From: Oscillospiraceae bacterium | GTDB taxonomy: Bacteria > Bacillota > Clostridia > Saccharofermentanales > Saccharofermentanaceae | NCBI GenBank assembly: GCA_902764825.1 | Contig: CACWXL010000003.1 | Location: 186,001-250,000 of the forward strand | Length of the DNA: 64,000 nucleotides | Reading direction: 5' to 3' | Shown here: positions 1-64,000 of the stretch, in pieces | How the letters are laid out: each line of letters starts with the position of its first letter | Numbering within the stretch: position 1 is the first letter of the stretch | The notes under the pieces: model-generated | What the model was told of the DNA's origin: nothing | Seen by the model: only the letters and a program-made list of their open reading frames with translations | The model's database searches: none | Translations under genes and position numbers: made by a program

Positions 1-354
1 GCAGGCTTCGGTGTAAGTGATGAAAACAGGCAAAAGATACTTCCTGTAATCGTGAGATTATCTGAGAAAATGGACAGCTGTATCTGCCATCTTGATCTGC
101 ACTTTTTGAATATCATGATGCCCTTTGACGGATCAGAGCCTGTGATCATTGACTGGATAAATGCGAGGATAGCTCCTGCGGTTTTCGATTATGCACGCAC
201 ATATGTCATCTTACGAGAATGTGCACCTGAAGTCCTCGGCATGTACGAGGCTGCTGTTGCAGCAGATATGAGATCACTCGGCATTACAGATGAGGATTTT
301 GCAGATGCCGTAATGGTAAGTCAGGTTATCCGCGACAGGGAAAAGAAAGACTGA
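1..354 (+). CDS. Aminoglycoside/choline phosphotransferase-family protein, C-terminal part
   Basis: The reading frame is open from base 1, so the gene starts outside the window. The visible 117 codons carry the signature of the phosphotransferase (APH/choline kinase-like) fold: HLDLHFLN at visible residues 30-37 matches the HxDLHxxN catalytic loop, and the following IDWINARIAP matches the metal-binding IDW segment. Members transfer phosphate from ATP to small hydroxylated substrates or act as antibiotic kinases; the substrate cannot be told from this fragment. It ends in TGA five bases before the next ATG, so it is probably cotranscribed with the radical SAM gene. The family is fairly sure, the substrate unknown. 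Confidence 0.75.
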   Translation, partial: AGFGVSDENRQKILPVIVRLSEKMDSCICHLDLHFLNIMMPFDGSEPVIIDWINARIAPAVFDYARTYVILRECAPEVLGMYEAAVAADMRSLGITDEDFADAVMVSQVIRDREKKD

Positions 355-359
355 TAAAA

Positions 360-1232
360 ATGCATTTCGTTGAGGCAAAGGGAATAATCCATACCAAGAA
401 CGGATTAAGCGGTATGAACATCTACCGCGGATGTACGCACGGCTGCATCTATTGTGACGGCCGGAGTCTTTGCTATCAGTTCACTCATAAGTTTGAAGAC
501 GTGGAAGTAAAGAAAAATGCACCCGAACTCCTGGAGCAGGCTCTTAAGACAAAGCGGACAAAGTGTATGATCGGTACGGGTTATATGTCTGATTCATATA
601 ACCATTACGAACCCGAACTCCGTCTTACAAGAAGGTGTCTTGAGATAATACTTAAATATGGTTTTGGTCTTGCTATCCAGACTAAGTCTGACAGGATACT
701 TGAAGATATAGATCTTCTCGATGCGATAAATAAGAGATCAAAATGCGTAGTGCAGACTACACTGACAACATATGACGATGAGCTCTGCAGCAAGATCGAA
801 CCTAATGTCTGCAATACCAAAAGACGCATCGAAGTCCTCGAAGAGATGCAGAAGAGGGGGATCCCTACGGTTGTCTGGCTTACGCCGATCCTTCCGTTCA
901 TCAATGATACTGAAGAAAATATCACTGCCATTGTCAATGAATGTGCGCGCGTGGGCGTAAAAGGAATAATATGTCCTGACATGGGAGTGACCTTAAGGGA
1001 GGGCGACAGGGAGTATTTCTATGCTGCCCTTGATAAGCATTTCCCGGGTCTTAAGGAAAAATATATCCATACATTCGGTAACGCCTATAATGTGCCCAGT
1101 CCGGATGCCAAAAGACTGATGCAGATCTTCAGAAGAATGTGCAGAGAAAACGGGATCATCTGTGATATGGATGAGTGCTTCAGATTCATGAATGATCTGC
1201 CTGATAAGCAGATTAGTATTTTTGATCTGTAA
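360..1232 (+). CDS. SPL-family radical SAM protein
   Basis: A 290-residue protein with the radical SAM cluster motif CxxxCxxC at C25, C29 and C32 (RGCTHGCIYC), preceded by the GMNIYRGC segment typical of the spore-photoproduct-lyase-like COG1533 group. These enzymes bind a 4Fe-4S cluster and cleave S-adenosylmethionine to start radical chemistry. Length suits the short, single-domain members of the group (Rv2578c-like) rather than SplB itself. The substrate is not known. It starts five bases after the phosphotransferase stop, without a strong ribosome site, which suggests translational coupling. Cytoplasmic; no signal peptide or membrane segment. Confidence 0.82.
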   Translation: MHFVEAKGIIHTKNGLSGMNIYRGCTHGCIYCDGRSLCYQFTHKFEDVEVKKNAPELLEQALKTKRTKCMIGTGYMSDSYNHYEPELRLTRRCLEIILKYGFGLAIQTKSDRILEDIDLLDAINKRSKCVVQTTLTTYDDELCSKIEPNVCNTKRRIEVLEEMQKRGIPTVVWLTPILPFINDTEENITAIVNECARVGVKGIICPDMGVTLREGDREYFYAALDKHFPGLKEKYIHTFGNAYNVPSPDAKRLMQIFRRMCRENGIICDMDECFRFMNDLPDKQISIFDL

Positions 1233-1291
1233 AACTGCCAAAATCTCTGTGATTTGACGAAAAGAATCAGGATTTATGTTGCTTTTTCTTA

Positions 1292-1300
1292 TGTTATAAT
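1292..1300 (+). promoter_or_regulatory. Extended -10 promoter for the 7TM sensor gene
   Basis: TGTTATAAT is an extended -10 element (TGn plus perfect TATAAT) about 95 bases upstream of the 7TM sensor start. No good -35 lies 16-18 bases upstream, which is usual for extended -10 promoters. The leader between it and the start codon is about 90 bases with no recognised structure. Confidence 0.5.
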
Positions 1301-1395
1301 TTGCGATAATCGCAGAAATCCGACTGTTGTTATACCTTTTTTACTTAAGTTATTGTAGGTGTCTTTTCGAGTTTGTAATAGGGGGTTAACGCACA

Positions 1396-2502
1396 ATGGT
1401 CCTGAATTTTTACGTTGTCATTTGTGTGCTTTCTTTGGCTTGCTGTATGCTTTTCTTCTGGAACAGGCGCAGCTATTATCCTGTGCTCTATGCGCTGGTC
1501 TATCTTCTGGCGTTACTGTCTCACGTGTGTTACGTTCTTCTGGCGTTATCCAAGGATGTAAGGGAAGCTTTGATCATTAACAAGGGTCTCTATGTCGGCG
1601 GATGCTTTTTCCCTTTAGTCGGAATGATGATCGTATTATCTGTCTGTCAGATAAAGATACCGAGATTTCTCAACTTTATCCTGATCCTAATTGCTTCCGG
1701 TGTTTATTGTCTCGCGTTCACGGCAGGATACAGCCCCATATTCTATAAGAGCGTTAAGCTCGAGCAGCGGTACGGCATCTCGATCCTTGTCAAGGAATAC
1801 GGCCCTCTTCATATTCTCTTTTATGTGATGATCGGCCTTTTCCTGATTGCGACATTGGTGGTTCTTGCATACGGCTGGTTTAAGAAGCCCAACATCTCAA
1901 AAAGAGATTTAGTTATTGCAGCATTCATGCAGATCTTCTCGATCTTCTGTTACTTCATCGGCCGTATGGTCATGAAGGAGATAGAGTGGATGGCCTTGGC
2001 TGACCTGGTCGATGAGATCGGTTTCCTTCTTATCATGAACCATATAGGTCTTTACAGGGTCGATGATCTTGTCTTAAGTTCCATACAGAACGAGGGCAAG
2101 ACCGGTTATGTCGCTCTTGATTTCAACAAGAAATATCTGAGTTCTTCTGATGTTGCGAAGCGTTTCCTTCCCGAGCTCGCGAAAACGCCGGCCGACCATG
2201 TGATCACTGATGATACTCTCCGTGAAACTTTCGATAAGTGGATAGAGCAGTATGCGACGGAAAAGATGTCCATAGACCATCCGTTCCACAAGGATAAGTT
2301 CATCTACCTGGTTCACGTCGGAGATCTTTACGACGGCAATCAGAAGAGAGGATTCCTTTTGGAGATCACTGATGATACCGAACATCTTGAGCGCGTCGAG
2401 GACATAGAGCGCTATAACATGACTCTCAACAGGGAGCTCATGGCTAAGGCCAAGAAGATCAAGGAACTCGAATCCCAAAAAGGTTCTTCGGAATCGAATT
2501 AA
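1396..2502 (+). CDS. 7TM sensor protein (histidine kinase N-terminal 7TM type) without output domain
   Basis: A 368-residue protein. Residues 1-220 hold about seven hydrophobic segments in the pattern of the N-terminal 7TM module found on clostridial kinases and GGDEF proteins. Residues 225-330 look like a PAS-like region (GYVALDFNKKYLSSSD opening, then a segment ending RGFLLEITDDTEHLE). The last 40 residues are a charged helix (ERYNMTLNRELMAKAKKIKELE), like the coiled linker that normally leads into a kinase, HD or GGDEF domain. Here the protein stops. The ribosome site is the G-rich TAGGGGG about 11 bases before ATG. It may signal through a partner protein, or be a truncated receptor. Cell membrane. 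Confidence 0.7.
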   Translation: MVLNFYVVICVLSLACCMLFFWNRRSYYPVLYALVYLLALLSHVCYVLLALSKDVREALIINKGLYVGGCFFPLVGMMIVLSVCQIKIPRFLNFILILIASGVYCLAFTAGYSPIFYKSVKLEQRYGISILVKEYGPLHILFYVMIGLFLIATLVVLAYGWFKKPNISKRDLVIAAFMQIFSIFCYFIGRMVMKEIEWMALADLVDEIGFLLIMNHIGLYRVDDLVLSSIQNEGKTGYVALDFNKKYLSSSDVAKRFLPELAKTPADHVITDDTLRETFDKWIEQYATEKMSIDHPFHKDKFIYLVHVGDLYDGNQKRGFLLEITDDTEHLERVEDIERYNMTLNRELMAKAKKIKELESQKGSSESN

Positions 2503-2511
2503 GATCTCCCG

Positions 2512-2560
2512 TTGACAATCTAACAGTCGTTAGATAAAATCTCTCTAACAATCGTTAGAG
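2512..2560 (+). promoter_or_regulatory. Promoter with two TetR-type operators
   Basis: TTGACA (2512-2517), a 17-base spacer and TAAAAT (2535-2540) form a near-consensus promoter. Two perfect 18-bp palindromes lie on it: ATCTAACAGTCGTTAGAT (2518-2535), which fills the spacer, and CTCTAACAATCGTTAGAG (2543-2560), which lies between the -10 and the start codon. They share CTAACAnTCGTTAG and are 25 bases apart. Position and symmetry imply autorepression by the TetR protein encoded immediately downstream. Confidence 0.85.
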
Positions 2561-2570
2561 AGGTCTTGCT

Positions 2571-3176
2571 ATGAGCACCAGAGATAAGATAATGGATGTC
2601 GCTCTCAATATGTTCTCGGAAAGAGGCTATGAGGCCGTATCGATCAGGGATATATGCGGCGAAGTAGGCATCAAGGAAAGCACGCTTTACTATCATTTCA
2701 AGAATAAGAAAGATATTCTGGATTCACTTATTGAGAAGTTTAGATCTCATATAGACGGGCTTCTTGCGCATGTCGATGAGATCACGGATAAGCCTGCTCA
2801 AAAGAAGGGGAAGAATGTTGACCCCAGTGTTCAAATAGTGGATTCATACATGATCGACAGCTATCTTTTCGATCCCTTCTGCAACCTCATGCTAAGGCTC
2901 ATGATGATAGAGCAGTTCCATAACGAAGAATTAAGAGAACTTTATGAGAAGACTCTGTTTACCGATCCTTATGAAATCCAGATGAATATATATAAGAGAC
3001 TTGCATCAGCAGGCATGATGCCTGAGGAAGATGTCGAATGGGTCGTTAAGGAATCGCATTCCTACATGACGATGCTCACCTTCAAATACCTTCTTAACGG
3101 TGACCTTACAGATAAGCGCAAGAAGGCTTATTGCAAGGAAGTACACGAATACATGACAAGAAGGTTTAAGGCATGA
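2571..3176 (+). CDS. TetR/AcrR-family transcriptional regulator
   Basis: A 201-residue dimeric repressor. The N-terminal helix-turn-helix is clear: TRDKIMDVALNMFSERGYE followed by SIRDICGEVGIKESTLYYHF around residues 24-43, with the YYHF recognition-helix signature. The C-terminal ligand domain is unlike any I can name. The start lies directly behind two palindromic operators, so autoregulation is likely. The last four bases (ATGA) overlap the start of the glycosyltransferase gene, so the two are translationally coupled and the glycosyltransferase is probably the regulated function. The ligand is unknown; it may be a glycosyl-acceptor compound such as a natural product. Confidence 0.88.
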   Translation: MSTRDKIMDVALNMFSERGYEAVSIRDICGEVGIKESTLYYHFKNKKDILDSLIEKFRSHIDGLLAHVDEITDKPAQKKGKNVDPSVQIVDSYMIDSYLFDPFCNLMLRLMMIEQFHNEELRELYEKTLFTDPYEIQMNIYKRLASAGMMPEEDVEWVVKESHSYMTMLTFKYLLNGDLTDKRKKAYCKEVHEYMTRRFKA

Positions 3177-4381
3177 AGAAGATCGCGATGTTTACCATGG
3201 GCACCAGAGGTGATGTCCAGCCGTATATCTATCTTTCGAAAGGCCTTATGAAGGCAGGCTACGATGTCACTCTTGGCACGCATCCATGCTGGAGAGGACT
3301 GGTCGAGAGCTTCGGCGTTCATTTCGAGCCCGTCGGACCTGACATTGATATCGAAGAAGAGACGAGCATTATCCGCGGCAGATCAAAGAATGCTGTGATG
3401 AACATCCTTAAGACGATGAACTTCATAATGAAGATCATTGAAGGCTCATCCAAAGAGGTGTATGAGATATGCAAAGGCAAGGATCTTATTATCGTCACCC
3501 ACAGCCAGATGGGCGCCGTGGAGGCGGGCGTTCTTGGCATTCCGAAGGTAAATGTAACGCTCCAGACCGAGATGATCGGTGAGAAACTCAGAAAGCAGAA
3601 ATTCACGGAAAAGCTTATCGGCGGCTTCATCTCAAAGCAGGCAGCAAAGCCCACAAACAAGATTCGCAAGATTTATGGCTTAAAGCCGGTTAAGTCTGCA
3701 GATGAAGAGATGTCTGATAAGCTCAATCTCATTCCGATAAGTAAGTTCGTGATCGACAGGAATCCTTACTGGGAAGCAAAGAACGTCATTTGCGGATACT
3801 GGTACGATGAGAACGAGGAATATACTCCGGATGAGAAGCTCAAGTCATTTATGGAAAGCGGTGAGAAGCCGATAGTCCTTGCATTAGGTGCGATGTCATT
3901 TGAGACCGCTGCTGATAAGGCCAAACTCGATATGTTCGTAAATGCTTTTAAGAAAACAGGGCAGAGGGCGGTCATTCAAGGCTTTAGGAAAACGCTCGAA
4001 AACTATGAACTCCCAAATACCATGATCGCCGTCGGAAGCATCCCGCACAGCTGGCTTTTCCGTCATGCAAAATGCGTCATCCATCACTGTGGTTTTGGCA
4101 CCACTGCGGCATCCATGATTTACGGTGTTCCGTCTATTCCGGTGCCGCATGTTCTTGACCAGCTTGGCTTTGCGATGCAGTTAGAGAAGAAGGATGTTGC
4201 AACAAAGCATATCAAGGCAAAGGACCTTTCCGAACAGACCATCATTGCTGCGATTGAAGAACTTAACAGCACATATGCCGTTAAGAAGAGAAATGCTGAA
4301 GCAATCTCTTCTAAGATTGCTTCAGAAAACGGTGTCAATGAGGCCGTCAGACTGATATCATCTGTCATAGAAGAAAAATAG
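3173..4381 (+). CDS. GT1/GT28-type glycosyltransferase (sterol/macrolide glucosyltransferase-like)
   Basis: A 402-residue GT-B fold enzyme. The N-terminus has GTRGDVQPY at residues 10-18, the signature of the UDP-glucose:sterol glucosyltransferase and macrolide glycosyltransferase group. The C-terminal half has HHCGFGTTAASMIYGVPSI followed by VPHVLDQ, the nucleotide-sugar-binding region in which His and the terminal Asp-Gln contact the sugar nucleotide. The usual acceptor is a lipid or secondary metabolite; the true acceptor is unknown. It overlaps the TetR gene by ATGA, suggesting a detoxification or glycolipid role induced by the TetR ligand. Cytoplasmic, probably membrane-associated. Confidence 0.85.
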   Translation: MKKIAMFTMGTRGDVQPYIYLSKGLMKAGYDVTLGTHPCWRGLVESFGVHFEPVGPDIDIEEETSIIRGRSKNAVMNILKTMNFIMKIIEGSSKEVYEICKGKDLIIVTHSQMGAVEAGVLGIPKVNVTLQTEMIGEKLRKQKFTEKLIGGFISKQAAKPTNKIRKIYGLKPVKSADEEMSDKLNLIPISKFVIDRNPYWEAKNVICGYWYDENEEYTPDEKLKSFMESGEKPIVLALGAMSFETAADKAKLDMFVNAFKKTGQRAVIQGFRKTLENYELPNTMIAVGSIPHSWLFRHAKCVIHHCGFGTTAASMIYGVPSIPVPHVLDQLGFAMQLEKKDVATKHIKAKDLSEQTIIAAIEELNSTYAVKKRNAEAISSKIASENGVNEAVRLISSVIEEK

Positions 4382-4393
4382 GAAAGCATAAAA

Positions 4394-5086
4394 ATGAGAA
4401 TAATATTCATACGCCATGGCGAGCCGGATTACGAGAATGACACTCTGACAGAGACAGGCTTTAAGCAGGCACAGCTGGTTGCTCAAAGACTTAAGGATGA
4501 AAACATAGAGGAGATATGGTCTTCCACTCACGGAAGAGCCCTTAATTCGGCAAAGCCAACTGCTGAATTGTTGGGACTGCCCGTTAAGGCTGTTGACTTC
4601 ATGCGTGAAGTCACGTGGGGAAGCAAGACCGGAGAAAAGCTTTTTGCCGGCGGACATCCATGGGATATTGCCGATGAGATGGCTAGACTCGGAATGGATC
4701 TTAATAGCCCTGACTGGCGTACAAATGCTTTTTTCAAAGATAATAAAGTCGTCGATTGTGCTGAAACTGTTGAAAATGGCATCGATGAGTGGCTTGAAGA
4801 ACATGGCTACAAGAGAAACGGTCTTTACTACGAACACCTGATCGAAGAAGAATACCACCGCACTGTCGCGTTTTTCTGCCACGGCGGTTCTTCGAGTGCG
4901 GCGATCGCACACATCATGAATCTTCCGTTCCCGTATGTCTGTGCATTACTGCACATGGAATTTACAGGCATTACGATCCTCAGAATGGACAGAAAAAAGG
5001 GGTCCTGCACTTTGCCCTGCATGGAGCTTGCCAATGACGGAAGACATATAAAAGAAGGCAGCTATCATCGATTGCTGAATAAGTGA
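4394..5086 (+). CDS. Histidine phosphatase superfamily protein (phosphoglycerate mutase-like)
   Basis: A 230-residue protein opening with MRIIFIRHGEPDYEND. The RHG motif at residues 7-9 supplies the phosphorylated His8. A second motif, FFCHGGSSSA near residue 162, supplies the second catalytic His. The central SSTHGRALNSAKPTAELLG matches the usual SSPxxRAxxTA segment with a His in place of Pro. It may remove phosphate from a small metabolite; a true glycolytic mutase role is unlikely at this length and location. It lies 12 bases after the glycosyltransferase, so it is probably the third gene of the TetR-controlled unit. Confidence 0.85.
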   Translation: MRIIFIRHGEPDYENDTLTETGFKQAQLVAQRLKDENIEEIWSSTHGRALNSAKPTAELLGLPVKAVDFMREVTWGSKTGEKLFAGGHPWDIADEMARLGMDLNSPDWRTNAFFKDNKVVDCAETVENGIDEWLEEHGYKRNGLYYEHLIEEEYHRTVAFFCHGGSSSAAIAHIMNLPFPYVCALLHMEFTGITILRMDRKKGSCTLPCMELANDGRHIKEGSYHRLLNK

Positions 5087-5204
5087 CAGATAGCAGAATT
5101 TTGCGGTAAACATAATAGAGTTTGTCCCCTGTTGAAGACAGTTCCCGCATGCTACTCTTTAATTGGTAAGCGAAGGTCTTTCAAGTGGCATGGGGTAACT
5201 GAAG

Positions 5205-6260
5205 ATGAACAAAAAGATTATGTGTTGTCTGCTGACCGCAGCTTTTGTGTTAGGTGTTTCCGGGTGCTCATCTCAAACAGAAGAAAGCAGTGAAGTTTCA
5301 ACTGAGATAATTGAAACTACAACAACTGCTGCCGTTACGACGACAACTGAGACTACGGAAGAGACCACTGTGGAGACTGAACCGGAATATACCGGCAATA
5401 ATCCTTATGGGGATCTGAAGATAGGCTATGCGGAAGGTGACGTGGCTCTTTGTGTGAGGCATGATCTGAAGCTCCCGGCAAAAATGGGTTCAACTGACAT
5501 AACCTGGAAAAGCAGTGACGAGAGTGTCGTAAAGCCGGACGGGACAGTAATAAGACCTGCTGAACGCTCATGCCTTGTAACTCTCACAGCAACATTAACT
5601 GTTGACGGTGAAGAGATGGAGAAGGATTTCGAAGTCAGAGTTATTAAAACCGCTAATGACCATCTCACTCCAGATGACATTTATATCAATGATGAACCCG
5701 ATCAGATATATTTTTACAATGACATCATTGAAGACTGTAAGATCTATGTGAATAAGAAAGGCTATGTGACCAGGGTCATCGGATCCATCATAGACTTTAA
5801 GGTCGATTCTCCTGAAGACGCACTGCTCGCCATACACGGAATTCATAAGCTCATAGGATGCGAAAATGTTTTCGAAGAATTGAAGATCGATCACATCATC
5901 AAGGATGATACATGCTACTATTTTGTCTTTAACCAGGTCCATAATTCCGTCCCTGTCAATGGCATTATGCTGACTCTAACAACTGACCTGGAAGGAAACA
6001 CAAACGGCTTTATAAACTATTATGTTCCGATCGATATTTCTACCGATCCGGCTGTCGATAAGGATGCTGCTATTGCTGCTATCGGCGATTATGAAAAGAT
6101 CTTCAGTGAAGAGTTAATGATCGACATAGATGGAGAAAAAGCAACGCTTATCTGGAAGATCGAATATTCCAAAGCAGGCGAGGCAATTACATATAGTGCT
6201 AAAGTCGATGCACAGACCGGGAAGCTCATATGGAGTGGACAGAATGTGATAGTAGACTGA
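5205..6260 (+). CDS. Lipoprotein with atrophied Ig-like and PepSY/FTP-like domains
   Basis: A 351-residue exported lipoprotein. Signal peptide with lipobox LGVSGC (Cys21), then a Thr/Glu-rich linker to about residue 60. Residues 75-150 (DLKLPAKMGSTDITW, SSDESVVKPDGTVI, then a Val-rich strand) resemble the atrophied bacterial Ig domains of Clostridia. The C-terminal 150 residues resemble FTP/PepSY propeptide modules: PEDALLAIHGIHKLIG, YYFVFNQVHNSVPVNG, KDAAIAAIGDYEKI and a final DAQTGKLIW strand. In proteases these modules inhibit the catalytic domain; here there is none, so the protein may inhibit or chaperone an outside enzyme. Convergent with the LysR gene, with no space between the stops. 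Confidence 0.65.
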   Translation: MNKKIMCCLLTAAFVLGVSGCSSQTEESSEVSTEIIETTTTAAVTTTTETTEETTVETEPEYTGNNPYGDLKIGYAEGDVALCVRHDLKLPAKMGSTDITWKSSDESVVKPDGTVIRPAERSCLVTLTATLTVDGEEMEKDFEVRVIKTANDHLTPDDIYINDEPDQIYFYNDIIEDCKIYVNKKGYVTRVIGSIIDFKVDSPEDALLAIHGIHKLIGCENVFEELKIDHIIKDDTCYYFVFNQVHNSVPVNGIMLTLTTDLEGNTNGFINYYVPIDISTDPAVDKDAAIAAIGDYEKIFSEELMIDIDGEKATLIWKIEYSKAGEAITYSAKVDAQTGKLIWSGQNVIVD

Positions 6261-7160
6261 TCACGCTGTCAGCGATTTAAGGATATCTATATATTCCAGC
6301 GTCATGTGCGATGGCCTGATGGACATCGGAAGTATATAGCCGATCTCCATGTAATCGTCCACCTTAAGAGGCTTGGCAATGATATTGGGGCCGTTTAATT
6401 CTTCGTTGATCACGCCGCTGCAGATCGTATATCCGTTAAGACCTATGAGCATATTAAATAGTGTGGCACGGTCAAGGACTACAAGCTCCTTGTCGCAGTC
6501 AACGGTGCTTAAGATCTCCTCTGAGAAATAGAATGAGTTATGGCTGCCCTGTTCGTAAGAGAGCCTGGGATAAGGCTTTAGATCTTCTAAAGTCAGGTAT
6601 TTCTTCTTCGCCAGAGGGGAGTTCTTTCCTATGAAGACGTGAGGCTTGGCTTTGAATAAGGGCGTAAAGGATAAGTTGTTATCTTTAAGCGTCTTCCTTA
6701 TGACTTCTTCATTGAACTTATTTAAGTAAAGGATCCCTATCTCAGATCTTAAGTGTGCAACATCGTCAATGATGTTGAATGTCTGTGTCTCTCTCATATG
6801 GAATTCGTATTTGTCAGCCCCGCTCCTTTTAAGGAGTTCCACGAATGCCTCAACTGCGAATGAATAGTGCTGTGAAGATACGAAGAACTTGAGCTTGCCG
6901 TAACCTTTGCCCGCATAGCGTTCTTCAATGAGTTCAGTCTGGTCTAATACCTGACGGGCATAACCTAAGAATTCCTCGCCTTCTGAAGTAAGCTTTATGC
7001 CTTTGTTGGAACGCATGAAGATCGTGATGTTGTATTCGTTCTCTAATTCGTGGATCGCAGAAGTGAGGCTTGGCTGTGCGATAAAGAGCTTCTTTGCTGC
7101 ATTTGTGATATTGCCTTCTTCTGCAACGGTTACTATGTATTGGAGCTGTTTAAGTGTCAT
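6261..7160 (-). CDS. LysR-family transcriptional regulator, probable activator of metEF
   Basis: A 299-residue protein, standard LysR length. The N-terminal winged helix (MTLKQLQYIVTVAEEGNITNAAKKL, then AQPSLTSAIHELE) is textbook. The remaining residues form the effector-binding domain. It is transcribed away from metE with a 155-base shared promoter region, the usual arrangement for a LysR regulator and its target. The shared region contains an ATAG-N7-CTAT palindrome (7209-7223). By analogy to MetR and the streptococcal MtaR group it probably responds to homocysteine or a methionine precursor and activates metE-metF. The effector is inferred, not shown. Confidence 0.88.
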   Translation of the reverse strand: MTLKQLQYIVTVAEEGNITNAAKKLFIAQPSLTSAIHELENEYNITIFMRSNKGIKLTSEGEEFLGYARQVLDQTELIEERYAGKGYGKLKFFVSSQHYSFAVEAFVELLKRSGADKYEFHMRETQTFNIIDDVAHLRSEIGILYLNKFNEEVIRKTLKDNNLSFTPLFKAKPHVFIGKNSPLAKKKYLTLEDLKPYPRLSYEQGSHNSFYFSEEILSTVDCDKELVVLDRATLFNMLIGLNGYTICSGVINEELNGPNIIAKPLKVDDYMEIGYILPMSIRPSHMTLEYIDILKSLTA

Positions 7161-7208
7161 GGACCGTCCTCCTCGAAAATAGATTTCGTATTGAGTTTAA
7201 CACTAACA

Positions 7209-7223
7209 ATAGATTTTATCTAT
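7209..7223. promoter_or_regulatory. LysR-type operator between the regulator and metE
   Basis: ATAGATTTTATCTAT is a perfect 6-bp inverted repeat around TTT, about 47 bases upstream of a TATACT -10 (7270-7275) that has no good -35. An activator site in this position suits LysR control. The outer half-sites ATAG...CTAT match, from memory, the ATAGTTTnAAACTAT box of methionine-gene LysR regulators in streptococci. A second ATAGATT half-site lies near 7180. Confidence 0.6.
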
Positions 7224-7315
7224 GGATAATCGGCAATTATATGTATTTTACCTATTGAATTGGTGGGCATATACTCGCAATCAATAAATCAGCCGCGAAT
7301 ATGGAGGACATACAC

Positions 7316-9571
7316 ATGAACACATCAGTAATCGGTTATCCGAGAATCGGTAAAGACAGAGAATTAAAGTTTGCTTCAGAGAAGTTCTTTAATGGCGAAC
7401 TTGATGAAGCGGGACTTCAGAACGTTGCAAAGACTATCAGAAAAGAAGATCTTCTTAAGCAGAAGGAAGCAGGAATAACATATATCTCCAGCAATGACTT
7501 TTCTTTCTACGACAATGTTCTTGATACTGCATTTCTTTTCAATGTCATTCCTCAGAGATATAAGGATTTAGGCCTTTCTGAGCTTGAGACATACTTCGCT
7601 CTCGCAAGAGGATATCAGGGAGACAAGGGCAATGTTAAGGCTCTTGCAATGAAGAAGTGGTTTAATACAAATTACCACTATCTTGTTCCTGAGATTGACG
7701 ACGACACAAAGATAGCACTTACAGGTTCTAAGCCCCTCGATGAATTCGTAGAGGCTAAGGAACTGGGCGTTGATACGAAGGTAGCACTGGTAGGTCCGTT
7801 CACTTTTCTGAAGCTCGCCAAGTTCACGGGCTCGAAAAAGATATCAGACGTTTATGCAGTCCTTACTGCCGAATACGTCAAGCTCGTATCACTTCTTGCA
7901 TCAGTCGGTGCGAAGACAATAGAATTCGACGAGCCTTATCTCGTAAGGGATCTTGGCAGTGAAGACATCGATCTTTTCAAGGAGATATATTCGCTTATCC
8001 TTGCAAACAAGAGCGGTGCAAAGATCCTGCTCCAGACTTATTTCGGTGATATTAGAGATATCTATAACGAAGTAGTAGCTCTAGATTTTGATCTTATCGG
8101 TCTTGATTTTGTTGAAGGAAGAAAGACTTTAGAACTCGTTAAGACTAACGGTTTCCCTGCTGACAAGATCCTTGTAGCAGGCCTTGTAAACGGTAAGAAC
8201 ATCTGGAGAAATGACTACAAGAAGACACTTTCCATTCTTAATGAGATCGGTGTTGCAAACGTAGTTCTCGGTACATCCTGCTCACTTCTCCACGTTCCTT
8301 ATACACTCGCAAACGAGACCAAGCTCTCTGAAGACTACAAGAAGCATTTCGCATTCGCAGAAGAAAAGCTCAAGGAGCTTAATGAGATAGCTTCAATCTT
8401 TGGCACAGACTTCGAAAACAGCGATATTTACAAGAAGAACCAGAGTCTCTTCGAAGGAAGGATCGACAGCGAGGATAAGGCTGTTCAGGCTAAGGTTGCT
8501 GCGATCACAGACGCAGACTATGTAAGGCTCCCTGTTTTCGAAGAGCGCGAGAAGATCCAGAAGCAGATCCTTAACCTGCCTTTGTTCCCGACGACAACGA
8601 TCGGTTCTTTCCCTCAGACATCCGACGTCAGAAAGAACAGACAGGAATTCAAGAAGGGCTTAAAGAGCAGGGAAGAGTACGTAGAGTTTAACAAGCAGAA
8701 GATCGCTGAGTGCATAAAGCTCCAGGAAGAGATCGGTCTTGATGTTCTGGTCCACGGCGAGTTCGAGAGAAACGACATGGTCGAATATTTCGGCGAGAAC
8801 TTAAACGGCTATGTATTCACGGAGAAGGCATGGGTACAGTCTTACGGCACACGTAATGTCAAGCCGCCGATCATCTGGGGTGACGTATCAAGAAAGGCAC
8901 CCATCACGGTAGAGTGGTCCAAGTTTGCAAAATCATGCACAAACAAGCCTGTAAAGGGCATGCTCACAGGTCCCGTTACGATCCTTAACTGGTCATTCCC
9001 GAGAGAAGATATCTCCATCAAGGAGAGCATTCTCCAGATCGCTCTTGCTATAAGAGATGAGGTTCTTGATCTTGAAGCAAACGGCATCAATATAATCCAG
9101 ATCGACGAAGCAGCTCTCCGTGAGAAGCTCCCTTTGAGAAAGTCTGACTGGAACAGCGAATATCTTGATTTTGCTATCCCTGCATTCAGACTTGTTCACA
9201 GCAAGGTAAAGCCTGAGACTCAGATCCATACACATATGTGCTACAGCGAGTTCACGGACATCATTCCTGCTATCGACGCAATGGATGCTGACGTCATTAC
9301 TTTTGAGGCATCAAGATCAGATCTCCAGATCCTTGATTCACTGAAGGAGAATAACTTTAAGACAGAAGTCGGCCCGGGCGTATACGACATCCACAGCCCC
9401 CGCGTTCCTTCAGTTGAAGAGATCGTAAATGCACTCACAAAGATGAGGGCAAAGATCGAAGATTCCAAGCTCTGGGTCAACCCCGACTGTGGACTTAAGA
9501 CAAGAGGCAATGAGGAGACAGTTAAGAGCCTTAAGAACCTCGTTGCGGCTGCAAAGCAGATAAGAGGATAA
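7316..9571 (+). CDS. metE: Cobalamin-independent methionine synthase MetE
   Basis: A 751-residue protein, normal length for MetE. It transfers the methyl group of 5-methyl-tetrahydropteroyl-triglutamate to homocysteine, giving methionine, in the cytoplasm. It begins with the family hallmark VIGYPRIG. The zinc ligands are visible in the C-terminal barrel: H640 and C642 (THMC), E664 (TFEASRSD) and C725 ([10 protein letters not shown]), matching H641, C643, E665 and C726 of E. coli. An upstream in-frame ATG at 7301 is rejected because it overlaps the ribosome site GGAGGA; the ATG at 7316 lies about 9 bases behind it and starts the conserved N-terminus. First gene of metE-metF, probably activated by the divergent LysR. 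Confidence 0.97.
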
Positions 9572-9574
9572 ATC

Positions 9575-10432
9575 ATGAAAGTATCACAGGTTTACAAGAA
9601 GAAAAGAAGTCTCTCTTTTGAGATCTTCCCGCCAAAGAAGGATGCCGAGCTTGACAATATCGATGAGACTCTCGAAGTGCTGGCTGAGCTCGACCCTGAC
9701 TTCATCAGCGTTACCTTCGGTGCCGGCGGATCTTCCAACTGCAACCGTACTATAGAGCTTGCAAAGAAGATCAAGTACGATTACAAGATCGAACCTGTGG
9801 TACATCTTACATGCCTGCATTATGACAGGAATGAGATCGACGAGTTTGCCAGAGTCTTAAAAGGCGAAGGTATCGAGAATATACTTGCCCTAAGGGGAGA
9901 CCCGAACCCTAATATTCCGGCCAAGAATGATTTCAGGCACTCGTCCGATCTTATCTCATATCTCAAGAATAAAGATGATTTCTGCTTCCTCGGAGCATGC
10001 TATCCGGAGTGCCATCCCGAATCTCCCAGTGTGGTAACTGAGATAAAGAGCCTCAAGAAGAAAGTCGATGCGGGAGCCGAAGTGCTGCTCTCACAGCTGT
10101 TCTTCGATAATGAGATCTTCTACAGGTTCCATGAGGAATGCAGGATCGCAGATATAGATGTTCCGGTCATTCCGGGCGTCATGCCCGTTATCAATGCCGC
10201 GCAGATAAAGAGGATGGTGTCATTGTGCCACGCATCTTTCCCTGCAAGATTCCAGAGGATAATCTCGCGTTACGAAGACAATAAAGAAGCGCTTTTCGAT
10301 GCCGGCATATCTTACTGCTTAAGCCAGATAATCGACCTTCTCGTAAGCGATATCAGCGGCATCCATCTTTACACTATGAATAACCCTCTTGTCGCAAGAA
10401 GGATCTGTGAGGGAATAAAGAACATAGTCTGA
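9575..10432 (+). CDS. metF: 5,10-methylenetetrahydrofolate reductase MetF
   Basis: A 285-residue flavoprotein that reduces methylene-THF to methyl-THF, the methyl donor for MetE. Family features seen: the N-terminal SFEIFPPK, the SVTFGAGGSS loop, HLTCLHYDRNEI and LALRGDPN. The segment YPECHPES corresponds to the YPExHPE motif. The start is three bases after the metE stop, with its ribosome site (AAGAGGATAA) inside the metE end, so the two are cotranscribed and coupled. Its 3' end faces the PEBP-like gene seven bases away. Confidence 0.96.
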   Translation: MKVSQVYKKKRSLSFEIFPPKKDAELDNIDETLEVLAELDPDFISVTFGAGGSSNCNRTIELAKKIKYDYKIEPVVHLTCLHYDRNEIDEFARVLKGEGIENILALRGDPNPNIPAKNDFRHSSDLISYLKNKDDFCFLGACYPECHPESPSVVTEIKSLKKKVDAGAEVLLSQLFFDNEIFYRFHEECRIADIDVPVIPGVMPVINAAQIKRMVSLCHASFPARFQRIISRYEDNKEALFDAGISYCLSQIIDLLVSDISGIHLYTMNNPLVARRICEGIKNIV

Positions 10433-10439
10433 AGAAGAT

Positions 10440-11096
10440 TTACATGACCGGCGTTGATTCCGGAGTCCTGCCGTTCCTGAACCTGGAGTCGGTAAAAAGA
10501 CCTGAGATCTTACCGTAGGAGATTATGTTGCCGGTATTGCCGTCTTTGTCGGTGTCGAGTTCCTTGATGAATTCGCCGAGCTTTTTGTTCTGGCCGTTAA
10601 CCGTGCCCTTAAGTCTTTCGACGGGTGCTTTGAGTGCTATCACGTAGATGTCGAAATTATGCGTATAGCCGTGGCCTATATGGGGACCGTTATAATCAAG
10701 CGGTGATGCCCAGCCTTCAGGAAGGGACGTCTCAGTGATCCCGCCTGATCTCCAGTGAAGATATCCGTTCGTATTGGTATCAAACATGTAGACTGCATAT
10801 ACTTTGGCACCTTCAACAGGTTCCCATGAGAGCTGGGGAGACTTGTTCTCTCCTATGTCGGTATTGGAGATGATATCGTCCCAGACGCCGTCATTAAGAT
10901 CAGCCGAAGTGACTTCGAAGGTGTCATATCCGTCAAGATATCCGCCGCACATGTTGTCTGTCAGCGGATTTACCGTATCTGATGCTGAAGATAAAGCCGG
11001 GAGTTCCGTAGTGCCTTCTGTCTTATTCCGGCAGCCCGAAAAGCCCAGCACTAAAGCTGTTGATATTATGCAAGCGATCATTCCGGCATTTTTCAT
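10440..11096 (-). CDS. PEBP family (YbhB/YbcL-like) lipoprotein
   Basis: A 218-residue protein from the ATG at 11096; a GTG at 11120 would add eight residues but has no ribosome site. A lipoprotein signal peptide ends in LGFSGC. The mature part follows the phosphatidylethanolamine-binding/Raf-kinase-inhibitor fold: FEVTSADLNDGVW, NKSPQLSWEPVEGAKVYAVY, LHWRSGGI and HNFDIYVIALKAP. Bacterial members are of poorly defined function and bind small anionic ligands. Exported and membrane-anchored. A minus-strand TATAAT lies at 11133-11138. Convergent with metF. Confidence 0.8.
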   Translation of the reverse strand: MKNAGMIACIISTALVLGFSGCRNKTEGTTELPALSSASDTVNPLTDNMCGGYLDGYDTFEVTSADLNDGVWDDIISNTDIGENKSPQLSWEPVEGAKVYAVYMFDTNTNGYLHWRSGGITETSLPEGWASPLDYNGPHIGHGYTHNFDIYVIALKAPVERLKGTVNGQNKKLGEFIKELDTDKDGNTGNIISYGKISGLFTDSRFRNGRTPESTPVM

Positions 11097-11212
11097 TGTT
11101 TCTTCAGAATCCTTTTTCACAAGACTTTTGTAATTATATCAAAAGATTTCATTTAGAGGCGAAAAGGCGTATATTCATTCATATAGACAGATTTCCGGGG
11201 AAGGGTATAAGG

Positions 11213-13099
11213 ATGGAGAAGATCGATAAGGTGTTCCTGATCCTGAGAAGACGCATTACCGAGTATTTTCAGGGTTTTGGAAGATTCTTTAAGCGGGTTC
11301 TGCTTTTGTTTACGCAGGACTATGTCGAGACTGCGCTCTTCATCCTTTTCTGCACGATAATCACGGCCGCAACGACATCGATCCTAAAAAAGCTTCTTGT
11401 AAAGGCCATGATGCTGGTCAGCGGGGTCACATATATCGCTCCGGTAAATCTTAAGCAGGTGCTCTTAAATCCGCTCTCGATAATCATGATGCTGCTGTTC
11501 GCGGTAATAGTCACGCTCATGTCATTGTTCGAGATCGCAGGACTCCTTCATACATTCTCCGTAGCCCAGGCAGGGCGTGAGACGAATCTTACCTGCATGT
11601 TCATGGCGGGGTTCCGCGCATGCTGGAAGGCTCTTAATCCGAGAAACTGGCCGATAATGGTATTTATCCTCGTGCTTGTCCCTCTGACAAAGCTCCTGCC
11701 GCTGTCCGGTTCGACCTTCAAGCTCATCCTGCCGGGATTTGTCAATCAGACGATCGATTATACAAAGTGGCTTAATGTCCTTTACTACGTCTTATACTGG
11801 GTACTGATCCTGTTCCTTGCAGTATATATCTTCTCGATAAACGGTTTTGTCCTGCAGAAGGAATCTTTCTTTAAGAGCTGTTCAAAATCAAGAAAGCTCT
11901 GCAAGGGTCACGTTATCGAAGTTTTGCTCAATATGTTCCTCCTGACGGTCATCCTGAACTTTGCGATCAATTCGGTTTCTTCGATCATCGTTGTAAACGG
12001 AGAGGAACTGATGTCCTTCATGCGCAGAACGGGAAATGTCGTAGCCAAATCCGAAGCCGTCGGAACATATACCTATGCGTTAAGACAGGTCCTTAAGAGC
12101 TTCCTGTCTCCCGCGATAAACAATGCGGCGCTGACAGTGCTTTTCTATAAATTCCTGGACGACAAGACCAAGAAAGAGACCGTATCGAGCGAGGTCCACG
12201 AACTCAAGGAATATTCGATGAAGAGAACGGTCGCTTTTGTAGTCTCACTGGCAGTTGTCTCACTTGCAATCATCGGTGTCATGACTTACAGGTATTCATA
12301 TCTTTTCGAGAGCGTTGACAGACCTCTGGTATGCGCTCACAGGGGAGACAATGTTAACGCACCCGAGAACACGATGCCGGCGTTCGAGCTTGCCGCAAGC
12401 GAGAACCTTAAATGGATAGAGCTTGATGTCCATCAGACTTCAGACGGCGTCATAGTCTGCAATCACGATTCGACGATCAAGAGAGTTACCGGAAGAAATC
12501 TTGCTATCCACGATGCCACATATGAAGACCTCTCCAAGATCGAGCTCGGTCCCTGGATGCCGGGTGAATATGAGCATGTCCATATATGTACGTTAAGAGA
12601 GGCGTTAGAGCTCGCGAAAGAAAACGACATGAATGTCCAGGTCGAGCTCAAAGGTCATCCCGCTGATAAGAATTTCGAAGAAAACGTTATCAAAGTTATC
12701 AATGAGACCGGCATGCACGACAACGTAATGATAATCGCTCAGGACGCATCAAGGCTCATGCGCGTAATGGAGATCGATCCTACGATCACTAAAGGTTACT
12801 GCATGGTCTTCGCCGTAGGTGATCTTAACGATATCGAATATACCGACAACATCACGATAGAAGAGACCTATGTCACGCCCGAGCTCGTACGCGCCATGCA
12901 CGAGAAGGGAATAAAGGTATTCTGCTGGACAGTGGATCTTGATGATACTGTGCAGTATCTCGTAAGCTGCGACGTCGATGTTATCGGTACGGATAATCCG
13001 ATGCTGATAAATAATGCGCTGGACAAGGCAGATTATTCAGGGGGCCTGTCAAGAGCTGCTCATATCCTGATGCACATGATCGCCAACATGGACAAGTAA
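11213..13099 (+). CDS. Membrane-bound glycerophosphodiester phosphodiesterase
   Basis: A 628-residue protein from the ATG at 11213, chosen because GGGGAAGGG precedes it and upstream in-frame codons overlap the PEBP gene's leader. The N-terminal ~330 residues hold about six to eight membrane segments (the GDPD membrane domain). A transmembrane helix near residue 350 leads to a C-terminal catalytic domain with the GDPD signature CAHRGDNVNAPENTMPAF, WIELDVHQTSDGVIVCNHDS (catalytic His and metal-binding Glu-Asp) and the closing GTDNP. It hydrolyses glycerophosphodiesters, from phospholipid or teichoic acid turnover, to glycerol-3-phosphate and an alcohol, probably on the outer face. Its last 51 bases overlap the gene on the other strand. 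Confidence 0.9.
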   Translation: MEKIDKVFLILRRRITEYFQGFGRFFKRVLLLFTQDYVETALFILFCTIITAATTSILKKLLVKAMMLVSGVTYIAPVNLKQVLLNPLSIIMMLLFAVIVTLMSLFEIAGLLHTFSVAQAGRETNLTCMFMAGFRACWKALNPRNWPIMVFILVLVPLTKLLPLSGSTFKLILPGFVNQTIDYTKWLNVLYYVLYWVLILFLAVYIFSINGFVLQKESFFKSCSKSRKLCKGHVIEVLLNMFLLTVILNFAINSVSSIIVVNGEELMSFMRRTGNVVAKSEAVGTYTYALRQVLKSFLSPAINNAALTVLFYKFLDDKTKKETVSSEVHELKEYSMKRTVAFVVSLAVVSLAIIGVMTYRYSYLFESVDRPLVCAHRGDNVNAPENTMPAFELAASENLKWIELDVHQTSDGVIVCNHDSTIKRVTGRNLAIHDATYEDLSKIELGPWMPGEYEHVHICTLREALELAKENDMNVQVELKGHPADKNFEENVIKVINETGMHDNVMIIAQDASRLMRVMEIDPTITKGYCMVFAVGDLNDIEYTDNITIEETYVTPELVRAMHEKGIKVFCWTVDLDDTVQYLVSCDVDVIGTDNPMLINNALDKADYSGGLSRAAHILMHMIANMDK

Positions 13100-13480
13100 C
13101 AGACGGTCTATGACATTGCTGTTATAAGCATCATCATCTTCACCGTTTAAGTCGAACCAAAGAAATTCCCCGTCACGCTTTATGTTCTTCGCGTCCATTA
13201 TGCCGCGCAGATAGACCTGCGCTATATGATCTGCACACGCTCTGCAGTCGTAGAGGTCCCTGAGCTTTGCCGCGCCTCTGATATCAAGATCTCTGACCTT
13301 CATCACCTTGAGAAGATACATATGGCAGATCCTTGCGGCGTTCTTTCTCGTAAGCTGAAGGTCTTTGAAGACTTCATCCTCAGCTTCAAGCCAGCCTTCT
13401 TTGCGCCCGCGCCCGAAAATGCCTTCCTGCTCCATTCCCGCTTTGATGCAGAGCTCTCTTACGAATCCTTCGGTAGTCAT
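13049..13480 (-). CDS. Small protein with SLH-like motif, coupled to the alpha-galactosidase
   Basis: A 143-residue protein with no signal peptide. The middle (LTRKNAARICHMYLL, then LRDLYDCRACADHIAQVY, LRGIMD) resembles the layout of a single S-layer-homology repeat: Thr-Arg-x-x-Ala-Ala helix, Asp-rich turn, Ala-x-x-Ile helix, Gly-Ile-Met. The C-terminus has an acidic FDLNGEDDDA. A single SLH repeat with no export signal is unlikely to bind cell wall, so it may be a scaffold or subunit. Its ATG overlaps the stop of the alpha-galactosidase (ATGA), so the two are coupled. It overlaps the 3' end of the convergent GDPD gene by 51 bases. The coupling supports a real gene; the function is unknown. 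Confidence 0.6.
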   Translation of the reverse strand: MTTEGFVRELCIKAGMEQEGIFGRGRKEGWLEAEDEVFKDLQLTRKNAARICHMYLLKVMKVRDLDIRGAAKLRDLYDCRACADHIAQVYLRGIMDAKNIKRDGEFLWFDLNGEDDDAYNSNVIDRLLLVHVGDHVHQDMSSS

Positions 13481-15225
13481 GAAACAGGCGTGATCCTTAT
13501 AACCTTGCTGTCACAGGCGCCGAGTATCCCTGCGCTGAAGACATTGCTCTCAGTCTCTGTTACTTCGCCGGTATAAAGGTCTTTAATGATGTATCTTTTC
13601 GCGCTCTCGAAAAGTTCCTTGTTTACAGCTTTACCGCCGATCTTATTCATTATCTGATCTGCAGTTACAGAAGGATCGTCAGTTCTGATATCTTTGCTCA
13701 GATTAAAGAATCCGAGCGCGATATCACCGTTTGCAAGAGGCTTTGCGAGGATGTCGATCCTGTTGTTATCCCTGATGTATTCTTTGTCAGGTTCAGAGCA
13801 TTCATACGTCGTGAAAATGCGTTTAGCCTGTACTCCCTGAGGATCCCGGTCTAACGCGATCAGGTCTTCATTTGCGATTATGTTATAGATCTCATCTCCC
13901 TTGGAGACTCTTCTTAAGTCAAGTCCCAGCATCAGGGGAGAGTTCATCATGCACCACATAGCCATATGCGAACGGCACATGATGCTGTCGATGCCGTCCA
14001 TTCCTATGACCAGCATGTCGGGATCGTTCCAGCCCTTCGTAAGTCCTGCGAATTCATCCATTATTACCGCCTTGTTATACTGCGAAGTAATAGACGTCGT
14101 ATAATCGCCTTCCCATGCCGCGGTGCCGTTATTGCCGTCAGATCCGACCTGGAAAGTTATGTCGTTTAATATGCGCCAGGAATCGCCGACTTTGTGCCCC
14201 CAGTTCTGAGGCTGGGTCTTTCCCCATTCGCAGATCGAGAAAACGATGTCGCGGTCACCTGCGTTTTCCAGTTCACGCCTGATCCTGGCATATGAATCAA
14301 GTGTGTTCTCTTGTCTTCTGTGATTCATTATGCGGATCTTATTTGTGCCTGCCTTAAGTTCTATCTGAATAGCAGGGGATACCTTAAATGCTTCAGGACT
14401 TTGCGTAGGAGCCAGGAGTGCGTCAAAGTATATCTTCTCTCCGACGGCAACCTGGAGCCACTGTCCGGTGCCTTCTGAAGCGTCTGAGGCATATGTGACG
14501 AAGAGGTCACTGGTTCCGTCTTCGGATGCTTCGACTTCGAAGATGAGTTCGCTTGATCTTGGCCCTGCCGGTGAGTGGTCAGGTGCAGTCCCGTCAAATG
14601 TGCCGATCGAAGTCACGTAACCGTCTTTTGCTTCGGCCCTGGTGCCGGTTATATGAGCATCTGCCGCATCGTACCTGATGCCGCGGATCTCTATGCACTT
14701 TATGTTCGGTGCATATGAATATTTCGCGTTCTCCGGATCTGCAAAAGTCGCGTTGTCCCACATATAATAGCAGTTATCGACCTTGATGAAGTCTATGTCC
14801 CATTTGATGTAGTCTTCGCAGTCGGTCTTCTCATAGCCCCAGATGCCGACCTTTGCGCCTGAGCAGAGCCTGTCTCCGATATCGTTATACATGCCGAACT
14901 TAAGGTCATGAGAGTGCACGTAATCAGCCATTGCCTTAAAGCCTGAAGGGAACTTTATCTCATCAGATTGGAGATGACCGTTAACACGCTCGGGGTGGTA
15001 ACATCCGTCGTCCAGCACCACAAACTCGTAGCCGAGTTTATCAAGTTCCAGCTCCTTTATCTTAAGGACCATTGCCTTGGTGAGTTCTTCCGTATTGCCG
15101 CTTCCGAAAGCGTTCCAGCTGTTCCAGCCCATTGCAGGGAGGCGGGGCTTTTTCGCGAACAGATCGGAATTATCGAAATCATCGAATCTTAGTCTTGGAT
15201 CATCAATTGGAGAAGGGCCGGTCAT
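13477..15225 (-). CDS. GH27 alpha-galactosidase with an inserted beta-sandwich domain
   Basis: A 582-residue enzyme without signal peptide, so probably acting on imported alpha-galactosides such as melibiose, raffinose or galactomannan oligomers. GH27 marks: MGWNSWNAFG, FVVLDDGC, the nucleophile D150 in FIKVDNC, the acid/base D355 in SWRILNDI, and WNDPDMLVIG near residue 400. Between the nucleophile region and the acid/base region, about residues 180-310, is a segment typical of carbohydrate-binding or bounding beta-sandwiches (ELIFEVEASEDGTSDLFVTY, GQWLQVAVGEKIYFDALL, GTNKIRIMNHRRQ), interrupting the catalytic barrel. Upstream TATAAT at 15256-15261 (minus). Confidence 0.9.
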   Translation of the reverse strand: MTGPSPIDDPRLRFDDFDNSDLFAKKPRLPAMGWNSWNAFGSGNTEELTKAMVLKIKELELDKLGYEFVVLDDGCYHPERVNGHLQSDEIKFPSGFKAMADYVHSHDLKFGMYNDIGDRLCSGAKVGIWGYEKTDCEDYIKWDIDFIKVDNCYYMWDNATFADPENAKYSYAPNIKCIEIRGIRYDAADAHITGTRAEAKDGYVTSIGTFDGTAPDHSPAGPRSSELIFEVEASEDGTSDLFVTYASDASEGTGQWLQVAVGEKIYFDALLAPTQSPEAFKVSPAIQIELKAGTNKIRIMNHRRQENTLDSYARIRRELENAGDRDIVFSICEWGKTQPQNWGHKVGDSWRILNDITFQVGSDGNNGTAAWEGDYTTSITSQYNKAVIMDEFAGLTKGWNDPDMLVIGMDGIDSIMCRSHMAMWCMMNSPLMLGLDLRRVSKGDEIYNIIANEDLIALDRDPQGVQAKRIFTTYECSEPDKEYIRDNNRIDILAKPLANGDIALGFFNLSKDIRTDDPSVTADQIMNKIGGKAVNKELFESAKRYIIKDLYTGEVTETESNVFSAGILGACDSKVIRITPVS

Positions 15226-15255
15226 GAATGAACTCCTTTATCAAGTTATAGTTCG

Positions 15256-15290
15256 ATTATAACAAAGAGGCTGCCTCATATGAGACAGCC
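15256..15290 (-). terminator. Terminator of the zinc-ribbon gene, adjoining the alpha-galactosidase -10
   Basis: An 11-bp stem, GGCTGTCTCAT/ATGAGGCAGCC read on the minus strand with one G-T pair (15269-15290), is followed by CTCTTTGTT. The T-rich tail runs directly into TATAAT (15261-15256), the probable -10 of the alpha-galactosidase gene. One of several GGCTGTCTC-type hairpins in this window. Confidence 0.7.
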
Positions 15291-15316
15291 CCGGTAGTTT
15301 TAAATCAGCAGAACCG

Positions 15317-17179
15317 TTACATGCCTTCAGCACCGCCGGATACCGTCTTGGATCCGACATTACCGCTTGTACCTGACTGGAGTGTCAGAGTATATGTGTA
15401 GTTCTTCTTAAGTGAGAAGGTCTCGCTCGTGCCGTTCTTCAGCTGGAGGTAAGCACCCTTTGCACCGAAGAGGTCCTTCTCGCCATACCACTCGGTACCG
15501 TAAGCAACCTTGATGGTATATGTGCCTGCACCGAGCTTGATCGTCGTATTCTTTCCTGCAGCGATGAATGTCTGAGCCACTACTTCGCCGCTGGAATTAT
15601 AGACTCTGAGGAGAGCGTTGATGCTGGAAGGTGCATTGATCTTCATGGAGATAGAGCCGCTGCCCTTCTTCAAGGAGCCGTTGTCAGGCATTGTCTGCTT
15701 GCAGGACTTTGCCTTGTCAGCAGAATCCTTCCATTCGGAGATCTCATTCCATGCAACCATTGCCTTGTAGTATTCGCCGTTATCGTAGAGCGCCTGGGCA
15801 GCATCGTACTTCTTATTCAATTCCTCCATCTTGCTCTTTGCTGAATCGTACTGAGCCTTCGAATCGAGGAAGTCACCGAGTTCAGTGAAGATCGCCATGG
15901 CCTTCTCGAAATCCAGCTTCTCAACAAGCTGAACGGCGTTATCGTACTTAAGACCCTTGATCGCGGTCTCGAGCAGAGCCTTCTGCTCGTCGTCAGCAGG
16001 TTTTACGACGGAATTGATCTTATCGTAATCTGTTGTTCCCTTATCGAAAGCCTCGCTGATGAACTTGTCGTCGTCAGTCTTAGGAGCTTTGATGAATGCG
16101 AGGTCGAGATCCTTTGTCTGGATGCCGTAGAGATTTGCGATGATCGTCATCCATGCCTTGTTGTTCTCTGCCAGGTGTGCGTCGCAGAGATTTACCTGAA
16201 CTGCATACTTGTCTTTAAGTGTTGTAAGTGCCGTGAACTTGTTCTTTGCTTCGAAATAGTTCTTGGCGCTCTTATCTGCGAAGGCTTCCTTGACCGTCTC
16301 GCACTCGGTCTTAAGTGCAAGGGCCTCATCGCTCTTGGAATCGTCCTCATAGAATTCAATGACTTCGTCAAGGATCGTGATGGCGCCGTCGAAATCTTCC
16401 TGCTCAATAAGTCCGTCGACCTTCTGGTAGTCGAGCTCGACCTGTGAGCACTGAGCCCAGTACTCTGAATCCTTGAACTTGAAAGTCTGGAGTTCTGTGT
16501 AGAGCTGTAAAGATTGCTCGTAATCGCCGTTCTCGAAAGCATCGGTAGCCTTGTTGTACTTCTGTACGAGCAGGTAATAGAATATGCCGATACCGGCGCC
16601 TGCGAGAATGATAACGGCACCGATTATGCTGAGCGCAATGATCAAAGGCTTCTTTGACTTCTTGGGCTTAGCTTCAACCGGAGCAGCCGCAACAGGAGTT
16701 TCAACGGGAGCAGTCTCAGCTGCAGGCTCGGCAGCAGGACCCTCAGCGGGAGCAGGTGCGGGTGCAGGTGCTATATCGATGGGGGAAGCAACTGTTTCCG
16801 TGGGATTCTCGATCGGAGCTACTTCAGTAACTTCGGATGAGATAGCTTCAACGGGTTCTAATATGGACGGCTCTGCTGGAGCAGCTTCGGCAGCGGCTTC
16901 TTCAGAAGCGGGTGTTTCTTCGATTACGGGTGCATCTTCAGCTGCAGGTTCTTCAGCAGGAGCCTCTTCTGCGGGAGCCTCTTCTGCGGCTGCTTCCTCA
17001 GCGGGTGCTTCAGCAGCAGGAGTCTCCTCTGCAGCTGCTTCAGCGGCAGGCTCTTCAGCTTTGACTTCAGGTGCAGCTTCTTCGGCAGGTGTCTCTGCTT
17101 CAGGTGCTTCTACGGCAGTTCCGCAGAAAGGACAGAACTTACCGCCTTCGATCTCTTTTCCACAATTGGAGCAAATCAT
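15317..17179 (-). CDS. Zinc-ribbon, Ala/Glu/Pro-rich single-pass membrane protein with TPR-like region
   Basis: A 620-residue protein. It starts with a zinc ribbon, CSNCGKEI and FCPFCGTAV (two CxxC pairs in residues 3-22). Residues 25-170 are a repetitive Ala-Glu-Pro stretch (AEEAPAEEAPAEEP and similar). A transmembrane helix at about 180-205 (KPLIIALSIIGAVIILAG) follows a Lys-rich patch, so the ribbon and linker face the cytoplasm. Outside is a long helical region with TPR-like pairs (YNKATDAFENGDYEQSLQLY, YDAAQALYDNGEYYKAM) and a C-terminal beta domain (SISMKINAPSSINALLRVYN, GTYTIKVAYGTEWYGEKDLF). Role unknown; perhaps envelope stress or assembly. Confidence 0.7.
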   Translation of the reverse strand: MICSNCGKEIEGGKFCPFCGTAVEAPEAETPAEEAAPEVKAEEPAAEAAAEETPAAEAPAEEAAAEEAPAEEAPAEEPAAEDAPVIEETPASEEAAAEAAPAEPSILEPVEAISSEVTEVAPIENPTETVASPIDIAPAPAPAPAEGPAAEPAAETAPVETPVAAAPVEAKPKKSKKPLIIALSIIGAVIILAGAGIGIFYYLLVQKYNKATDAFENGDYEQSLQLYTELQTFKFKDSEYWAQCSQVELDYQKVDGLIEQEDFDGAITILDEVIEFYEDDSKSDEALALKTECETVKEAFADKSAKNYFEAKNKFTALTTLKDKYAVQVNLCDAHLAENNKAWMTIIANLYGIQTKDLDLAFIKAPKTDDDKFISEAFDKGTTDYDKINSVVKPADDEQKALLETAIKGLKYDNAVQLVEKLDFEKAMAIFTELGDFLDSKAQYDSAKSKMEELNKKYDAAQALYDNGEYYKAMVAWNEISEWKDSADKAKSCKQTMPDNGSLKKGSGSISMKINAPSSINALLRVYNSSGEVVAQTFIAAGKNTTIKLGAGTYTIKVAYGTEWYGEKDLFGAKGAYLQLKNGTSETFSLKKNYTYTLTLQSGTSGNVGSKTVSGGAEGM

Positions 17180-17382
17180 ATCTATTCCTCACTTTTTGTA
17201 ATGTTTCCGGGCTGTCAGGTTACATTGGAGAATTAAGAAAACCTATCCCCCTTATATATTTGCAAGTATATCGTACAAGTAAAAGATAAACAATGATTTG
17301 CATATGTGTTCGAAAGTCCTTTCATAAAGGCACCGGGCTTAAGTCTGTACTATAATGTGGCTATCACTTTTCGGAGGGGCAT

Positions 17383-19920
17383 ATGAAGAAAGCTCTTAAA
17401 TCTATGGCGTTGATCCTTGCAGGCGCGATCTGCCTTTCTGCCTGCAGCAAAGGAACTGAAACAGAATCAGAAAGCACATCAGAGACTGTTGTCTCATCCG
17501 GGACGGAAAGCACTGAGCCTTCCGGCAACGGTGGTTTCAGCGGCATCTCCGGCGGCAGCCATTCAGTTAAGGATCTGACCGGAAAGGGCAAGGGCTATGA
17601 AGGCATCGAAGGGACCGGAGACTATAACTACGGTGAGGCTTTGCAGAAGTCCGTTCTCTTTTATGAACTGCAGAGAAGCGGTAAGCTCCCCGAAAATACC
17701 AGATGCAACTGGAGAGGAGATTCCGCCCTTACGGACGGTGCCGACAATAACCTGGATCTTACCGGCGGCTGGTATGATGCCGGCGATAACGTGAAGTTCA
17801 ATCTGCCGATGGCATATTCCGCAGCAATACTCGGCTGGTCTGTCTTAGAGGACAAAAAGGCCTATGAAGAGAGCGGTCAGTATGAATATATCTTGGGCGA
17901 CATCAAGTGGGTCACCGATTACCTTATAAAGTGCCATCCTGAAGACGAGGTCTTCTACTATCAGGTAGGTGACGGAAATGCCGATCACTCATGGTGGGGT
18001 CCCTGCGAGGTCATGACCATGAACAGGCCTTCGTATAAGGTCACGAAGGATAACCCCGGTTCTGCGGTTACCGGCGAAGCAGCTGCCGCTCTGGCTATCG
18101 CTTCTATTGTTTTCAAGGATACTGACAAAGATTATTCCAGGCTCTGCCTGGAGCACGCAAAGAGCCTCTATGCTTTTTCGGATTCTGCAAAAAGTGATGC
18201 GGGCTATACTGCCGCAAACGGCTTCTATAATTCATGGAGCGGATTTTACGATGAGCTCTCCTGGGCAGGCTGCTGGCTTTATACCGCAACGGGCGACAAT
18301 AAATATCTGGATAATGCGAAAACCTGTTTTGCCAAGGCCGGCCACGACTTTGACTGGGCGCTCTGCTGGGATGACGTTCATATCGGCGCAGCGCTGCTGC
18401 TCGCAAGGATAACCGGCGATAAAGCCTATAAGGATGAGATCCAGAAGCACCTGGATTTCTGGTCCTGCGGCACTTCGGACGGAAAGAAGATAACATATTC
18501 TCCCAAAGGTCTCGCGTGGCTTGACCAGTGGGGTTCGTTAAGATATGCGACTACAACGGCTTATGTCGCTGCGGTTTACAGCAGGTGGGACGGATGCCCT
18601 TCCGACAAGGTATCGGTATATTGGGATTTCGCAGTATCTCAGGCCAATTATGCATTGGGTTCTTCGGGAAGGTCTTATGTCGTAGGCTTTGGCGAGAACC
18701 CGCCTTCGCATCCCCACCACAGGACAAGCCAGGGCTCTTACTGCGACAACATGAATGAGCCCTCTGAATTCAGGCATACCCTGTACGGTGCCTTGGTCGG
18801 AGGACCGGATGCTTCTGACGGCTATACGGATACGGTAACAGATTACTGCAAGAATGAGGTTGCCTGCGACTATAACGCCGGATTTACGGGGCTTCTGGCA
18901 GCGATGTATTCGAAGTATCACGGCAAGACTCTTATTGATTTCGGTGCAGTGGAGGAAGTTCCTTCAGACGAGTATTCTGCAGAGTGCAGCCTCAATGTGC
19001 AGGGCAATGATTTTGCAGAGATAAAAGCGTTCATATATAACAAGACTGCATGGCCTGCAAGAGCTTCCGACAAACTGGAATTCAGATACTATGTCGATCT
19101 TTCGGAGATCTACAAGGCAGGCGGAGACGCTTCAGGAGTCAAGATCTCCACAAATTACATGCAGTCCGGAAGAGTCGACGGACTTAAGGTATGGAATGAG
19201 GCAAATCACATATATTATCTTTCCGTGGTCTTCGATGACGGTAGTTTAAGACCCGGCGGACAGTCGCAGTATAAATCCGAGATCCAGGTAAGGATGACGA
19301 GCCCCAACGGCGCATGGGACAACGGCAATGACTTCTCATACGGCAAGGGCGCAGTACTGCTTGATGACGGAAAGCTCGTGTTCGGCACTCTGCCTGATGA
19401 GGAGGGCACCGGTTCAGGAGAATCTGCAGGCGGGACAGTGCCTTCTGGTGAGACCGGTGCGACAGCTCAGACCGGAGCCGCAGGCGGTTCGGGAACAGCT
19501 TCATCAGGTGACTTAAGCATCAGGATGAACTACGACAACAACAACTCAAATGCAAATGCGATCGCAGGCACACTGGAGATAACGAACAACGGTAATTCCA
19601 CGGTCGATCTGTCGAAGATAAAGATCAATTATTACTTTACAAAAGACGGAGGAGAGATGGTTTTCGACTGCTATCACGCAGCGACTAATTCCGCTTCAGG
19701 CAAGTATACCGCGCTGACCGATAAGGTTAAGGGAACTTATTCTGCCGCTACGGGCGAAGATCGTGATACATGCCTTACGATTACGGTAGGAAGCGGCTCT
19801 CTTGCCAAGGGGGACACGCTGACCATAAGCTTCAGCGCGCACAGGTCCGACTGGCAGAATATGAACCTTGCTAACGACTGGTCGCATAAGAGCGTTGATA
19901 ATATCGAGATCGTGAAGTAA
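17383..19920 (+). CDS. Lipoprotein GH9 cellulase with CBM3c and CBM3
   Basis: An 845-residue secreted enzyme of the GH9-CBM3c type, which cleaves cellulose, often processively. The signal peptide ends in lipobox LSAC, so the enzyme is lipid-anchored; a Ser/Thr/Gly linker follows. The GH9 domain (about 70-520) shows [12 protein letters not shown] (catalytic Asp pair), SHPHHRT and [13 protein letters not shown] (catalytic Glu). A CBM3c-like module (about 535-665) follows directly: [20 protein letters not shown]. After a Gly/Thr/Ser linker comes a second CBM3-like module (about 710-845): [20 protein letters not shown] and [12 protein letters not shown]. No dockerin or SLH domain is present. Strong ribosome site GGAGGGG; TATAAT at 17351-17356. 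Confidence 0.93.
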
Positions 19921-19972
19921 GCGGTCTTGAATAGCTGAATAGATGCGTCTGCCTTTTTTGCCCGATTTTTCG

Positions 19973-20012
19973 CGAAAAAAGATAGAAAATCGGATTTTTC
20001 TATCTTTTTTCG
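19973..20012. terminator. Bidirectional terminator between GH9 and NlpC/P60 genes
   Basis: A perfect 17-bp stem with left arm CGAAAAAAGATAGAAAA (19973-19989), a six-base loop and right arm TTTTCTATCTTTTTTCG (19996-20012). The A-rich and T-rich arms allow it to serve both converging genes. A third copy of AAAAAAGATAG stands unpaired at 20026-20036. Confidence 0.8.
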
Positions 20013-20083
20013 ATAATTTCAATGCAAAAAAGATAGTAAGTTGAAGCAGCAACGCAAAAGTTAAGATGCAGAAGTGCCCGGCT

Positions 20084-21664
20084 TCAGGCTTCAGCGTCTT
20101 CCGGTGCGGCTTTTTTCAAAGTAAGCGCCGTCGTTGACTTGTCGAGCCAGGTTACAAGGCTTCTGTTCCTTACATAGAGCGTATTGAGGATGACACTCTC
20201 GGGATGAATCGCTTCAGTAGATCCCGGCGCGGGCGCAACGAATGTGCCGCAGGCGCTTATTACGTAGGGCTTTCCGTCTCTGGTGCCGACATAGATCGTC
20301 ATGTGGCCCGGGAAGGAAATGAGACTGCCGGGCTTAAGATTATTTATCACTTCGAGCTTTTCTTTCTCTTTCATGCCGCTCAGGTCGACTTTGTATACGC
20401 CCTTGGAGGCTGACTGGCCTACGCGTGGGAGGAGTACGCCAAAGCACCGGTAGATCTCTCTTGTGATGCCTGTGCAGTCGTTGGCCTGAAGGTCGCCGCC
20501 CCAGCCGTATCTGTCGCCTAAGAGCTTAAATGCCTGTCTTACGATATTTGCAGATGTGAGTGGCAGGTATCCTGCGTTGACGTCATCTGAGACGGGGATA
20601 AGGACGAGCTCATCCTTGATGAACCCGTCAGTGCCGCGGGTAGGGACCTTAACCACGTAATTGCCGTAAGTCGTGCGCTGGTTAATGGTCTTCGGAGCGT
20701 TCTTGGCGGGAACGAGCTCCATTCTCGTGCCCATGGGGAGAACAAGATCAGTTGTAAGAGGGCTGTACGGGTCGTTGCCCAGTCTGATCTCTCTTTCGGT
20801 TACGACGAGCCACTGACCGGGGTTCTGCCTTGCTTCCCAGTCTTTTCTGTCCTTGCAGAGCGCTACGGCATCCTTCCTGAGCCATGCGGAGAAGCTGTCG
20901 AAAACGACATAGAGGTATTCTCCGTCAGTGCTTTCATGAAGCACGACAACAGGCATGTAGGGCATGCATTCCGAGTAAAGGATCGAATCAAAGTACTGAT
21001 CTGACGCGCTCTCGAAAACACGGTCTTCCGTAGGGAACATCCTTACGGTCATGCGCTTGGTCGTAAATCCGTACTTCACTGTGATCTGATCCGGCACGGC
21101 GTCGATATTGGAGAGCGCTACAAGGTTCTGCCAGTATTCGGCTGTCGTAGGCTTGCCGTTAAGATACATTCTCGCAGGATCTTTTGGAACGGAGTTCGCA
21201 TTATCGTTAAGGAAAGTCCTTAAGATATTGCCGTCAAAGGTGTCCGTGAAGTCTTCCAGGTGCGGCATTATAGTCTTGTTGTCAGCGGCCTTGATGATGG
21301 CCCTGTTGTTATAGTTAAATTCAGCGATCTCATCAGGGGTCATGAGGACTTCGTTGTCAGCATCGCCGAGCCAGTAATCGGCGGTCATCATCTCGGGTGT
21401 AACGTCAGCTATGGTACGGACATATGTTGTATCGATCACGGTCTTGCCGTCAGGAGTCTTTACTATGACACGCTCCTCGGCTGAAGGCTCCGTCGTCTCA
21501 ATAGTCGTCTCAGAAGCGGTGGTCGTGACTTCAGATGAGGATTCCTCAGGTATGGTCGGAAGGCTTGTCTGCGTGACGGGGTCAGGGATGAGGCTGCATG
21601 AGCACAGCTGAGGCAGCAGTATTGATGCTGCAAGGATCACGGGGGCCAGTTTCTTGTTTATCAT
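20084..21664 (-). CDS. NlpC/P60 cell-wall peptidase lipoprotein with SH3-type domains
   Basis: A 526-residue exported lipoprotein. Signal peptide and lipobox near LCSCS, then a Ser/Thr/Glu linker. The middle (about 150-370) matches the SH3b1-type wall-binding segments found before P60 domains in YkfC-like enzymes. The C-terminal NlpC/P60 domain has LLGDRYGWGGDLQANDCTG with the catalytic Cys, LLPRVGQSA, and FPGHMTIYVG with the catalytic His. Such enzymes cut gamma-D-glutamyl-diamino acid bonds in peptidoglycan stem peptides. Transcribed alone, convergent with GH9 and divergent from the GNAT-nitroreductase gene. Confidence 0.88.
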   Translation of the reverse strand: MINKKLAPVILAASILLPQLCSCSLIPDPVTQTSLPTIPEESSSEVTTTASETTIETTEPSAEERVIVKTPDGKTVIDTTYVRTIADVTPEMMTADYWLGDADNEVLMTPDEIAEFNYNNRAIIKAADNKTIMPHLEDFTDTFDGNILRTFLNDNANSVPKDPARMYLNGKPTTAEYWQNLVALSNIDAVPDQITVKYGFTTKRMTVRMFPTEDRVFESASDQYFDSILYSECMPYMPVVVLHESTDGEYLYVVFDSFSAWLRKDAVALCKDRKDWEARQNPGQWLVVTEREIRLGNDPYSPLTTDLVLPMGTRMELVPAKNAPKTINQRTTYGNYVVKVPTRGTDGFIKDELVLIPVSDDVNAGYLPLTSANIVRQAFKLLGDRYGWGGDLQANDCTGITREIYRCFGVLLPRVGQSASKGVYKVDLSGMKEKEKLEVINNLKPGSLISFPGHMTIYVGTRDGKPYVISACGTFVAPAPGSTEAIHPESVILNTLYVRNRSLVTWLDKSTTALTLKKAAPEDAEA

Positions 21665-21795
21665 AGGGTAAGCTCCTGCTTATGGAATTCATTTTCCTCG
21701 ATTATATCTCAATTACCGGAGAATCATGTTTCACGAAAATGGTACAATATGCCGTAAGGATAATTAAGGGATAATTAAAGCAAAAAGGAGAGTTT

Positions 21796-22779
21796 ATGAT
21801 CCGATTTATCGAAGACAGACAGGAAAAGATGAAGATCTCCAGAGAGGTTTTGGAGGCTCTTACCCAGTGGTTTGAAGTAGAGGAGAGCAGGGAGCAGTAT
21901 ATCAGGGAATCGGCTGACCAGCCGTTCTGGGCAGCATTCGAGAATGATGTTCCCGCAGGATTCCTCTGCCTTAAGCAGACAGGCGATGCGACAGTGGAGC
22001 TTGCCGTAATGGGCGTGAAGAAGGAATTCCACAGAAACGGATACGGCAGAAGGCTTTTTGCTGCGGCAAAGGATTATGCGGTTCAGAAGGGCAATTCATT
22101 CATGCAGGTAAAGACTGTCAGGTCCGGCATGTACGAGGATTACGACATCACGAATGAGTTCTACCGAAGCGTAGGCTTTAGAGAACTCGAAGTCCTTGCT
22201 GATTACTGGGATGAGGCAAACCCCTGCCAGATCTACGTCATGAACCTCAAGAGCGCCATTGGCACCATTGAGACCAGACACAGCTACAGGGGCAGGTTCT
22301 CAGAGAAAGCAGTTCCCAGAGAGGACCTTGAGGCTATTGCGCGCTGCGGCATCGATGCTCCTTCCGGATGCAACAAGCAGACGACGGATCTTATCGTTGT
22401 AGATGACAAAGAGACTTTAGACAAGATCAAGGGACTTATCGATCCGCCGGTTGCACAGACTGCACCTGCCATGATCGTTGTTCTCTCAAGAAGGATCAAT
22501 GCATACCGCGACAGATGCTTTGCCACGCAGGATTATTCAGCGGCAATAGAGAATATGCTTCTTGCTATCGTGGAGCTCGGCTACCAGAGCTGCTGGTATG
22601 AAGGCCATATTACCGATGACGACAGGATCTGCGATAAGATCGCTGCAGTCCTTGGCGTGCCCGATGATTACGATGTTGTCTGCATCCTGCCGGTAGGCAA
22701 GGCGGAAGACGATTTCCACGCGCCTTCGAAAAAGCCGTTTGCCGAGCGCGTGAGATTCAATCATTTCGAGGGCAGGTAA
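21796..22779 (+). CDS. GNAT acetyltransferase-nitroreductase fusion protein
   Basis: A 327-residue two-domain protein. Residues 1-153 are a GNAT acyltransferase: VELAVMGVKKEFHRNGYGRR contains the acetyl-CoA-binding RxxGxG-type loop, and EFYRSVGF is the usual late motif. Residues 155-327 are a nitroreductase-family FMN domain: ETRHSYRGRFSEKAVPREDL opening with an R-S-x-R-like motif, APSGCNKQ (APSxxNxQ motif), IENMLLAIVELGYQSCWYEG and VLGVPDDYDVVCILPVG. The frame is continuous through the junction. Ribosome site AAAAAGGAGAG. It lies two bases before another GNAT gene, so they form a unit. Substrates unknown; joint detoxification of a nitro or amino compound is a guess. Confidence 0.85.
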   Translation: MIRFIEDRQEKMKISREVLEALTQWFEVEESREQYIRESADQPFWAAFENDVPAGFLCLKQTGDATVELAVMGVKKEFHRNGYGRRLFAAAKDYAVQKGNSFMQVKTVRSGMYEDYDITNEFYRSVGFRELEVLADYWDEANPCQIYVMNLKSAIGTIETRHSYRGRFSEKAVPREDLEAIARCGIDAPSGCNKQTTDLIVVDDKETLDKIKGLIDPPVAQTAPAMIVVLSRRINAYRDRCFATQDYSAAIENMLLAIVELGYQSCWYEGHITDDDRICDKIAAVLGVPDDYDVVCILPVGKAEDDFHAPSKKPFAERVRFNHFEGR

Positions 22780-22781
22780 GA

Positions 22782-23213
22782 ATGGAAGTCCTTAGAGCGG
22801 AAGAAGAATGGCAGAGGGCAGGAGCGTACTCGGTCAGGATCGAGGGCATGAACCGCCAGCATCACATATCGCTCAGAGATGAATTCGATGAGCACGACTG
22901 CGACGGCACGAAATACATCGTCCTGTTAGATGACGGGTATCCGGTCGCGACCTGCCGTTTCTATGACTGCGGTGAAGGCGCTGTTACGCTTGGACGCGTA
23001 GTGGTGCTCCCACAATACAGAGGGCGGAAATTGGGCTCGCTGGTTGTGGCCGAAGCCGAGAAATGGGCAAAGGAACTGGGCTATAAAGAGATAAAGATCG
23101 ACAGCAGACTTGAAGCGATAGATTTTTATGCCAAGCTCGGGTATAAACATATTGATGACAGCGTGATCAAGAGCGGAACCTTCGATTGCGTAAAGATGAA
23201 TAAGAACATATAA
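22782..23213 (+). CDS. GNAT-family N-acetyltransferase
   Basis: A 143-residue single-domain acetyltransferase of the ElaA/YjcF-like type. The acetyl-CoA loop is VVLPQYRGRKLGSLVVAEAE and the late motif is AIDFYAKLGYKHIDD. It starts two bases after the GNAT-nitroreductase fusion and ends ten bases before the BceR-like regulator, so all may be read from one transcript. Substrate unknown. Confidence 0.87.
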   Translation: MEVLRAEEEWQRAGAYSVRIEGMNRQHHISLRDEFDEHDCDGTKYIVLLDDGYPVATCRFYDCGEGAVTLGRVVVLPQYRGRKLGSLVVAEAEKWAKELGYKEIKIDSRLEAIDFYAKLGYKHIDDSVIKSGTFDCVKMNKNI

Positions 23214-23223
23214 CGGGGATTAC

Positions 23224-23898
23224 ATGTATAAGATTTTTATTGTTGAAGACGATAAAGGAATTGCGGACGGCATAGCATCCTGCCTGGGAAACTGGGGCAT
23301 GGAAGGCCGCACCGTATCTGATTTCATGAAGGTATTGGATGAAGTGAATGAATATGAGCCTCATCTGATAATCATGGACATCACTTTGCCTTACATGGGC
23401 GGATATCACTGGTGCCAGGAGATAAGGAAGACGAGCTCCGTGCCGATCATCTTCATCTCTTCTGCCACAGACAACATGAATATAATCATGGCGATCAACA
23501 TGGGTGCGGATGATTTCATCGCAAAGCCCTTCGATCAGAGCGTTCTGATCGCGAAGGTCACGGCACTTCTCAGAAGGACTTACGATTTCAGCCAGGCTTC
23601 GGCAACTTTGGAAGTGGCAGGGGCTGTTCTTAATACCAACAACAACACTCTGACCTATAACGGGACGGAGATCGATCTTGCAAGGAATGAATACAGGATC
23701 CTTTTAACTCTCGTTCAGAACAAGAATAAGGTCGTCAGCCGCGAGAAGCTCATGGAAGCTCTGTGGGAGACAGACTGTTATGTCGACGAGAACACCCTGA
23801 CAGTTAATGTCGGGCGCTTGAGAAAGACCCTTGAGGGGATCGGCCTTAAGGATCTCATCAAGACAAAGTTCGGCGTGGGCTATATTCTGGAGGATTAA
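23224..23898 (+). CDS. OmpR-family response regulator (BceR-like)
   Basis: A 224-residue regulator with a receiver domain (IVEDD acidic pair; phospho-acceptor Asp in LIIMDITLP; Ser in FISSATD; Lys in IAKPFD) and an OmpR-type winged helix (LARNEYRILLTLVQNKNKVV, ENTLTVNVGRLRKTLE). The body resembles BceR-type regulators that control bacitracin/lantibiotic exporters. The stop overlaps the sensor kinase start by one base (TAATG). The likely target is the BceAB-like exporter at 29205-32002, about 4.3 kb downstream. Confidence 0.9.
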   Translation: MYKIFIVEDDKGIADGIASCLGNWGMEGRTVSDFMKVLDEVNEYEPHLIIMDITLPYMGGYHWCQEIRKTSSVPIIFISSATDNMNIIMAINMGADDFIAKPFDQSVLIAKVTALLRRTYDFSQASATLEVAGAVLNTNNNTLTYNGTEIDLARNEYRILLTLVQNKNKVVSREKLMEALWETDCYVDENTLTVNVGRLRKTLEGIGLKDLIKTKFGVGYILED

Positions 23899-24854
23899 TG
23901 TTCAAGGACTATCTCAAATCGCGATGTAAGATCTTTCTTCTGCTCATGGCAGTGGAAGGTATCTTCATATCGACGTATTTTCTGTTCGATATGCCCTCTG
24001 TAACAATGTTATATCCTTTATTTCTAAGCCTTGTGCTCATTCTGGCCGTAGGCATCATTGACTTCCTTATCGTGTTGAACAAGCACAGAAAGATCCAACG
24101 AAATGATTATCCGGCGCCTTCCGGACCGCTCGAAAAGGACTATCGGGAGATAATAGGCAAGCTTAAGGAAGAGGAAGAGTTCAACCGCCAGAAAGCATCA
24201 TCTGATTACAACAACATGATCGAGTACTACACTGTGTGGGCTCATCAGATAAAGACTCCCATTGCTTCGATGCGCCTGCAGATCCAGTCTGTGGATTCAG
24301 ACCTTGCAAGGCGCCTTGACGGCGATCTCAACAGGATCGAAGCATATGTTGAGATGGTCCTTACCTTCTTAAGACTTGATTCGGACAGCACTGACTATGT
24401 GATCAGGACAATTGACCTTGATGCAGTAATAAAGCCGGCGATAAGAAAATTTGCCAGAGACTTCATCTCAAAGAAGCTCACGATGGATTTCGAGCCTACG
24501 GAATACAAGGTCCTTTCAGATGATAAGTGGCTCTCGTTCGTAATAGAGCAGGTCCTTTCCAATGCCGTAAAATATACGAAAAAAGGCGGGATCAAGGTCT
24601 ATATGGATGAACCCGGCATACTATGCATCGAAGATACGGGCATCGGTATAAGCGCTGAGGATCTTCCGAGGGTTTTCGAGAACGGTTATACAGGCTTCAA
24701 CGGACGTGAAGACAAGCGCGCCAGCGGCATCGGTCTTTATCTCTGCAAGCGCATCTGCGACAATCTGGGGCATAAGATCTATGCGGAGTCAGAGCCGGGC
24801 GTTGGCACAAAGATAAGGATCGATATGAACATAAAAGAGATCGGAATTGAGTAA
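23898..24854 (+). CDS. Intramembrane-sensing histidine kinase (BceS-like)
   Basis: A 318-residue kinase with two N-terminal membrane helices separated by almost no outside loop, which is the layout of intramembrane-sensing kinases that detect peptide antibiotics through their partner ABC exporter. The phospho-acceptor motif is VWAHQIKTPIASMRLQ. The ATPase domain has the N box (VIEQVLSNAVKYT) and the G boxes (IEDTGIGIS, ASGIGLYLCKRIC). Translationally coupled to the regulator by a one-base overlap. The cognate exporter is probably the BceAB pair at 29205. Confidence 0.9.
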   Translation: MFKDYLKSRCKIFLLLMAVEGIFISTYFLFDMPSVTMLYPLFLSLVLILAVGIIDFLIVLNKHRKIQRNDYPAPSGPLEKDYREIIGKLKEEEEFNRQKASSDYNNMIEYYTVWAHQIKTPIASMRLQIQSVDSDLARRLDGDLNRIEAYVEMVLTFLRLDSDSTDYVIRTIDLDAVIKPAIRKFARDFISKKLTMDFEPTEYKVLSDDKWLSFVIEQVLSNAVKYTKKGGIKVYMDEPGILCIEDTGIGISAEDLPRVFENGYTGFNGREDKRASGIGLYLCKRICDNLGHKIYAESEPGVGTKIRIDMNIKEIGIE

Positions 24855-24920
24855 AAAGCTTTTCCGGATAAAAAACGGCCTCTGCACATTAAATTCATAA
24901 ATGTATTCTATAATCTCAAT

Positions 24921-25595
24921 ATGAAAAGGATTTTGATCGTTGAGGATGAACCGGAGATAAGGCAGCTTCTTGCAAGCTACCTTGTTAACGAAGGCTATTT
25001 TGTCTCGGAAGCAGAAGACGGGGTTACGGCAATAGAGCTTTTCAGCAAAGAGAAGTTTGATCTTCTGATCCTGGATATAATGATCCCGAAGATAGACGGT
25101 TACGGTGTCTGTGAATTCGTAAAAAAGCATTCCAATGTGCCGGTCATATTCCTCTCTGCACTGGATGACGAGAGGTCCATGGTCAAAGGTTATGATTCTC
25201 TTGCGGACGATTATGTAACGAAGCCTTTCTCCATGCCCGTTTTCTTACGGAAGGTAAAGGCGGTTTTGAGACGTGAGCGGCCGTCTTCAGGAGAAGAACA
25301 TCAGAAGTTCATCTATAAGGATATCGTTATGATCCCTGATATGATGATGGTCACGGTCAGCGGCAGGGAAGTTGAGCTTACTTCCAAAGAGTTCGATATC
25401 CTTCTTACGCTTATCAAAAATCCGGGCCGTGTTTATACAAGAGAACTCCTCCTGGAAATGCTCTGGGATTATGATTCACTTGTTGATGAACGTATTGTAG
25501 ACAGCCACATCAAGAACCTGCGCCACAAGATCGGTGAGGGCGTGATCGAGACAATAAGAGGCCGTGGATACCGTGTCGCACAAGAGGATAACTGA
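24921..25595 (+). CDS. OmpR-family response regulator
   Basis: A 224-residue regulator with receiver (IVEDEPEI; phospho-acceptor Asp in LLILDIMIPKIDG; Lys in VTKPFSMP) and winged-helix output (LTSKEFDILLTLIKNPGRVY, RIVDSHIKNLRHKIG, IRGRGYRV). Read from its own -10 TATAAT (24909-24914), which overlies the start region, so its leader is very short. It overlaps the following kinase gene. Target genes are unknown; the lipoprotein and hydrolase that follow the kinase are candidates. Confidence 0.9.
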   Translation: MKRILIVEDEPEIRQLLASYLVNEGYFVSEAEDGVTAIELFSKEKFDLLILDIMIPKIDGYGVCEFVKKHSNVPVIFLSALDDERSMVKGYDSLADDYVTKPFSMPVFLRKVKAVLRRERPSSGEEHQKFIYKDIVMIPDMMMVTVSGREVELTSKEFDILLTLIKNPGRVYTRELLLEMLWDYDSLVDERIVDSHIKNLRHKIGEGVIETIRGRGYRVAQEDN

Positions 25596-27024
25596 CAGAT
25601 TATCATTCAAGGTCTTCGTGATCACTTTCACCGTACAGGTCCTGTTCGGTATCCTGATCTATGCCGTGCTCTATAATGCCACACCGCTTAGCTGGAACAT
25701 GGTCCAGAGGACCGAGATGGAAAAGAAGTTTGCAGGGCTTGCCGAGGAGCTCAATAAGGTCGAATTCAAAGAGTGCGGACCTCTGGTCGATGATTTTATA
25801 CTTTCCAACGACTGCCATATTGTTTTTTATAAAGGATTAAAGGCTAACTGGAATGCGCTGCCTGCAGTCCTTCCGACTTCGGATTATGCGGTCATGACAA
25901 GAGCTGATGTGAAAAAACTCATCAATGACGAAGACGAAGATGAGATGAATCTGTATACTTCGAGAAATGTTGTTTTCAAGACAGGTAAAGTCCGTGAATA
26001 TACCGTTGTCTGCATATGGTCACAAAAAGGCGAGAATGTTCTTTGGGAAGCCTTGAAGAAGACTTTGCCGGTGATCGTTGCCGCAATTGTCTTTGTATCT
26101 CTTATCTGTTCTGTTATTTATACTCTGCTGTTCGCAAGGCCGGTCCAGAAACTCTCTGCGATATCGAGCAGGATCGCGAATATGGATTTTGAAGTGAAGA
26201 GCAGATCCAAAAGACATGATGAGATAGGCGATCTCGGGCGTGATCTGGATGATCTCTCGTCAAGTCTTGATGAGACCATAACAAGCCTGAATAAAAGAAC
26301 TCAGGAGCTGGAGCGTGAGATCGAGCATGTTAATGAATTAGAGAGGCAGAAGGATGTCTTTTTCGCTGCAGCATCGCATGAACTTAAAACACCAATAACA
26401 ATAGCACAGGGTCAGGTGCGCGGCATGATCGACGGCATTGAACCTTATAACGATCTTGATACGTATCTTCCGAAAACCCTCTCATCTCTCAAACGCATGG
26501 AATCCCTTATCAACGAGATCCTTACGGCATCAAGGATGCAGGCTGAAAACGAGATCGAATTCATGAAGGTCGATCTCGGATCTCTGCTGCAAAAACGCCT
26601 TGATGACATGAAAGAACTTCTGGACATAAGAGGGAGCAAGCTTGAATCGGAGATCGGCAGCGGACTGTTCTTCGAAGGTAATCAGGAACTTACATCCATG
26701 GCATTGGGATCTTTTCTTTCAAATGCAGTGTTTTACAGTTCCGAAGGATCTTCCGTAAAAGTCGCTGCCGGGAAGGAAAACGGAAATATAGTAACGGAGA
26801 TACGCAACACGGGTTCGCATATCAGTGAAGAGGACCTTCCGCACCTTTTCGAAGCCTTCTACAGGACTGACAGTTCAAGGAGCAGAAGAAGCGGCGGCTC
26901 CGGTCTGGGGCTATATCTCGGAAAACTCATTATCGAGCGCGAGAGCGGCACTGTTGATCTCGGAAATGACGGCGATGACGTAGTGGCACATATTATCCTG
27001 CCTGCCTCCACATTAAATCCATAA
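25573..27024 (+). CDS. Sensor histidine kinase with HAMP domain
   Basis: About 483 residues from GTG 25573, or 486 from GTG 25564. The later start is preferred because AAGAGG (25556-25561) then lies 11 bases upstream. One membrane helix at the N-terminus, an extracellular sensor loop of about 125 residues and a second helix near residue 165-190 lead to a HAMP segment (RPVQKLSAISSRIANMDFEV), a coiled helix, the phospho-acceptor box ASHELKTPITIAQGQ, and the ATPase boxes (ALGSFLSNAVFYS, SGGSGLGLYLGKLI). Typical of kinases that read an outside signal, unlike the BceS-like kinase next door. Overlaps its regulator gene by about 20 bases. Confidence 0.88.
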   Translation: MSHKRITDRLSFKVFVITFTVQVLFGILIYAVLYNATPLSWNMVQRTEMEKKFAGLAEELNKVEFKECGPLVDDFILSNDCHIVFYKGLKANWNALPAVLPTSDYAVMTRADVKKLINDEDEDEMNLYTSRNVVFKTGKVREYTVVCIWSQKGENVLWEALKKTLPVIVAAIVFVSLICSVIYTLLFARPVQKLSAISSRIANMDFEVKSRSKRHDEIGDLGRDLDDLSSSLDETITSLNKRTQELEREIEHVNELERQKDVFFAAASHELKTPITIAQGQVRGMIDGIEPYNDLDTYLPKTLSSLKRMESLINEILTASRMQAENEIEFMKVDLGSLLQKRLDDMKELLDIRGSKLESEIGSGLFFEGNQELTSMALGSFLSNAVFYSSEGSSVKVAAGKENGNIVTEIRNTGSHISEEDLPHLFEAFYRTDSSRSRRSGGSGLGLYLGKLIIERESGTVDLGNDGDDVVAHIILPASTLNP

Positions 27025-27120
27025 AGCATCCAAAAAGGATTCAATTAGCTTTGTTATATTCATTTCAGGAAGCCCGTAAAGAGGGCTTAAAGTTCTTGAT
27101 GTATCAAGGGGGAAAACGGA

Positions 27121-27909
27121 ATGAAAAAAGCTTGTGTTGCTTTGCTCGCTGTCCTTATGAGCTGTGTGTTTATTGCGTCGTGTCAGAAACCGGCAGCGGA
27201 GGAGACAACTACATCTTCTGTCTCAGAGTCTGCTCAGGAAGATGACGGTATTTCTGCCGGTGACAGGATCGTGTTCGGAAGTTATCCGCAAAAAAACGTT
27301 CCGGGAACAGATACATACGACACCGAACCTATTGAATGGCGTGTGCTTGAGATACGTGACGGCAATGCGCTCGTTATCTCGGAATATCTGCTTGATGCGA
27401 CCGTGTACTATTATGACATGGCAGATGTTACATGGGAGAAGAGCTCTTTGCGCAATTGGTTAAACAGCAAGTTTTACGATACGGCATTTTCAGAGAGCGA
27501 GAAGAGCATGATACTGACCGTGAAGATAGAGAATAAGGATAACCCGTTATACGGAACGCCGGGCGGCAATGACACAGAAGATAATGTGTTCTGCCTGAGC
27601 CTTGAGGAAGCGCAGCAATATTTCAAAGATGCAGATGACCGCAGGGCTGCTCCGACGGATTATGCGTTAAAGAACGGTGCAGCAGTAAGTGATGACTGCA
27701 AACTTGCAAACGGTATGAAGACAGGATGGTGGTGGCTCCGTTCTCCGGCGTCGTCTGCCAACAGAGCGGCAGATGCCGACTGTTACGGCAATATCGATAC
27801 AGAGAAAAATGCCGACGGGGTTGACGGTGATATAGTCTTCGCCGAATCTAATTGCGTACGCCCTGTTGTTTGGATCAAGCTTGCTGATAGTGTTAAAGAG
27901 GTGGGATAA
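27121..27909 (+). CDS. DUF6273 lipoprotein
   Basis: A 262-residue exported lipoprotein with lipobox IASC, then a Glu/Thr/Ser linker. From residue 43 the protein follows the DUF6273 pattern common in Clostridia: GDRIVFGSYPQ, IEWRVLEIRDGNALVIS, WEKSSLRNWLNSKFYDTAF, EDNVFCLSLEEAQQYF, WWWLRSP and a closing CVRPVVWIKL. The fold resembles formylglycine-enzyme/C-type-lectin-like repeats and is found in outside proteins of unknown role. It lies about 100 bases after the second kinase gene; a small hairpin AAGCCC/GGGCTT sits in between. It is coupled to the hydrolase gene one base downstream. Confidence 0.8.
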   Translation: MKKACVALLAVLMSCVFIASCQKPAAEETTTSSVSESAQEDDGISAGDRIVFGSYPQKNVPGTDTYDTEPIEWRVLEIRDGNALVISEYLLDATVYYYDMADVTWEKSSLRNWLNSKFYDTAFSESEKSMILTVKIENKDNPLYGTPGGNDTEDNVFCLSLEEAQQYFKDADDRRAAPTDYALKNGAAVSDDCKLANGMKTGWWWLRSPASSANRAADADCYGNIDTEKNADGVDGDIVFAESNCVRPVVWIKLADSVKEVG

Positions 27910-27910
27910 A

Positions 27911-29023
27911 ATGAAAGAACTGGTTTTAAAACGCATAACCAAAATAACTTCGGCACTTCTTATATTTTCGATCCTTGTATCCTTTGACGGATGCGCGAAA
28001 GAGGCGGAGTCAGGGAACTCACTTAAAAATATTCAACTTACGGAAGAAGAGAGGAAATGGGTCAATCCTGATGAAAAATATGAAGATCTTCTTCTGGTCT
28101 ACGGTAAAAAGAAATGCAAAGGCACATTTGTTGTTGCAACAGATGATGATATTGTTTGTCTGTACGCCGAGAATGCAACGGAAAAGGACGGAAAGACTCT
28201 CGAATCCCAGAATACGGTTTATGATATAGCTTCCTGCAGCAAGGTTTTTACCGCGGTATCGATCCTTCAGCTTCAGGAAAAAGGAAAGCTTGATATCAAT
28301 GATACGATCGACAAGTATTTTCCTGACTATCCTGAAGGTAAAAGAATAAAGATCTATAATCTCCTTCACATGAACTCCGGAATCCCGGATTATCTTAATG
28401 AGCCTGCTCTCTTCTTCGGATTGGAAGGCGATGCCCTGGATGACCGACTTCGCGACCTTTACAGTGACAGGATCTCTGATGAGGAATTGCTGAATACGAT
28501 GTATAAGGCACCTCTGCTTTATGAACCGGGATCTGCGATGACTTACAGCAATACCAATTACAAGCTGCTTGCCTACATAATCGAAAAAGTATCCAAGATG
28601 AAGTATTGTGATTATCTGAAGAAATATATCTTCAAGCCTTGCGGAATGACTAATTCCTATGCCATGAGAGTGGATAAATACACATACGTTCCGATCGATT
28701 ATAAAGAACAGCTGGAATTCGGAGCGGTTGATGAACACGGCTATTCGATGTCGCCTAACAGCGAACGTGGAGACGGCGGAGTCTGCACTTGTCTTACTGA
28801 TTTTCTGGCATTTGACCGCGCGCTTTTCAATGGTAAGCTCCTCAATGAGGAATCCATGAAGATATTGCTTCACAACGATAAAGGCTACTGCTGCGGCCTG
28901 ATGGACGGCAAAGGCCTGGGATACAACCACACAGGCGGAGGGTTTACGGCAACCTCCAGAAACGAGATCTTAAACTCGGATAAATTCGGACATGTATACA
29001 TCATTATATTAGAACACAATTGA
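27911..29023 (+). CDS. Serine beta-lactamase-fold hydrolase (class C/esterase-like), exported
   Basis: A 370-residue protein from the ATG at 27911, which sits behind GAGGTGGG and one base after the DUF6273 stop; an in-frame start at 27866 inside that gene is less likely. The N-terminus is a signal peptide, possibly a lipoprotein (SFDGC). The catalytic motifs of the beta-lactamase/D-alanyl-D-alanine peptidase/esterase fold are present: SxxK in ASCSKVFT, YxN in MTYSNTNY, and HTGG in GYNHTGGGF. These enzymes attack peptidoglycan peptides, beta-lactams or esters. The real substrate is unknown; resistance should not be assumed from the fold. Confidence 0.85.
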   Translation: MKELVLKRITKITSALLIFSILVSFDGCAKEAESGNSLKNIQLTEEERKWVNPDEKYEDLLLVYGKKKCKGTFVVATDDDIVCLYAENATEKDGKTLESQNTVYDIASCSKVFTAVSILQLQEKGKLDINDTIDKYFPDYPEGKRIKIYNLLHMNSGIPDYLNEPALFFGLEGDALDDRLRDLYSDRISDEELLNTMYKAPLLYEPGSAMTYSNTNYKLLAYIIEKVSKMKYCDYLKKYIFKPCGMTNSYAMRVDKYTYVPIDYKEQLEFGAVDEHGYSMSPNSERGDGGVCTCLTDFLAFDRALFNGKLLNEESMKILLHNDKGYCCGLMDGKGLGYNHTGGGFTATSRNEILNSDKFGHVYIIILEHN

Positions 29024-29030
29024 TCTTAAG

Positions 29031-29059
29031 ACTCCCGGAATCACCGGGAGTTTTCTTTT
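29031..29059 (+). terminator. Rho-independent terminator after the serine hydrolase
   Basis: ACTCCCGG (29031-29038), a five-base loop and CCGGGAGT (29044-29051) followed by TTTCTTTT. It closes the unit that begins with the second two-component system, before the separately promoted exporter. Confidence 0.9.
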
Positions 29060-29204
29060 GTGAAAGGCGGGCATAATTGACTTCTTTTCCTGCATATACG
29101 AAAATGTGACAGACTTGTTAGATTTGCGTAAGCAGAAGTTAAGGAATGGTTTGAGAGGTAATCATATACTGTGGCCATCAAACCAAGGAAAGGAATTATG
29201 AATA

Positions 29205-29966
29205 ATGAGTCTGCTTGAAGCAAAGAATATCAAAAAGGTATATAAGACAAGATTCGGAGGTGCTTCTGTCGAGGCACTTAAGAATGTCAGTTTTACTGTC
29301 GAGAAGGGCGAGTATGTCGCCATCATGGGTGAATCCGGTTCAGGAAAGACCACACTTCTTAACATCATCGCTGCCCTCGACAGAGCAACCGAAGGAACAG
29401 TTATCCTTGACGGCATGGATCTTTCCAAAGTAAAGGACAAGGACGTTGCAAAATTCAGAAGAGATAATCTGGGTTACGTTTTCCAGGAGTTCAATCTCCT
29501 TGATACATTCTCAATTGAAGATAATATCTATCTCCCTTTGGTACTGGCAGGCAAAAAGCATGCCGAGATGAAGCAGAGACTTGACGGTATCGCAGGAACA
29601 CTTGGCATTGCCGATCTCTTAAAGAAATACCCTTATGAAGTATCAGGCGGCCAGAAGCAGAGAGCTGCCGTAGCAAGAGCTCTTATCACTAACCCGAGGA
29701 TCATCCTCGCAGACGAGCCTACCGGAGCTTTGGACTCCAAGTCATCTGACGAACTTCTCGCACTCTTTAAGAAGGTCAACCAGATGGGACAGACGATCCT
29801 CATGGTTACACACTCCACAAAGGCTGCATCCAATGCATCGCGCGTCCTCTTCATCAAGGACGGCATGATCTTCCATCAGATCTATAAGGGACAGGCAACA
29901 GATCAGCAGATGTATCAGTCAATAAGCGATACACTGACACTTCTCGCTCAGGGAGGTGACAACTGA
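29205..29966 (+). CDS. ABC transporter ATP-binding protein (BceA-like)
   Basis: A 253-residue ATPase of the MacB/BceA class. Walker A is GESGSGKTT, the Q-loop is FQEFNLLD, the signature is VSGGQKQR and Walker B is ILADEPTGALD. In Bce systems it powers release of peptide antibiotics from their targets and drives the kinase. Ribosome site AAAGGA ten bases before ATG. The promoter region has TATACT at 29165-29170 without a -35, which suggests regulator-dependent start. Overlaps the permease start by one base. Confidence 0.93.
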   Translation: MSLLEAKNIKKVYKTRFGGASVEALKNVSFTVEKGEYVAIMGESGSGKTTLLNIIAALDRATEGTVILDGMDLSKVKDKDVAKFRRDNLGYVFQEFNLLDTFSIEDNIYLPLVLAGKKHAEMKQRLDGIAGTLGIADLLKKYPYEVSGGQKQRAAVARALITNPRIILADEPTGALDSKSSDELLALFKKVNQMGQTILMVTHSTKAASNASRVLFIKDGMIFHQIYKGQATDQQMYQSISDTLTLLAQGGDN

Positions 29967-32002
29967 TGAAGGCCGGTTTCTATCCCAAGATGGCCGTCAG
30001 CGGAATGCGCAAGAACGGCCGGCTTTATGTGCCTTATATTGCGGCATGCATCCTGATGGTTGCGATCTATTACATCATGCACCTTTTAGGCTTTTCAGAT
30101 ATGCTCGAAGGCTTCTCAGGCGCCGGAACAGCAAGAGATATATTAAAGCTCGGATCAGCCGTAATAGCGGTCTTCGGAACTATTTTCCTGTTCTATACAC
30201 AGTCCACGCTTATCAAGGGCAGACTTAAGGAATTCGGCCTTTACAGCGTGCTCGGAATGAACAGGAAGAATCTCGGGAAGATCATATTTTTCGAGACATT
30301 GATCACATGGTTCGTATCTGTTACTGCAGGTCTTGCGATCGGTATCGGCTTGTCCAAGCTTGCCGAGCTGGGCTTTAGAAAGATGCTCGGCCTTGAATCC
30401 AGCTATAAGTTTGTTATCAGCGGACAGTCGATTAGCTTCACTGTTCTCATATACAGCATTGTCTTCGTCCTGATCTTCCTCAATGCAGCAAGACTCGTAA
30501 GGTTCTCTCGAACCATTAATCTTATCAATTCCGATAAGGCAGGCGAAAAGCCCCCGAAGGCAAACTGGTTCGTAGGTATCCTGGGCCTCTTTATCCTTCT
30601 GACAGGTTATGGAATCGTGCTCATGATCAAGACTCCTCTGCAGGCACTTGCGATGTTTTTTGTTGCCGTGATCCTCATCATTATCGGAACATACCTTGTG
30701 CTCATAGCAGGTTCTGTTCTGCTCTGCAGGATCCTTCAGAAGAACAAGAGATATTACTACAAGACAAACCACTTCGTATCCGTATCCTCAATGGCATACA
30801 GAATGAAGAGAAACGGTGCGGGTCTTGCATCCATCTGCATCCTGCTTACCATGGTCCTCGTAATGATGTCATCTACTTCATCTTTGTATGTTAACAGGGA
30901 AGATGTTCTTCAGAATCATTACCCGAGACAGCTTAACGCTTCTGCCAGCAATTACGGTTATTCGGAAAGCTATACGGAAACAGCTAAAAGACTTGAGAAA
31001 GAGGTCATTGAGAAGGCTCATGAATTCGGCGCAGAGACCACGAATGACATCTCTCTTTCCTGCTGCAGTTTTTCAGGTTATATGGAAAACGGCAGACTCC
31101 GTGTCGATTTTGATCCGTTTACAATGGGAACAAGCATCAATTTTGATAATGTCGCTACTGTTTATTTCATTGATCTTGAGGATTACAACAGGATAACCGG
31201 AAAGAATGTTGTACTTGGCAAGGATGAAGCGCTCGTTGGCGTCAGCGGCAATATTCCGGTCGAAGACAGCATCTGTATCGGTGATGAGACATTCAAGGTC
31301 GCAAAGAGGATCGATGCCAGAGCAGATGATCTGAAGTACATCGGATTAAACGAAATCGTATCTACGATCACGCTTGTTGTCGATGATCTCGGTGAGACAG
31401 CTTCACGCTATTCCGGTCTTAAAGATTCAAGAGGCGATACAATGCTTATGTGGCAGTGGAACTTCGCTTTCAATACCAACCTTGATGAAGATAAACAGGC
31501 AGAACTCGGAAAAATCCTCGCAAAACATATCAGAGATGATCTTTATCCGAAGGAGCAGGATTATTTCAGAGTCGTCTGCGAGAGCAGAGTTGAACAGCGC
31601 AGCGATTTCGTCAGGACATTCGGAGGACTGTTCTACCTGGGTATTCTTCTCAGCATCATATTCCTCGTATCCTGCGTGCTTATAATCTACTATAAGCAGA
31701 TCTCTGAAGGATTCGAAGACCAGGCAAGATTCGGCATCATGCAGAAGGTCGGAATGACAAAGGAAAATATCAAGAAGAGCATTAACTCACAGATGCTGAC
31801 TGTATTCCTTATTCCTATCATATTTGCGTGCGTCCACCTGGCTGCCGTGCTTCCTATCATCCATAAGCTCTTAAAGCTCTTTGGCCACAACAATATGCCT
31901 TTGCTCCTCGTAAGTGCGGGAATCTGCGTGCTCGTATGCGGAATCTTCTATGCGGTGATCTACAAGCTCACATCAAACGCATACTATAAGATCGTATCGT
32001 AA
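29966..32002 (+). CDS. ABC transporter permease (BceB-like, FtsX fold)
   Basis: A 678-residue permease of the bacitracin/lantibiotic exporter family. An N-terminal FtsX-like set of four membrane helices (EFGLYSVLGMNRKN is the family's cytoplasmic loop), two central helices, a helix near residue 290, then a large outside domain of about 220 residues (320-540), and a final FtsX-like set of three (FGIMQKVGMTKENIKKSI loop). This ten-helix layout with one big loop is the BceB hallmark; the loop binds the peptide or its lipid complex. Coupled to the ATPase gene by overlap. Expected to signal to the BceS-like kinase at 23898. Confidence 0.92.
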   Translation: MKAGFYPKMAVSGMRKNGRLYVPYIAACILMVAIYYIMHLLGFSDMLEGFSGAGTARDILKLGSAVIAVFGTIFLFYTQSTLIKGRLKEFGLYSVLGMNRKNLGKIIFFETLITWFVSVTAGLAIGIGLSKLAELGFRKMLGLESSYKFVISGQSISFTVLIYSIVFVLIFLNAARLVRFSRTINLINSDKAGEKPPKANWFVGILGLFILLTGYGIVLMIKTPLQALAMFFVAVILIIIGTYLVLIAGSVLLCRILQKNKRYYYKTNHFVSVSSMAYRMKRNGAGLASICILLTMVLVMMSSTSSLYVNREDVLQNHYPRQLNASASNYGYSESYTETAKRLEKEVIEKAHEFGAETTNDISLSCCSFSGYMENGRLRVDFDPFTMGTSINFDNVATVYFIDLEDYNRITGKNVVLGKDEALVGVSGNIPVEDSICIGDETFKVAKRIDARADDLKYIGLNEIVSTITLVVDDLGETASRYSGLKDSRGDTMLMWQWNFAFNTNLDEDKQAELGKILAKHIRDDLYPKEQDYFRVVCESRVEQRSDFVRTFGGLFYLGILLSIIFLVSCVLIIYYKQISEGFEDQARFGIMQKVGMTKENIKKSINSQMLTVFLIPIIFACVHLAAVLPIIHKLLKLFGHNNMPLLLVSAGICVLVCGIFYAVIYKLTSNAYYKIVS

Positions 32003-32026
32003 GCTTACGGAACATATATTACATGA

Positions 32027-32060
32027 CAGGGCTGTCCCGCGATCCGGGGCGGCCCTGTTG
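32027..32060 (+). terminator. Terminator-like hairpin after the BceAB-like genes
   Basis: CAGGGCTGTCCC (32027-32038) pairs with GGGGCGGCCCTG (32046-32057) around a seven-base loop, followed by TTGCTCT. The T tail is imperfect, but the stem is strong and placed 25 bases behind the permease stop. Confidence 0.7.
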
Positions 32061-32154
32061 CTCTCCGGACAAATCTGTAAAATCTGTTTGAGAAATGTCT
32101 CCTGTTGAGGTATCCTAACCCGTAAGGGAAAGATTATATCGGAGGAAAACTCAT

Positions 32155-32709
32155 ATGAAGGAACGCATGAAGGCGAACGCCTCAACAGGCTTTTTTAAGG
32201 CTCTTGCCGTTATAACGCTCTTACTGGGAGCCGCTGCTGGCATTCTCGGAAACGTTTCATCCAAGCCTGAGGGAACATTTCTTGTTCCGTCTTTTCTCGA
32301 ATCGTTAAGGAATTATTATCTCTTTAATACGATCTCACAGTGCCTGTCTGTCCTGTCGGTTCTTATGATCATTACCTGTATCATTACCCTGTTCATCGGC
32401 AATAAGATCGTCTCGCTTTCCATAGTCGCCGGTGACCTTTTGCTCTTCGGGTTCTTTTTTACGGCTGCGGTCCCGTATTTCAAGAAGCCGGAGGTCGTAA
32501 AGGCAAAGCTTGTCAATGCGGATTACCGGTACGGTCAGTTAGGAACAGATAAATATGACCTGTATTTTGATAACGGTGACGTGGTAACTATCCCCGCAGA
32601 CGATTATGAGTACGGCTCGAAAGGCAAGTCGTACTATGTTGTTACGTGCGGCGACAAGGGCATCGGCGTGTTCGATGCAAAAAAGTACGGGTATTCTCCT
32701 GAATCATAA
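32155..32709 (+). CDS. Membrane protein of unknown function
   Basis: A 184-residue protein with three hydrophobic segments in its first 115 residues (FFKALAVITLLLGAAAGIL, CLSVLSVLMIITCIITLFIG, LSIVAGDLLLFGFFFTAAV) and a C-terminal soluble part of about 70 residues that ends in a small beta-rich region (YDLYFDNGDVVTIPADDYEY). I do not recognise a family. Ribosome site TCGGAGGAAAA. It is a single gene between the exporter terminator and the MarR promoter. Confidence 0.65.
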   Translation: MKERMKANASTGFFKALAVITLLLGAAAGILGNVSSKPEGTFLVPSFLESLRNYYLFNTISQCLSVLSVLMIITCIITLFIGNKIVSLSIVAGDLLLFGFFFTAAVPYFKKPEVVKAKLVNADYRYGQLGTDKYDLYFDNGDVVTIPADDYEYGSKGKSYYVVTCGDKGIGVFDAKKYGYSPES

Positions 32710-32777
32710 ATGATGTAAGCAAGATGCTTTAATACTTTTGTAAGTGCGGACTTGATTCCTGACAGTTAAATACGCTC

Positions 32778-32823
32778 TTGACGAAATAGGTAACATGTTA
32801 CATAATAACGGTAACATATTACC
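32778..32823 (+). promoter_or_regulatory. MarR promoter with two GTAACAT operators
   Basis: TTGACG (32778-32783), a 17-base spacer and CATAAT (32801-32806) form the promoter. A perfect palindrome GTAACATGTTAC (32790-32801) fills the spacer, and a second site GGTAACATATTACC (32810-32823) lies just after the -10. The sites are 21 bases apart, two helical turns. This fits autorepression by the MarR protein encoded 16 bases downstream. Confidence 0.82.
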
Positions 32824-32838
32824 TGTATGAGGTGAGTC

Positions 32839-33306
32839 ATGAAGATTCAGGAAGTTATTCAGAACGATCTGGTCGATTTCAGCAACATACCGCCAAGCTA
32901 CTATCTGCTCGGTCTCTTAAGCGCATTCGAGAACCGTTTTCAGGCAATGGCCGATAAAGATATGGGTGAGATCAGCTGGAAACAGTTTTTCGCGATAATC
33001 TGCATCGACAAATGCAAGGAACCGCCGACATTAAATGAACTGTCAGAGATATTGGGAAGCTCGCACCAGAACGTTAAGCAGATCCTTTTAAAGCTTGAGA
33101 AGAAGGGGTTCATCGTTTTCGAGCCTGATAAGAAAGATAAGCGCAAGCAGAGGATAAAGCTCACGGATTACTGCAGGAAGTTCTGCGAGAAGAATGATGA
33201 CATGAGCAGGGCGATCATGGGAAAGATGTTCGCCGGAGTTACGGAGCAGGAACTCAATACGACGATCCAAACAATAATGAAGATAGAAAACAATATTAAG
33301 GAGTAA
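32839..33306 (+). CDS. MarR-family transcriptional regulator
   Basis: A 155-residue winged-helix repressor. The recognition region is PTLNELSEILGSSHQNVKQI and the wing is KKGFIVFEPDKKDKRKQRIKL, with the family's acidic-basic D-x-R-like wing (PDKKDKRK). It is followed four bases later by a flavodoxin gene, and its promoter carries two palindromes. MarR-flavodoxin pairs usually answer redox or phenolic stress, but the ligand is not visible. The only Cys residues are few (IICIDKCK, KFCEKN), so thiol sensing is possible. Confidence 0.88.
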   Translation: MKIQEVIQNDLVDFSNIPPSYYLLGLLSAFENRFQAMADKDMGEISWKQFFAIICIDKCKEPPTLNELSEILGSSHQNVKQILLKLEKKGFIVFEPDKKDKRKQRIKLTDYCRKFCEKNDDMSRAIMGKMFAGVTEQELNTTIQTIMKIENNIKE

Positions 33307-33310
33307 GGGA

Positions 33311-33838
33311 ATGAAAGGAATCATCATTTACAAGTCGAAGTACGGTTCGACAAAGAAGTATGCGGAGTGGCTCAAGGAAGCCACGGGTTTTGAGATGGTG
33401 GAAGCAGATAAGGCGAAGATCGACGAGGTTGCCCAATGCGACACCATAATCTTTGGCGGCGGCATCTACGCGGGAGGCATCGCCGGTGTTAATTTCCTTA
33501 AGAAGAACATTGCAAAGCTTAAGGGAAAGAAGATAGTGGCATTCTGCTGCGGCGCGTCACCTTTTGACGCAGGTTTCGTCAAAGCATTAAAAGAACGCAA
33601 CTTTTCAGGGGACCTCTCCGGTATTCCTCTTTACTACTGCAGGGGCGGGTATGATCTCGCATCCATGCATTTCATGGATAAGACTCTTTGCAAACTGCTT
33701 GGCAAGTCTGTCGCAAAAAAGGATCCCGCAGAGCGCGAAGTGTGGGAGACAGCACTTGTGGACTCCGCCGGAGCAGCTCACGACTGGACTGACAGAGCAT
33801 TCATCGATCCTATCCTTAAAGAGTGCAAAACAGCCTGA
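33311..33838 (+). CDS. Flavodoxin-domain protein
   Basis: A 175-residue FMN-binding protein. The phosphate loop is YKSKYGSTKKYAEWL near residues 7-21, and FGGGIYAGGIAG and AFCCGASPFDAG match the later FMN-contact loops. The shape is nearest the flavodoxin-domain group that includes HemG-like protoporphyrinogen oxidases, though many clostridial members serve as general electron carriers or reductases. It is cotranscribed with and controlled by the MarR gene. Cytoplasmic. Confidence 0.85.
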   Translation: MKGIIIYKSKYGSTKKYAEWLKEATGFEMVEADKAKIDEVAQCDTIIFGGGIYAGGIAGVNFLKKNIAKLKGKKIVAFCCGASPFDAGFVKALKERNFSGDLSGIPLYYCRGGYDLASMHFMDKTLCKLLGKSVAKKDPAEREVWETALVDSAGAAHDWTDRAFIDPILKECKTA

Positions 33839-33868
33839 TTATAAGGCTTTCCGTTAAAATCAACTGCT

Positions 33869-33900
33869 GGTTGAGGGGCGCTTTTTCAGGCTTCTCAACC
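33869..33900. repeat. Inverted repeat upstream of the XRE/zinc-ribbon gene
   Basis: GGTTGAG (33869-33875) and CTCAACC (33894-33900) form a 7-bp inverted repeat spaced by 18 bases, with extra AAC/GTT pairing outside. No T tail follows. It could be a weak flavodoxin terminator or an operator, because TAAAAT (33913-33918), the probable -10 of the next gene, lies just downstream. Confidence 0.45.
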
Positions 33901-33965
33901 GCCGGTTCGTGGTAAAATTATCCAAGTAGCCTTATCGTCGGAGGTGAAAGGAGGATCCCTTAAAA

Positions 33966-34595
33966 ATGGATCAGGTTAAGATTGGAAAGTTCATATCATC
34001 ATGCAGGAAAGAGGCAGGCCTCACACAGGCAGCACTTGCTGACAGGCTCGGCATAACCGACAGGGCAGTATCAAAGTGGGAGACAGGCAAGAGCCTTCCC
34101 GATGCATCCATCATGATAGAGCTTTGCAAGATCTTGAATATCGATGTAAACGAACTCCTGACCGGGGAACATATCACCATGGAAAATTATAAGGATAAGG
34201 CAGAAGAGAACCTTCTGGAAATGACCGCGAAGGTCGAGAAAAGAGACAAGCTTCTTCTTCAGATCGAGATCGTCATGATCACTGTAGTGATTATCCTGCT
34301 TGTTTTAATGACTTCTATAGGCTCATATATGTGCGAGAACGGGCAGGTCTTACCGGGCACTATACTGATCTTCTCTTCATTATTGCTTCTCATTCCGTTC
34401 GTTTACTTCGGATTGAAGATCGAACACGATGCCGGATACTATGAATGCCCGAACTGCGGTGAACGCTATGTGCCGACCATGAAAGCGATAATCTGGGCAC
34501 CTCACATGGGTTGGAACAGAAAACTTACGTGCCCTTACTGCGGCAAGAAGGCATATCACAAGAAGGTTATCTCTAAGAATAAGGGAGAGAATTGA
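33966..34595 (+). CDS. XRE-family HTH protein with two membrane helices and a C-terminal zinc ribbon
   Basis: A 209-residue protein in three parts. Residues 1-65 are a Cro/C1-type DNA-binding domain (IGKFISSCRKEAGLTQAALA, VSKWETGKSLPDASIMIEL). Two membrane helices at about 100-145 (IEIVMITVVIILLVLMTSI, GTILIFSSLLLLIPFVYFGL) are separated by a short outside loop. The C-terminal 60 residues hold a zinc ribbon, ECPNCGERY and TCPYCGKKA. Both soluble ends lie in the cytoplasm. A membrane-tied repressor that reads zinc, redox or envelope state is plausible. A double ribosome site (GGAGG and GGAGG) precedes it. It is followed closely by the YhfC-family gene. Confidence 0.82.
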   Translation: MDQVKIGKFISSCRKEAGLTQAALADRLGITDRAVSKWETGKSLPDASIMIELCKILNIDVNELLTGEHITMENYKDKAEENLLEMTAKVEKRDKLLLQIEIVMITVVIILLVLMTSIGSYMCENGQVLPGTILIFSSLLLLIPFVYFGLKIEHDAGYYECPNCGERYVPTMKAIIWAPHMGWNRKLTCPYCGKKAYHKKVISKNKGEN

Positions 34596-34631
34596 ACTTT
34601 TACTATCCGGAAATAAGGGAGAATGATATCT

Positions 34632-35501
34632 ATGGATAATTATGATTTTGGTCATGTAAGCACAGGCTCCTTTGTGCTGATGGGTATAGGAGCTTTTCTT
34701 GCGATCGTAATACCGGTAATCGTTGCGGTCATCTGGTGCAGGAAAAAGAAGGAACCGTTCACGACAGTCCTTATCGGTGCAGCAACTTTCATGCTGTTTG
34801 CGGTAGTGCTCGAAAAGCCTCTCCAGAACATACTGATCTTTCCCGTTCAGATGGGTCTGCCCGAACATGCGGCAAGTGTGTTTATTAGTGCAAGACCGGT
34901 CCTCTGGGGATTCCTTGTGGGCTTTTTCCCGGGGCTTTTCGAAGAGACCGGAAGATTTGTCGCATATAAGACTTTGCTCCGCAAGAGAAAGCAGAGGGAG
35001 ACTTCCATATCGCACGGCATAGGTCACGGCGGCTTTGAGGTAATGCTTATCATAGGGCTTAACCTTGTCTCATATATCATGATGGGCCTGATGATCAACA
35101 ACGGTTCTATAGCCGCAGAGCTCAATAAAGCACTCGAGACTGCGCCGATGCCCGGAATGGCCGAGCAGATAACGGCTACATTAAACCAGGTCTCATCTTT
35201 TAACATTGCAACTCTGGGTGTCACGGTAATCGACCGTGTGATCGCGGTTTTATACCATACCGGTGCGTCGATACTCGTATTCTACGCATGCAAGGATAAG
35301 AAAAAGTTCTGGCTCTATCCTTTTTCGATCGTGATCCACACCTTGGTCGACGGCTTCCTCGGACTTCAGATGGCGGGTTTGTTTATGCTCCCTAATTGGG
35401 CAAATGAAGTTATCTTCGGCACGGTATCGCTCGCAACCTTCTTCGGAGGCTATGTTTTCCTGTATCGAAAAGACAAAAAGGAGATACAGAAGACTGTTTA
35501 A
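34632..35501 (+). CDS. YhfC-family polytopic membrane protein (putative intramembrane protease)
   Basis: A 289-residue protein from ATG 34632, preferred to ATG 34623 because AAGGGAGA is about ten bases upstream of the later one and abuts the earlier. Some eight membrane helices. The motifs EETGRF near residue 100 and SHGIGHGG near residue 130 match the E-x-x-R and H-x-x-x-H-type conserved residues of the YhfC group, which is related to the CPBP/PrsW-like membrane proteases; activity is not proven for the group. The gene follows the membrane-bound XRE protein by 36 bases, so the protease might act on it or on a common partner. Confidence 0.78.
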   Translation: MDNYDFGHVSTGSFVLMGIGAFLAIVIPVIVAVIWCRKKKEPFTTVLIGAATFMLFAVVLEKPLQNILIFPVQMGLPEHAASVFISARPVLWGFLVGFFPGLFEETGRFVAYKTLLRKRKQRETSISHGIGHGGFEVMLIIGLNLVSYIMMGLMINNGSIAAELNKALETAPMPGMAEQITATLNQVSSFNIATLGVTVIDRVIAVLYHTGASILVFYACKDKKKFWLYPFSIVIHTLVDGFLGLQMAGLFMLPNWANEVIFGTVSLATFFGGYVFLYRKDKKEIQKTV

Positions 35502-35525
35502 TTAATAGTCGGCGACAAAAATAGT

Positions 35526-35555
35526 TGATATAATAATCTTTAGTGATAGATTATT
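35526..35555 (+). promoter_or_regulatory. Promoter and inverted repeat upstream of FecR paralogue 1
   Basis: TGATATAAT (35526-35534) is an extended -10 element. It overlaps an 8-bp inverted repeat, AATAATCT (35532-35539) and AGATTATT (35548-35555), placed about 30 bases before the start codon. FecR paralogue 3 has the same TGATATAAT element. Confidence 0.55.
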
Positions 35556-35583
35556 TTGAAGTTATACAAGGAAGGGATGACGT

Positions 35584-36903
35584 ATGATTTCTATCAACTT
35601 ACCGAAGAATCTTACATTTGGAATGAAACTCCTTTACGGAATTCTTGCAGTCAGCGTTATTGTGGTCATTGTTTGTGTGATCATCTTCAGCCGCAATACA
35701 TATCTGGCCAAGAGCATGAAGCTCGTAAGGGCAGAGGGAACGGTTAAGATCGAACAGGAAGGCGGAAAACTCAGGCAGATCAAGAAGAATGCGAGATTCC
35801 AGTCGGGTGAGGCACTTGTCACCTATGCGGGAAGCCTTGCATCAGTAAATCTCGATGACACCAAGATCATTACTCTTCAGGAAAACAGCAGAGCCGAATT
35901 CACTAAGATGAACAAGCAGCTCGCGCTTAAGCTCACCCAGGGTGCGCTCTTCTTCGAAGTAACCCAGAAGCTTAATGCAGATGAGATATTCGAGATAAAG
36001 ACATCCACGATAACTGCCGGCATCAAAGGCACTTCAGGCTATTTCTATACCGACGAGGAAGGCAGGGAGACCCTGACCGTAACTGACGGAAAGGTGATCA
36101 TCTCCGCAGTAAATCCTGAGACCGGAGAGAGGAAATATGCCGAAGTAAGCGGCGGTCAAAGACTTGTCGTTAACCTTTATTCTGAATCTAACAAGGAACA
36201 TGACACCATTGAGCTCAAAGTAACGGATCTTGTTGAAGAAGATCTTGAAGACTTTGCTCTTAAGATGCTCGGTGAAAATGAGCGTCTCCTTGACAGAGTC
36301 TGTGTATACACAGGCTGGGACAGAGCAAAGCTCAGAGAACTGATAAACGCTTACATAGTATCAAATCTCAGTATTAGCGATACGACACCTTCTTCCGAAG
36401 AGTCTTCCGAACCGGAAACCTCTTCTGAAGAAACTCAGACACAGGGTGCTACTGACAACACACCTACACCTGCACCTACGGATAAGGAAACAGAGAAGAA
36501 GGAAGCTACGCCTACGCCTACACCTAAACCGAAGGCAACTACAGCTCCTAAGGCAAAGGCAACGGCTACACCTAAACCGAAGCCGAAGGCAACAGCCACA
36601 CCTGTGCCGAAGCCGACAACAGGAACTTCTGAATCTTCAAGCGGCAGCAGCGAGACCGATCCCACATCCGGCGGTGGCGGCGGCTCCGATCCTACATCCG
36701 GCGGCGGTGGTGGTTCCGATCCTACGTCCGGTGGCGGTGGCGGTTCCGATCCTACGTCAGGCGGCGGAGGAGGTTCTGATCCTACATCCGGCGGCGGTGG
36801 CGGTTCCGATCCTACGTCCGGTGGCGGTGGCGGATCAAGCTCCGGTGGTGAATCCGGCGGTGGCGGAGATGCCGGCAACGGTAATGAAGGCGGCAACGGT
36901 TAA
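35584..36903 (+). CDS. FecR-domain membrane protein 1 with Gly/Ser repeat tail
   Basis: A 439-residue protein. One membrane helix (about 14-36, LLYGILAVSVIVVIVCVIIF) places the rest outside. Residues 45-200 form a FecR-like beta domain: VRAEGTVKIE, NARFQSGEALVTYAG, SVNLDDTKIITLQENSRAEF, FFEVTQKL, FEIKTSTITAGIKGTSGYF. A short helix with YTGWDRAKLRELI (about 240-255) follows. The tail is Ser/Glu, then Lys/Pro/Thr-rich, then six DPTSGGGGGS repeats and a Gly end. FecR domains in envelope proteins usually sense or transmit outside signals. The first of three paralogues leading to a cyclase. Confidence 0.85.
   Translation: MISINLPKNLTFGMKLLYGILAVSVIVVIVCVIIFSRNTYLAKSMKLVRAEGTVKIEQEGGKLRQIKKNARFQSGEALVTYAGSLASVNLDDTKIITLQENSRAEFTKMNKQLALKLTQGALFFEVTQKLNADEIFEIKTSTITAGIKGTSGYFYTDEEGRETLTVTDGKVIISAVNPETGERKYAEVSGGQRLVVNLYSESNKEHDTIELKVTDLVEEDLEDFALKMLGENERLLDRVCVYTGWDRAKLRELINAYIVSNLSISDTTPSSEESSEPETSSEETQTQGATDNTPTPAPTDKETEKKEATPTPTPKPKATTAPKAKATATPKPKPKATATPVPKPTTGTSESSSGSSETDPTSGGGGGSDPTSGGGGGSDPTSGGGGGSDPTSGGGGGSDPTSGGGGGSDPTSGGGGGSSSGGESGGGGDAGNGNEGGNG
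36658..36837 (+). repeat. Six 30-base tandem repeats coding DPTSGGGGGS
   Basis: Six exact-length 30-base units in frame, differing only at third codon positions. They encode a flexible Gly-rich spacer at the end of FecR paralogue 1. In-frame units of this kind can change number by slipped replication. Confidence 0.95.
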
Positions 36904-36938
36904 AATCGGTCGTATTTTCTAAATTAATAAACATTATA

Positions 36939-36966
36939 GGGTTGTCTCAACGAGGCAGCCCTTTTT
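36939..36966 (+). terminator. Terminator after FecR paralogue 1
   Basis: GGGTTGTCTC (36939-36948) pairs with GAGGCAGCCC (36952-36961) around AAC, followed by TTTTT. A member of the recurrent GGnTGTCTC hairpin set. It separates paralogue 1 from paralogue 2. Confidence 0.88.
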
Positions 36967-36985
36967 GTAGTGCGAGGTTCCAGCG

Positions 36986-37018
36986 CTGTGGTGTGAGTTT
37001 TTCGAGTCCTTGGTCTGT
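36986..37018 (+). repeat. Intergenic repeat, copy A
   Basis: CTGTGGTGTGAGTTTTTCGA continuing as GTCCTTGGTCTGT. The same sequence with about three changes recurs at 44539-44572. Both copies follow a GGnTGTCTC-type terminator at similar distance. The rest of the 36904-37194 gap holds A/T-rich sequence and the next promoter; I see no gene. Confidence 0.75.
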
Positions 37019-37129
37019 ATATCGCCCTCTTATATCGCCAGTTAAGAATTGTTGCTTCAAATGTTGCTTCTTTGTAGCAATATGCACAATAAAATATGTG
37101 CGAATTTGTGTAGTCTGTTTCGACCTCTT

Positions 37130-37158
37130 TTGATATTCTACTATGGTATGAATAATAC
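37130..37158 (+). promoter_or_regulatory. Promoter of FecR paralogue 2
   Basis: TTGATA (37130-37135), a 17-base spacer and TAATAC (37153-37158). A small inverted repeat GGTAT-GAATA-ATACC (37145-37159) overlies the -10 and may be an operator. Confidence 0.55.
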
Positions 37159-37194
37159 CGCTCCAAAATAACCATTGCGGAAAGGCGGATTCAT

Positions 37195-38631
37195 ATGGGT
37201 TTAATAAATTCAATTAAATCCTTAACTCCCAAGGTCAAAGTCATATTATCTTGCGCTGCAGTTTTATTGATCGCTGCAATTGTATGCATTGCTGTCTTTG
37301 CACGTAAGAGATATCTGGCTAATACCATGAGACTTCTCCGCTTTGAAGGAACCGTCAATATCGAAGACGGCAGGGGCGGCTCAAAGCCCGTTACGGGTAA
37401 TATTCGTTTCCAGTCAGGTGATTCATTAAATACCGGTGCAGACGGAATAGCGTCTGTCGGTCTTGATGATACAAAAATTGTTACACTCCAGAACGATAGT
37501 AGAGCTGAGTTCCAGAAAATAGGAAAGCGTCTGGAACTCAAGCTCACTAGGGGTGCAGTTTTCTTTAACGTCACGGAAAAACTCAAGGCGGATGAGACCT
37601 TTGAGATAAAGACCTCTACAATGACCGCCGGCATTCGTGGTACATCAGGAATGATCTACTTCGATACTGCCGACGGCGGTAGGGAATCCATAGTAGTAAC
37701 TGACGGAGTAGTGGAGATCTCTGCTACAAACCCTGTTACAGGAGAGACAAAGACCGCCAGGGTAGAAGGCGGCAACAAGATCAAAGTATTTCTTTATAAC
37801 GACAGAACAGAAGACAGCGTCCGGTTTGAAATGGATCCTGTCACAGAAGATAATCTCGAGGACTTTGCCCTCAGGAATATTGCAGCTAATGAAGAGCTCT
37901 TGAACAGAGTAGCTGCATATACCGGGTGGGACAAAGACAAGCTTAAAAAAGCCATCAAGGATCTTGAAGATGAGAATATTCAGGGTCCGTCCGAGACACC
38001 TACACCGGTGCCGGCTGAGGAGACGACCGAGGAAGTGATTACTCCAATGCCGACACCGGTACCCTCTCAGACAATTACGCCGACTCCGTCACCGGAGCCG
38101 TCGCCCACACCACATTATACTCCTACGCCGCCGCCTACGCCGACGGCTGCACCTAAGCCTACGGCTACACCGGTACCGCCGACTCCTACTTCGAGGCCGA
38201 CTCCAACTTCGGGACCGACATCTACAAGTACGCCTACATCGACGCCTACAAGCACGCCTACTTCGAGGCCGACTGTTACTCCGTCGCCGACTGCTACAAG
38301 CACTCCTACTAGCACACCTTCGCCGACGCCTACTTTCAAGCCTTACGGACCGGTATATGAAGGAACTCCTGAATATACAAAAGGATCTATGATGGAGATG
38401 CCGTCAGGCAATATTGATTATAGAGGCGTAGACCGTCAGGGACGCGAATGCTTATGCGGACTTAGAAAAACAAATGACAGAAGCGGAAACGAATGCTACC
38501 GGCAGTCTGATTATTGGCTGAATGATGGTCAAGGAAACTATACTACTGAGATGGAATGTGATAACGGGTATTTCTATTACAAGGCTGATGAAGGTGCCCT
38601 TTACCGCATACCAAGCGACCAGGTACCCTAA
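37195..38631 (+). CDS. FecR-domain membrane protein 2 with Thr/Pro tail and C-terminal domain
   Basis: A 478-residue paralogue of the proteins on either side. A membrane helix at about 15-38 is followed by the FecR-like domain (RFEGTVNIEDGRGGSKPV, FQSGDSLNTGADGIASVGLD, TKIVTLQNDSRAEFQK, FFNVTEKL, TSTMTAGIRGTSGMIYF) and AAYTGWDKDKLKKAI. A Thr/Pro-rich tail of about 120 residues (repeats like TPTSTPTSTPTSRPT) gives way to a distinct C-terminal domain of about 95 residues containing CLCGLRKTNDRSGNECYR and YNTEMECD-like Cys spacing (three or four Cys), possibly disulphide-bonded. Ribosome site GGAAAGGCGG. Outside-facing, membrane-anchored. Confidence 0.85.
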   Translation: MGLINSIKSLTPKVKVILSCAAVLLIAAIVCIAVFARKRYLANTMRLLRFEGTVNIEDGRGGSKPVTGNIRFQSGDSLNTGADGIASVGLDDTKIVTLQNDSRAEFQKIGKRLELKLTRGAVFFNVTEKLKADETFEIKTSTMTAGIRGTSGMIYFDTADGGRESIVVTDGVVEISATNPVTGETKTARVEGGNKIKVFLYNDRTEDSVRFEMDPVTEDNLEDFALRNIAANEELLNRVAAYTGWDKDKLKKAIKDLEDENIQGPSETPTPVPAEETTEEVITPMPTPVPSQTITPTPSPEPSPTPHYTPTPPPTPTAAPKPTATPVPPTPTSRPTPTSGPTSTSTPTSTPTSTPTSRPTVTPSPTATSTPTSTPSPTPTFKPYGPVYEGTPEYTKGSMMEMPSGNIDYRGVDRQGRECLCGLRKTNDRSGNECYRQSDYWLNDGQGNYTTEMECDNGYFYYKADEGALYRIPSDQVP

Positions 38632-38644
38632 TGACATTGAACAG

Positions 38645-38672
38645 ACGGCTGATAGCGATGCTATTCAGCCGT
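38645..38672 (+). terminator. Hairpin after FecR paralogue 2
   Basis: ACGGCTGATAGC and GCTATTCAGCCGT form a stem with one bulged base around GAT, followed by TTGATATCTT. The T tail is weak, so some read-through to paralogue 3 is possible. Confidence 0.65.
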
Positions 38673-38707
38673 TTGATATCTTATCCGTCCGGAAGCATTT
38701 TTATCTA

Positions 38708-38716
38708 TGATATAAT
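38708..38716 (+). promoter_or_regulatory. Extended -10 promoter of FecR paralogue 3-cyclase operon
   Basis: TGATATAAT, an extended -10 identical to that of paralogue 1, about 33 bases before the start codon. No clear -35. Confidence 0.55.
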
Positions 38717-38749
38717 TAGTTATGACCGCTTTGCGGGGAGGACGTGCTT

Positions 38750-40084
38750 ATGAGTATTGTTGATAAGTTTAAGAATCTCACACGCGAAAAGAAGATAATT
38801 GTGGCTGCACTTGCAGCTGTTGTGGTGGCAGCCGTAGTCATTGTCTGCATTATCATCTCAAACAACAGATATCTGGCCAAGACAATGAGGCTCCTTCGTG
38901 TTGAAGGAACGGTAAATATCGAAGATTCCAGAGGCGGGTCCAAATCTGTAACCAATAATCTGCGTTTCCAGTCCGGAGATGCTCTGAATACAGGCGCTGA
39001 CGGTCTTGCATCTGTTGGTCTTGATGACACGAAGATCGTTACACTTCAGAATGACAGCCGTGCCGAATTCTTTAAGAGCGGCAAGAAGCTCGAGCTTAAG
39101 CTTACAAAGGGCGCATTGTTCTTCAATGTAACCGAGAAGCTTAAGGCTGATGAGACATTCGAGATAAAGACTTCTACGATGACAGCCGGCATCCGCGGTA
39201 CTTCAGGCATCGTTTATTTCGACGAGACTGATGAAAACAGGGAATCCCTGATCGTAACGGACGGCGTTGTGGAAGTATCTGCCACGAATAAGAAGACAGG
39301 TGTTACAAAGACTGCCAGAGTTGAAGCAGGCGAGAAGTTAAAGGTCTATCTTTTCGACGACGAGACACCTGATAACAGCGTCCAGTTTGAATTAGATAAG
39401 GTCCCGCTTGATGAACTCGGCAACTTTAATTTCGCAGGCCTTGCTGATGACGATGCTCTTATGCAGAGGATCAGTGAGCATACAGGCTGGGACAAGGAAA
39501 AGCTCAAGAAGGTATTAAGAGACCTTAAGAATGCTGCTGCGGATCCGACAGCAACACCGGAGCCTACACCTGCTGAGACGTCTGAGGATCCGACACCGAC
39601 ATTGTCTCCGACACCGGTGCCGACCGATTCGCCTACGCCGAGTCCTCTTCCGACTGCTACACCTAAGCCAAAGCCTACCGCTACACCTAAGCCGAAGTCT
39701 AAGGCTACTAGTACGCCGACTCCTACTGTAGAGCCTACAACGGATCCTTCTTCAGATCCGTCAACAGATGACTCAACCGATCCTTCATCGAACCAGTCAT
39801 CACAGTCCGGTGAACCGTCTGTTCCTGAAGGATATGCGAAGGTTGTTTGGGGCGAAACGTATAACAACAGTAAGGTCTATATTGTAGGAATCAATAACGA
39901 AGAATTCATGGGCTGGATCAATGGTGACTGGGTAACCCTTGACCAGGCAGTCGAAGAAGGTGCATCTTCATTGACGACAATCTATTACACCGATGATGGA
40001 ACTGTTTACTTCAAAATAGCAGAATCATGGCCCGCAAATAACCCGCCTGTAAATGACGGTGACGGTACAGGATATGTAGGCTAA
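38750..40084 (+). CDS. FecR-domain membrane protein 3
   Basis: A 444-residue paralogue from ATG 38750, which lies behind GGGGAGGA; an in-frame GTG at 38744 overlaps the ribosome site. A membrane helix (IIVAALAAVVVAAVVIVCII) is followed by the FecR-like domain, close to paralogue 2 (RVEGTVNIEDSRGGSKSV, FQSGDALNTGADGLASVGLD, FFNVTEKL, TSTMTAGIRGTSGIVYF), the SEHTGWDKEKLKKVLRDL helix, a Thr/Pro/Lys tail, an Asp/Ser stretch and a C-terminal domain of about 85 residues (YAKVVWGETYNNSKVYIVG, MGWINGDWVTLDQAVEEG). It ends 12 bases before the cyclase gene, so it is the partner most directly tied to it. Confidence 0.87.
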   Translation: MSIVDKFKNLTREKKIIVAALAAVVVAAVVIVCIIISNNRYLAKTMRLLRVEGTVNIEDSRGGSKSVTNNLRFQSGDALNTGADGLASVGLDDTKIVTLQNDSRAEFFKSGKKLELKLTKGALFFNVTEKLKADETFEIKTSTMTAGIRGTSGIVYFDETDENRESLIVTDGVVEVSATNKKTGVTKTARVEAGEKLKVYLFDDETPDNSVQFELDKVPLDELGNFNFAGLADDDALMQRISEHTGWDKEKLKKVLRDLKNAAADPTATPEPTPAETSEDPTPTLSPTPVPTDSPTPSPLPTATPKPKPTATPKPKSKATSTPTPTVEPTTDPSSDPSTDDSTDPSSNQSSQSGEPSVPEGYAKVVWGETYNNSKVYIVGINNEEFMGWINGDWVTLDQAVEEGASSLTTIYYTDDGTVYFKIAESWPANNPPVNDGDGTGYVG

Positions 40085-40096
40085 TAGCCGGATGAT

Positions 40097-41902
40097 ATGC
40101 ATTTAAATGAGCGTACCAGACATCTTATCTACGGCGTATTGCTGGCGACGGCAATAACCTTGATATGCTTTGCTAAACTCACCAAGATCCCCGATCTGTG
40201 GCTTGATGATGCGCTTTACCAGCAGGACAGGGCAGTGCCCGGTGACATCATGATCATCGGCATTGACGACAGGGACATTGATGAATTCGGACCTTACGGC
40301 AGCTGGGACAGAAATATCATGGCAAGCGCTCTGGAAGTTCTGGGCTCAGATCCTGAAAATGCTCCTGCCGTTGTCGCGATCGATATCCAGTATTCAAGTC
40401 ACGTTAATGAAGAAGGTGACTTAAGGCTTGCAAAGGCAGCTGAGAAGCTCGGCAATGTCGTTACCGCGACCACTGCTTCCTATGGCTCGAAAACGACATT
40501 CGGCAGCGGATCTACAGCCGTGATCGATTACTTTACCGTTCTGTCTTATGAAGAGCCTTATGAAGAACTTAAAGCTGTAACGACGCAGGGCAGCATCAAC
40601 ACGATGTACGATGATGACGGTGTATTAAGGCATGCGCTTCTTTATGTCAAACCTGATGACCGCCGTGTATATTCGATGCAGTATCAGGCCGCAAAGCTCT
40701 ATGCCGAGAGCAAAGGCTTTACGGTAGAAGAACCTCCGACGGATGCTAGGGGACATTATTACGTCTCCTATTCTGCAAAGCCCGGCGGATTCTACGACGG
40801 CTTCTCTTTAAGTGATCTTATCAACGGAAGGATAGATCCGGGTTACTATGCCGGCAAGCTCGTGCTGATCGGACCTTATACTCCGGGACTTCAGGATTCG
40901 TTCGTTACGCCTATCGAGAAATCCAACATGATGTTCGGCGTTGAATATCAGGCCAACGTTATCCAGATGATCTTAGACGGCGATTATAAGACCGAAGTAT
41001 CTGACTATATCCAGCTGGGCGTTTTGTGGATCGTGTGCCTTGCATATTTCGTATTCCTCAATGCAAAGAAACTACGTTATACGATCCCGGCGTTCTTTAT
41101 CGGCGTTCTCCTTTCTTTGGGGATCAGTCTGGGACTTTGTTCTATCGGATATCTGACACATGCTTTCTGGATACCTTTCGGACTGTTTGTATTATTCCTG
41201 TTCAGCATCGGCGGTCACTACATCCGTGCAGCTCTGGAAAGACAGAACGTTACCAAGACTTTCGAGCGTTATGTTGCTCCCAATGTCGTAAACGAGATCC
41301 TGAAGGAAGGCACGGACAGCTTGAAGCTCGGAGGCAAGACCGTTGATATCGCGGTGCTCTTCGTAGATATCAGAGGCTTTACGACGATGTCTGAAAGACT
41401 GTCTCCTGAGGAAGTCGTATTTATCTTAAATCAGTATCTTTCAATGACGAGCGCATGCGTCGACAGATATCAGGGCACGCTGGACAAGTTCATAGGTGAT
41501 GCCACGATGGCATTCTGGGGCGCGCCTATCGCTGATGACGAGGCTGTCTATCACGCGTGCATGGCGGCTCTTGATATCGTTAAGGGCGCAGATGAACTTT
41601 CTGCAAAGCTTAAGGCTGAGATCAACGAAGAGATACATGTCGGCGTCGGCGTCAACTTCGGACCTGCAGTTGTCGGCAACATGGGTTCCGAGAGACGTAT
41701 GGACTATACGGCTATCGGTGATACGGTAAACACTTCTGCAAGACTTGAAGCAAATGCTCCGGGCGGCATGGTCTATGTCAGCCGTTCGGTAATCGATAAA
41801 CTTAATGGCCGTATGAAGTACGAGCCGCTCGAAAAGCCAATTAAACTTAAGGGTAAGGCGGACGGATTTGAGATCTTGCGTCTTATCGGACCGGAGGAAT
41901 AA
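40097..41902 (+). CDS. CHASE2-domain class III adenylate cyclase
   Basis: A 601-residue membrane enzyme. An N-terminal helix (8-26) is followed by an outside CHASE2 sensor domain (about 30-310; IMIIGIDDRDIDEFGPYGSW and DIQYSSH are typical), three membrane helices (about 305-375), and a cytoplasmic class III cyclase domain. Catalytic residues: metal-binding Asp in FVDIRGFTTMSERL and FIGDATMAFWGAP; the substrate-choosing Lys (LDKFIGDA) and Asp (MDYTAIGDTVN) indicate ATP rather than GTP. The product would be cAMP, uncommon as a regulatory signal in Clostridia. Coupled to the next gene by a two-base gap. Confidence 0.93.
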   Translation: MHLNERTRHLIYGVLLATAITLICFAKLTKIPDLWLDDALYQQDRAVPGDIMIIGIDDRDIDEFGPYGSWDRNIMASALEVLGSDPENAPAVVAIDIQYSSHVNEEGDLRLAKAAEKLGNVVTATTASYGSKTTFGSGSTAVIDYFTVLSYEEPYEELKAVTTQGSINTMYDDDGVLRHALLYVKPDDRRVYSMQYQAAKLYAESKGFTVEEPPTDARGHYYVSYSAKPGGFYDGFSLSDLINGRIDPGYYAGKLVLIGPYTPGLQDSFVTPIEKSNMMFGVEYQANVIQMILDGDYKTEVSDYIQLGVLWIVCLAYFVFLNAKKLRYTIPAFFIGVLLSLGISLGLCSIGYLTHAFWIPFGLFVLFLFSIGGHYIRAALERQNVTKTFERYVAPNVVNEILKEGTDSLKLGGKTVDIAVLFVDIRGFTTMSERLSPEEVVFILNQYLSMTSACVDRYQGTLDKFIGDATMAFWGAPIADDEAVYHACMAALDIVKGADELSAKLKAEINEEIHVGVGVNFGPAVVGNMGSERRMDYTAIGDTVNTSARLEANAPGGMVYVSRSVIDKLNGRMKYEPLEKPIKLKGKADGFEILRLIGPEE

Positions 41903-41904
41903 AG

Positions 41905-43617
41905 ATGCTTACTTTTTTGGGAAGAGGATCTGCATTTGCAGATGAGCATAACAGTGCCTTTTTCGTCGATAACGGTAATCTGATCCTTATCGATTGTCCG
42001 ATGAGTTCTTTCGAGAAACTCAACGACATGAACCTGACTTTGTTTGACCACATCTATCTGCTGGTCACACATACGCATGGCGATCATGTAAGCGGTATCG
42101 GGATGTTAGTCGATCTTCTTCAGTTCTCGGTAAAGACGCCGATCACGATCGTCGCACCTTCCAAGGAAGTCGAAGGCGATCTCTTCTATCTTCTCTCGAG
42201 GCTCGAAGGATGCAATGATTCATGGTATGAACTGATCAATTCGGAAGAGCTTGAGGCGGACTGGTTCGTTTGTCCGATCCAGACATCACACACCGAAGAG
42301 CTCGCCGGAAAATGCTTCGGATACTGCCTTACTGTCGAAGGCAACAGAGTAGTCTATACGGGCGATTCGAATACGCTCGTTCCTTACGAGAAATACATCT
42401 CAGACGGTTCTTATCTTTATGTTGAGATGTCTGCTTACAAGTCACCTGTGCATCTTTACTGCGTTGAAATGAAGGACAAGATAAAAGAATTCGTCGACAG
42501 GGGAGTTCACGTCTATCTGATGCATATGGATGACGAGAAGAGGATAGGCGAGGTCATGAAGGATACCGGCGCCGAGTTCGCGCCTCTCGAGAAGAGTGCC
42601 TTCACGATCCAGGATACGCCCAGAATGCTCGACGGCATCTTTACTATCACCGACAGCCTCTACAAGGATATGTGCATGAATAACAACACTGACCACCAGC
42701 TGTTGTTCTCATATCTTACCGAGCTCGGCAAGACGATCGTCGATGCCGACAGGGCAAGCTTCTGGAAGTGGGATAAGAGAAAGAACCAGATCTGGACAAT
42801 GTCCGCTACTGGTGTTGATAAGATCGTTATCCCTGATGACAAGGGTCTTGTAGGAAAAGCTTTAAGAAACAAGCAGCCGCTGATCACAAACGATCCTTAT
42901 AATGATCCTGATTTCAACAGTGAGGTCGATATCAAGACAGGCTATAAGACAAAGTCTGTTCTTGTCCTTCCGGTAGCTGATGTTAACGGTGATTTCATAG
43001 GCGCTCTTCAGCTTATCAATAAGAACGACGAGAACGGCTTCGATGAAGATAATGACCCCAAGAAGCTCTCTCTTGCTGCACTTATCTGCGGCATCGCTCT
43101 TGAGTCTGAGACGTTCCTGGAAGATTCCCACCACGACAGGCTTACGGGACTTAAGAACAGAATGGGCTTCTACTATGACTTCAGCAAGCGCTTCAGGGAT
43201 TATCTCATTTCCGGCTCCGGAAAGACCATGTCCGTATTTATATGTGATATCGATAAGTTCAAGCGCGTTAACGATACGTATGGTCATAACGCAGGTGATG
43301 ATGTCCTGATATTCACATCGCAGTTGCTCGAATCCTTCTGCTGCGAGAAGGACAGCGTTTACAGATGGGGCGGGGAAGAGTTCGTTATGGTCATGCGCGA
43401 TACGGATCTTGAAGGCGCCGTAAAGAAAGCCGAAGAGATCAGGCTCAAGCTTCAGGGATCGGAGATAGTTGCCGACGGCAATAAACTTAACTGCACGATG
43501 AGCTTCGGATGCAGTCTTTTCGAGCCCTCCAAGTCAATTGAAGAGAACATAAGCAATGCTGACGAGAGGCTCTATACGGCAAAAGAAACAGGACGAAACA
43601 AAGTATGTTGGGAATGA
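41905..43617 (+). CDS. Metallo-beta-lactamase-GAF-GGDEF diguanylate cyclase
   Basis: A 570-residue cytoplasmic three-domain protein. Residues 1-250: metallo-beta-lactamase fold with THTHGDHVSG (HxHxDH metal site) near residue 53 and YTGDSNT near residue 151, nearest RNase Z/phosphodiesterase-like members. Residues 255-405: GAF sensor (DADRASFWKWDKRKNQIW, GLVGKALRNKQPLITND, VLVLPVADVNGDFIGALQL). Residues 410-570: GGDEF with DRLTGLKNRMGF, FICDIDKFKRVNDTYGHNAG and an intact RWGGEEF active site, so c-di-GMP synthesis is likely. The RxxD inhibitory site is CEKD here, so feedback inhibition is probably lost. Two bases after the adenylate cyclase. Confidence 0.92.
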   Translation: MLTFLGRGSAFADEHNSAFFVDNGNLILIDCPMSSFEKLNDMNLTLFDHIYLLVTHTHGDHVSGIGMLVDLLQFSVKTPITIVAPSKEVEGDLFYLLSRLEGCNDSWYELINSEELEADWFVCPIQTSHTEELAGKCFGYCLTVEGNRVVYTGDSNTLVPYEKYISDGSYLYVEMSAYKSPVHLYCVEMKDKIKEFVDRGVHVYLMHMDDEKRIGEVMKDTGAEFAPLEKSAFTIQDTPRMLDGIFTITDSLYKDMCMNNNTDHQLLFSYLTELGKTIVDADRASFWKWDKRKNQIWTMSATGVDKIVIPDDKGLVGKALRNKQPLITNDPYNDPDFNSEVDIKTGYKTKSVLVLPVADVNGDFIGALQLINKNDENGFDEDNDPKKLSLAALICGIALESETFLEDSHHDRLTGLKNRMGFYYDFSKRFRDYLISGSGKTMSVFICDIDKFKRVNDTYGHNAGDDVLIFTSQLLESFCCEKDSVYRWGGEEFVMVMRDTDLEGAVKKAEEIRLKLQGSEIVADGNKLNCTMSFGCSLFEPSKSIEENISNADERLYTAKETGRNKVCWE

Positions 43618-43664
43618 TTGTTGTAAAACATATTTTATTACTGTATTATTTAGTCATTAACGAG

Positions 43665-43693
43665 AACCTGTGCCCAAAAGCGCAGGTTTTTTC
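43665..43693 (+). terminator. Terminator of the FecR3-cyclase-GGDEF operon
   Basis: AACCTGTGC (43665-43673) pairs with GCGCAGGTT (43680-43688), one G-T pair, followed by TTTTTC. It closes the signalling operon. Confidence 0.85.
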
Positions 43694-43727
43694 GAAGAAA
43701 TAAGGGTAGAGCTATAAGGAGGCCAGT

Positions 43728-44471
43728 ATGGATACTTGTAAAGTGTGCGGAACCATTCTTCCGTTCAGTGGTATGAAATGTCCCAAGTGCGGATATTCAA
43801 AAGACGGCGCAGCTGCAGCGCCCGGCGTGGGAGCGGGTCCTGCGAAAATGTTCAATTCGGATAAGCATATCCTGATCATGAACCTTACCAAGTTCAGAGA
43901 CCTTTTGGGCGAGAATGAGGAACTTAAGGGCATGATCAAGCCGCAGAGCGAATTCCCTATGAGTGACGAGCAGATCTATAAGAAGAGATCACTCTTTAAA
44001 TTCTTCTGGCCGTTCCTGCTCGGAGGAATCGGTGCCGGTATCATCATATATATTATCTCGATGGTCATCATGTTCTCCTCGGCTATGGACATAGCCACAC
44101 AGCCCTCAGTATCAGATCAGCAGGTTCAGACATTCGCTAATCATGCTATGACAAATATTTACGGCGGATATATCGTTGCTATAGCTGTAGCACTTGCGAT
44201 CATCTTCATGGGATTATGGCTCTCCAGAAAGAAGAGAGATGCCTTCAACAGCAATGCAGACATGATGAACCGCATTGCGTCCGAGAGATATCAGAAGGGC
44301 CTTCAGAATGAGAGAATGATCGATATCTATCAGGATAATCTCGCAAACATGCGCAGGTATGAAGATCTTGTTCCTGCGGAGTACCAGACCAGCCAGAAGG
44401 TATCCTTGATCATTGAAGCCTTGAAGGAAGATAAGGCTGATACGGTGGAAGAAGCCATAGCGCTCCTCTGA
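43728..44471 (+). CDS. Zinc-ribbon membrane protein of unknown function
   Basis: A 247-residue protein. It starts with a zinc ribbon (DTCKVCGTIL and KCPKCGYSK), then a soluble linker, two membrane helices (FFWPFLLGGIGAGIIIYIIS and GGYIVAIAVALAIIFMGLWL) around a short outside loop, and a C-terminal cytoplasmic helical region (NMRRYEDLVPAEYQTSQKVS and a closing KADTVEEAIALL). I do not recognise a named family. It lies behind the signalling operon's terminator with ribosome site AAGGAGG. A link to the signalling operon is only positional. Confidence 0.75.
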   Translation: MDTCKVCGTILPFSGMKCPKCGYSKDGAAAAPGVGAGPAKMFNSDKHILIMNLTKFRDLLGENEELKGMIKPQSEFPMSDEQIYKKRSLFKFFWPFLLGGIGAGIIIYIISMVIMFSSAMDIATQPSVSDQQVQTFANHAMTNIYGGYIVAIAVALAIIFMGLWLSRKKRDAFNSNADMMNRIASERYQKGLQNERMIDIYQDNLANMRRYEDLVPAEYQTSQKVSLIIEALKEDKADTVEEAIALL

Positions 44472-44498
44472 GCCTGTCTTAAACAGTGAAATGATAAG

Positions 44499-44530
44499 GG
44501 GCTGTCTCTATGTGCAGAGGCAGTCCTTTT
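44499..44530 (+). terminator. Terminator after the zinc-ribbon membrane protein
   Basis: GGGCTGTCTCT (44499-44509) pairs with AGAGGCAGTCC (44516-44526) with G-T pairs, followed by TTTT. Another member of the GGnTGTCTC hairpin set. Confidence 0.8.
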
Positions 44531-44538
44531 GCTTTGCT

Positions 44539-44572
44539 CTGTGGTGTGAGTTTTTTCGAGTTCTTGGGCTGT
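44539..44572 (+). repeat. Intergenic repeat, copy B
   Basis: CTGTGGTGTGAGTTTTTTCG continuing AGTTCTTGGGCTGT, matching copy A at 36986-37018 with one extra T and about two substitutions. It sits nine bases after the terminator hairpin, as copy A sits about twenty after its own. The 44472-44828 gap otherwise holds the CIRCE promoter; 44573-44698 shows nothing I recognise. Confidence 0.75.
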
Positions 44573-44698
44573 TTATAATCCTTAACTGAGGGTTCAGGCG
44601 GTCCCGGCGTTGTTTGCAAGCCCCCATCATTATAGTTCCGCTGCGAAAAACCGGCGCATTAAAAACTGCACAAAAAGAACTCCGGGAATTGTGAAAAC

Positions 44699-44743
44699 GA
44701 ATTAGCACTCTCGTGTTGACAGTGCTAATTCGCGTACTATAAT
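44699..44743 (+). promoter_or_regulatory. CIRCE element and heat-shock promoter of hsp20
   Basis: TTAGCACTC (44702-44710), nine bases, then CAGTGCTAA (44720-44728): the CIRCE operator TTAGCACTC-N9-GAGTGCTAA with a single mismatch. The arms extend to GAATTAGCAC/GTGCTAATTC. The -35 TTGACA (44716-44721) lies inside it and the -10 TATAAT (44738-44743) follows at 16 bases. HrcA repressor is therefore expected to control the small heat-shock gene. No hrcA is in the window. Confidence 0.93.
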
Positions 44744-44828
44744 CGGAGTTGGAACAAAGGAACGAAGATCGATAGATCAGACCTCCGCTCTAATGCTCGG
44801 ATAACAACATTCAAAGGAGATGATTATT

Positions 44829-45275
44829 ATGTTGATGTCCGGATTATTTGGAGAAGATTTGTTTGACGATTTTTGGGGATTCCCTACACACGAATTGGCT
44901 AACATCGATAAGCACCTGTACGGCAAGAATGCGCGCACCATGATGGCAACTGATGTTAACGAGACTGAGACCGATTACGAGCTCGAGATGAACCTTCCTG
45001 GATTCAAGAAAGACCAGATCAACGTTAAGCTCGAAGACGGCTACATGACCATCAGCGCATCCAAGGGCCACGATCAGGAGAAGAAGGATAAGCACGGCAA
45101 GATCATCCGTCAGGAGCGCTATGCCGGTTCCTTACAGAGAAGCTTCTATGTCGGTGACGCCGTAAAGGTTGAAGATGTTAAGGCCAAGTACGAAGACGGT
45201 GTCTTAAAGCTCTTTATCCCGAAGAAAGAACTTAAGGCTCTGCCCGGCAACAACACCATAGCCATTGAGGGATAA
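44829..45275 (+). CDS. Hsp20/alpha-crystallin small heat-shock protein
   Basis: A 148-residue ATP-independent chaperone that holds unfolding proteins. The start at 44829 puts AAAGGAG nine bases upstream; ATG 44820 abuts the ribosome site. The alpha-crystallin domain spans about 38-135 (ATDVNETETDYELEMNLPGF, DQINVKLEDGYMTISASKG, SLQRSFYVGDAVKVEDVKAK, YEDGVLKLFIPKK) and the C-terminal IxI motif is IAI. The N-terminal GEDLFDDFWGFP is typical of clostridial members. Controlled by the CIRCE operator upstream. Confidence 0.95.
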   Translation: MLMSGLFGEDLFDDFWGFPTHELANIDKHLYGKNARTMMATDVNETETDYELEMNLPGFKKDQINVKLEDGYMTISASKGHDQEKKDKHGKIIRQERYAGSLQRSFYVGDAVKVEDVKAKYEDGVLKLFIPKKELKALPGNNTIAIEG

Positions 45276-45306
45276 GGCTATACCGGAACAATTACTTAAA
45301 CAATGA

Positions 45307-45336
45307 AGGGGCTGTCCTTATGGGGCAGCCTCTTTT
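45307..45336 (+). terminator. Terminator after hsp20
   Basis: AGGGGCTGTCC pairs with GGGGCAGCCTCT around TTAT, followed by TTTTT. Same hairpin type as those at 36939 and 44499. Confidence 0.85.
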
Positions 45337-45420
45337 TCGATTTTTTTGAAAAGTGCAACATTTTTGATATAACAACTGTATTAATGGCATAAACCAAAAC
45401 AAAGACGGAGATGAATCAAA

Positions 45421-46149
45421 ATGAAGAACATTACAGCAAAGATCTTGACTCTTGGCGTTACGGCAGTGCTTTTTACAGGTTGTCTTACAGCCTGCAAGGT
45501 TACAAACAACAGCAAGATAAATGCTAACGTTAAGGTAAACGGTGAAGAAGTGATCAATACTGAGATAGCTTTAGGCGCAGGTTCGTGGGAGGCTGCCAAA
45601 TCAAACACTGTTACAGATGAACTTAAGAAGTATTTCGATGACGCGATAAGCAAGCTCGACGGCTACAACCACACACCTGCTCTGCTCCTCGGAACACAGG
45701 TCGTTGCAGGAAAGAATTACTGCTTCCTTTGCACGTCTACCATCCAGGCAAACAGCGCAGCAAAAGAAATGAAACTTGCATATATCAACGTTGATCCTTC
45801 CGGCAACGCTACTTTCCTTAAGGATGATGTTTTAAAGCTTCCCGGTGTCGGTGATGACGGTGATAAAGTCGGCGGCTGGAGTTATGCAGAATCTGTTGAG
45901 ATAACGGACGATATCAAGAAGGTTATGGAGAAGGCAACAGAGACTTTAACAGGCGCAACATATGAACCCGTTGCATATATCGGTTCACAGGTCGTTGCAG
46001 GAACAAATCATGCGATCCTCTGCAAGAGCACTCCTTCAGTAGCTGAGCTCAACGGCGCAACGACATACGTACTCGTATATGTTTACCAGGATCTCCAGGG
46101 CAACTGCGAGATAACAGAGACAACAGATATTGAAATGAAAGTAAGTTAA
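45421..46149 (+). CDS. Lipoprotein with two cystatin-like domains
   Basis: A 242-residue exported lipoprotein (lipobox at FTGC or LTAC). Two similar domains of about 90 residues follow. Domain 1 has AGSWEAAKSNTVTDELKKYF, a helix, then LGTQVVAGKNYCFLCTST with Q93-G97. Domain 2 has GGWSYAESVEITDDIKKVME, then IGSQVVAGTNHAILCKST with Q190-G194. The N-terminal Gly, the helix, and a strand-loop-strand centred on QVVAG are the layout of cystatins and stefins, in which QVVAG is the first protease-blocking loop. Both copies are intact and 97 residues apart. It may inhibit cysteine proteases outside the cell; an unrelated role for a cystatin-like fold cannot be excluded. Confidence 0.78.
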   Translation: MKNITAKILTLGVTAVLFTGCLTACKVTNNSKINANVKVNGEEVINTEIALGAGSWEAAKSNTVTDELKKYFDDAISKLDGYNHTPALLLGTQVVAGKNYCFLCTSTIQANSAAKEMKLAYINVDPSGNATFLKDDVLKLPGVGDDGDKVGGWSYAESVEITDDIKKVMEKATETLTGATYEPVAYIGSQVVAGTNHAILCKSTPSVAELNGATTYVLVYVYQDLQGNCEITETTDIEMKVS

Positions 46150-46181
46150 TTACTCCCTCATACAGACTCCTGAAAAGAAAG

Positions 46182-46211
46182 CCCCTGTACCGCAACGGTG
46201 CAGGGGTTTTT
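46182..46211 (+). terminator. Terminator after the cystatin-like lipoprotein
   Basis: CCCCTGTACCG (46182-46192) pairs with CGGTGCAGGGG (46196-46206) over 11 positions with one G-T pair, followed by TTTTT. The stem has A/G-rich sequence on the other side, so some action on the convergent gene is possible. Confidence 0.9.
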
Positions 46212-46269
46212 GAATTGCTTATTTGCGTTAGCGAAAAGCAGATTGACCGGGCTTTCCTTTACGTCATGC

Positions 46270-46881
46270 TCAATTAAGTTTTGGCTTGGTGCCGAACTCT
46301 TCCTTGACGGAATCCTTGCTTACCTGGATATACTGTATGCCGATGTAATCGCCGTTTGATGCCTGAACAATGTAGCTTGCATTCAAGGTGATGGTCTTAT
46401 TTGTTTTCTTATCGGCGAAGACACACTTGTAGTTTATTGCCTTTACATCATTGTGCCATGATGTGCCGGTTGGCGTGACGGATCTGAACTTGGTGTTATC
46501 GATCAGTTCGCAGATCTCATCAGCATCTTCCTGTGTTAATGCATCACCGGAATAGCCTTCTTTGGCAAAAAGCTTGAAGAGCTCGTTGCTGTCCTCGTCT
46601 TCAAGTACAGATCCGAATTCTTTTTCAAATCCGGTCGCAGTTGCATTCGAAGCGATCCCGTAAGCAAACCCACCGATGATCAGTAGCATTCCGAAATAGA
46701 ACATAAGAATGAAGCCCAATACGGTCATGATGCTTCCTGCTATGATCCCGCCGATCTTCTGTTTGCCTTTGACGGTCTTTACGACCGATACGATAAGCAG
46801 GATCAGTCCTGTTATAAAGATAACAGCGAAAAGAATTACCGCTGCTATTCCTACACCTGCGAGATATTCCAGTCCTTTCAT
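46270..46881 (-). CDS. Membrane protein of unknown function with outside soluble domain
   Basis: A 203-residue protein with two long hydrophobic segments (GIAAVILFAVIFITGLILLI and GGIIAGSIMTVLGFILMFYF, extending to GMLLIIGGFAYGIA) in the first 85 residues and a soluble C-terminal domain of about 115 residues (LTQEDADEICELIDNTKF, SWHNDVKAINYKCVFADKKT, GDYIGIQYIQVSKDSV). I do not recognise a family. Ribosome site AAAGGAGGATAAA. Convergent with the cystatin-like gene. Confidence 0.7.
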   Translation of the reverse strand: MKGLEYLAGVGIAAVILFAVIFITGLILLIVSVVKTVKGKQKIGGIIAGSIMTVLGFILMFYFGMLLIIGGFAYGIASNATATGFEKEFGSVLEDEDSNELFKLFAKEGYSGDALTQEDADEICELIDNTKFRSVTPTGTSWHNDVKAINYKCVFADKKTNKTITLNASYIVQASNGDYIGIQYIQVSKDSVKEEFGTKPKLN

Positions 46882-46938
46882 TTTTTTATCCTCCTTTATT
46901 CCTATAATCGAATTCTACCACATTGCGCATAAAACTGA

Positions 46939-46996
46939 TTGACAAACGGAGAGAACGGATATATTGTATAAACACATTTATATAAACGAATTTATA
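46939..46996 (+). promoter_or_regulatory. Promoter with two overlapping TetR-type operators
   Basis: TTGACA (46939-46944), a 17-base spacer and TATTGT (46962-46967). Two 16-bp palindromes follow head to tail: TATAAACACATTTATA (46967-46982) and TATAAACGAATTTATA (46981-46996), both TATAAA-N4-TTTATA and sharing two bases. They lie between the -10 and the ribosome site of the TetR gene, so autorepression is likely. Confidence 0.8.
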
Positions 46997-47010
46997 TTAT
47001 GAGGTGATAT

Positions 47011-47616
47011 ATGGCACGTAAAGTGACGATAAGCAGGGACATGATACTGGAAGCCGCATTAAAGATACTTATAAGGGACGGATATGCGGCCGTTAACATA
47101 AAGACGATCGCTTCTGAGATCGGATGTTCGACTCAGCCTGTTGTCTGGCATTTCGAGAACATGGACGGATTAAGACAGGCTTTGTCCGAATATGCCGGAG
47201 AGTATGCTGCCAAAAAGGCTTTCCTGGACAGCAGGAATAAGGTCGAGAGCTTCGAATTCATGGGCCGGGCATACGTGAAGATGGCGCTTAAGGAGCCGAA
47301 CCTTTTTAAATACTTATATCTCGGCGAGAGTCCCATAGGCAGGCCCTACGATCTTAAGGGAATCGCAAGGGATAAGAAGAATAAGGAAATGATATCGAAG
47401 ATCGCAGAACAGACCGGTCTTAACGAAGAGCAGGTGATCCGCTTTGTAAGAAATACTCTCATCTACTCACACGGCATCGCCACGATGGTTGCCACAGGAG
47501 TATTTAAGGGAACCGAGAAAGAGATGATGGCGATGATAAACGACGCTGCAGACGCATTCATATTGAAGGAGGGCATCGACCCGGAGAAGATGCCGGTAAA
47601 GGAGAAAAGAAAATGA
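47011..47616 (+). CDS. TetR-family transcriptional regulator
   Basis: A 201-residue repressor with an N-terminal helix-turn-helix (MILEAALKILIRDGYAAVNI, KTIASEIGCSTQPVVWHFEN). The recognition helix ends VVWHFEN in place of the usual YYHF. The C-terminal domain resembles the WHG-type or TetR_C ligand domains (AYVKMALKEPNLFKYLYLGE). Strong ribosome site GAGGTGATAT. Two operators precede it. It overlaps the small membrane-protein gene by ATGA. Confidence 0.88.
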   Translation: MARKVTISRDMILEAALKILIRDGYAAVNIKTIASEIGCSTQPVVWHFENMDGLRQALSEYAGEYAAKKAFLDSRNKVESFEFMGRAYVKMALKEPNLFKYLYLGESPIGRPYDLKGIARDKKNKEMISKIAEQTGLNEEQVIRFVRNTLIYSHGIATMVATGVFKGTEKEMMAMINDAADAFILKEGIDPEKMPVKEKRK

Positions 47617-47987
47617 TGGCAATATTGGGAACTGTATTACTTTTTGCTGTAGCGGTAATGGAAGTGCTGTTGATATTTGGACTCCCGTTGGGAGAATTTA
47701 CGATGGGCGGAAGATATAAAGTATTGCCGCCTGCGCTTCGTATCGCTGCTGCTTCGTCGATAATCCTGCAGATCTTCGGCGCGCTGATGCTCCTGCAGGG
47801 CGCAGGCTACATGAATATGTGGTTCGGATTAACGCCTACAAAGGTCATCTGCTTTGTCTTCGGCGGTTTCTTTGCAGTCAACACCGTGATGAATCTGATA
47901 TCACCAAGCAAGAAGGAAAAGTATGTAATGACACCTCTTGCGGCAATTGAAGCGGTCTGCTTTATTATTACGGCGATAATGATATAA
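47613..47987 (+). CDS. Small four-helix membrane protein
   Basis: A 124-residue protein with about four membrane helices (ILGTVLLFAVAVMEVLLIFG, LRIAAASSIILQIFGALMLL, VICFVFGGFFAVNTVMNLI, LAAIEAVCFIITAIMI). No charged catalytic motif is visible. It overlaps the TetR gene by four bases, so it is the probable regulated product. Function unknown; similar small proteins occur beside TetR regulators across Bacillota. Confidence 0.75.
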   Translation: MMAILGTVLLFAVAVMEVLLIFGLPLGEFTMGGRYKVLPPALRIAAASSIILQIFGALMLLQGAGYMNMWFGLTPTKVICFVFGGFFAVNTVMNLISPSKKEKYVMTPLAAIEAVCFIITAIMI

Positions 47988-48032
47988 TCCTGTAGGTTTC
48001 ACGGAGGAGAGGCAATTCGTGGAATTAAAAAG

Positions 48033-48056
48033 GGGTGTCTGTAAAAGACACCCTTT
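48033..48056. terminator. Terminator between TetR unit and GntR gene
   Basis: GGGTGTCT (48033-48040), GTAAA, AGACACCC (48046-48053) then TTTAT; AAAAAG precedes the stem, so it can act on both converging transcripts. Confidence 0.85.
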
Positions 48057-48076
48057 ATCTTTAAGTTCTATAACAA

Positions 48077-48751
48077 TTACTCGGTAATGTATTCGCTGTA
48101 AGCCTTCTTGATGATGTCCCAGTCGAGATCGAATCTGGACATGTGCTTTGTGAATGCGGCATCGACAGCGTCCTTGTCACGTGCTGCGATAGCGTCAGCG
48201 ATCGCCATGTGGTCTGATACGAGCTTCTGGTCCTTGATGGTCTTAAGTGAGAGCGATCTTACACGGTCGAAGTGAAGGCTCATGAGAGATACCATATAGA
48301 AGCAGTTGAGCTTATTGCAGGCAACATAGATGTCCTTATGGAATTCGTTATCGAGATCCAGGAACTTCGGAGGATCATTCTCGATATAGAACTGCTGAAG
48401 CTTGATGTTGGCATAGAGCTTCTGGATGTCTTCCTCAGTTGCGACGTCGCATGCTTCCTTAAGAAGCGCTGACTCTACGGCGATACGGAGGAAACGTGAT
48501 TCCTTGATGAGTTCGTAGTCGATAAGAGAAACGCTGCATCCCTTCTGAGGAAGGATATTAACGATCCTGGACTTGGACAGTTCAAGGAATGCTTCGTGAA
48601 CGGGTGTTCTCGAGATACCGAGCTGGGTTGCGATCTCCTGCTCACCGATAAGGGAGCCGGGCTTGATCTCCATGTTTATGATGTTGTCTTTTACAATGCG
48701 GAGAGCATACTCGCGGTTAGGCTCAAAAGTGTTCTTTGGAGTAATGATCAT
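48077..48751 (-). CDS. GntR-family (FCD/FadR subfamily) regulator of the uronate genes
   Basis: A 224-residue regulator. The winged helix at residues 20-80 shows IKPGSLIGEQEIATQLGISR and TPVHEAFLELSKSRIVNILP. The C-terminal FCD domain has the metal-ligand layout with EFHKDIYVACN and the later MAIADAIAARDKDAVDAAFT, KHMSRFD segment. FCD regulators of this kind (UxuR, ExuR, LgoR-like) respond to sugar acids. It lies downstream of uxuA-uxuB on the same strand, and a CTACTAG-N4-CTAGTAG palindrome sits on the uxuA promoter. It is the natural candidate regulator of the locus, sensing fructuronate or a similar acid; the ligand is inferred. Confidence 0.88.
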   Translation of the reverse strand: MIITPKNTFEPNREYALRIVKDNIINMEIKPGSLIGEQEIATQLGISRTPVHEAFLELSKSRIVNILPQKGCSVSLIDYELIKESRFLRIAVESALLKEACDVATEEDIQKLYANIKLQQFYIENDPPKFLDLDNEFHKDIYVACNKLNCFYMVSLMSLHFDRVRSLSLKTIKDQKLVSDHMAIADAIAARDKDAVDAAFTKHMSRFDLDWDIIKKAYSEYITE

Positions 48752-48794
48752 TATAGAAATCCCCTTGAAAATACGAATAACTATAAAGAAACTA

Positions 48795-48814
48795 ACATAA
48801 AAATATTTTTATGT
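48795..48814. promoter_or_regulatory. A/T-rich perfect palindrome between uxuB and gntR
   Basis: ACATAAAAATATTTTTATGT is a perfect 20-bp palindrome 14 bases after the uxuB stop and 44 before the GntR start on the minus strand. It could be the GntR operator or a weak terminator of uxuB. No loop is left unpaired, which favours a protein-binding site. Confidence 0.5.
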
Positions 48815-48828
48815 CTACCGCTTACATA

Positions 48829-50391
48829 CTAATTTGCAACAGCTTTGTGCAGTACGTCTCTAACAGCACCGTTTCCTTTTAATAAATCATCCAAATAGTT
48901 CTCTATTACGGGCGTTAATCCGGTCTTGTTTATGTCGATTCCGAAGACAGTCTCGTTCGCAAGAATGCCGTTCAGCCTGCCCTTGACGCTCTCATCCATT
49001 CCGAATGAGATGCCCTGTCCGCGGAGTTCATTCTGGAAGAATTCTGCCATAGGGTCTGAGCTGATCTCAAAGGTATTTCCGTTATCGTCAACAGCGAGAA
49101 GATAGCGGAGCCATCCTGCGATGACGAGAGGAATGAGCTTTAATGAAGGAAGCTTCTCGGGCGCATCATTAAGATAAGAATTCAAAGTAATACCGAATCT
49201 GATAGGAAGCTTTTGGCTCGTATCCGTAGCGATCCTCTGAGGAGTGTCGGGAAGGAAGGGATTGGGGAATCTTTCTTCCAATACTTCCTTCAGGAATTTC
49301 TCCGGATTTAAGATCTTGGGATCGCAGACTACGGGGAGGCACTCTTCATAACCCATCCTGGTTACGAGCGTCTTTAAGTCTTCATCGTTCATCTCATCGG
49401 AGATCTTCGTAAAGCCCAAAAGGCAGCCGTATATTGCAAGTGCGGTGTGGAGCGGGTTAAGGCATGCCGTAACCTTCATTCTCTCGCACTTATCTACTGT
49501 ATCTCTGTCAGTTATAATGACGCCGCCTTTCTCGAGGTCAGGACGGCCGTTAGGGAAGAGGTCTTCGACAACCAGGTATTCGGGAACTTCAGCATTTACG
49601 AAAGGTGCTGCGAATACTCCCGTTGTGGTCTTAACGCTCTTAAGATTATCGATGCCAAGGTAGGTAAGTTTGTTCAGGATCTCGTCCGAAGGTCTTGGTG
49701 TAATCTTATCGATCATGCTCCAGGGGTATGCTATTCGGGATGGATCATCTACATAATGTCGAAAAGAATTATCCACAAACCCCTTAGCCACCCAGGCACT
49801 TACCAAAGCCAGAGGATAAGCTCCTGCCTTAAATCTCTCGTAGAGGAGTGAAGCGATGAAACCCATACAAGTGAGAGGATGAGAAGGGCCGTTCTCCATG
49901 TCTTTAGAAGCGGCGTCATATAACTTGCCGTCTGCATCTCTTAAAGCGTAGCCTTTCTCAGTGATCGTAAATGAAATTATCTGAAGTGAAGGATTGGATG
50001 CGATCTCATTGAGTCTTGCGATGTTCTCCGTGATATCGTAATTTGCTGCGACTGCTTCCGTGATGTTGCCGATGATCTCATAGCCTGTGTTGCCGTCGGG
50101 CTTAAGATCGCAGATGATGGAGAGGTTATCGAAGGGCTTGTATACGCGCTCGAAATTCTCATAGTCCATCGTGCCGCAGACGATGATGCCGGTATCGGTA
50201 AGGCCCTGGTTCAAAAGTCTCTGGTTGATCCTTGCGATAAAGGCTCTGAAGATATTGCCGCCGCCTACATGAAGCCATGTGGGCGCTTTGGCAGTAGCCT
50301 CTTTTACTTTATCGATATCGTACTTGGGAAGAACAACGTTGATGCTGTTCCAGAATTCGGTGTTCTTAAGGTTCTCTTTTGATAGATTCAT
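48829..50391 (-). CDS. uxuB: Fructuronate reductase (mannitol dehydrogenase family) UxuB
   Basis: A 520-residue NAD-dependent dehydrogenase that interconverts fructuronate and D-mannonate. Family marks: the nucleotide-binding WLHVGGGNIFRAFIAR near residue 40, FTITEKGY, the substrate region CPNPLHTALA-like sequence (TACLNPLHTALAIYGCLLG), and the catalytic Lys-bearing K-x-x-x-x-N-x-x-H-like pattern nearby. The usual length is 480-550. It follows uxuA by 114 bases containing a hairpin. It takes fructuronate made by UxaC and hands mannonate to UxuA. Cytoplasmic. Confidence 0.9.
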   Translation of the reverse strand: MNLSKENLKNTEFWNSINVVLPKYDIDKVKEATAKAPTWLHVGGGNIFRAFIARINQRLLNQGLTDTGIIVCGTMDYENFERVYKPFDNLSIICDLKPDGNTGYEIIGNITEAVAANYDITENIARLNEIASNPSLQIISFTITEKGYALRDADGKLYDAASKDMENGPSHPLTCMGFIASLLYERFKAGAYPLALVSAWVAKGFVDNSFRHYVDDPSRIAYPWSMIDKITPRPSDEILNKLTYLGIDNLKSVKTTTGVFAAPFVNAEVPEYLVVEDLFPNGRPDLEKGGVIITDRDTVDKCERMKVTACLNPLHTALAIYGCLLGFTKISDEMNDEDLKTLVTRMGYEECLPVVCDPKILNPEKFLKEVLEERFPNPFLPDTPQRIATDTSQKLPIRFGITLNSYLNDAPEKLPSLKLIPLVIAGWLRYLLAVDDNGNTFEISSDPMAEFFQNELRGQGISFGMDESVKGRLNGILANETVFGIDINKTGLTPVIENYLDDLLKGNGAVRDVLHKAVAN

Positions 50392-50428
50392 AGATCTGAA
50401 CGTCCTTTCATCTTCCGGTTACTCATAC

Positions 50429-50470
50429 AAAACCGATAACCTTATAAGAGATTATAAGATCATCGGTTTT
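50429..50470 (-). other. Two-tier hairpin in the uxuA-uxuB spacer
   Basis: AAAACCGAT (50429-50437) and ATCGGTTTT (50462-50470) form an outer 9-bp stem; CTTATAA (50441-50447) and TTATAAG (50452-50458) form an inner 7-bp stem with loop GAGA. It lies between two genes of one operon, so it may be a partial terminator, processing site or RNA stabiliser. Confidence 0.7.
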
Positions 50471-50505
50471 GCGGGCAAGGGAGGAGGTTTTGCCAATGTT
50501 AAGAT

Positions 50506-51576
50506 TTAACAAAGTTTGCTGACGGCTTCCCATAAACCGTTGATATATGCAGCACCCAAAGCTCTGTCGTAAAGACCGTAACCGGGTCTTCCGACTTCGC
50601 CCCAGATCATGCGTCCGTGGTCGGGACGGATATAACCGTCGAAGCCGTTCTCATAAAGAGCCTTGACGATGGCGAACATGTCGAGATCGCCGCATGAGGA
50701 GAGGTGTGCTGACTCGTGGAAATCAGTCTCGGATTCGTGCTTAACATTTCTTAAGTGTACGAAATGAACCTTGCCCGTAGCAGTGAATGTGTTGGCGATA
50801 TCCACAACATCATTGTGGATGCCTGCGCCAAGACTGCCGGTGCAGAGCGTGAGACCGTTTCTCTTGGATTCATTGAGATTAAGATATGTGGCGATCGACT
50901 CCTTGCTGTTAACGACCTTGGGAAGGTTGAACAACGGCATCGGAGGATCATCCGGATGTACTGCAAAGTTGATGTCGATCTCTTCAGCTACAGGAATGAC
51001 TGCATCGAGGAAATACTTGATGTTCTTGAAGTACTGCTCGGAAGTCATGCTCTGATAGAACTTGATGTCTTCAGCCATCTGGCCGAATCTCTCGGGTTCC
51101 CAGCCGGGAAGGCTGAAGTTGTTGGCTCCGCCGATCATGGAAGATGTGATCTTCTCTAATGTGAGCTTTACTGCTTCTTCGTGGCTGTATGCCATGGCCG
51201 TGCTTCCGTCAGAGAGCTCTTTTGCAAGATTGCTCCTGTACCAGTCCATAACGGGCATGAAGTTATAGCAGATGCACTTAACTCCTGCCTTGGCAAGGTT
51301 CCTCATAGAAACGATGTAATTATCAATAAGCTGGTCTCTGGTAGAAAGGCCTTTCTTAATGTCTTCGTGGATATTAAGGCTCTCGATGACTTCCATCTCA
51401 AGACCGTAGGAATTGATCTGATCCTTGACCATGTTGATCTCATCCATAGTCCAGATATCGCCAACGGGGATCTTAGTAAGATGTGTAGCTACGCCGCTTA
51501 CACCCGGAATCTGCTTAATCTGCTTCAGTGAGACGCTGTCATCACCGTACGGAAACCACCGCAAAACCAATTTCAT
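50506..51576 (-). CDS. uxuA: Mannonate dehydratase UxuA
   Basis: A 356-residue enzyme that dehydrates D-mannonate to 2-keto-3-deoxy-D-gluconate. It has the usual TIM-barrel marks: LRWFPYGDDSVSLKQIKQIP at the start, CICYNFMPVMDW, FAVHPDDPP and LRNVKHESETDFHESAHLSS near the end (metal and substrate His, Cys and Asp residues), then GYIRPDHGRMIWGE. Length is near the 350-400 of the family. First gene of the uxuA-uxuB unit; its promoter overlaps a GntR-type palindrome. Ribosome site GGGGTGAA. Confidence 0.95.
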   Translation of the reverse strand: MKLVLRWFPYGDDSVSLKQIKQIPGVSGVATHLTKIPVGDIWTMDEINMVKDQINSYGLEMEVIESLNIHEDIKKGLSTRDQLIDNYIVSMRNLAKAGVKCICYNFMPVMDWYRSNLAKELSDGSTAMAYSHEEAVKLTLEKITSSMIGGANNFSLPGWEPERFGQMAEDIKFYQSMTSEQYFKNIKYFLDAVIPVAEEIDINFAVHPDDPPMPLFNLPKVVNSKESIATYLNLNESKRNGLTLCTGSLGAGIHNDVVDIANTFTATGKVHFVHLRNVKHESETDFHESAHLSSCGDLDMFAIVKALYENGFDGYIRPDHGRMIWGEVGRPGYGLYDRALGAAYINGLWEAVSKLC

Positions 51577-51641
51577 ATTATATTCACCCCGAATTTATAC
51601 TGAAAGGAGAGTAGTGTAATAATACTCAAGTCTCATTCTGC

Positions 51642-51675
51642 CTACTAGCATACTAGTAGTCTTGATGTTTGTCAA
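51642..51675 (-). promoter_or_regulatory. uxuA promoter with GntR-type operator
   Basis: On the minus strand TTGACA (51675-51670) is followed after 17 bases by TATGCT (51652-51647). The -10 lies inside the palindrome CTACTAG-CATA-CTAGTAG (51642-51659), with perfect 7-bp arms. A repressor bound there would block polymerase. The nearby GntR/FCD protein is the likely binder. Confidence 0.75.
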
Positions 51676-51821
51676 TAGAATATGACATGTGAAAATACTA
51701 AACCAACTTTGGTTTTCAAAATACCCTTCAAACTATTGCAAAATGGGGGATAAGTTATTGTTTTACAAGGCTTTGTAAAGCGCTTTTGAGCATTATCCTT
51801 TTCGAAATGCCCGAAAAAAGA

Positions 51822-52202
51822 TCAGCTCTCCTGATCCTCTCCGGAAATCTCTTCCTCAGCAGGCTTCTCCTTACGGGACCTGGGCTTGAACAATCTGAAG
51901 AGAACAGGAATGAATACTATAAAGCCGAAGAGCTTGATCACTTCTTCCAGGAATGCGAAATAAAGAGCCCAGGGCTCGTAATGCTCTTCTGTTACTATAT
52001 TCATGTTTGTGCACATCTTTGTGACTGCATAGCTTAAAAGACCAAGTATTATCAAAAGCGTTGAGATGACCGTAGTCTTAACGGGGATCACCTCATATTT
52101 CTCGGGATTGAGCTTTTTGGCACTCAGGAAGATGCCGACAAAGATTAGGATTGCCGCAAGAACACCGGTTATTATCTGGATGAGATTAAGATATTCAGTC
52201 AT
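51822..52202 (-). CDS. Small membrane protein beside YesL-like protein
   Basis: A 126-residue protein with three membrane helices (LIQIITGVLAAILIFVGIFL, TTVISTLLIILGLLSYAVTK, LYFAFLEEVIKLFGFIVFIP) and a basic, then Glu-rich C-terminus. Its start overlaps the YesL-like gene by eight bases, so the two are coupled. No family recognised. The 51577-51821 gap beyond it contains the uxuA promoter and operator only. Confidence 0.65.
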   Translation of the reverse strand: MTEYLNLIQIITGVLAAILIFVGIFLSAKKLNPEKYEVIPVKTTVISTLLIILGLLSYAVTKMCTNMNIVTEEHYEPWALYFAFLEEVIKLFGFIVFIPVLFRLFKPRSRKEKPAEEEISGEDQES

Positions 52203-52860
52203 CTTCTTCTACCTCTGATTCGTCGTTTTTCTCTTCACGGGCTTTCTCGACTGCGATAGCCTTTGCGAATGCCTTCTCCGTGATCATCTGCGTAAGATAC
52301 ATTGCTCCCACAGGAGTTACAAGTGCTGCAGGCGGGAAGCATACGCTGATAACGAGTGCTGCCAGGACGATAAGCCATATAAGAAGGAACTTAGGAAAGT
52401 TTATCATGCAGAGTGTGTAGCTGTTTGTGATAGTGCCCTTGATCCCGTTGCTGAACCTTGCAAGAAGAGGATATACGAAAGGCAGCGTGAAGATGATAGG
52501 GAGAAGCGGTATAAAGGATACGACGGTGTACCAGTCGGGAAGCTTTACTCCGCCAAGGCCGTTAAGTGCAAAATAGATATTGAATCCGACAACGGCACTG
52601 TAGACTATATAGATAAGATGGATGATGACCGCATTCTTGAGATTGTCCCTAAGAGCTCTCATGAAATCCTTGGTGATCTCATCGCTCTTTTTGGTGTATT
52701 TACGGTAAACTGTATAATAAAGAGCTGTAACGGAATCGCCGATAGTGATCACCGGAAGACAAAACAGCAGGAAAAGGGCGGAGATGATAACCACATCTCC
52801 TATTACTTTACTTAATCTGTAGAGCCAGCTGTTCTGGATCTGGTCAAATGATCTCTTCAT
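52195..52860 (-). CDS. YesL-family (DUF624) membrane protein
   Basis: A 221-residue protein with about five membrane helices. The opening SWLYRLSKVIGDVVIISALF, then the FCLPVITIGDSVTALYYTVY segment, is the hallmark of YesL/DUF624 proteins, which almost always sit beside LplB/LplC-type sugar importers and plant-polysaccharide genes. Precise role unknown. Divergent from the esterase gene and coupled to the 126-residue gene. Confidence 0.85.
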   Translation of the reverse strand: MKRSFDQIQNSWLYRLSKVIGDVVIISALFLLFCLPVITIGDSVTALYYTVYRKYTKKSDEITKDFMRALRDNLKNAVIIHLIYIVYSAVVGFNIYFALNGLGGVKLPDWYTVVSFIPLLPIIFTLPFVYPLLARFSNGIKGTITNSYTLCMINFPKFLLIWLIVLAALVISVCFPPAALVTPVGAMYLTQMITEKAFAKAIAVEKAREEKNDESEVEEDD

Positions 52861-52931
52861 CTTTTATCCGTCCTTTGGAGTCAGTATAAAAGTGAATCCG
52901 GTAAAAATCAATTACTTGCAGACTAGAATGG

Positions 52932-52960
52932 TAGACAAGAAACTTTACTCAAGTTACAAT
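52932..52960 (+). promoter_or_regulatory. Promoter of the esterase gene
   Basis: TAGACA (52932-52937), a 17-base spacer and TACAAT (52955-52960), 24 bases before the start codon. The sequence GGTAGACAAG over the -35 also occurs inverted near 48811; whether it is a shared operator is unclear. Confidence 0.5.
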
Positions 52961-52983
52961 ACCCTCAAAGGATGGTGATCGAT

Positions 52984-54585
52984 ATGGAATCAACAAAACT
53001 TTCCGGCATATATTCGAACGGAATGGTCCTCCAGAGAAATAAGGATATTGTAATAGAAGGCTTTGAGAACCTTAAGTCTGAAGTAACACTGACACTTGCA
53101 GGAAAGGTTGTTTCCGCACCGGTTACAGACGGCAGGTTCAAAGCGGTATTTCCGCCCATGGACGTTGTTTTCGATACCGAGCTTACGGTGGAAGGAACGG
53201 ACACTATAACGGTCAGGGATGTCTGCATCGGCGATGTCTTCCTTCTTGCCGGCCAGTCCAATATGGAACTTCCCGTAGGGAGGACTCTGGAGCTTAACAG
53301 AGAAGAAGTTGAAGCAAAGGATTATCCTTTTGTAAGACAATATACACTGACACCCGACCTTGATATCCCGGCAATAGGAGAGGACAGCATCAACACGCTG
53401 CCCGAGTTTGACTGGATAAAGGCTTCGGGCACTTCGAAAAATGCTTTCAGTGCCATAGGCTTTTATGCGGCTAAGACAATATTTGAGGAAAAGAATGTCC
53501 CGGTCGGACTGATCTTAACCGCACAGGGCGGATCGACGATCGAAGCCTGGATGTGTGATGAGGATCTCTATGCTACGGGAATAAGCGAGGACGAGATCGC
53601 ACCTTTAAGAGGAAAAGGCGCTCTCAAAAAATACATGGAACGCTGGCAGAATCTTTCTGCAGTCTGGCGTGCCGAAGCTGATGACAACGACTTTAAGATC
53701 GAAGAAGGCATCAAGGATGCTAAGCCCGTGACACTTCCTGGAATAGTCGTTAAGGATTTCTCGGGCATCGTTTGGTTTATCAGGGAATTTGATTATGACG
53801 GCGCCTGCGAGGGAGACTGTGTATTAAGACTCGGTGACCTGATCGATGCCGATACCACATACATAAACGGCATTGAGGTCGGCAGGACAGAATACCAGTA
53901 TCCGCCGAGGATCTATCATTTCGACGGTTCGATATTAAATAAGGGAAAGAACACGATAATGACCAGGCTTCTCGTTGAACAGGAGTTCGGCGGCTTCGTC
54001 GAAGGTCATCCTTATTACCTGAGGACACCTTCCGGCGATACGGACATAATGGGTGAGTGGAAGACCGTGGTCGAAAAGAAGATGCCTAAGTTCAATCCCA
54101 TTCCGATGGCGCAGATGCTTCCCGCGTCTTTGTACTATTCAAGCGTTCTTACGATAAAGAATATAGCGGTCTCCCAGATCTGGTGGTATCAGGGCGAATC
54201 CAATGCCGGCGATCCCGACGGATTAACGATGGCAGATTCCGAATTAGCTCAGAAGATCCTTGAGCAGGGAGGCAAGGGCAGCATTAATCCCTGCGGTTAC
54301 GATCAGAAGATGATAAGGACCTTCAGGAAGATGAGGGAGTTCTTCGGAGAAGTACCGGTTATATTGGTGAAGATGGCTGATTACATCAACCCTCTGACTT
54401 TCGAGAGTGAAGTGCCTGAAGGCTGGAGAAAGATCCAGGAACTACAGGAGAGAGCACCCGAATATATCAGCAATGTAAGAGTAGTCACAGCGCCCACTCC
54501 CGAACCCGTCTATGAGCTCCATCCTCAGAACAAGAGCGGACTTGGAAAAGATGTGGCAAAAGTTTCAGTAGAATTAAGTAAATAA
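52984..54585 (+). CDS. SGNH-type carbohydrate acetylesterase (sialate O-acetylesterase family)
   Basis: A 533-residue protein from ATG 52984, which lies about 11 bases behind AAGGA; ATG 52972 overlaps that site. The family marks are the nucleophile block FLLAGQSNMELPVG near residue 88 and IWWYQGESNAGDPDG in the C-terminal half, with a beta-sandwich (jelly-roll) domain between (FSGIVWFIREFDYDGACEGD, LGDLIDADTTYINGIEVGRT). There is no signal peptide, so it should act on imported sugars. Among uronate genes, deacetylation of acetylated xylo- or pectic oligosaccharides fits better than sialic acid. Confidence 0.87.
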   Translation: MESTKLSGIYSNGMVLQRNKDIVIEGFENLKSEVTLTLAGKVVSAPVTDGRFKAVFPPMDVVFDTELTVEGTDTITVRDVCIGDVFLLAGQSNMELPVGRTLELNREEVEAKDYPFVRQYTLTPDLDIPAIGEDSINTLPEFDWIKASGTSKNAFSAIGFYAAKTIFEEKNVPVGLILTAQGGSTIEAWMCDEDLYATGISEDEIAPLRGKGALKKYMERWQNLSAVWRAEADDNDFKIEEGIKDAKPVTLPGIVVKDFSGIVWFIREFDYDGACEGDCVLRLGDLIDADTTYINGIEVGRTEYQYPPRIYHFDGSILNKGKNTIMTRLLVEQEFGGFVEGHPYYLRTPSGDTDIMGEWKTVVEKKMPKFNPIPMAQMLPASLYYSSVLTIKNIAVSQIWWYQGESNAGDPDGLTMADSELAQKILEQGGKGSINPCGYDQKMIRTFRKMREFFGEVPVILVKMADYINPLTFESEVPEGWRKIQELQERAPEYISNVRVVTAPTPEPVYELHPQNKSGLGKDVAKVSVELSK

Positions 54586-54605
54586 GCATATAACAGTTTA
54601 TTTGT

Positions 54606-54635
54606 AACGCCCGGGCACATGTCCGGGCGTTATTC
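54606..54635 (+). terminator. Terminator after the esterase
   Basis: AACGCCCGG (54606-54614), eight-base loop, CCGGGCGTT (54623-54631), then ATTCG. A very stable stem with a short T tail. Confidence 0.82.
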
Positions 54636-54673
54636 GTGTTGCACAAATTCTGGCATTCTACGTGATTAGAGTA

Positions 54674-54710
54674 TTGACATATCGCCGATAGGGTGATAAT
54701 CTCATACCAA
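54674..54710 (+). promoter_or_regulatory. Promoter of the sugar importer operon
   Basis: TTGACA (54674-54679) and GATAAT (54695-54700) at a short 15-base spacing. CATACCAA (54703-54710) resembles one half of the TTGGTATACCAA operator of enteric UxuR/ExuR. A direct repeat of CATACAAG follows at 54724-54738. These may be regulator sites, but the spacing is not diagnostic. Confidence 0.5.
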
Positions 54711-54791
54711 GCTAACCAACTTCCATACAAGCATACAAGAGGGCAAACAAGTTAGCATTTTAACATTTGAACAAACCTAGGGGTTTAAAAA

Positions 54792-55772
54792 ATGAGTAAG
54801 AAAGTACAAATACAGCAAGAGCAGTCTACGGAGACGGAGTGGAATCCGACTGAGTTGACGCTCGGAAGACGAATGGGAAAAGATTTCAGGATCAACTGGC
54901 AGCTTTATGTCATGTTCCTTTTCCCGGTCATTTATTACATCATCTTCAGATATATACCGATGTTCGGTAATATCCTCGCTTTCCGTAAGTATTATGCCGG
55001 CGGCAATATCTTCGGCGAGGGCCCTCTTACGTTCAAATACTTCAAGCAGTTCATTACAGCTAAGCCGTTCTGGGATGCGTTCAAGAACACACTCATCCTT
55101 AACGGTCTTTATCTTATCTTCAGATTCCCTTTGACTCTCATCTTCGCTTTGCTCTTGAATGAGATCAGGAATCTCCACTGGAAGAAATTCGTTCAGACCG
55201 TATCTTATCTTCCGCACTTTATCTCAATGGTTATCGTCTGCGGTATGATCAAGGAACTCCTTTCCACAAGCGGTCCTGTCAACGACATTATCTCCCAGCT
55301 CGGCGGAGAGAAGATCAACTTCATCGCTCTGGCAGAATGGTTCAGAACGATCTTCGTAGCATCCGGCGTATGGCAGAGCTTAGGATGGGGTACGATACTC
55401 TATCTTGCAGCTATGTCGGGAATCAATCCTTCACTTTACGAAGCAGCAACGGTTGACGGTGCAAATCACTTCCAGCAGGTATTGCACGTTACGATCCCCT
55501 GCATCCTTCCTACGATCGCAACGCTCCTTATCCTTGATATCGGCGGACTTGTAGGTTCAGGCGGAGCTTTCGAGAAGGTATATCTCCTTTACAGCCCTCT
55601 CACATATGAGACATCCGATATCGTATCTACTTACGTATTCCGTATGGGTATCGAATCAGGAAGCATCAACTTCGCTACCGCGGTTGGTCTTTTCGAAGGT
55701 CTCATCAACTTGGTCCTTCTTACATGTGCGAACTTTGTATCACGCAAAGTTGCCAACACGAGTCTTTGGTAA
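54792..55772 (+). CDS. ABC sugar transporter permease (LplB/YteP type)
   Basis: A 326-residue permease with six membrane helices. The N-terminus has the LplB mark WQLYVMFLFPVIYYIIFRYI followed by PMFGNILAFRKY. The conserved coupling loop is YEAATVDGANHFQQVLHVTI. LplB-type permeases import oligosaccharides of plant cell-wall origin. Ribosome site TAGGGG. First gene of the importer operon; no ATPase gene is present, so it must share a general MsmX-like ATPase encoded elsewhere. Confidence 0.93.
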   Translation: MSKKVQIQQEQSTETEWNPTELTLGRRMGKDFRINWQLYVMFLFPVIYYIIFRYIPMFGNILAFRKYYAGGNIFGEGPLTFKYFKQFITAKPFWDAFKNTLILNGLYLIFRFPLTLIFALLLNEIRNLHWKKFVQTVSYLPHFISMVIVCGMIKELLSTSGPVNDIISQLGGEKINFIALAEWFRTIFVASGVWQSLGWGTILYLAAMSGINPSLYEAATVDGANHFQQVLHVTIPCILPTIATLLILDIGGLVGSGGAFEKVYLLYSPLTYETSDIVSTYVFRMGIESGSINFATAVGLFEGLINLVLLTCANFVSRKVANTSLW

Positions 55773-55784
55773 GGGGGTAAGAAT

Positions 55785-56735
55785 ATGAGTGATTTTACTA
55801 AGACAGCACCTGAATTAAAGGGCGAGATCCATATTCATAATCCTAAGAATAAGATCAAGGATTCGGCAGCTTACAGAACATTTACAGTATTTAATACAAT
55901 ATTAATGGCTGTGATCTCACTGGTAACGCTTTTCCCGTTCCTGTTCCTTATCCTTCAGTCATTTACGTCTGATCATGCGATCATCGCAGGCGAACTCAGC
56001 ATCCAGGCATTCCTCGACGGAAAGCTTACTTTTGAAGATTTCAGTATCAATACATATATCTATGTAATGACCAGAAACCATCATGAGTTCTTAAGATACT
56101 ACGGCAACACGATATTCTATACAGTCATCGGAACCGTTTTATCTCTGTTCTTCTCATCGATCCTTGCTTACCCGCTTTCAAAGCCGAAGCTCAGAGTAAA
56201 TAAGATCCTTTCACCGTTCATCATCTTCACGATGTATTTCGGCGGCGGCCTTATGGCGAACTACGTTTTGATGCTTAAGCTCGGTCTTAAGAACTCCATG
56301 TGGGGATTCATCCTTCCGATGCTCATTTCCACTTACTACGTAATCCTCATGAGATCATTCTTCATGAGCATCCCCAAGGATCTTGAGGAAGCAGGCGAGA
56401 TCGACGGTCTTAATAAGTTCGGCGTTTTCAGGCATATAGCGATCCCTTTGTCGACACCTATCATTGCAACGATGACACTGTTCTATGCGGTCATGTACTG
56501 GAACAACTGGTTCAATGCAAAACTCTACCTGCAGGATAAGACAAAGTGGCCGGTAGCATACTTCCTCCAGACGATCATCAGAGGTGCCGGTGCTTCCGAT
56601 CCTGATGCGCAGAACATGGCAGCGAATATCAAGTCATGCGCGATGGTACTTACGGTCCTTCCGATCATATGTATCTATCCGTTCATTCAGAAGTATTACG
56701 TTCAGGGCATGATGCTCGGCGGCGTAAAAGAGTAA
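55785..56735 (+). CDS. ABC sugar transporter permease (LplC/YtcP type)
   Basis: A 316-residue permease with six membrane helices, partner of the LplB-like one. Marks: TVFNTILMAVISLVTLFPFL near the start, the family's ILAYPLSKPKLRVNKIL, and the coupling loop LEEAGEIDGLNKFGVFRHIA. The conserved end is YPFIQKYYVQGMMLGGVKE, identical in type to YtcP/LplC. Thirteen bases after the first permease. Confidence 0.94.
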   Translation: MSDFTKTAPELKGEIHIHNPKNKIKDSAAYRTFTVFNTILMAVISLVTLFPFLFLILQSFTSDHAIIAGELSIQAFLDGKLTFEDFSINTYIYVMTRNHHEFLRYYGNTIFYTVIGTVLSLFFSSILAYPLSKPKLRVNKILSPFIIFTMYFGGGLMANYVLMLKLGLKNSMWGFILPMLISTYYVILMRSFFMSIPKDLEEAGEIDGLNKFGVFRHIAIPLSTPIIATMTLFYAVMYWNNWFNAKLYLQDKTKWPVAYFLQTIIRGAGASDPDAQNMAANIKSCAMVLTVLPIICIYPFIQKYYVQGMMLGGVKE

Positions 56736-56797
56736 TCAGTTTGTGCTAAATGGGATTTCCCAACGGCAATAGAAAAATGTAAAGAAAGGAAACAGTT

Positions 56798-58531
56798 ATG
56801 AAGACAACAAAACTTGCAAAAGTAATGTCCGTAGGTCTTGCAGTTTCAATGCTCTCCAGTCTGGCAGCATGCAACGGCACCAACGAGAGTTCTGAGAATA
56901 CTACGATTCCCAGTCAGATCGAAACTCAGCCTACTGAGACTGAAGAAAACGTGCCCTACACATACGGCTTGGGAAAGACTTTTAAGGCTGACTCCCCCGT
57001 AACCTACACAATGTTCTTCAGTGATGCATCATGGTATCCGATGGTCGATACTTGGAAGACGGAGGGTATTTTCAAGAAGATCGAAGAGATGACAAATGTT
57101 ACTCTCGACATCAAGTCTTATGATAGCGGAGACTACATGGATCAGATCACACTCGACATCCAGGCAGGCAACGCAGCTTACATCATTCCTAAGATCTATG
57201 ATGATTCAAAGTTCGTAGATGGTGGCGCTATCGTTCCTATCTCTGACTATGTTCAGTACATGCCTTACTACACAGATTTCTACAACAAGTATGATCTCTC
57301 TAAGGACATCCAGACGATCACAAGATCCAATGGTAAGTACTACAAGCTCCCTGGTATGAAGGAATCCAACCTCATCAACTATTCTTTCGTTATCAGAAAG
57401 GATATCTGGGACAAGGCAGGCGTTGACGTTGTTGCTCTCCAGAAGGATTGGACATGGGCAGACTTCCTCGAAGCTTTGAAGAAGGTTAAGTCCTACATGG
57501 TAGCTCAGGGTATGTGCAAAGAGTCCGACTACATCTGGTCTGACCTCTGGTGCGGTAACGAGTCCGGTCAGGGCTCCGGCGGAAACCTCTTGGGCGTTAT
57601 GGCAGCTACATATGATGTAAATGCAGGTTGGAACATCGGTAACGGTATGAGATACAACAAGGATCAGGACAAGTTCCTCTTCTCACCTGTATCTGATAAC
57701 TACAAGGAATTCCTCAAGACAGCTAACAGCTTCGTAGAAGCAGGCATCCTTGATCCTGAAACATTCACACAGGATGACGCTACAGCTACATCTAAGTACT
57801 ACAACGGCAAGACAGCTATCATGTCTATCAACCAGGGCCAGTGGGCTAACTATGAGCAGAACATGACAGCACAGCTCGGTGCAGGCAACTATGAGAACTA
57901 TGTAATCACAATCCCTATCGGTTCTACAAGAAACTCCACAGTATCTCCTGAAAGACTTGAGAACGGCGTTATGATTTCCAAGAAGGCTCTTGATGATCTC
58001 GGCGAAGACGGATTCATCGAGATGCTCAGATTCGTTGACTGGCTCTTCTATTCTCACGAAGCTTATGAGCTCACAAAGTGGGGCGTTAAGGGCGAGCACT
58101 ACACAGAAGAGAACGGCGTAAAGAAGCTTATGCCTGGTTTCTGCTGCTCCGGCTTAGGTTTCGGTAATGACGAAGCAGAGTCAATGACAGACATCAGACT
58201 CAAGTGGGGTTATGCAGGTGGTAACTTCTGGTACGGTGGTACTGTTGCAGAAATGTCTGACAACCTTACAGGAGCTGTTGCTGATTACGTTGCACGTGAC
58301 GCTCAGGACAGAGACGTTCCGCCTCTTGCACCTGGTCTCGCTCCTACACCCGATCAGAACGAAGAGATCAACCTCATCGCTACACCTCTCATCAGTAACG
58401 TTAACGCTTGGACACTCAAGTTCGTTACAGGTCAGGAAAAGATCGACGCTAAGTGGGATGAGTACGTTAAGTCTTGTGAAGCTCTTAACTATCAGGGCCT
58501 CGTAGACATCTACGCTCAGCTCTACAAATAA
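56798..58531 (+). CDS. Extracellular solute-binding lipoprotein (LplA/YtcQ type)
   Basis: A 577-residue sugar-binding lipoprotein. Signal peptide with lipobox LAAC (Cys25), then a Ser/Thr/Glu linker. The mature part follows the large LplA/YtcQ class (TDIRLKWGYAGGNFW, FLFSPVSDNYKEFLKTANSF, and NGKTAIMSINQGQWANYEQN). It captures an oligosaccharide, perhaps an aldouronic acid, for the two permeases. The coding sequence leans strongly on few codons (CTC, GCT, ACA, AAG) compared with its neighbours, as expected for a highly expressed protein. Last gene of the importer operon, followed by a terminator. Confidence 0.93.
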   Translation: MKTTKLAKVMSVGLAVSMLSSLAACNGTNESSENTTIPSQIETQPTETEENVPYTYGLGKTFKADSPVTYTMFFSDASWYPMVDTWKTEGIFKKIEEMTNVTLDIKSYDSGDYMDQITLDIQAGNAAYIIPKIYDDSKFVDGGAIVPISDYVQYMPYYTDFYNKYDLSKDIQTITRSNGKYYKLPGMKESNLINYSFVIRKDIWDKAGVDVVALQKDWTWADFLEALKKVKSYMVAQGMCKESDYIWSDLWCGNESGQGSGGNLLGVMAATYDVNAGWNIGNGMRYNKDQDKFLFSPVSDNYKEFLKTANSFVEAGILDPETFTQDDATATSKYYNGKTAIMSINQGQWANYEQNMTAQLGAGNYENYVITIPIGSTRNSTVSPERLENGVMISKKALDDLGEDGFIEMLRFVDWLFYSHEAYELTKWGVKGEHYTEENGVKKLMPGFCCSGLGFGNDEAESMTDIRLKWGYAGGNFWYGGTVAEMSDNLTGAVADYVARDAQDRDVPPLAPGLAPTPDQNEEINLIATPLISNVNAWTLKFVTGQEKIDAKWDEYVKSCEALNYQGLVDIYAQLYK

Positions 58532-58561
58532 GCTATAGCTTAGATCACGTTAAGTTTAATA

Positions 58562-58594
58562 AGGAGTTGTCTCGTAAGAGGCAACTCCTTTTTT
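58562..58594 (+). terminator. Terminator of the importer operon
   Basis: AGGAGTTGTCTC (58562-58573), GTAA, GAGGCAACTCCT (58578-58589), then TTTTT. A 12-bp stem with one G-T pair. Confidence 0.92.
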
Positions 58595-58683
58595 ATGGCT
58601 GTTTGGACAGCCGCAGGGGTGTATATATTTTGATCACGATTTTTGAATTTCTGTTATCAGAATACTGAAAACCACTCAAAATA

Positions 58684-58714
58684 TAAAAAAGCTGTCAGGG
58701 CAGAACCTGACAGC
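58684..58714 (-). terminator. Terminator of uxaC
   Basis: On the minus strand GCTGTCAGG (58714-58706), TTCTGC, CCTGACAGC (58699-58691), then TTTTTTAT. It stands about 70 bases after the uxaC stop. The rest of the 58532-58781 gap shows nothing else. Confidence 0.92.
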
Positions 58715-58781
58715 CAAATTATTGCAGATCATTGGAAAACAGCCTTTGTAACAATGTTACATCAGGCAAATAAGCCCCAAA

Positions 58782-60188
58782 TTAAGCTTCAAACATGCCC
58801 TTGGAATTCTTGTAGCAGACTCTCTCGACGATGTCCTTAAGGATGCGTTTATCGTTAGGGAATCTGCCGCGCTCGACTTCGGTACCAAGATAATTACAGA
58901 AGATCCTTCTGAAGTATTCATGTCTCGTGTAGGACAGGAAGCACCTGGAATCAGTGAGCATTCCCATGAAGCAGGGAAGAGAGCTCTGGGCGCAGAGCGA
59001 CTTCAGATGTTCTTCCATGCCTAAGAGATTGTCATTAAACCACCATGCGGCACCGTGTGAGATCTTACCCGGAACACTGCCGTCGTTATATGCGCCGCAC
59101 AATGTGTCGATAACGGTATTGTCTGTGGGGTTCAGTGAATAGATGATCATCTTTGGAAGGAGTCCTTCACTGTTAAGTTCATCCATATATCCCGTAAGAG
59201 GTGTCACGAAGTCAAACGCGCCTGTGATGATGTCGCAGCCGCAGTTGATGCCGACCTTATCGAGCATCCTTGAATTGACGTTTCTCTTGCAGCCGAAATG
59301 CAGCTGCATCGTCCAGCCGCGCTTGGCATATTCACGTGCGAAGAAGAGCATGAGATCTGTCTTATAAGCCGTGAGTTCCTCAAAGCTCAGATTTACATCC
59401 GGTGAAGACAGCTTTTTCGAGAGTACATCATCTGATGTAACACTTAAGTCTTTGCCGTACCAGATATATTCCGTGCCGTGATCTGAGAGTCTGCATCCGC
59501 GGGATTCGAAATGATCGAGCCTTGAGACAAGCGCCTGCTTAAGATCATTTACAGAAGTGATCTTAATGCCGGATACTGATTCAAGTCTTGCAAGGTATTC
59601 ATTGAAACTTTTCTTCTCGATATCAACGATATTGTCAGGCCTGAATGCAGGAAGGACCTTGGTCTCAAATCCTGATTCTTTTATCTGATCGTGATAGATA
59701 AGGGAATCACAGGGATCGTCGGTCGTGCAGATCAGCTCGACGTTGGACTTTCTCATGATGCTCTTTGCGGATAACTCGCCTGAAGCGAGCATCTCATTTG
59801 CCTTATTCCAGATGCTTTCCGCATTTAAGATCGTAATCGGTTCTTCGATGCCGAAATACCTTGCGAGCTCAAGATTAGTCCAGTGATATAAGGGATTTCC
59901 AAAGGCTGATTCGACGGCCTTTGCCCACATCATGAACTTCTCTTTGTCCGTGGCATCGCCGGTGATAAATCTCTCGTCGATGCCCGCCGTTCTCATAAGA
60001 CGCCATTTATAATGGTCGCCGCCGAGCCAGAGCTTCGTAATGTTCTCGTAGTTGATATCTTCTGCGATCTCCTTTGATTCGATGTGACAGTGGTAGTCGA
60101 CAATCGGGAGATCTTTTGCATACTCGTTATAAAGTGTGAGGGCGGTATTGTTTTCCAAAAGGAAGTTGTCGCCTGTTAAACTCTTCAT
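58782..60188 (-). CDS. uxaC: Glucuronate isomerase UxaC
   Basis: A 468-residue enzyme of the amidohydrolase-like superfamily that converts glucuronate to fructuronate (and galacturonate to tagaturonate). Marks: VDYHCHIESKEIAEDI with the metal-binding HxH near residue 33, KWRLMRTAGIDERFITGDAT, TTDDPCDSLIYH and the late DSRCFLSYTRHEYFRRIFCN. Length is the standard 465-475. First step of the pathway. Divergent from eda-kdgK with overlapping promoters; minus-strand TTGCGA-N17-TATTTT is a plausible promoter. Ribosome site AGGTGAAA. Confidence 0.96.
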   Translation of the reverse strand: MKSLTGDNFLLENNTALTLYNEYAKDLPIVDYHCHIESKEIAEDINYENITKLWLGGDHYKWRLMRTAGIDERFITGDATDKEKFMMWAKAVESAFGNPLYHWTNLELARYFGIEEPITILNAESIWNKANEMLASGELSAKSIMRKSNVELICTTDDPCDSLIYHDQIKESGFETKVLPAFRPDNIVDIEKKSFNEYLARLESVSGIKITSVNDLKQALVSRLDHFESRGCRLSDHGTEYIWYGKDLSVTSDDVLSKKLSSPDVNLSFEELTAYKTDLMLFFAREYAKRGWTMQLHFGCKRNVNSRMLDKVGINCGCDIITGAFDFVTPLTGYMDELNSEGLLPKMIIYSLNPTDNTVIDTLCGAYNDGSVPGKISHGAAWWFNDNLLGMEEHLKSLCAQSSLPCFMGMLTDSRCFLSYTRHEYFRRIFCNYLGTEVERGRFPNDKRILKDIVERVCYKNSKGMFEA

Positions 60189-60235
60189 ATTTCACCTCGG
60201 TTAGTTGTATAACTCCTATAAAATAACTTATTTTT

Positions 60236-60270
60236 GCTATAATCGCAACCAAAAGTATGGTAGAATACCA
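60236..60270 (+). promoter_or_regulatory. eda promoter and TGGTA-GAA-TACCA operator candidate
   Basis: An extended -10 TGCTATAAT (60235-60243) is followed by the inverted repeat TGGTAGAATACCA (60258-60270). Its half-sites equal those of the enteric UxuR/ExuR operator (TTGGTATACCAA) but with three extra central bases. It lies between the -10 and the ribosome site AGAGGTG, a repressor position. The region is shared with the divergent uxaC promoter. Confidence 0.55.
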
Positions 60271-60291
60271 GTTGTTTGAGAGGTGATTTTT

Positions 60292-60927
60292 ATGACGTTT
60301 TTTGAAAAGGTTTGCAACACCGGAATAGTACCGGTAGTAGTATTGAATAATGCAGACGATGCGGTGCCGCTCGCAAAGGCTCTGCTCAAGGGCGGGATCG
60401 ACTTCATGGAGATAACATTCAGGACAGAATGTGCTGCTGATTCTATCGCCCTGATCGCGAAAGAAGTACCTGAGATGACTGTCGGTGCCGGCACTGTCAT
60501 CAACGTCGAGCAGGCAGCTCTGGCGGTAAAGAACGGTGCGAAGTTCATCGTATCTCCCGGCCTTGATGAGGGCGTCGTCATCTGGGCTAAGGAGAATAAT
60601 ATCCCTGTAATTCCCGGATGCGTTACACCGTCTGAGATAATGAAGGCTATCGGTCTGGGCCTTAAAGTTGTAAAGTTCTTCCCGGCTGATGTTTTCGGAG
60701 GCATCAAAGCGATAAAGGCTTTGTCCGCTCCGTTCGGACAGATAAGGTTCCTTCCTACGGGAGGCGTATCTGCAGCTAATCTTAAAGATTTCATTGAGAA
60801 CAAGTCTATTGCGGCAATCGGCGGAAGCTGGGTATGCAAGAAGGATGACATAGCAAACCACGATTGGGATAAAATAACATCATTATCGGCTGAAGCCGTT
60901 AAGATCATTAAGGAGACAAGAGCATGA
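60292..60927 (+). CDS. eda: KDPG/KHG aldolase Eda
   Basis: A 211-residue class I aldolase that splits 2-keto-3-deoxy-6-phosphogluconate into pyruvate and glyceraldehyde-3-phosphate. The start at 60292 has AGAGGTG seven bases upstream; GTG 60283 lies inside that site. Marks: [10 protein letters not shown] (catalytic Glu), GAGTVI, and the Schiff-base Lys in [12 protein letters not shown] near residue 130, then [12 protein letters not shown]. It overlaps kdgK by ATGA, so the last two pathway steps are coupled, in reverse reaction order. Confidence 0.96.
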
Positions 60928-61952
60928 GCAAGTATCTTACTTTCGGTGAACTGATGTTAAGACTTAAGAGCCCCGGCAGAGAGAGATTTTTGCAGTCTCC
61001 TTCTCTGGAAGCGACATTTGGCGGCGGTGAGGCTAACGTAGCCGTATCACTTGCCAATTACGGGCTTGATGCAGAGTTCTTATCGGTAATCCCCGATAAT
61101 GCGATCGGAGATGCTGCAATAGGCGAACTCAGAAGATTCAATGTTGATACTTCCAAGGTTATCCGCACTGCAGGAAGAATGGGCATCTACTATCTTGAGA
61201 CAGGTGCCAACCAGCGTGCGAGCAAGGTCATCTACGACAGGGCATATTCTGCGATCTCGCTTTTCGCGCCTGAGGGATACAACTGGGATAAGGTCTATGA
61301 AGGCGTAAAGTGGCTTCATATCTCAGGTATTACGCCTGCGATCTCCGAAGAGACCAAGGATGCTTCGATCCTTGCCGTTAAGGAAGCGAAAAAGAGAGGC
61401 GTAACTGTCTCGATCGACCTTAACTACCGCAAGAACCTCTGGAAGTACGGTGTCGATGCCAAGGAAGTCATGACGGAAATGACGAAGTATGCCGACATCA
61501 TCATCGCTAACGAAGAGGACTGCCAGAAGTCTCTTGGCCTTAAGTGTGAGAGCAATGTCGAAGGCGGCAAACTCAACCAGGAAGACTATAAGAAACTGAG
61601 CGATTCACTCCTTGAGAAGTTCCCGAACGTCAAGAAGGTAGCTATCACATTAAGAGAGAGCAAGAGCGCAGACATCAACTTCTGGGCGGCTGCTCTTAAT
61701 AACGGTACGGATTTCATCGTAAGCCGCAAATACGAGATGTATGACATCGTAGACCGTGTAGGCGGCGGAGATTCCTTTGCCGGCGGTCTCATCTATGGCC
61801 TTAATGAACTGGCAGATGACAGGGAGGCCCTTGAATTTGCCGTTGCTGCAAGCTGCTTAAAGCACACGATCGACGGCGACTTCAACAGAGTCACGATAGA
61901 TGAGGTCACAAAGCTCGCAAAAGGTGACGGTTCCGGCAGAGTCCAGAGATAA
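60924..61952 (+). CDS. kdgK: 2-keto-3-deoxygluconate kinase KdgK
   Basis: A 342-residue PfkB-family sugar kinase that phosphorylates 2-keto-3-deoxygluconate for the aldolase. Marks: an N-terminal [10 protein letters not shown], the [18 protein letters not shown] substrate lid, and the C-terminal ATP and catalytic motif [13 protein letters not shown] with the base Asp near residue 285. The substrate is assigned by the neighbouring eda, uxuA and uxaC genes. Ends the locus. Confidence 0.94.
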
Positions 61953-62093
61953 ATACTGTTGATCCCAAACTGTCAAAAAAGTAAGGCAAAATTGTTGTAA
62001 TAAATTACTTTGACTATCAAAGCTATTTACAACGATCCTTTGTGAATGCTAATATCCCGGTATCAGAACTTCTTGATAAAGGAGGATGATGAG

Positions 62094-64000
62094 ATGGGTG
62101 ATTTGTTTGGGTTTAGGAGAGTTTTGGACTCAACACCATTTGCTGTTATGGCAGTTGCTTTTGCCGTGCTTTTTGTTGTTTTCCTGGTCAAATATATACA
62201 ACGGGGCAGAAGAATAACTGAACTGGAGCGCATGATCAAGGAACGCGATCCGGAGTTGTATCAGCGGATTTATCCTTTATATCGTGCTCCCGTTCAGCAG
62301 CCGGTTCAGACACCGTTACAACAGCCTGTTCAGCAGCCTGTATACCAGCCGGTACAGCAAGTTCAGCAGCAGGTATATCAGCCCGTACAGCAGCCTGTAA
62401 AGCAGGCAGCTGCGGCTGAATATGTTCATACACCGGTCTCTCAGACTCCGGTTGTTTCAGCAACTGTATCAGCACCGGTTTCTGCTCCTAAAGCAGCTCC
62501 GGCACCTGTTCCGGCAGTTGCGTCTGTTTCTGCGCCTGCATCAACTCCATATCAGCCAACGGCAGTTGCTGCAGCTGATAAGCCTAAACGCGAGAAATTC
62601 TTTAGCAGCATCAATATCACATTCGGTATCGGCGTATTGCTCCTTACGATGGTAGGCGCTACGTTCATGACGGGATCATGGGAATGGATGTCTGATGCGG
62701 TAAGAGTTATAGGCCTTATCGCAGTAGTTGTCATGATCTACGGAATGTCATTATTTGCAGGAAAGGGATTAAAGCTGCAGCAGACAGGTTTTGCTCTTTA
62801 CACGCTCGCAAGCCTTTTGGGACCTATAGTTGTTATAGGTATGGGCATCTATGAATTGTTCGGCCCATCGTTCTCGTTCAGTAACGGAAAAGGCTGGATA
62901 GTGGCATCTGTTGCTTCATTTGTTCTTCTCTTATCTTCGATAGCAGGAAGATTCATTTTTAACGAAAAAGGCAAAGTCAATGTTTACCGCACTACAACTT
63001 ATATAGCGCTTACATGGCTCGTTGTTTTCCTTTCCGCTCTGGCAGGGCAGGCGAGCACTGAAGTCAGCGAATGGACTGCGATCTGTCTGGGTCTTGCGAC
63101 CCTTGCCCTGATGCTGAGGATTGCTGCCCTTATTCCTTTGTTCAGGGAGGAGATATTCTTCAGGGTCTATTCTGAAATAATGACTTATGTACCTGCGTTA
63201 TTACTGCTCTTTACGGTGGCTTTTGCTGATATTGCGATCGTTGCAGGTACTGTAGTTGAATTCATAGTTCTTGTTTTGTTTACCAAGTTCTCGAAAGGCA
63301 GGGCCTGGGTAAAATACATAACTCCTGTGATGGGATTCTTGATAGAGATATCCTTGGTTATTTTCCTGGATTCGGACAATATGGTTCTCGTTACTGCGGT
63401 CATGATGGCAATCACAGTTCTGCTCTTCGTGATCCACAAGATCCTAAAGATATCTTCATGGGCTTCGGATACGGTTCTTCCCATAGTCTTGAACACGATA
63501 ACAGCGATCATGTCGATAGAAGACTGCCCTATAATGGGCGTTATATCATGCTTCCTCCTGATTGTTCTCTTCGTGTTCAGGATGACAGCGGAGCCTGTAT
63601 TTGCAAGGAAAGAGAACAAGTTTGCCGAGTTCTTCAGAAAAGTAGTTCCGGTAGCAGAACAGGTCATAATGGCTGTTCTTACCGCGATCTATTACTACAT
63701 CGGAGTGACAATACTCTATTTCGTTCCTGAAGATAATCCGGTCTCCGGAAATATCTATTTTCCTGTCTTAGCCCTGATCCCTGCGGTCGTTACTCTGATC
63801 TTCAGATTTATCACAAAAGATGATCTGAGGCTCAAGCTTATCGGCATGATAATGGCCGGAATATCTCTTGTGTCGGGCTTTTTCTCGATCTTTGCTTATA
63901 GCAGGGGATTTATACTCTGCAAAGACCTTTATGTCTGCGCATGGCTCCTGACTTTTGCGATTATTCTTTTCGCTGTGAACTTTAATGTTAATGCGATCAG
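62094..64000 (+). CDS. Large polytopic membrane protein with Gln/Pro/Val-rich segment, 3' end missing
   Basis: The frame from ATG 62094 (ribosome site AAGGAGGATGA) stays open to the window edge, giving 635 codons. Residues 10-35 form a membrane helix. A basic helix (RRITELERMIKERDPELYQRI) leads to a repetitive segment of about 90 residues with PVQQPV, YQPVQQ-type units and then an Ala/Pro/Val-rich part. From residue 170 a long series of membrane helices begins (GIGVLLLTMVGATFMTGSWE, LQQTGFALYTLASLLGPIVV), at least ten within the window. The layout resembles the clostridial SCO7613-type/DUF2157-like membrane proteins; this is a weak match. Function unknown. Confidence 0.7.
   Translation, partial: MGDLFGFRRVLDSTPFAVMAVAFAVLFVVFLVKYIQRGRRITELERMIKERDPELYQRIYPLYRAPVQQPVQTPLQQPVQQPVYQPVQQVQQQVYQPVQQPVKQAAAAEYVHTPVSQTPVVSATVSAPVSAPKAAPAPVPAVASVSAPASTPYQPTAVAAADKPKREKFFSSINITFGIGVLLLTMVGATFMTGSWEWMSDAVRVIGLIAVVVMIYGMSLFAGKGLKLQQTGFALYTLASLLGPIVVIGMGIYELFGPSFSFSNGKGWIVASVASFVLLLSSIAGRFIFNEKGKVNVYRTTTYIALTWLVVFLSALAGQASTEVSEWTAICLGLATLALMLRIAALIPLFREEIFFRVYSEIMTYVPALLLLFTVAFADIAIVAGTVVEFIVLVLFTKFSKGRAWVKYITPVMGFLIEISLVIFLDSDNMVLVTAVMMAITVLLFVIHKILKISSWASDTVLPIVLNTITAIMSIEDCPIMGVISCFLLIVLFVFRMTAEPVFARKENKFAEFFRKVVPVAEQVIMAVLTAIYYYIGVTILYFVPEDNPVSGNIYFPVLALIPAVVTLIFRFITKDDLRLKLIGMIMAGISLVSGFFSIFAYSRGFILCKDLYVCAWLLTFAIILFAVNFNVNAI

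Follow-up and report, generated by a model that had tools for sequence, protein, structure and literature searches.

The question raised by this locus is whether a gut commensal carries on its surface an inhibitor of the cystatin type and, if it does, which proteases such an inhibitor would meet. The window, that is, the whole 64,000-nucleotide stretch of DNA analysed here, forms part of a contig of 412 kb in a genome of 3.0 Mb that is 99.9% complete. The closest named relatives of this genome are metagenome-assembled genomes tagged Saccharofermentans sp. or Ruminococcaceae/Clostridiales, which we take, from their RUG-series isolate names, to be rumen genomes. The features of the locus, in window coordinates, are as follows.

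45305..45335, + strand: terminator-like hairpin 3′ of the upstream Hsp20 gene (pattern match near chance, 1 found and 1.1 expected)
45421..46149, + strand: coding sequence (open reading frame, ATG start) of a 242-aa lipoprotein with two cystatin/stefin-like domains
45421..45495, + strand: lipoprotein signal peptide, read from the sequence, with the lipobox LTAC at 45484-45495 and the lipidated Cys25
45496..45579, + strand: flexible linker of about 28 residues (pLDDT below 50 through residue 29 of the mature model)
45574..45840, + strand: cystatin-like domain 1, about aa 52-140, with its GSW start at 45580-45588 (aa 54-56)
45697..45711, + strand: QVVAG of domain 1 (in TQVVAGKNY), first hairpin loop, aa 93-97
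45790..45807, + strand: second hairpin of domain 1, VDPSGN, placed by alignment with domain 2
45865..46143, + strand: cystatin-like domain 2, about aa 149-241, from the AlphaFold2 model, with its GGW start at 45871-45879 (aa 151-153)
45988..46002, + strand: QVVAG of domain 2 (in SQVVAGTNH), first hairpin loop, aa 190-194
46090..46104, + strand: second hairpin of domain 2, DLQGN, at the position of SLPGQ in stefin A (HMMER alignment)

The original prediction had described a surface-held bacterial lipoprotein with two homologous domains, each with a Gly-Trp-type start and an intact QVVAG, and both descriptions held. The lipobox has the form L-[TA]-A-C that is kept among relatives of the window protein, and this conservation places the lipidated cysteine at residue 25. 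The hairpin downstream of the Hsp20 gene, a match near chance level, suggests that the cystatin gene is a transcription unit of its own. No conserved operon partner of the gene was found in the relatives compared, and the neighbouring Hsp20, membrane protein, TetR and GntR genes are retained in closer relatives only. Elsewhere in the window, positions 41905-43617 encode a 570-aa protein that, by eye, resembles a metallo-beta-lactamase-type domain with GAF-like and GGDEF domains after it.

Two QVVAG motifs in the mature protein did not arise in any of 200,000 residue shuffles, and at least one arose in 63 of the 200,000; the 3.0-Mb genome contains QVVAGTN, in its DNA form, a single time. From retrieved loci of related genomes we gathered 140 distinct homologous domains, of which 111 have an intact QxVxG. 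The fact that QVVAG stands at the same position in both domains of the window protein and that the motif is intact in so many family members indicates that it is not there by chance. Loss nevertheless occurs, in up to 28 of 139 domains; counted per protein (n = 73), QxVxG is present in both domains of 40 and in exactly one of the two in 25.

AlphaFold2 modelling of domain 2 from an alignment of 16 rows gave a pLDDT of 88 and a pTM of 0.79. The model runs from a short strand through a helix to four strands (H16-26, E32-45, E47-58, E68-76, E82-90), and QVVAG forms the turn that joins the first two long strands. This predicted arrangement is that of the cystatin superfamily, one helix on a four- or five-stranded antiparallel sheet, and the outcome that would have told against the original prediction, a model lacking the helix on its sheet, did not appear. 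The best 14 PDB fold matches of the model were all cystatins (probability 0.97-1.00), with weak Foldseek E-values (best 5e-3) and TM-scores of 0.48-0.63. In the full-length model both domains are visible behind a disordered 29-residue start, and among the fold matches of this model are again cystatins, along with latexin and fetuin-B. The fold prediction may itself have drawn on the motif.

At the level of sequence, a profile of 45 domains (A1) searched against the PDB gave 23 matches up to E = 10, and 22 of these were cystatins or stefins (best E 7e-4); when single-domain bacterial stefin-like proteins were added, the best match was a secreted type-1 cystatin of Fasciola (E 5e-5). Masking of the nine motif columns left the family profile with no cystatin match in the PDB, so that similarity outside the motif was not detected by this search. 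The matches to cystatins thus depend on the motif, and sequence homology rests on the motif together with the predicted fold, the fold and the register of the other elements serving as further support. The Pfam Cystatin model (PF00031) did not match the window protein, gave nothing over the cut-off in its own genome or across 398 genomes of the phylum, and matched four of the 45 domain members weakly, below the cut-off (best E 0.014). Searches of Pfam, NCBIfam and PHROGs with the window protein likewise returned nothing above cut-off. The masked profile and the sub-threshold Pfam scores are what one would expect if QVVAG had arisen by chance or convergence within an unrelated fold. We regard this as very improbable, since the motif occurs in both domains and lies at the turn of two long strands in a model that matches cystatins, the start glycine and the second-loop L-x-G are in register with cystatins, and the shuffles never produced two motifs.

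Animals and plants block papain-like proteases with this fold and its loop, in their cystatins and stefins. In cystatins, the wedge that enters a protease consists of one or more N-terminal glycines, the QxVxG of loop 1, and loop 2, which is centred on Leu (LP) in stefins and is Pro-Trp in type-2 cystatins (PMC9986714, PMC7913475). The N-terminal trunk glycine is represented by G54 in domain 1 and G151-G152 in domain 2, and the first glycine (G1) is kept in 116 of 139 domains of the family. The second loop had been described as not obvious, a view that has to be revised: the family D-L-x-G is aligned by HMMER with S-L-P-G of stefin A, and DLQGN of domain 2 provides the Leu-centred hairpin of the stefin type (I25A), domain 1 having DPSGN instead. 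The second-loop glycine is present in 116 of 139 domains, the position two places before it holds Leu 75 times and Pro 17 times, and Pro-Trp, which would mark a type-2 cystatin (I25B), occurs in none of the 139. All three parts of the wedge, the start glycine, QxVxG and the second-loop L-x-G, are conserved across the family. Among the 111 domains with an intact QxVxG, the first glycine is kept in 101 and the second-loop glycine in 100; in the 45-row profile the Q, G and N of Q-x-V-x-G-x-N are invariant, and G1 and the valine of QxVxG are nearly so. The dN/dS of the gene is 0.15, with the lowest value, 0.10, at the wedge residues, and that of three neighbouring genes is 0.02-0.06. The cystatin gene is therefore under constraint, yet it evolves faster than its neighbours.

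Family columns W3, C51, P33 and Y31 are also very conserved and fall outside the known cystatin wedge; at columns 3 and 51 (W153 and the Cys of AILCK in domain 2) conservation equals that of the QxVxG residues. These positions bear on a reading in which the cystatin fold serves without protease inhibition, as a binding or structural domain pair whose loop is kept for another partner. Cystatin folds frequently lose inhibition, for example in vertebrate lineages (PMC2784779), and some domains of this family have no QxVxG. The wedge residues are nevertheless among the best conserved of all, and QxVxG persists in both domains of most of the proteins counted and in one domain of many others, so that we consider a non-inhibitory pair quite unlikely.

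The suggested search for homologues was made in related genomes. Homologues were found in 60 of 148 related genomes by protein search and in 59 by profile, and by profile 58 of the 85 genomes assigned to the same genus (rumen Saccharofermentans) carry relatives. Two domains are present in 71 of 79 open frames, a count in which some loci are the same gene retrieved twice. In a domain tree, first and second domains are mostly separate (13 label changes vs 50 in shuffles), and the duplication is therefore probably older than the species, although the resolution of the tree is low, with few columns and unsettled bootstrap. Further out, the profile matched 14 of 393 genomes of the class, own genus included, and three of 398 in a sample of the phylum, own genome among them. 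The distant matches include another exported two-domain protein (L083) and three proteins of about 93 aa without a signal peptide (L085, L086, L088); L102, from a collection of viral contigs, is of the same short type, also without a signal peptide. L085, L086, L088 and L102 look like bacterial stefins.

Viral contigs hold two distant relatives, possibly on prophage or host DNA, and a phage search gave one weak and partial match. One contig listed as viral encodes a surface-type protein of 1415 aa in which cadherin-like and Cu_amine_oxidN1 domains, together with weak matches to Big domains, are followed at the C-terminal end by a stefin-like domain (L101:3992-4246). A plasmid search with the window domain gave no match; with the stefin-like L102 it gave three distant ones, and stefin-like proteins that are unannotated or hypothetical were seen on plasmid records of Persicobacter, Aureibacter and Bradyrhizobium (CP012852.1:107439-107702; NZ_AP025306.1:399014-399265; AP014688.1:115794-116039). 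A short contig from a Planctomycetaceae bin encodes a two-domain relative that keeps QVVAG in its first domain only (L037:3204-3677).

We propose that the window protein is a surface-tethered, two-headed, stefin-like inhibitor of papain-family (C1) cysteine peptidases, a reading that we hold to be on balance probable. The export signal, the duplication, the predicted fold, the conserved wedge and the purifying selection come from computation; inhibition and an outside target we infer. The protein would be exported and lipid-anchored at Cys25, from which the linker of about 28 residues would hold the two cystatin folds away. In each domain three elements would form the wedge: the segment with the start glycine, the hairpin that bears QVVAG, and the second hairpin, which has L-x-G in domain 2. 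The wedge would then plug the catalytic cleft of a papain-like enzyme. By this putative inhibition the protein probably protects the cell from papain-like proteases or restrains the cell's own. The likeliest targets would be external: ciliate cathepsins in the rumen, papains of plants in the feed, or papain-like enzymes of neighbouring bacteria. In the rumen ciliate Entodinium caudatum, C01A peptidases are highly expressed and cathepsins B and F are found in the transcriptome (PMC6925433).

The own genome, however, also offers a candidate target. One C1 papain-family gene was detected in it, at G000:C18:36891-38369, and it encodes a 493-aa lipoprotein that has a lectin-like C-terminus and retains Cys, His and Asn at their expected positions (GGCYSYA, DHVATIVGW, QNSFGPFWG). 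This surface enzyme, together with C1 genes near the cystatin gene in three relatives, makes self-regulation a live alternative that the original prediction did not contain: by analogy with staphostatin and staphopain, though with a cystatin fold, the lipoprotein might hold the cell's own C1 lectin-like lipoprotein in check for as long as that enzyme is not required. In G008, G027 and G086 a C1 gene of this kind lies no more than 2.5 kb from a cystatin gene, in a different gene order each time, where 0.09 such cases were expected (p ~1e-4, for a distance chosen post hoc). The closest C1 orthologue is present in 16 genus genomes, all 16 of which have a cystatin (Fisher p = 0.002, ignoring kinship, and leaving out G048, a genome without cystatin that has a contig-end fragment of the orthologue). 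Against self-control, cystatins show no association with C1 genes taken as a whole (p = 0.49-1.0). Of the genus genomes with a cystatin, 33 reach a completeness of 90% or more, and in 14 of these a direct search found no C1 lipoprotein gene; G039, G046 and G081, each with a completeness of at least 95%, encode cystatins but gave no C1 gene by either search. In the own genome the C1 and cystatin genes are on separate contigs; the pairs in G008, G027 and G086 are all split by intervening genes; and the C1 neighbour in G027 has neither the catalytic Cys nor the catalytic His. Because there are cystatin-bearing genomes without a C1 gene and because Entodinium expresses C01A peptidases, we judge outside targets more likely than self-control, which is doubtful as an explanation and still a serious second.

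Two of these neighbourhoods deserve description in their own right. In G027 (contig C154; L105:4867-6168), the papain-family lectin-like lipoprotein has RDGWAMS in place of GGCYSYA and DRIVT in place of DHVAT, and its sequence makes it likely that the product is a pseudo-protease adjoining an inhibitor-like gene. In G086 (L106:4568-6872), the cystatin gene lies immediately 5′ of a sigma-factor gene and of a gene whose product is probably an anti-sigma membrane protein, and it converges with a C1 peptidase gene, an arrangement that is possibly an envelope-stress operon.

Extended from the single protein to the genus, the preferred reading of an inhibitor facing outward leads to a tentative proposal, possible but less likely than not, in which a diversified family of tandem lipid-anchored stefin-type inhibitors forms a surface shield of the genus against ciliate cathepsins and plant papain-like proteases, and in which one of the two heads has in some cases become specialised or been lost. 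If this is true, a eukaryote-type inhibitor would be standing anti-predator or anti-digestion armour in a commensal. The tandem surface-anchored form occurs in about two thirds of the rumen genus, and the family is large and almost unannotated; the window protein is a concrete case in which to ask whether inhibitors of the cystatin type are employed by commensals of the gut, and whether the target is ciliate, plant, neighbour or the cell itself. The cysteine peptidases of rumen protozoa are relevant to nitrogen loss in cattle (PMC6908469), which gives the question of the target practical interest.

The window protein shares with the animal stefins (stefin A/B; Fasciola FhCyLS-2, PMC9986714) a Gly-Gly start, QVVAG, a Leu-centred second loop and the predicted fold. 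Stefins of type I25A are cytosolic and have no signal peptide, whereas the window protein has a lipoprotein signal with a lipobox; a few eukaryotic stefins do carry a signal peptide (PMC2784779). It further differs from the animal proteins in being duplicated, in being a surface lipoprotein and in falling under the Pfam Cystatin cut-off. Plant multicystatins and kininogens also have several cystatin domains per chain, some of which lose the motif; their domains, however, are of the type-2 or phytocystatin kind with a Trp in the second loop, and they are not known to be lipid-anchored. Chagasin has a fold different from that of cystatins, and none was found in the own genome. It is the usual bacterial inhibitor of C1 peptidases (I42, PF09394; PMC2784779). 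Staphostatins, the model for self-control, are likewise bacterial inhibitors of papain-like enzymes but, according to a title cited in PMC12620975, have a lipocalin-like rather than a cystatin fold. Omp19 of Brucella (I38-related), which PMC12620975 mentions, is a bacterial outer-membrane protein that blocks a broad range of proteases, but its family and mechanism are unrelated to those of the window protein.

The nearest comparison is with the bacterial stefins, which were reported in 2009 together with the idea of protection from host proteases (Kordis & Turk, PMC2784779; MEROPS I25). They share QxVxG and the N-terminal glycine, occur in Clostridia as well as elsewhere, and have similarly been proposed to defend against host proteases. 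They were described as rare, patchy, single genes; a triplicated cystatin domain was reported in Polaribacter, and lipoproteins are nowhere mentioned in the text (PMC2784779). The stefin-like relatives L085, L086, L088 and L102 each consist of one domain of about 93 aa and have no signal peptide, whereas the window protein is tandem, lipid-anchored and much diverged. A full-text search of the open-licence literature revealed almost no work on bacterial stefins after 2009. As far as the literature searched shows, the following are new: the arrangement of two stefin-type domains in tandem on a lipid anchor, how common it is within a single rumen genus, the failure of Pfam, NCBIfam and PHROGs to recognize it, and the closeness of its genes to those of surface papain-like lipoproteins.
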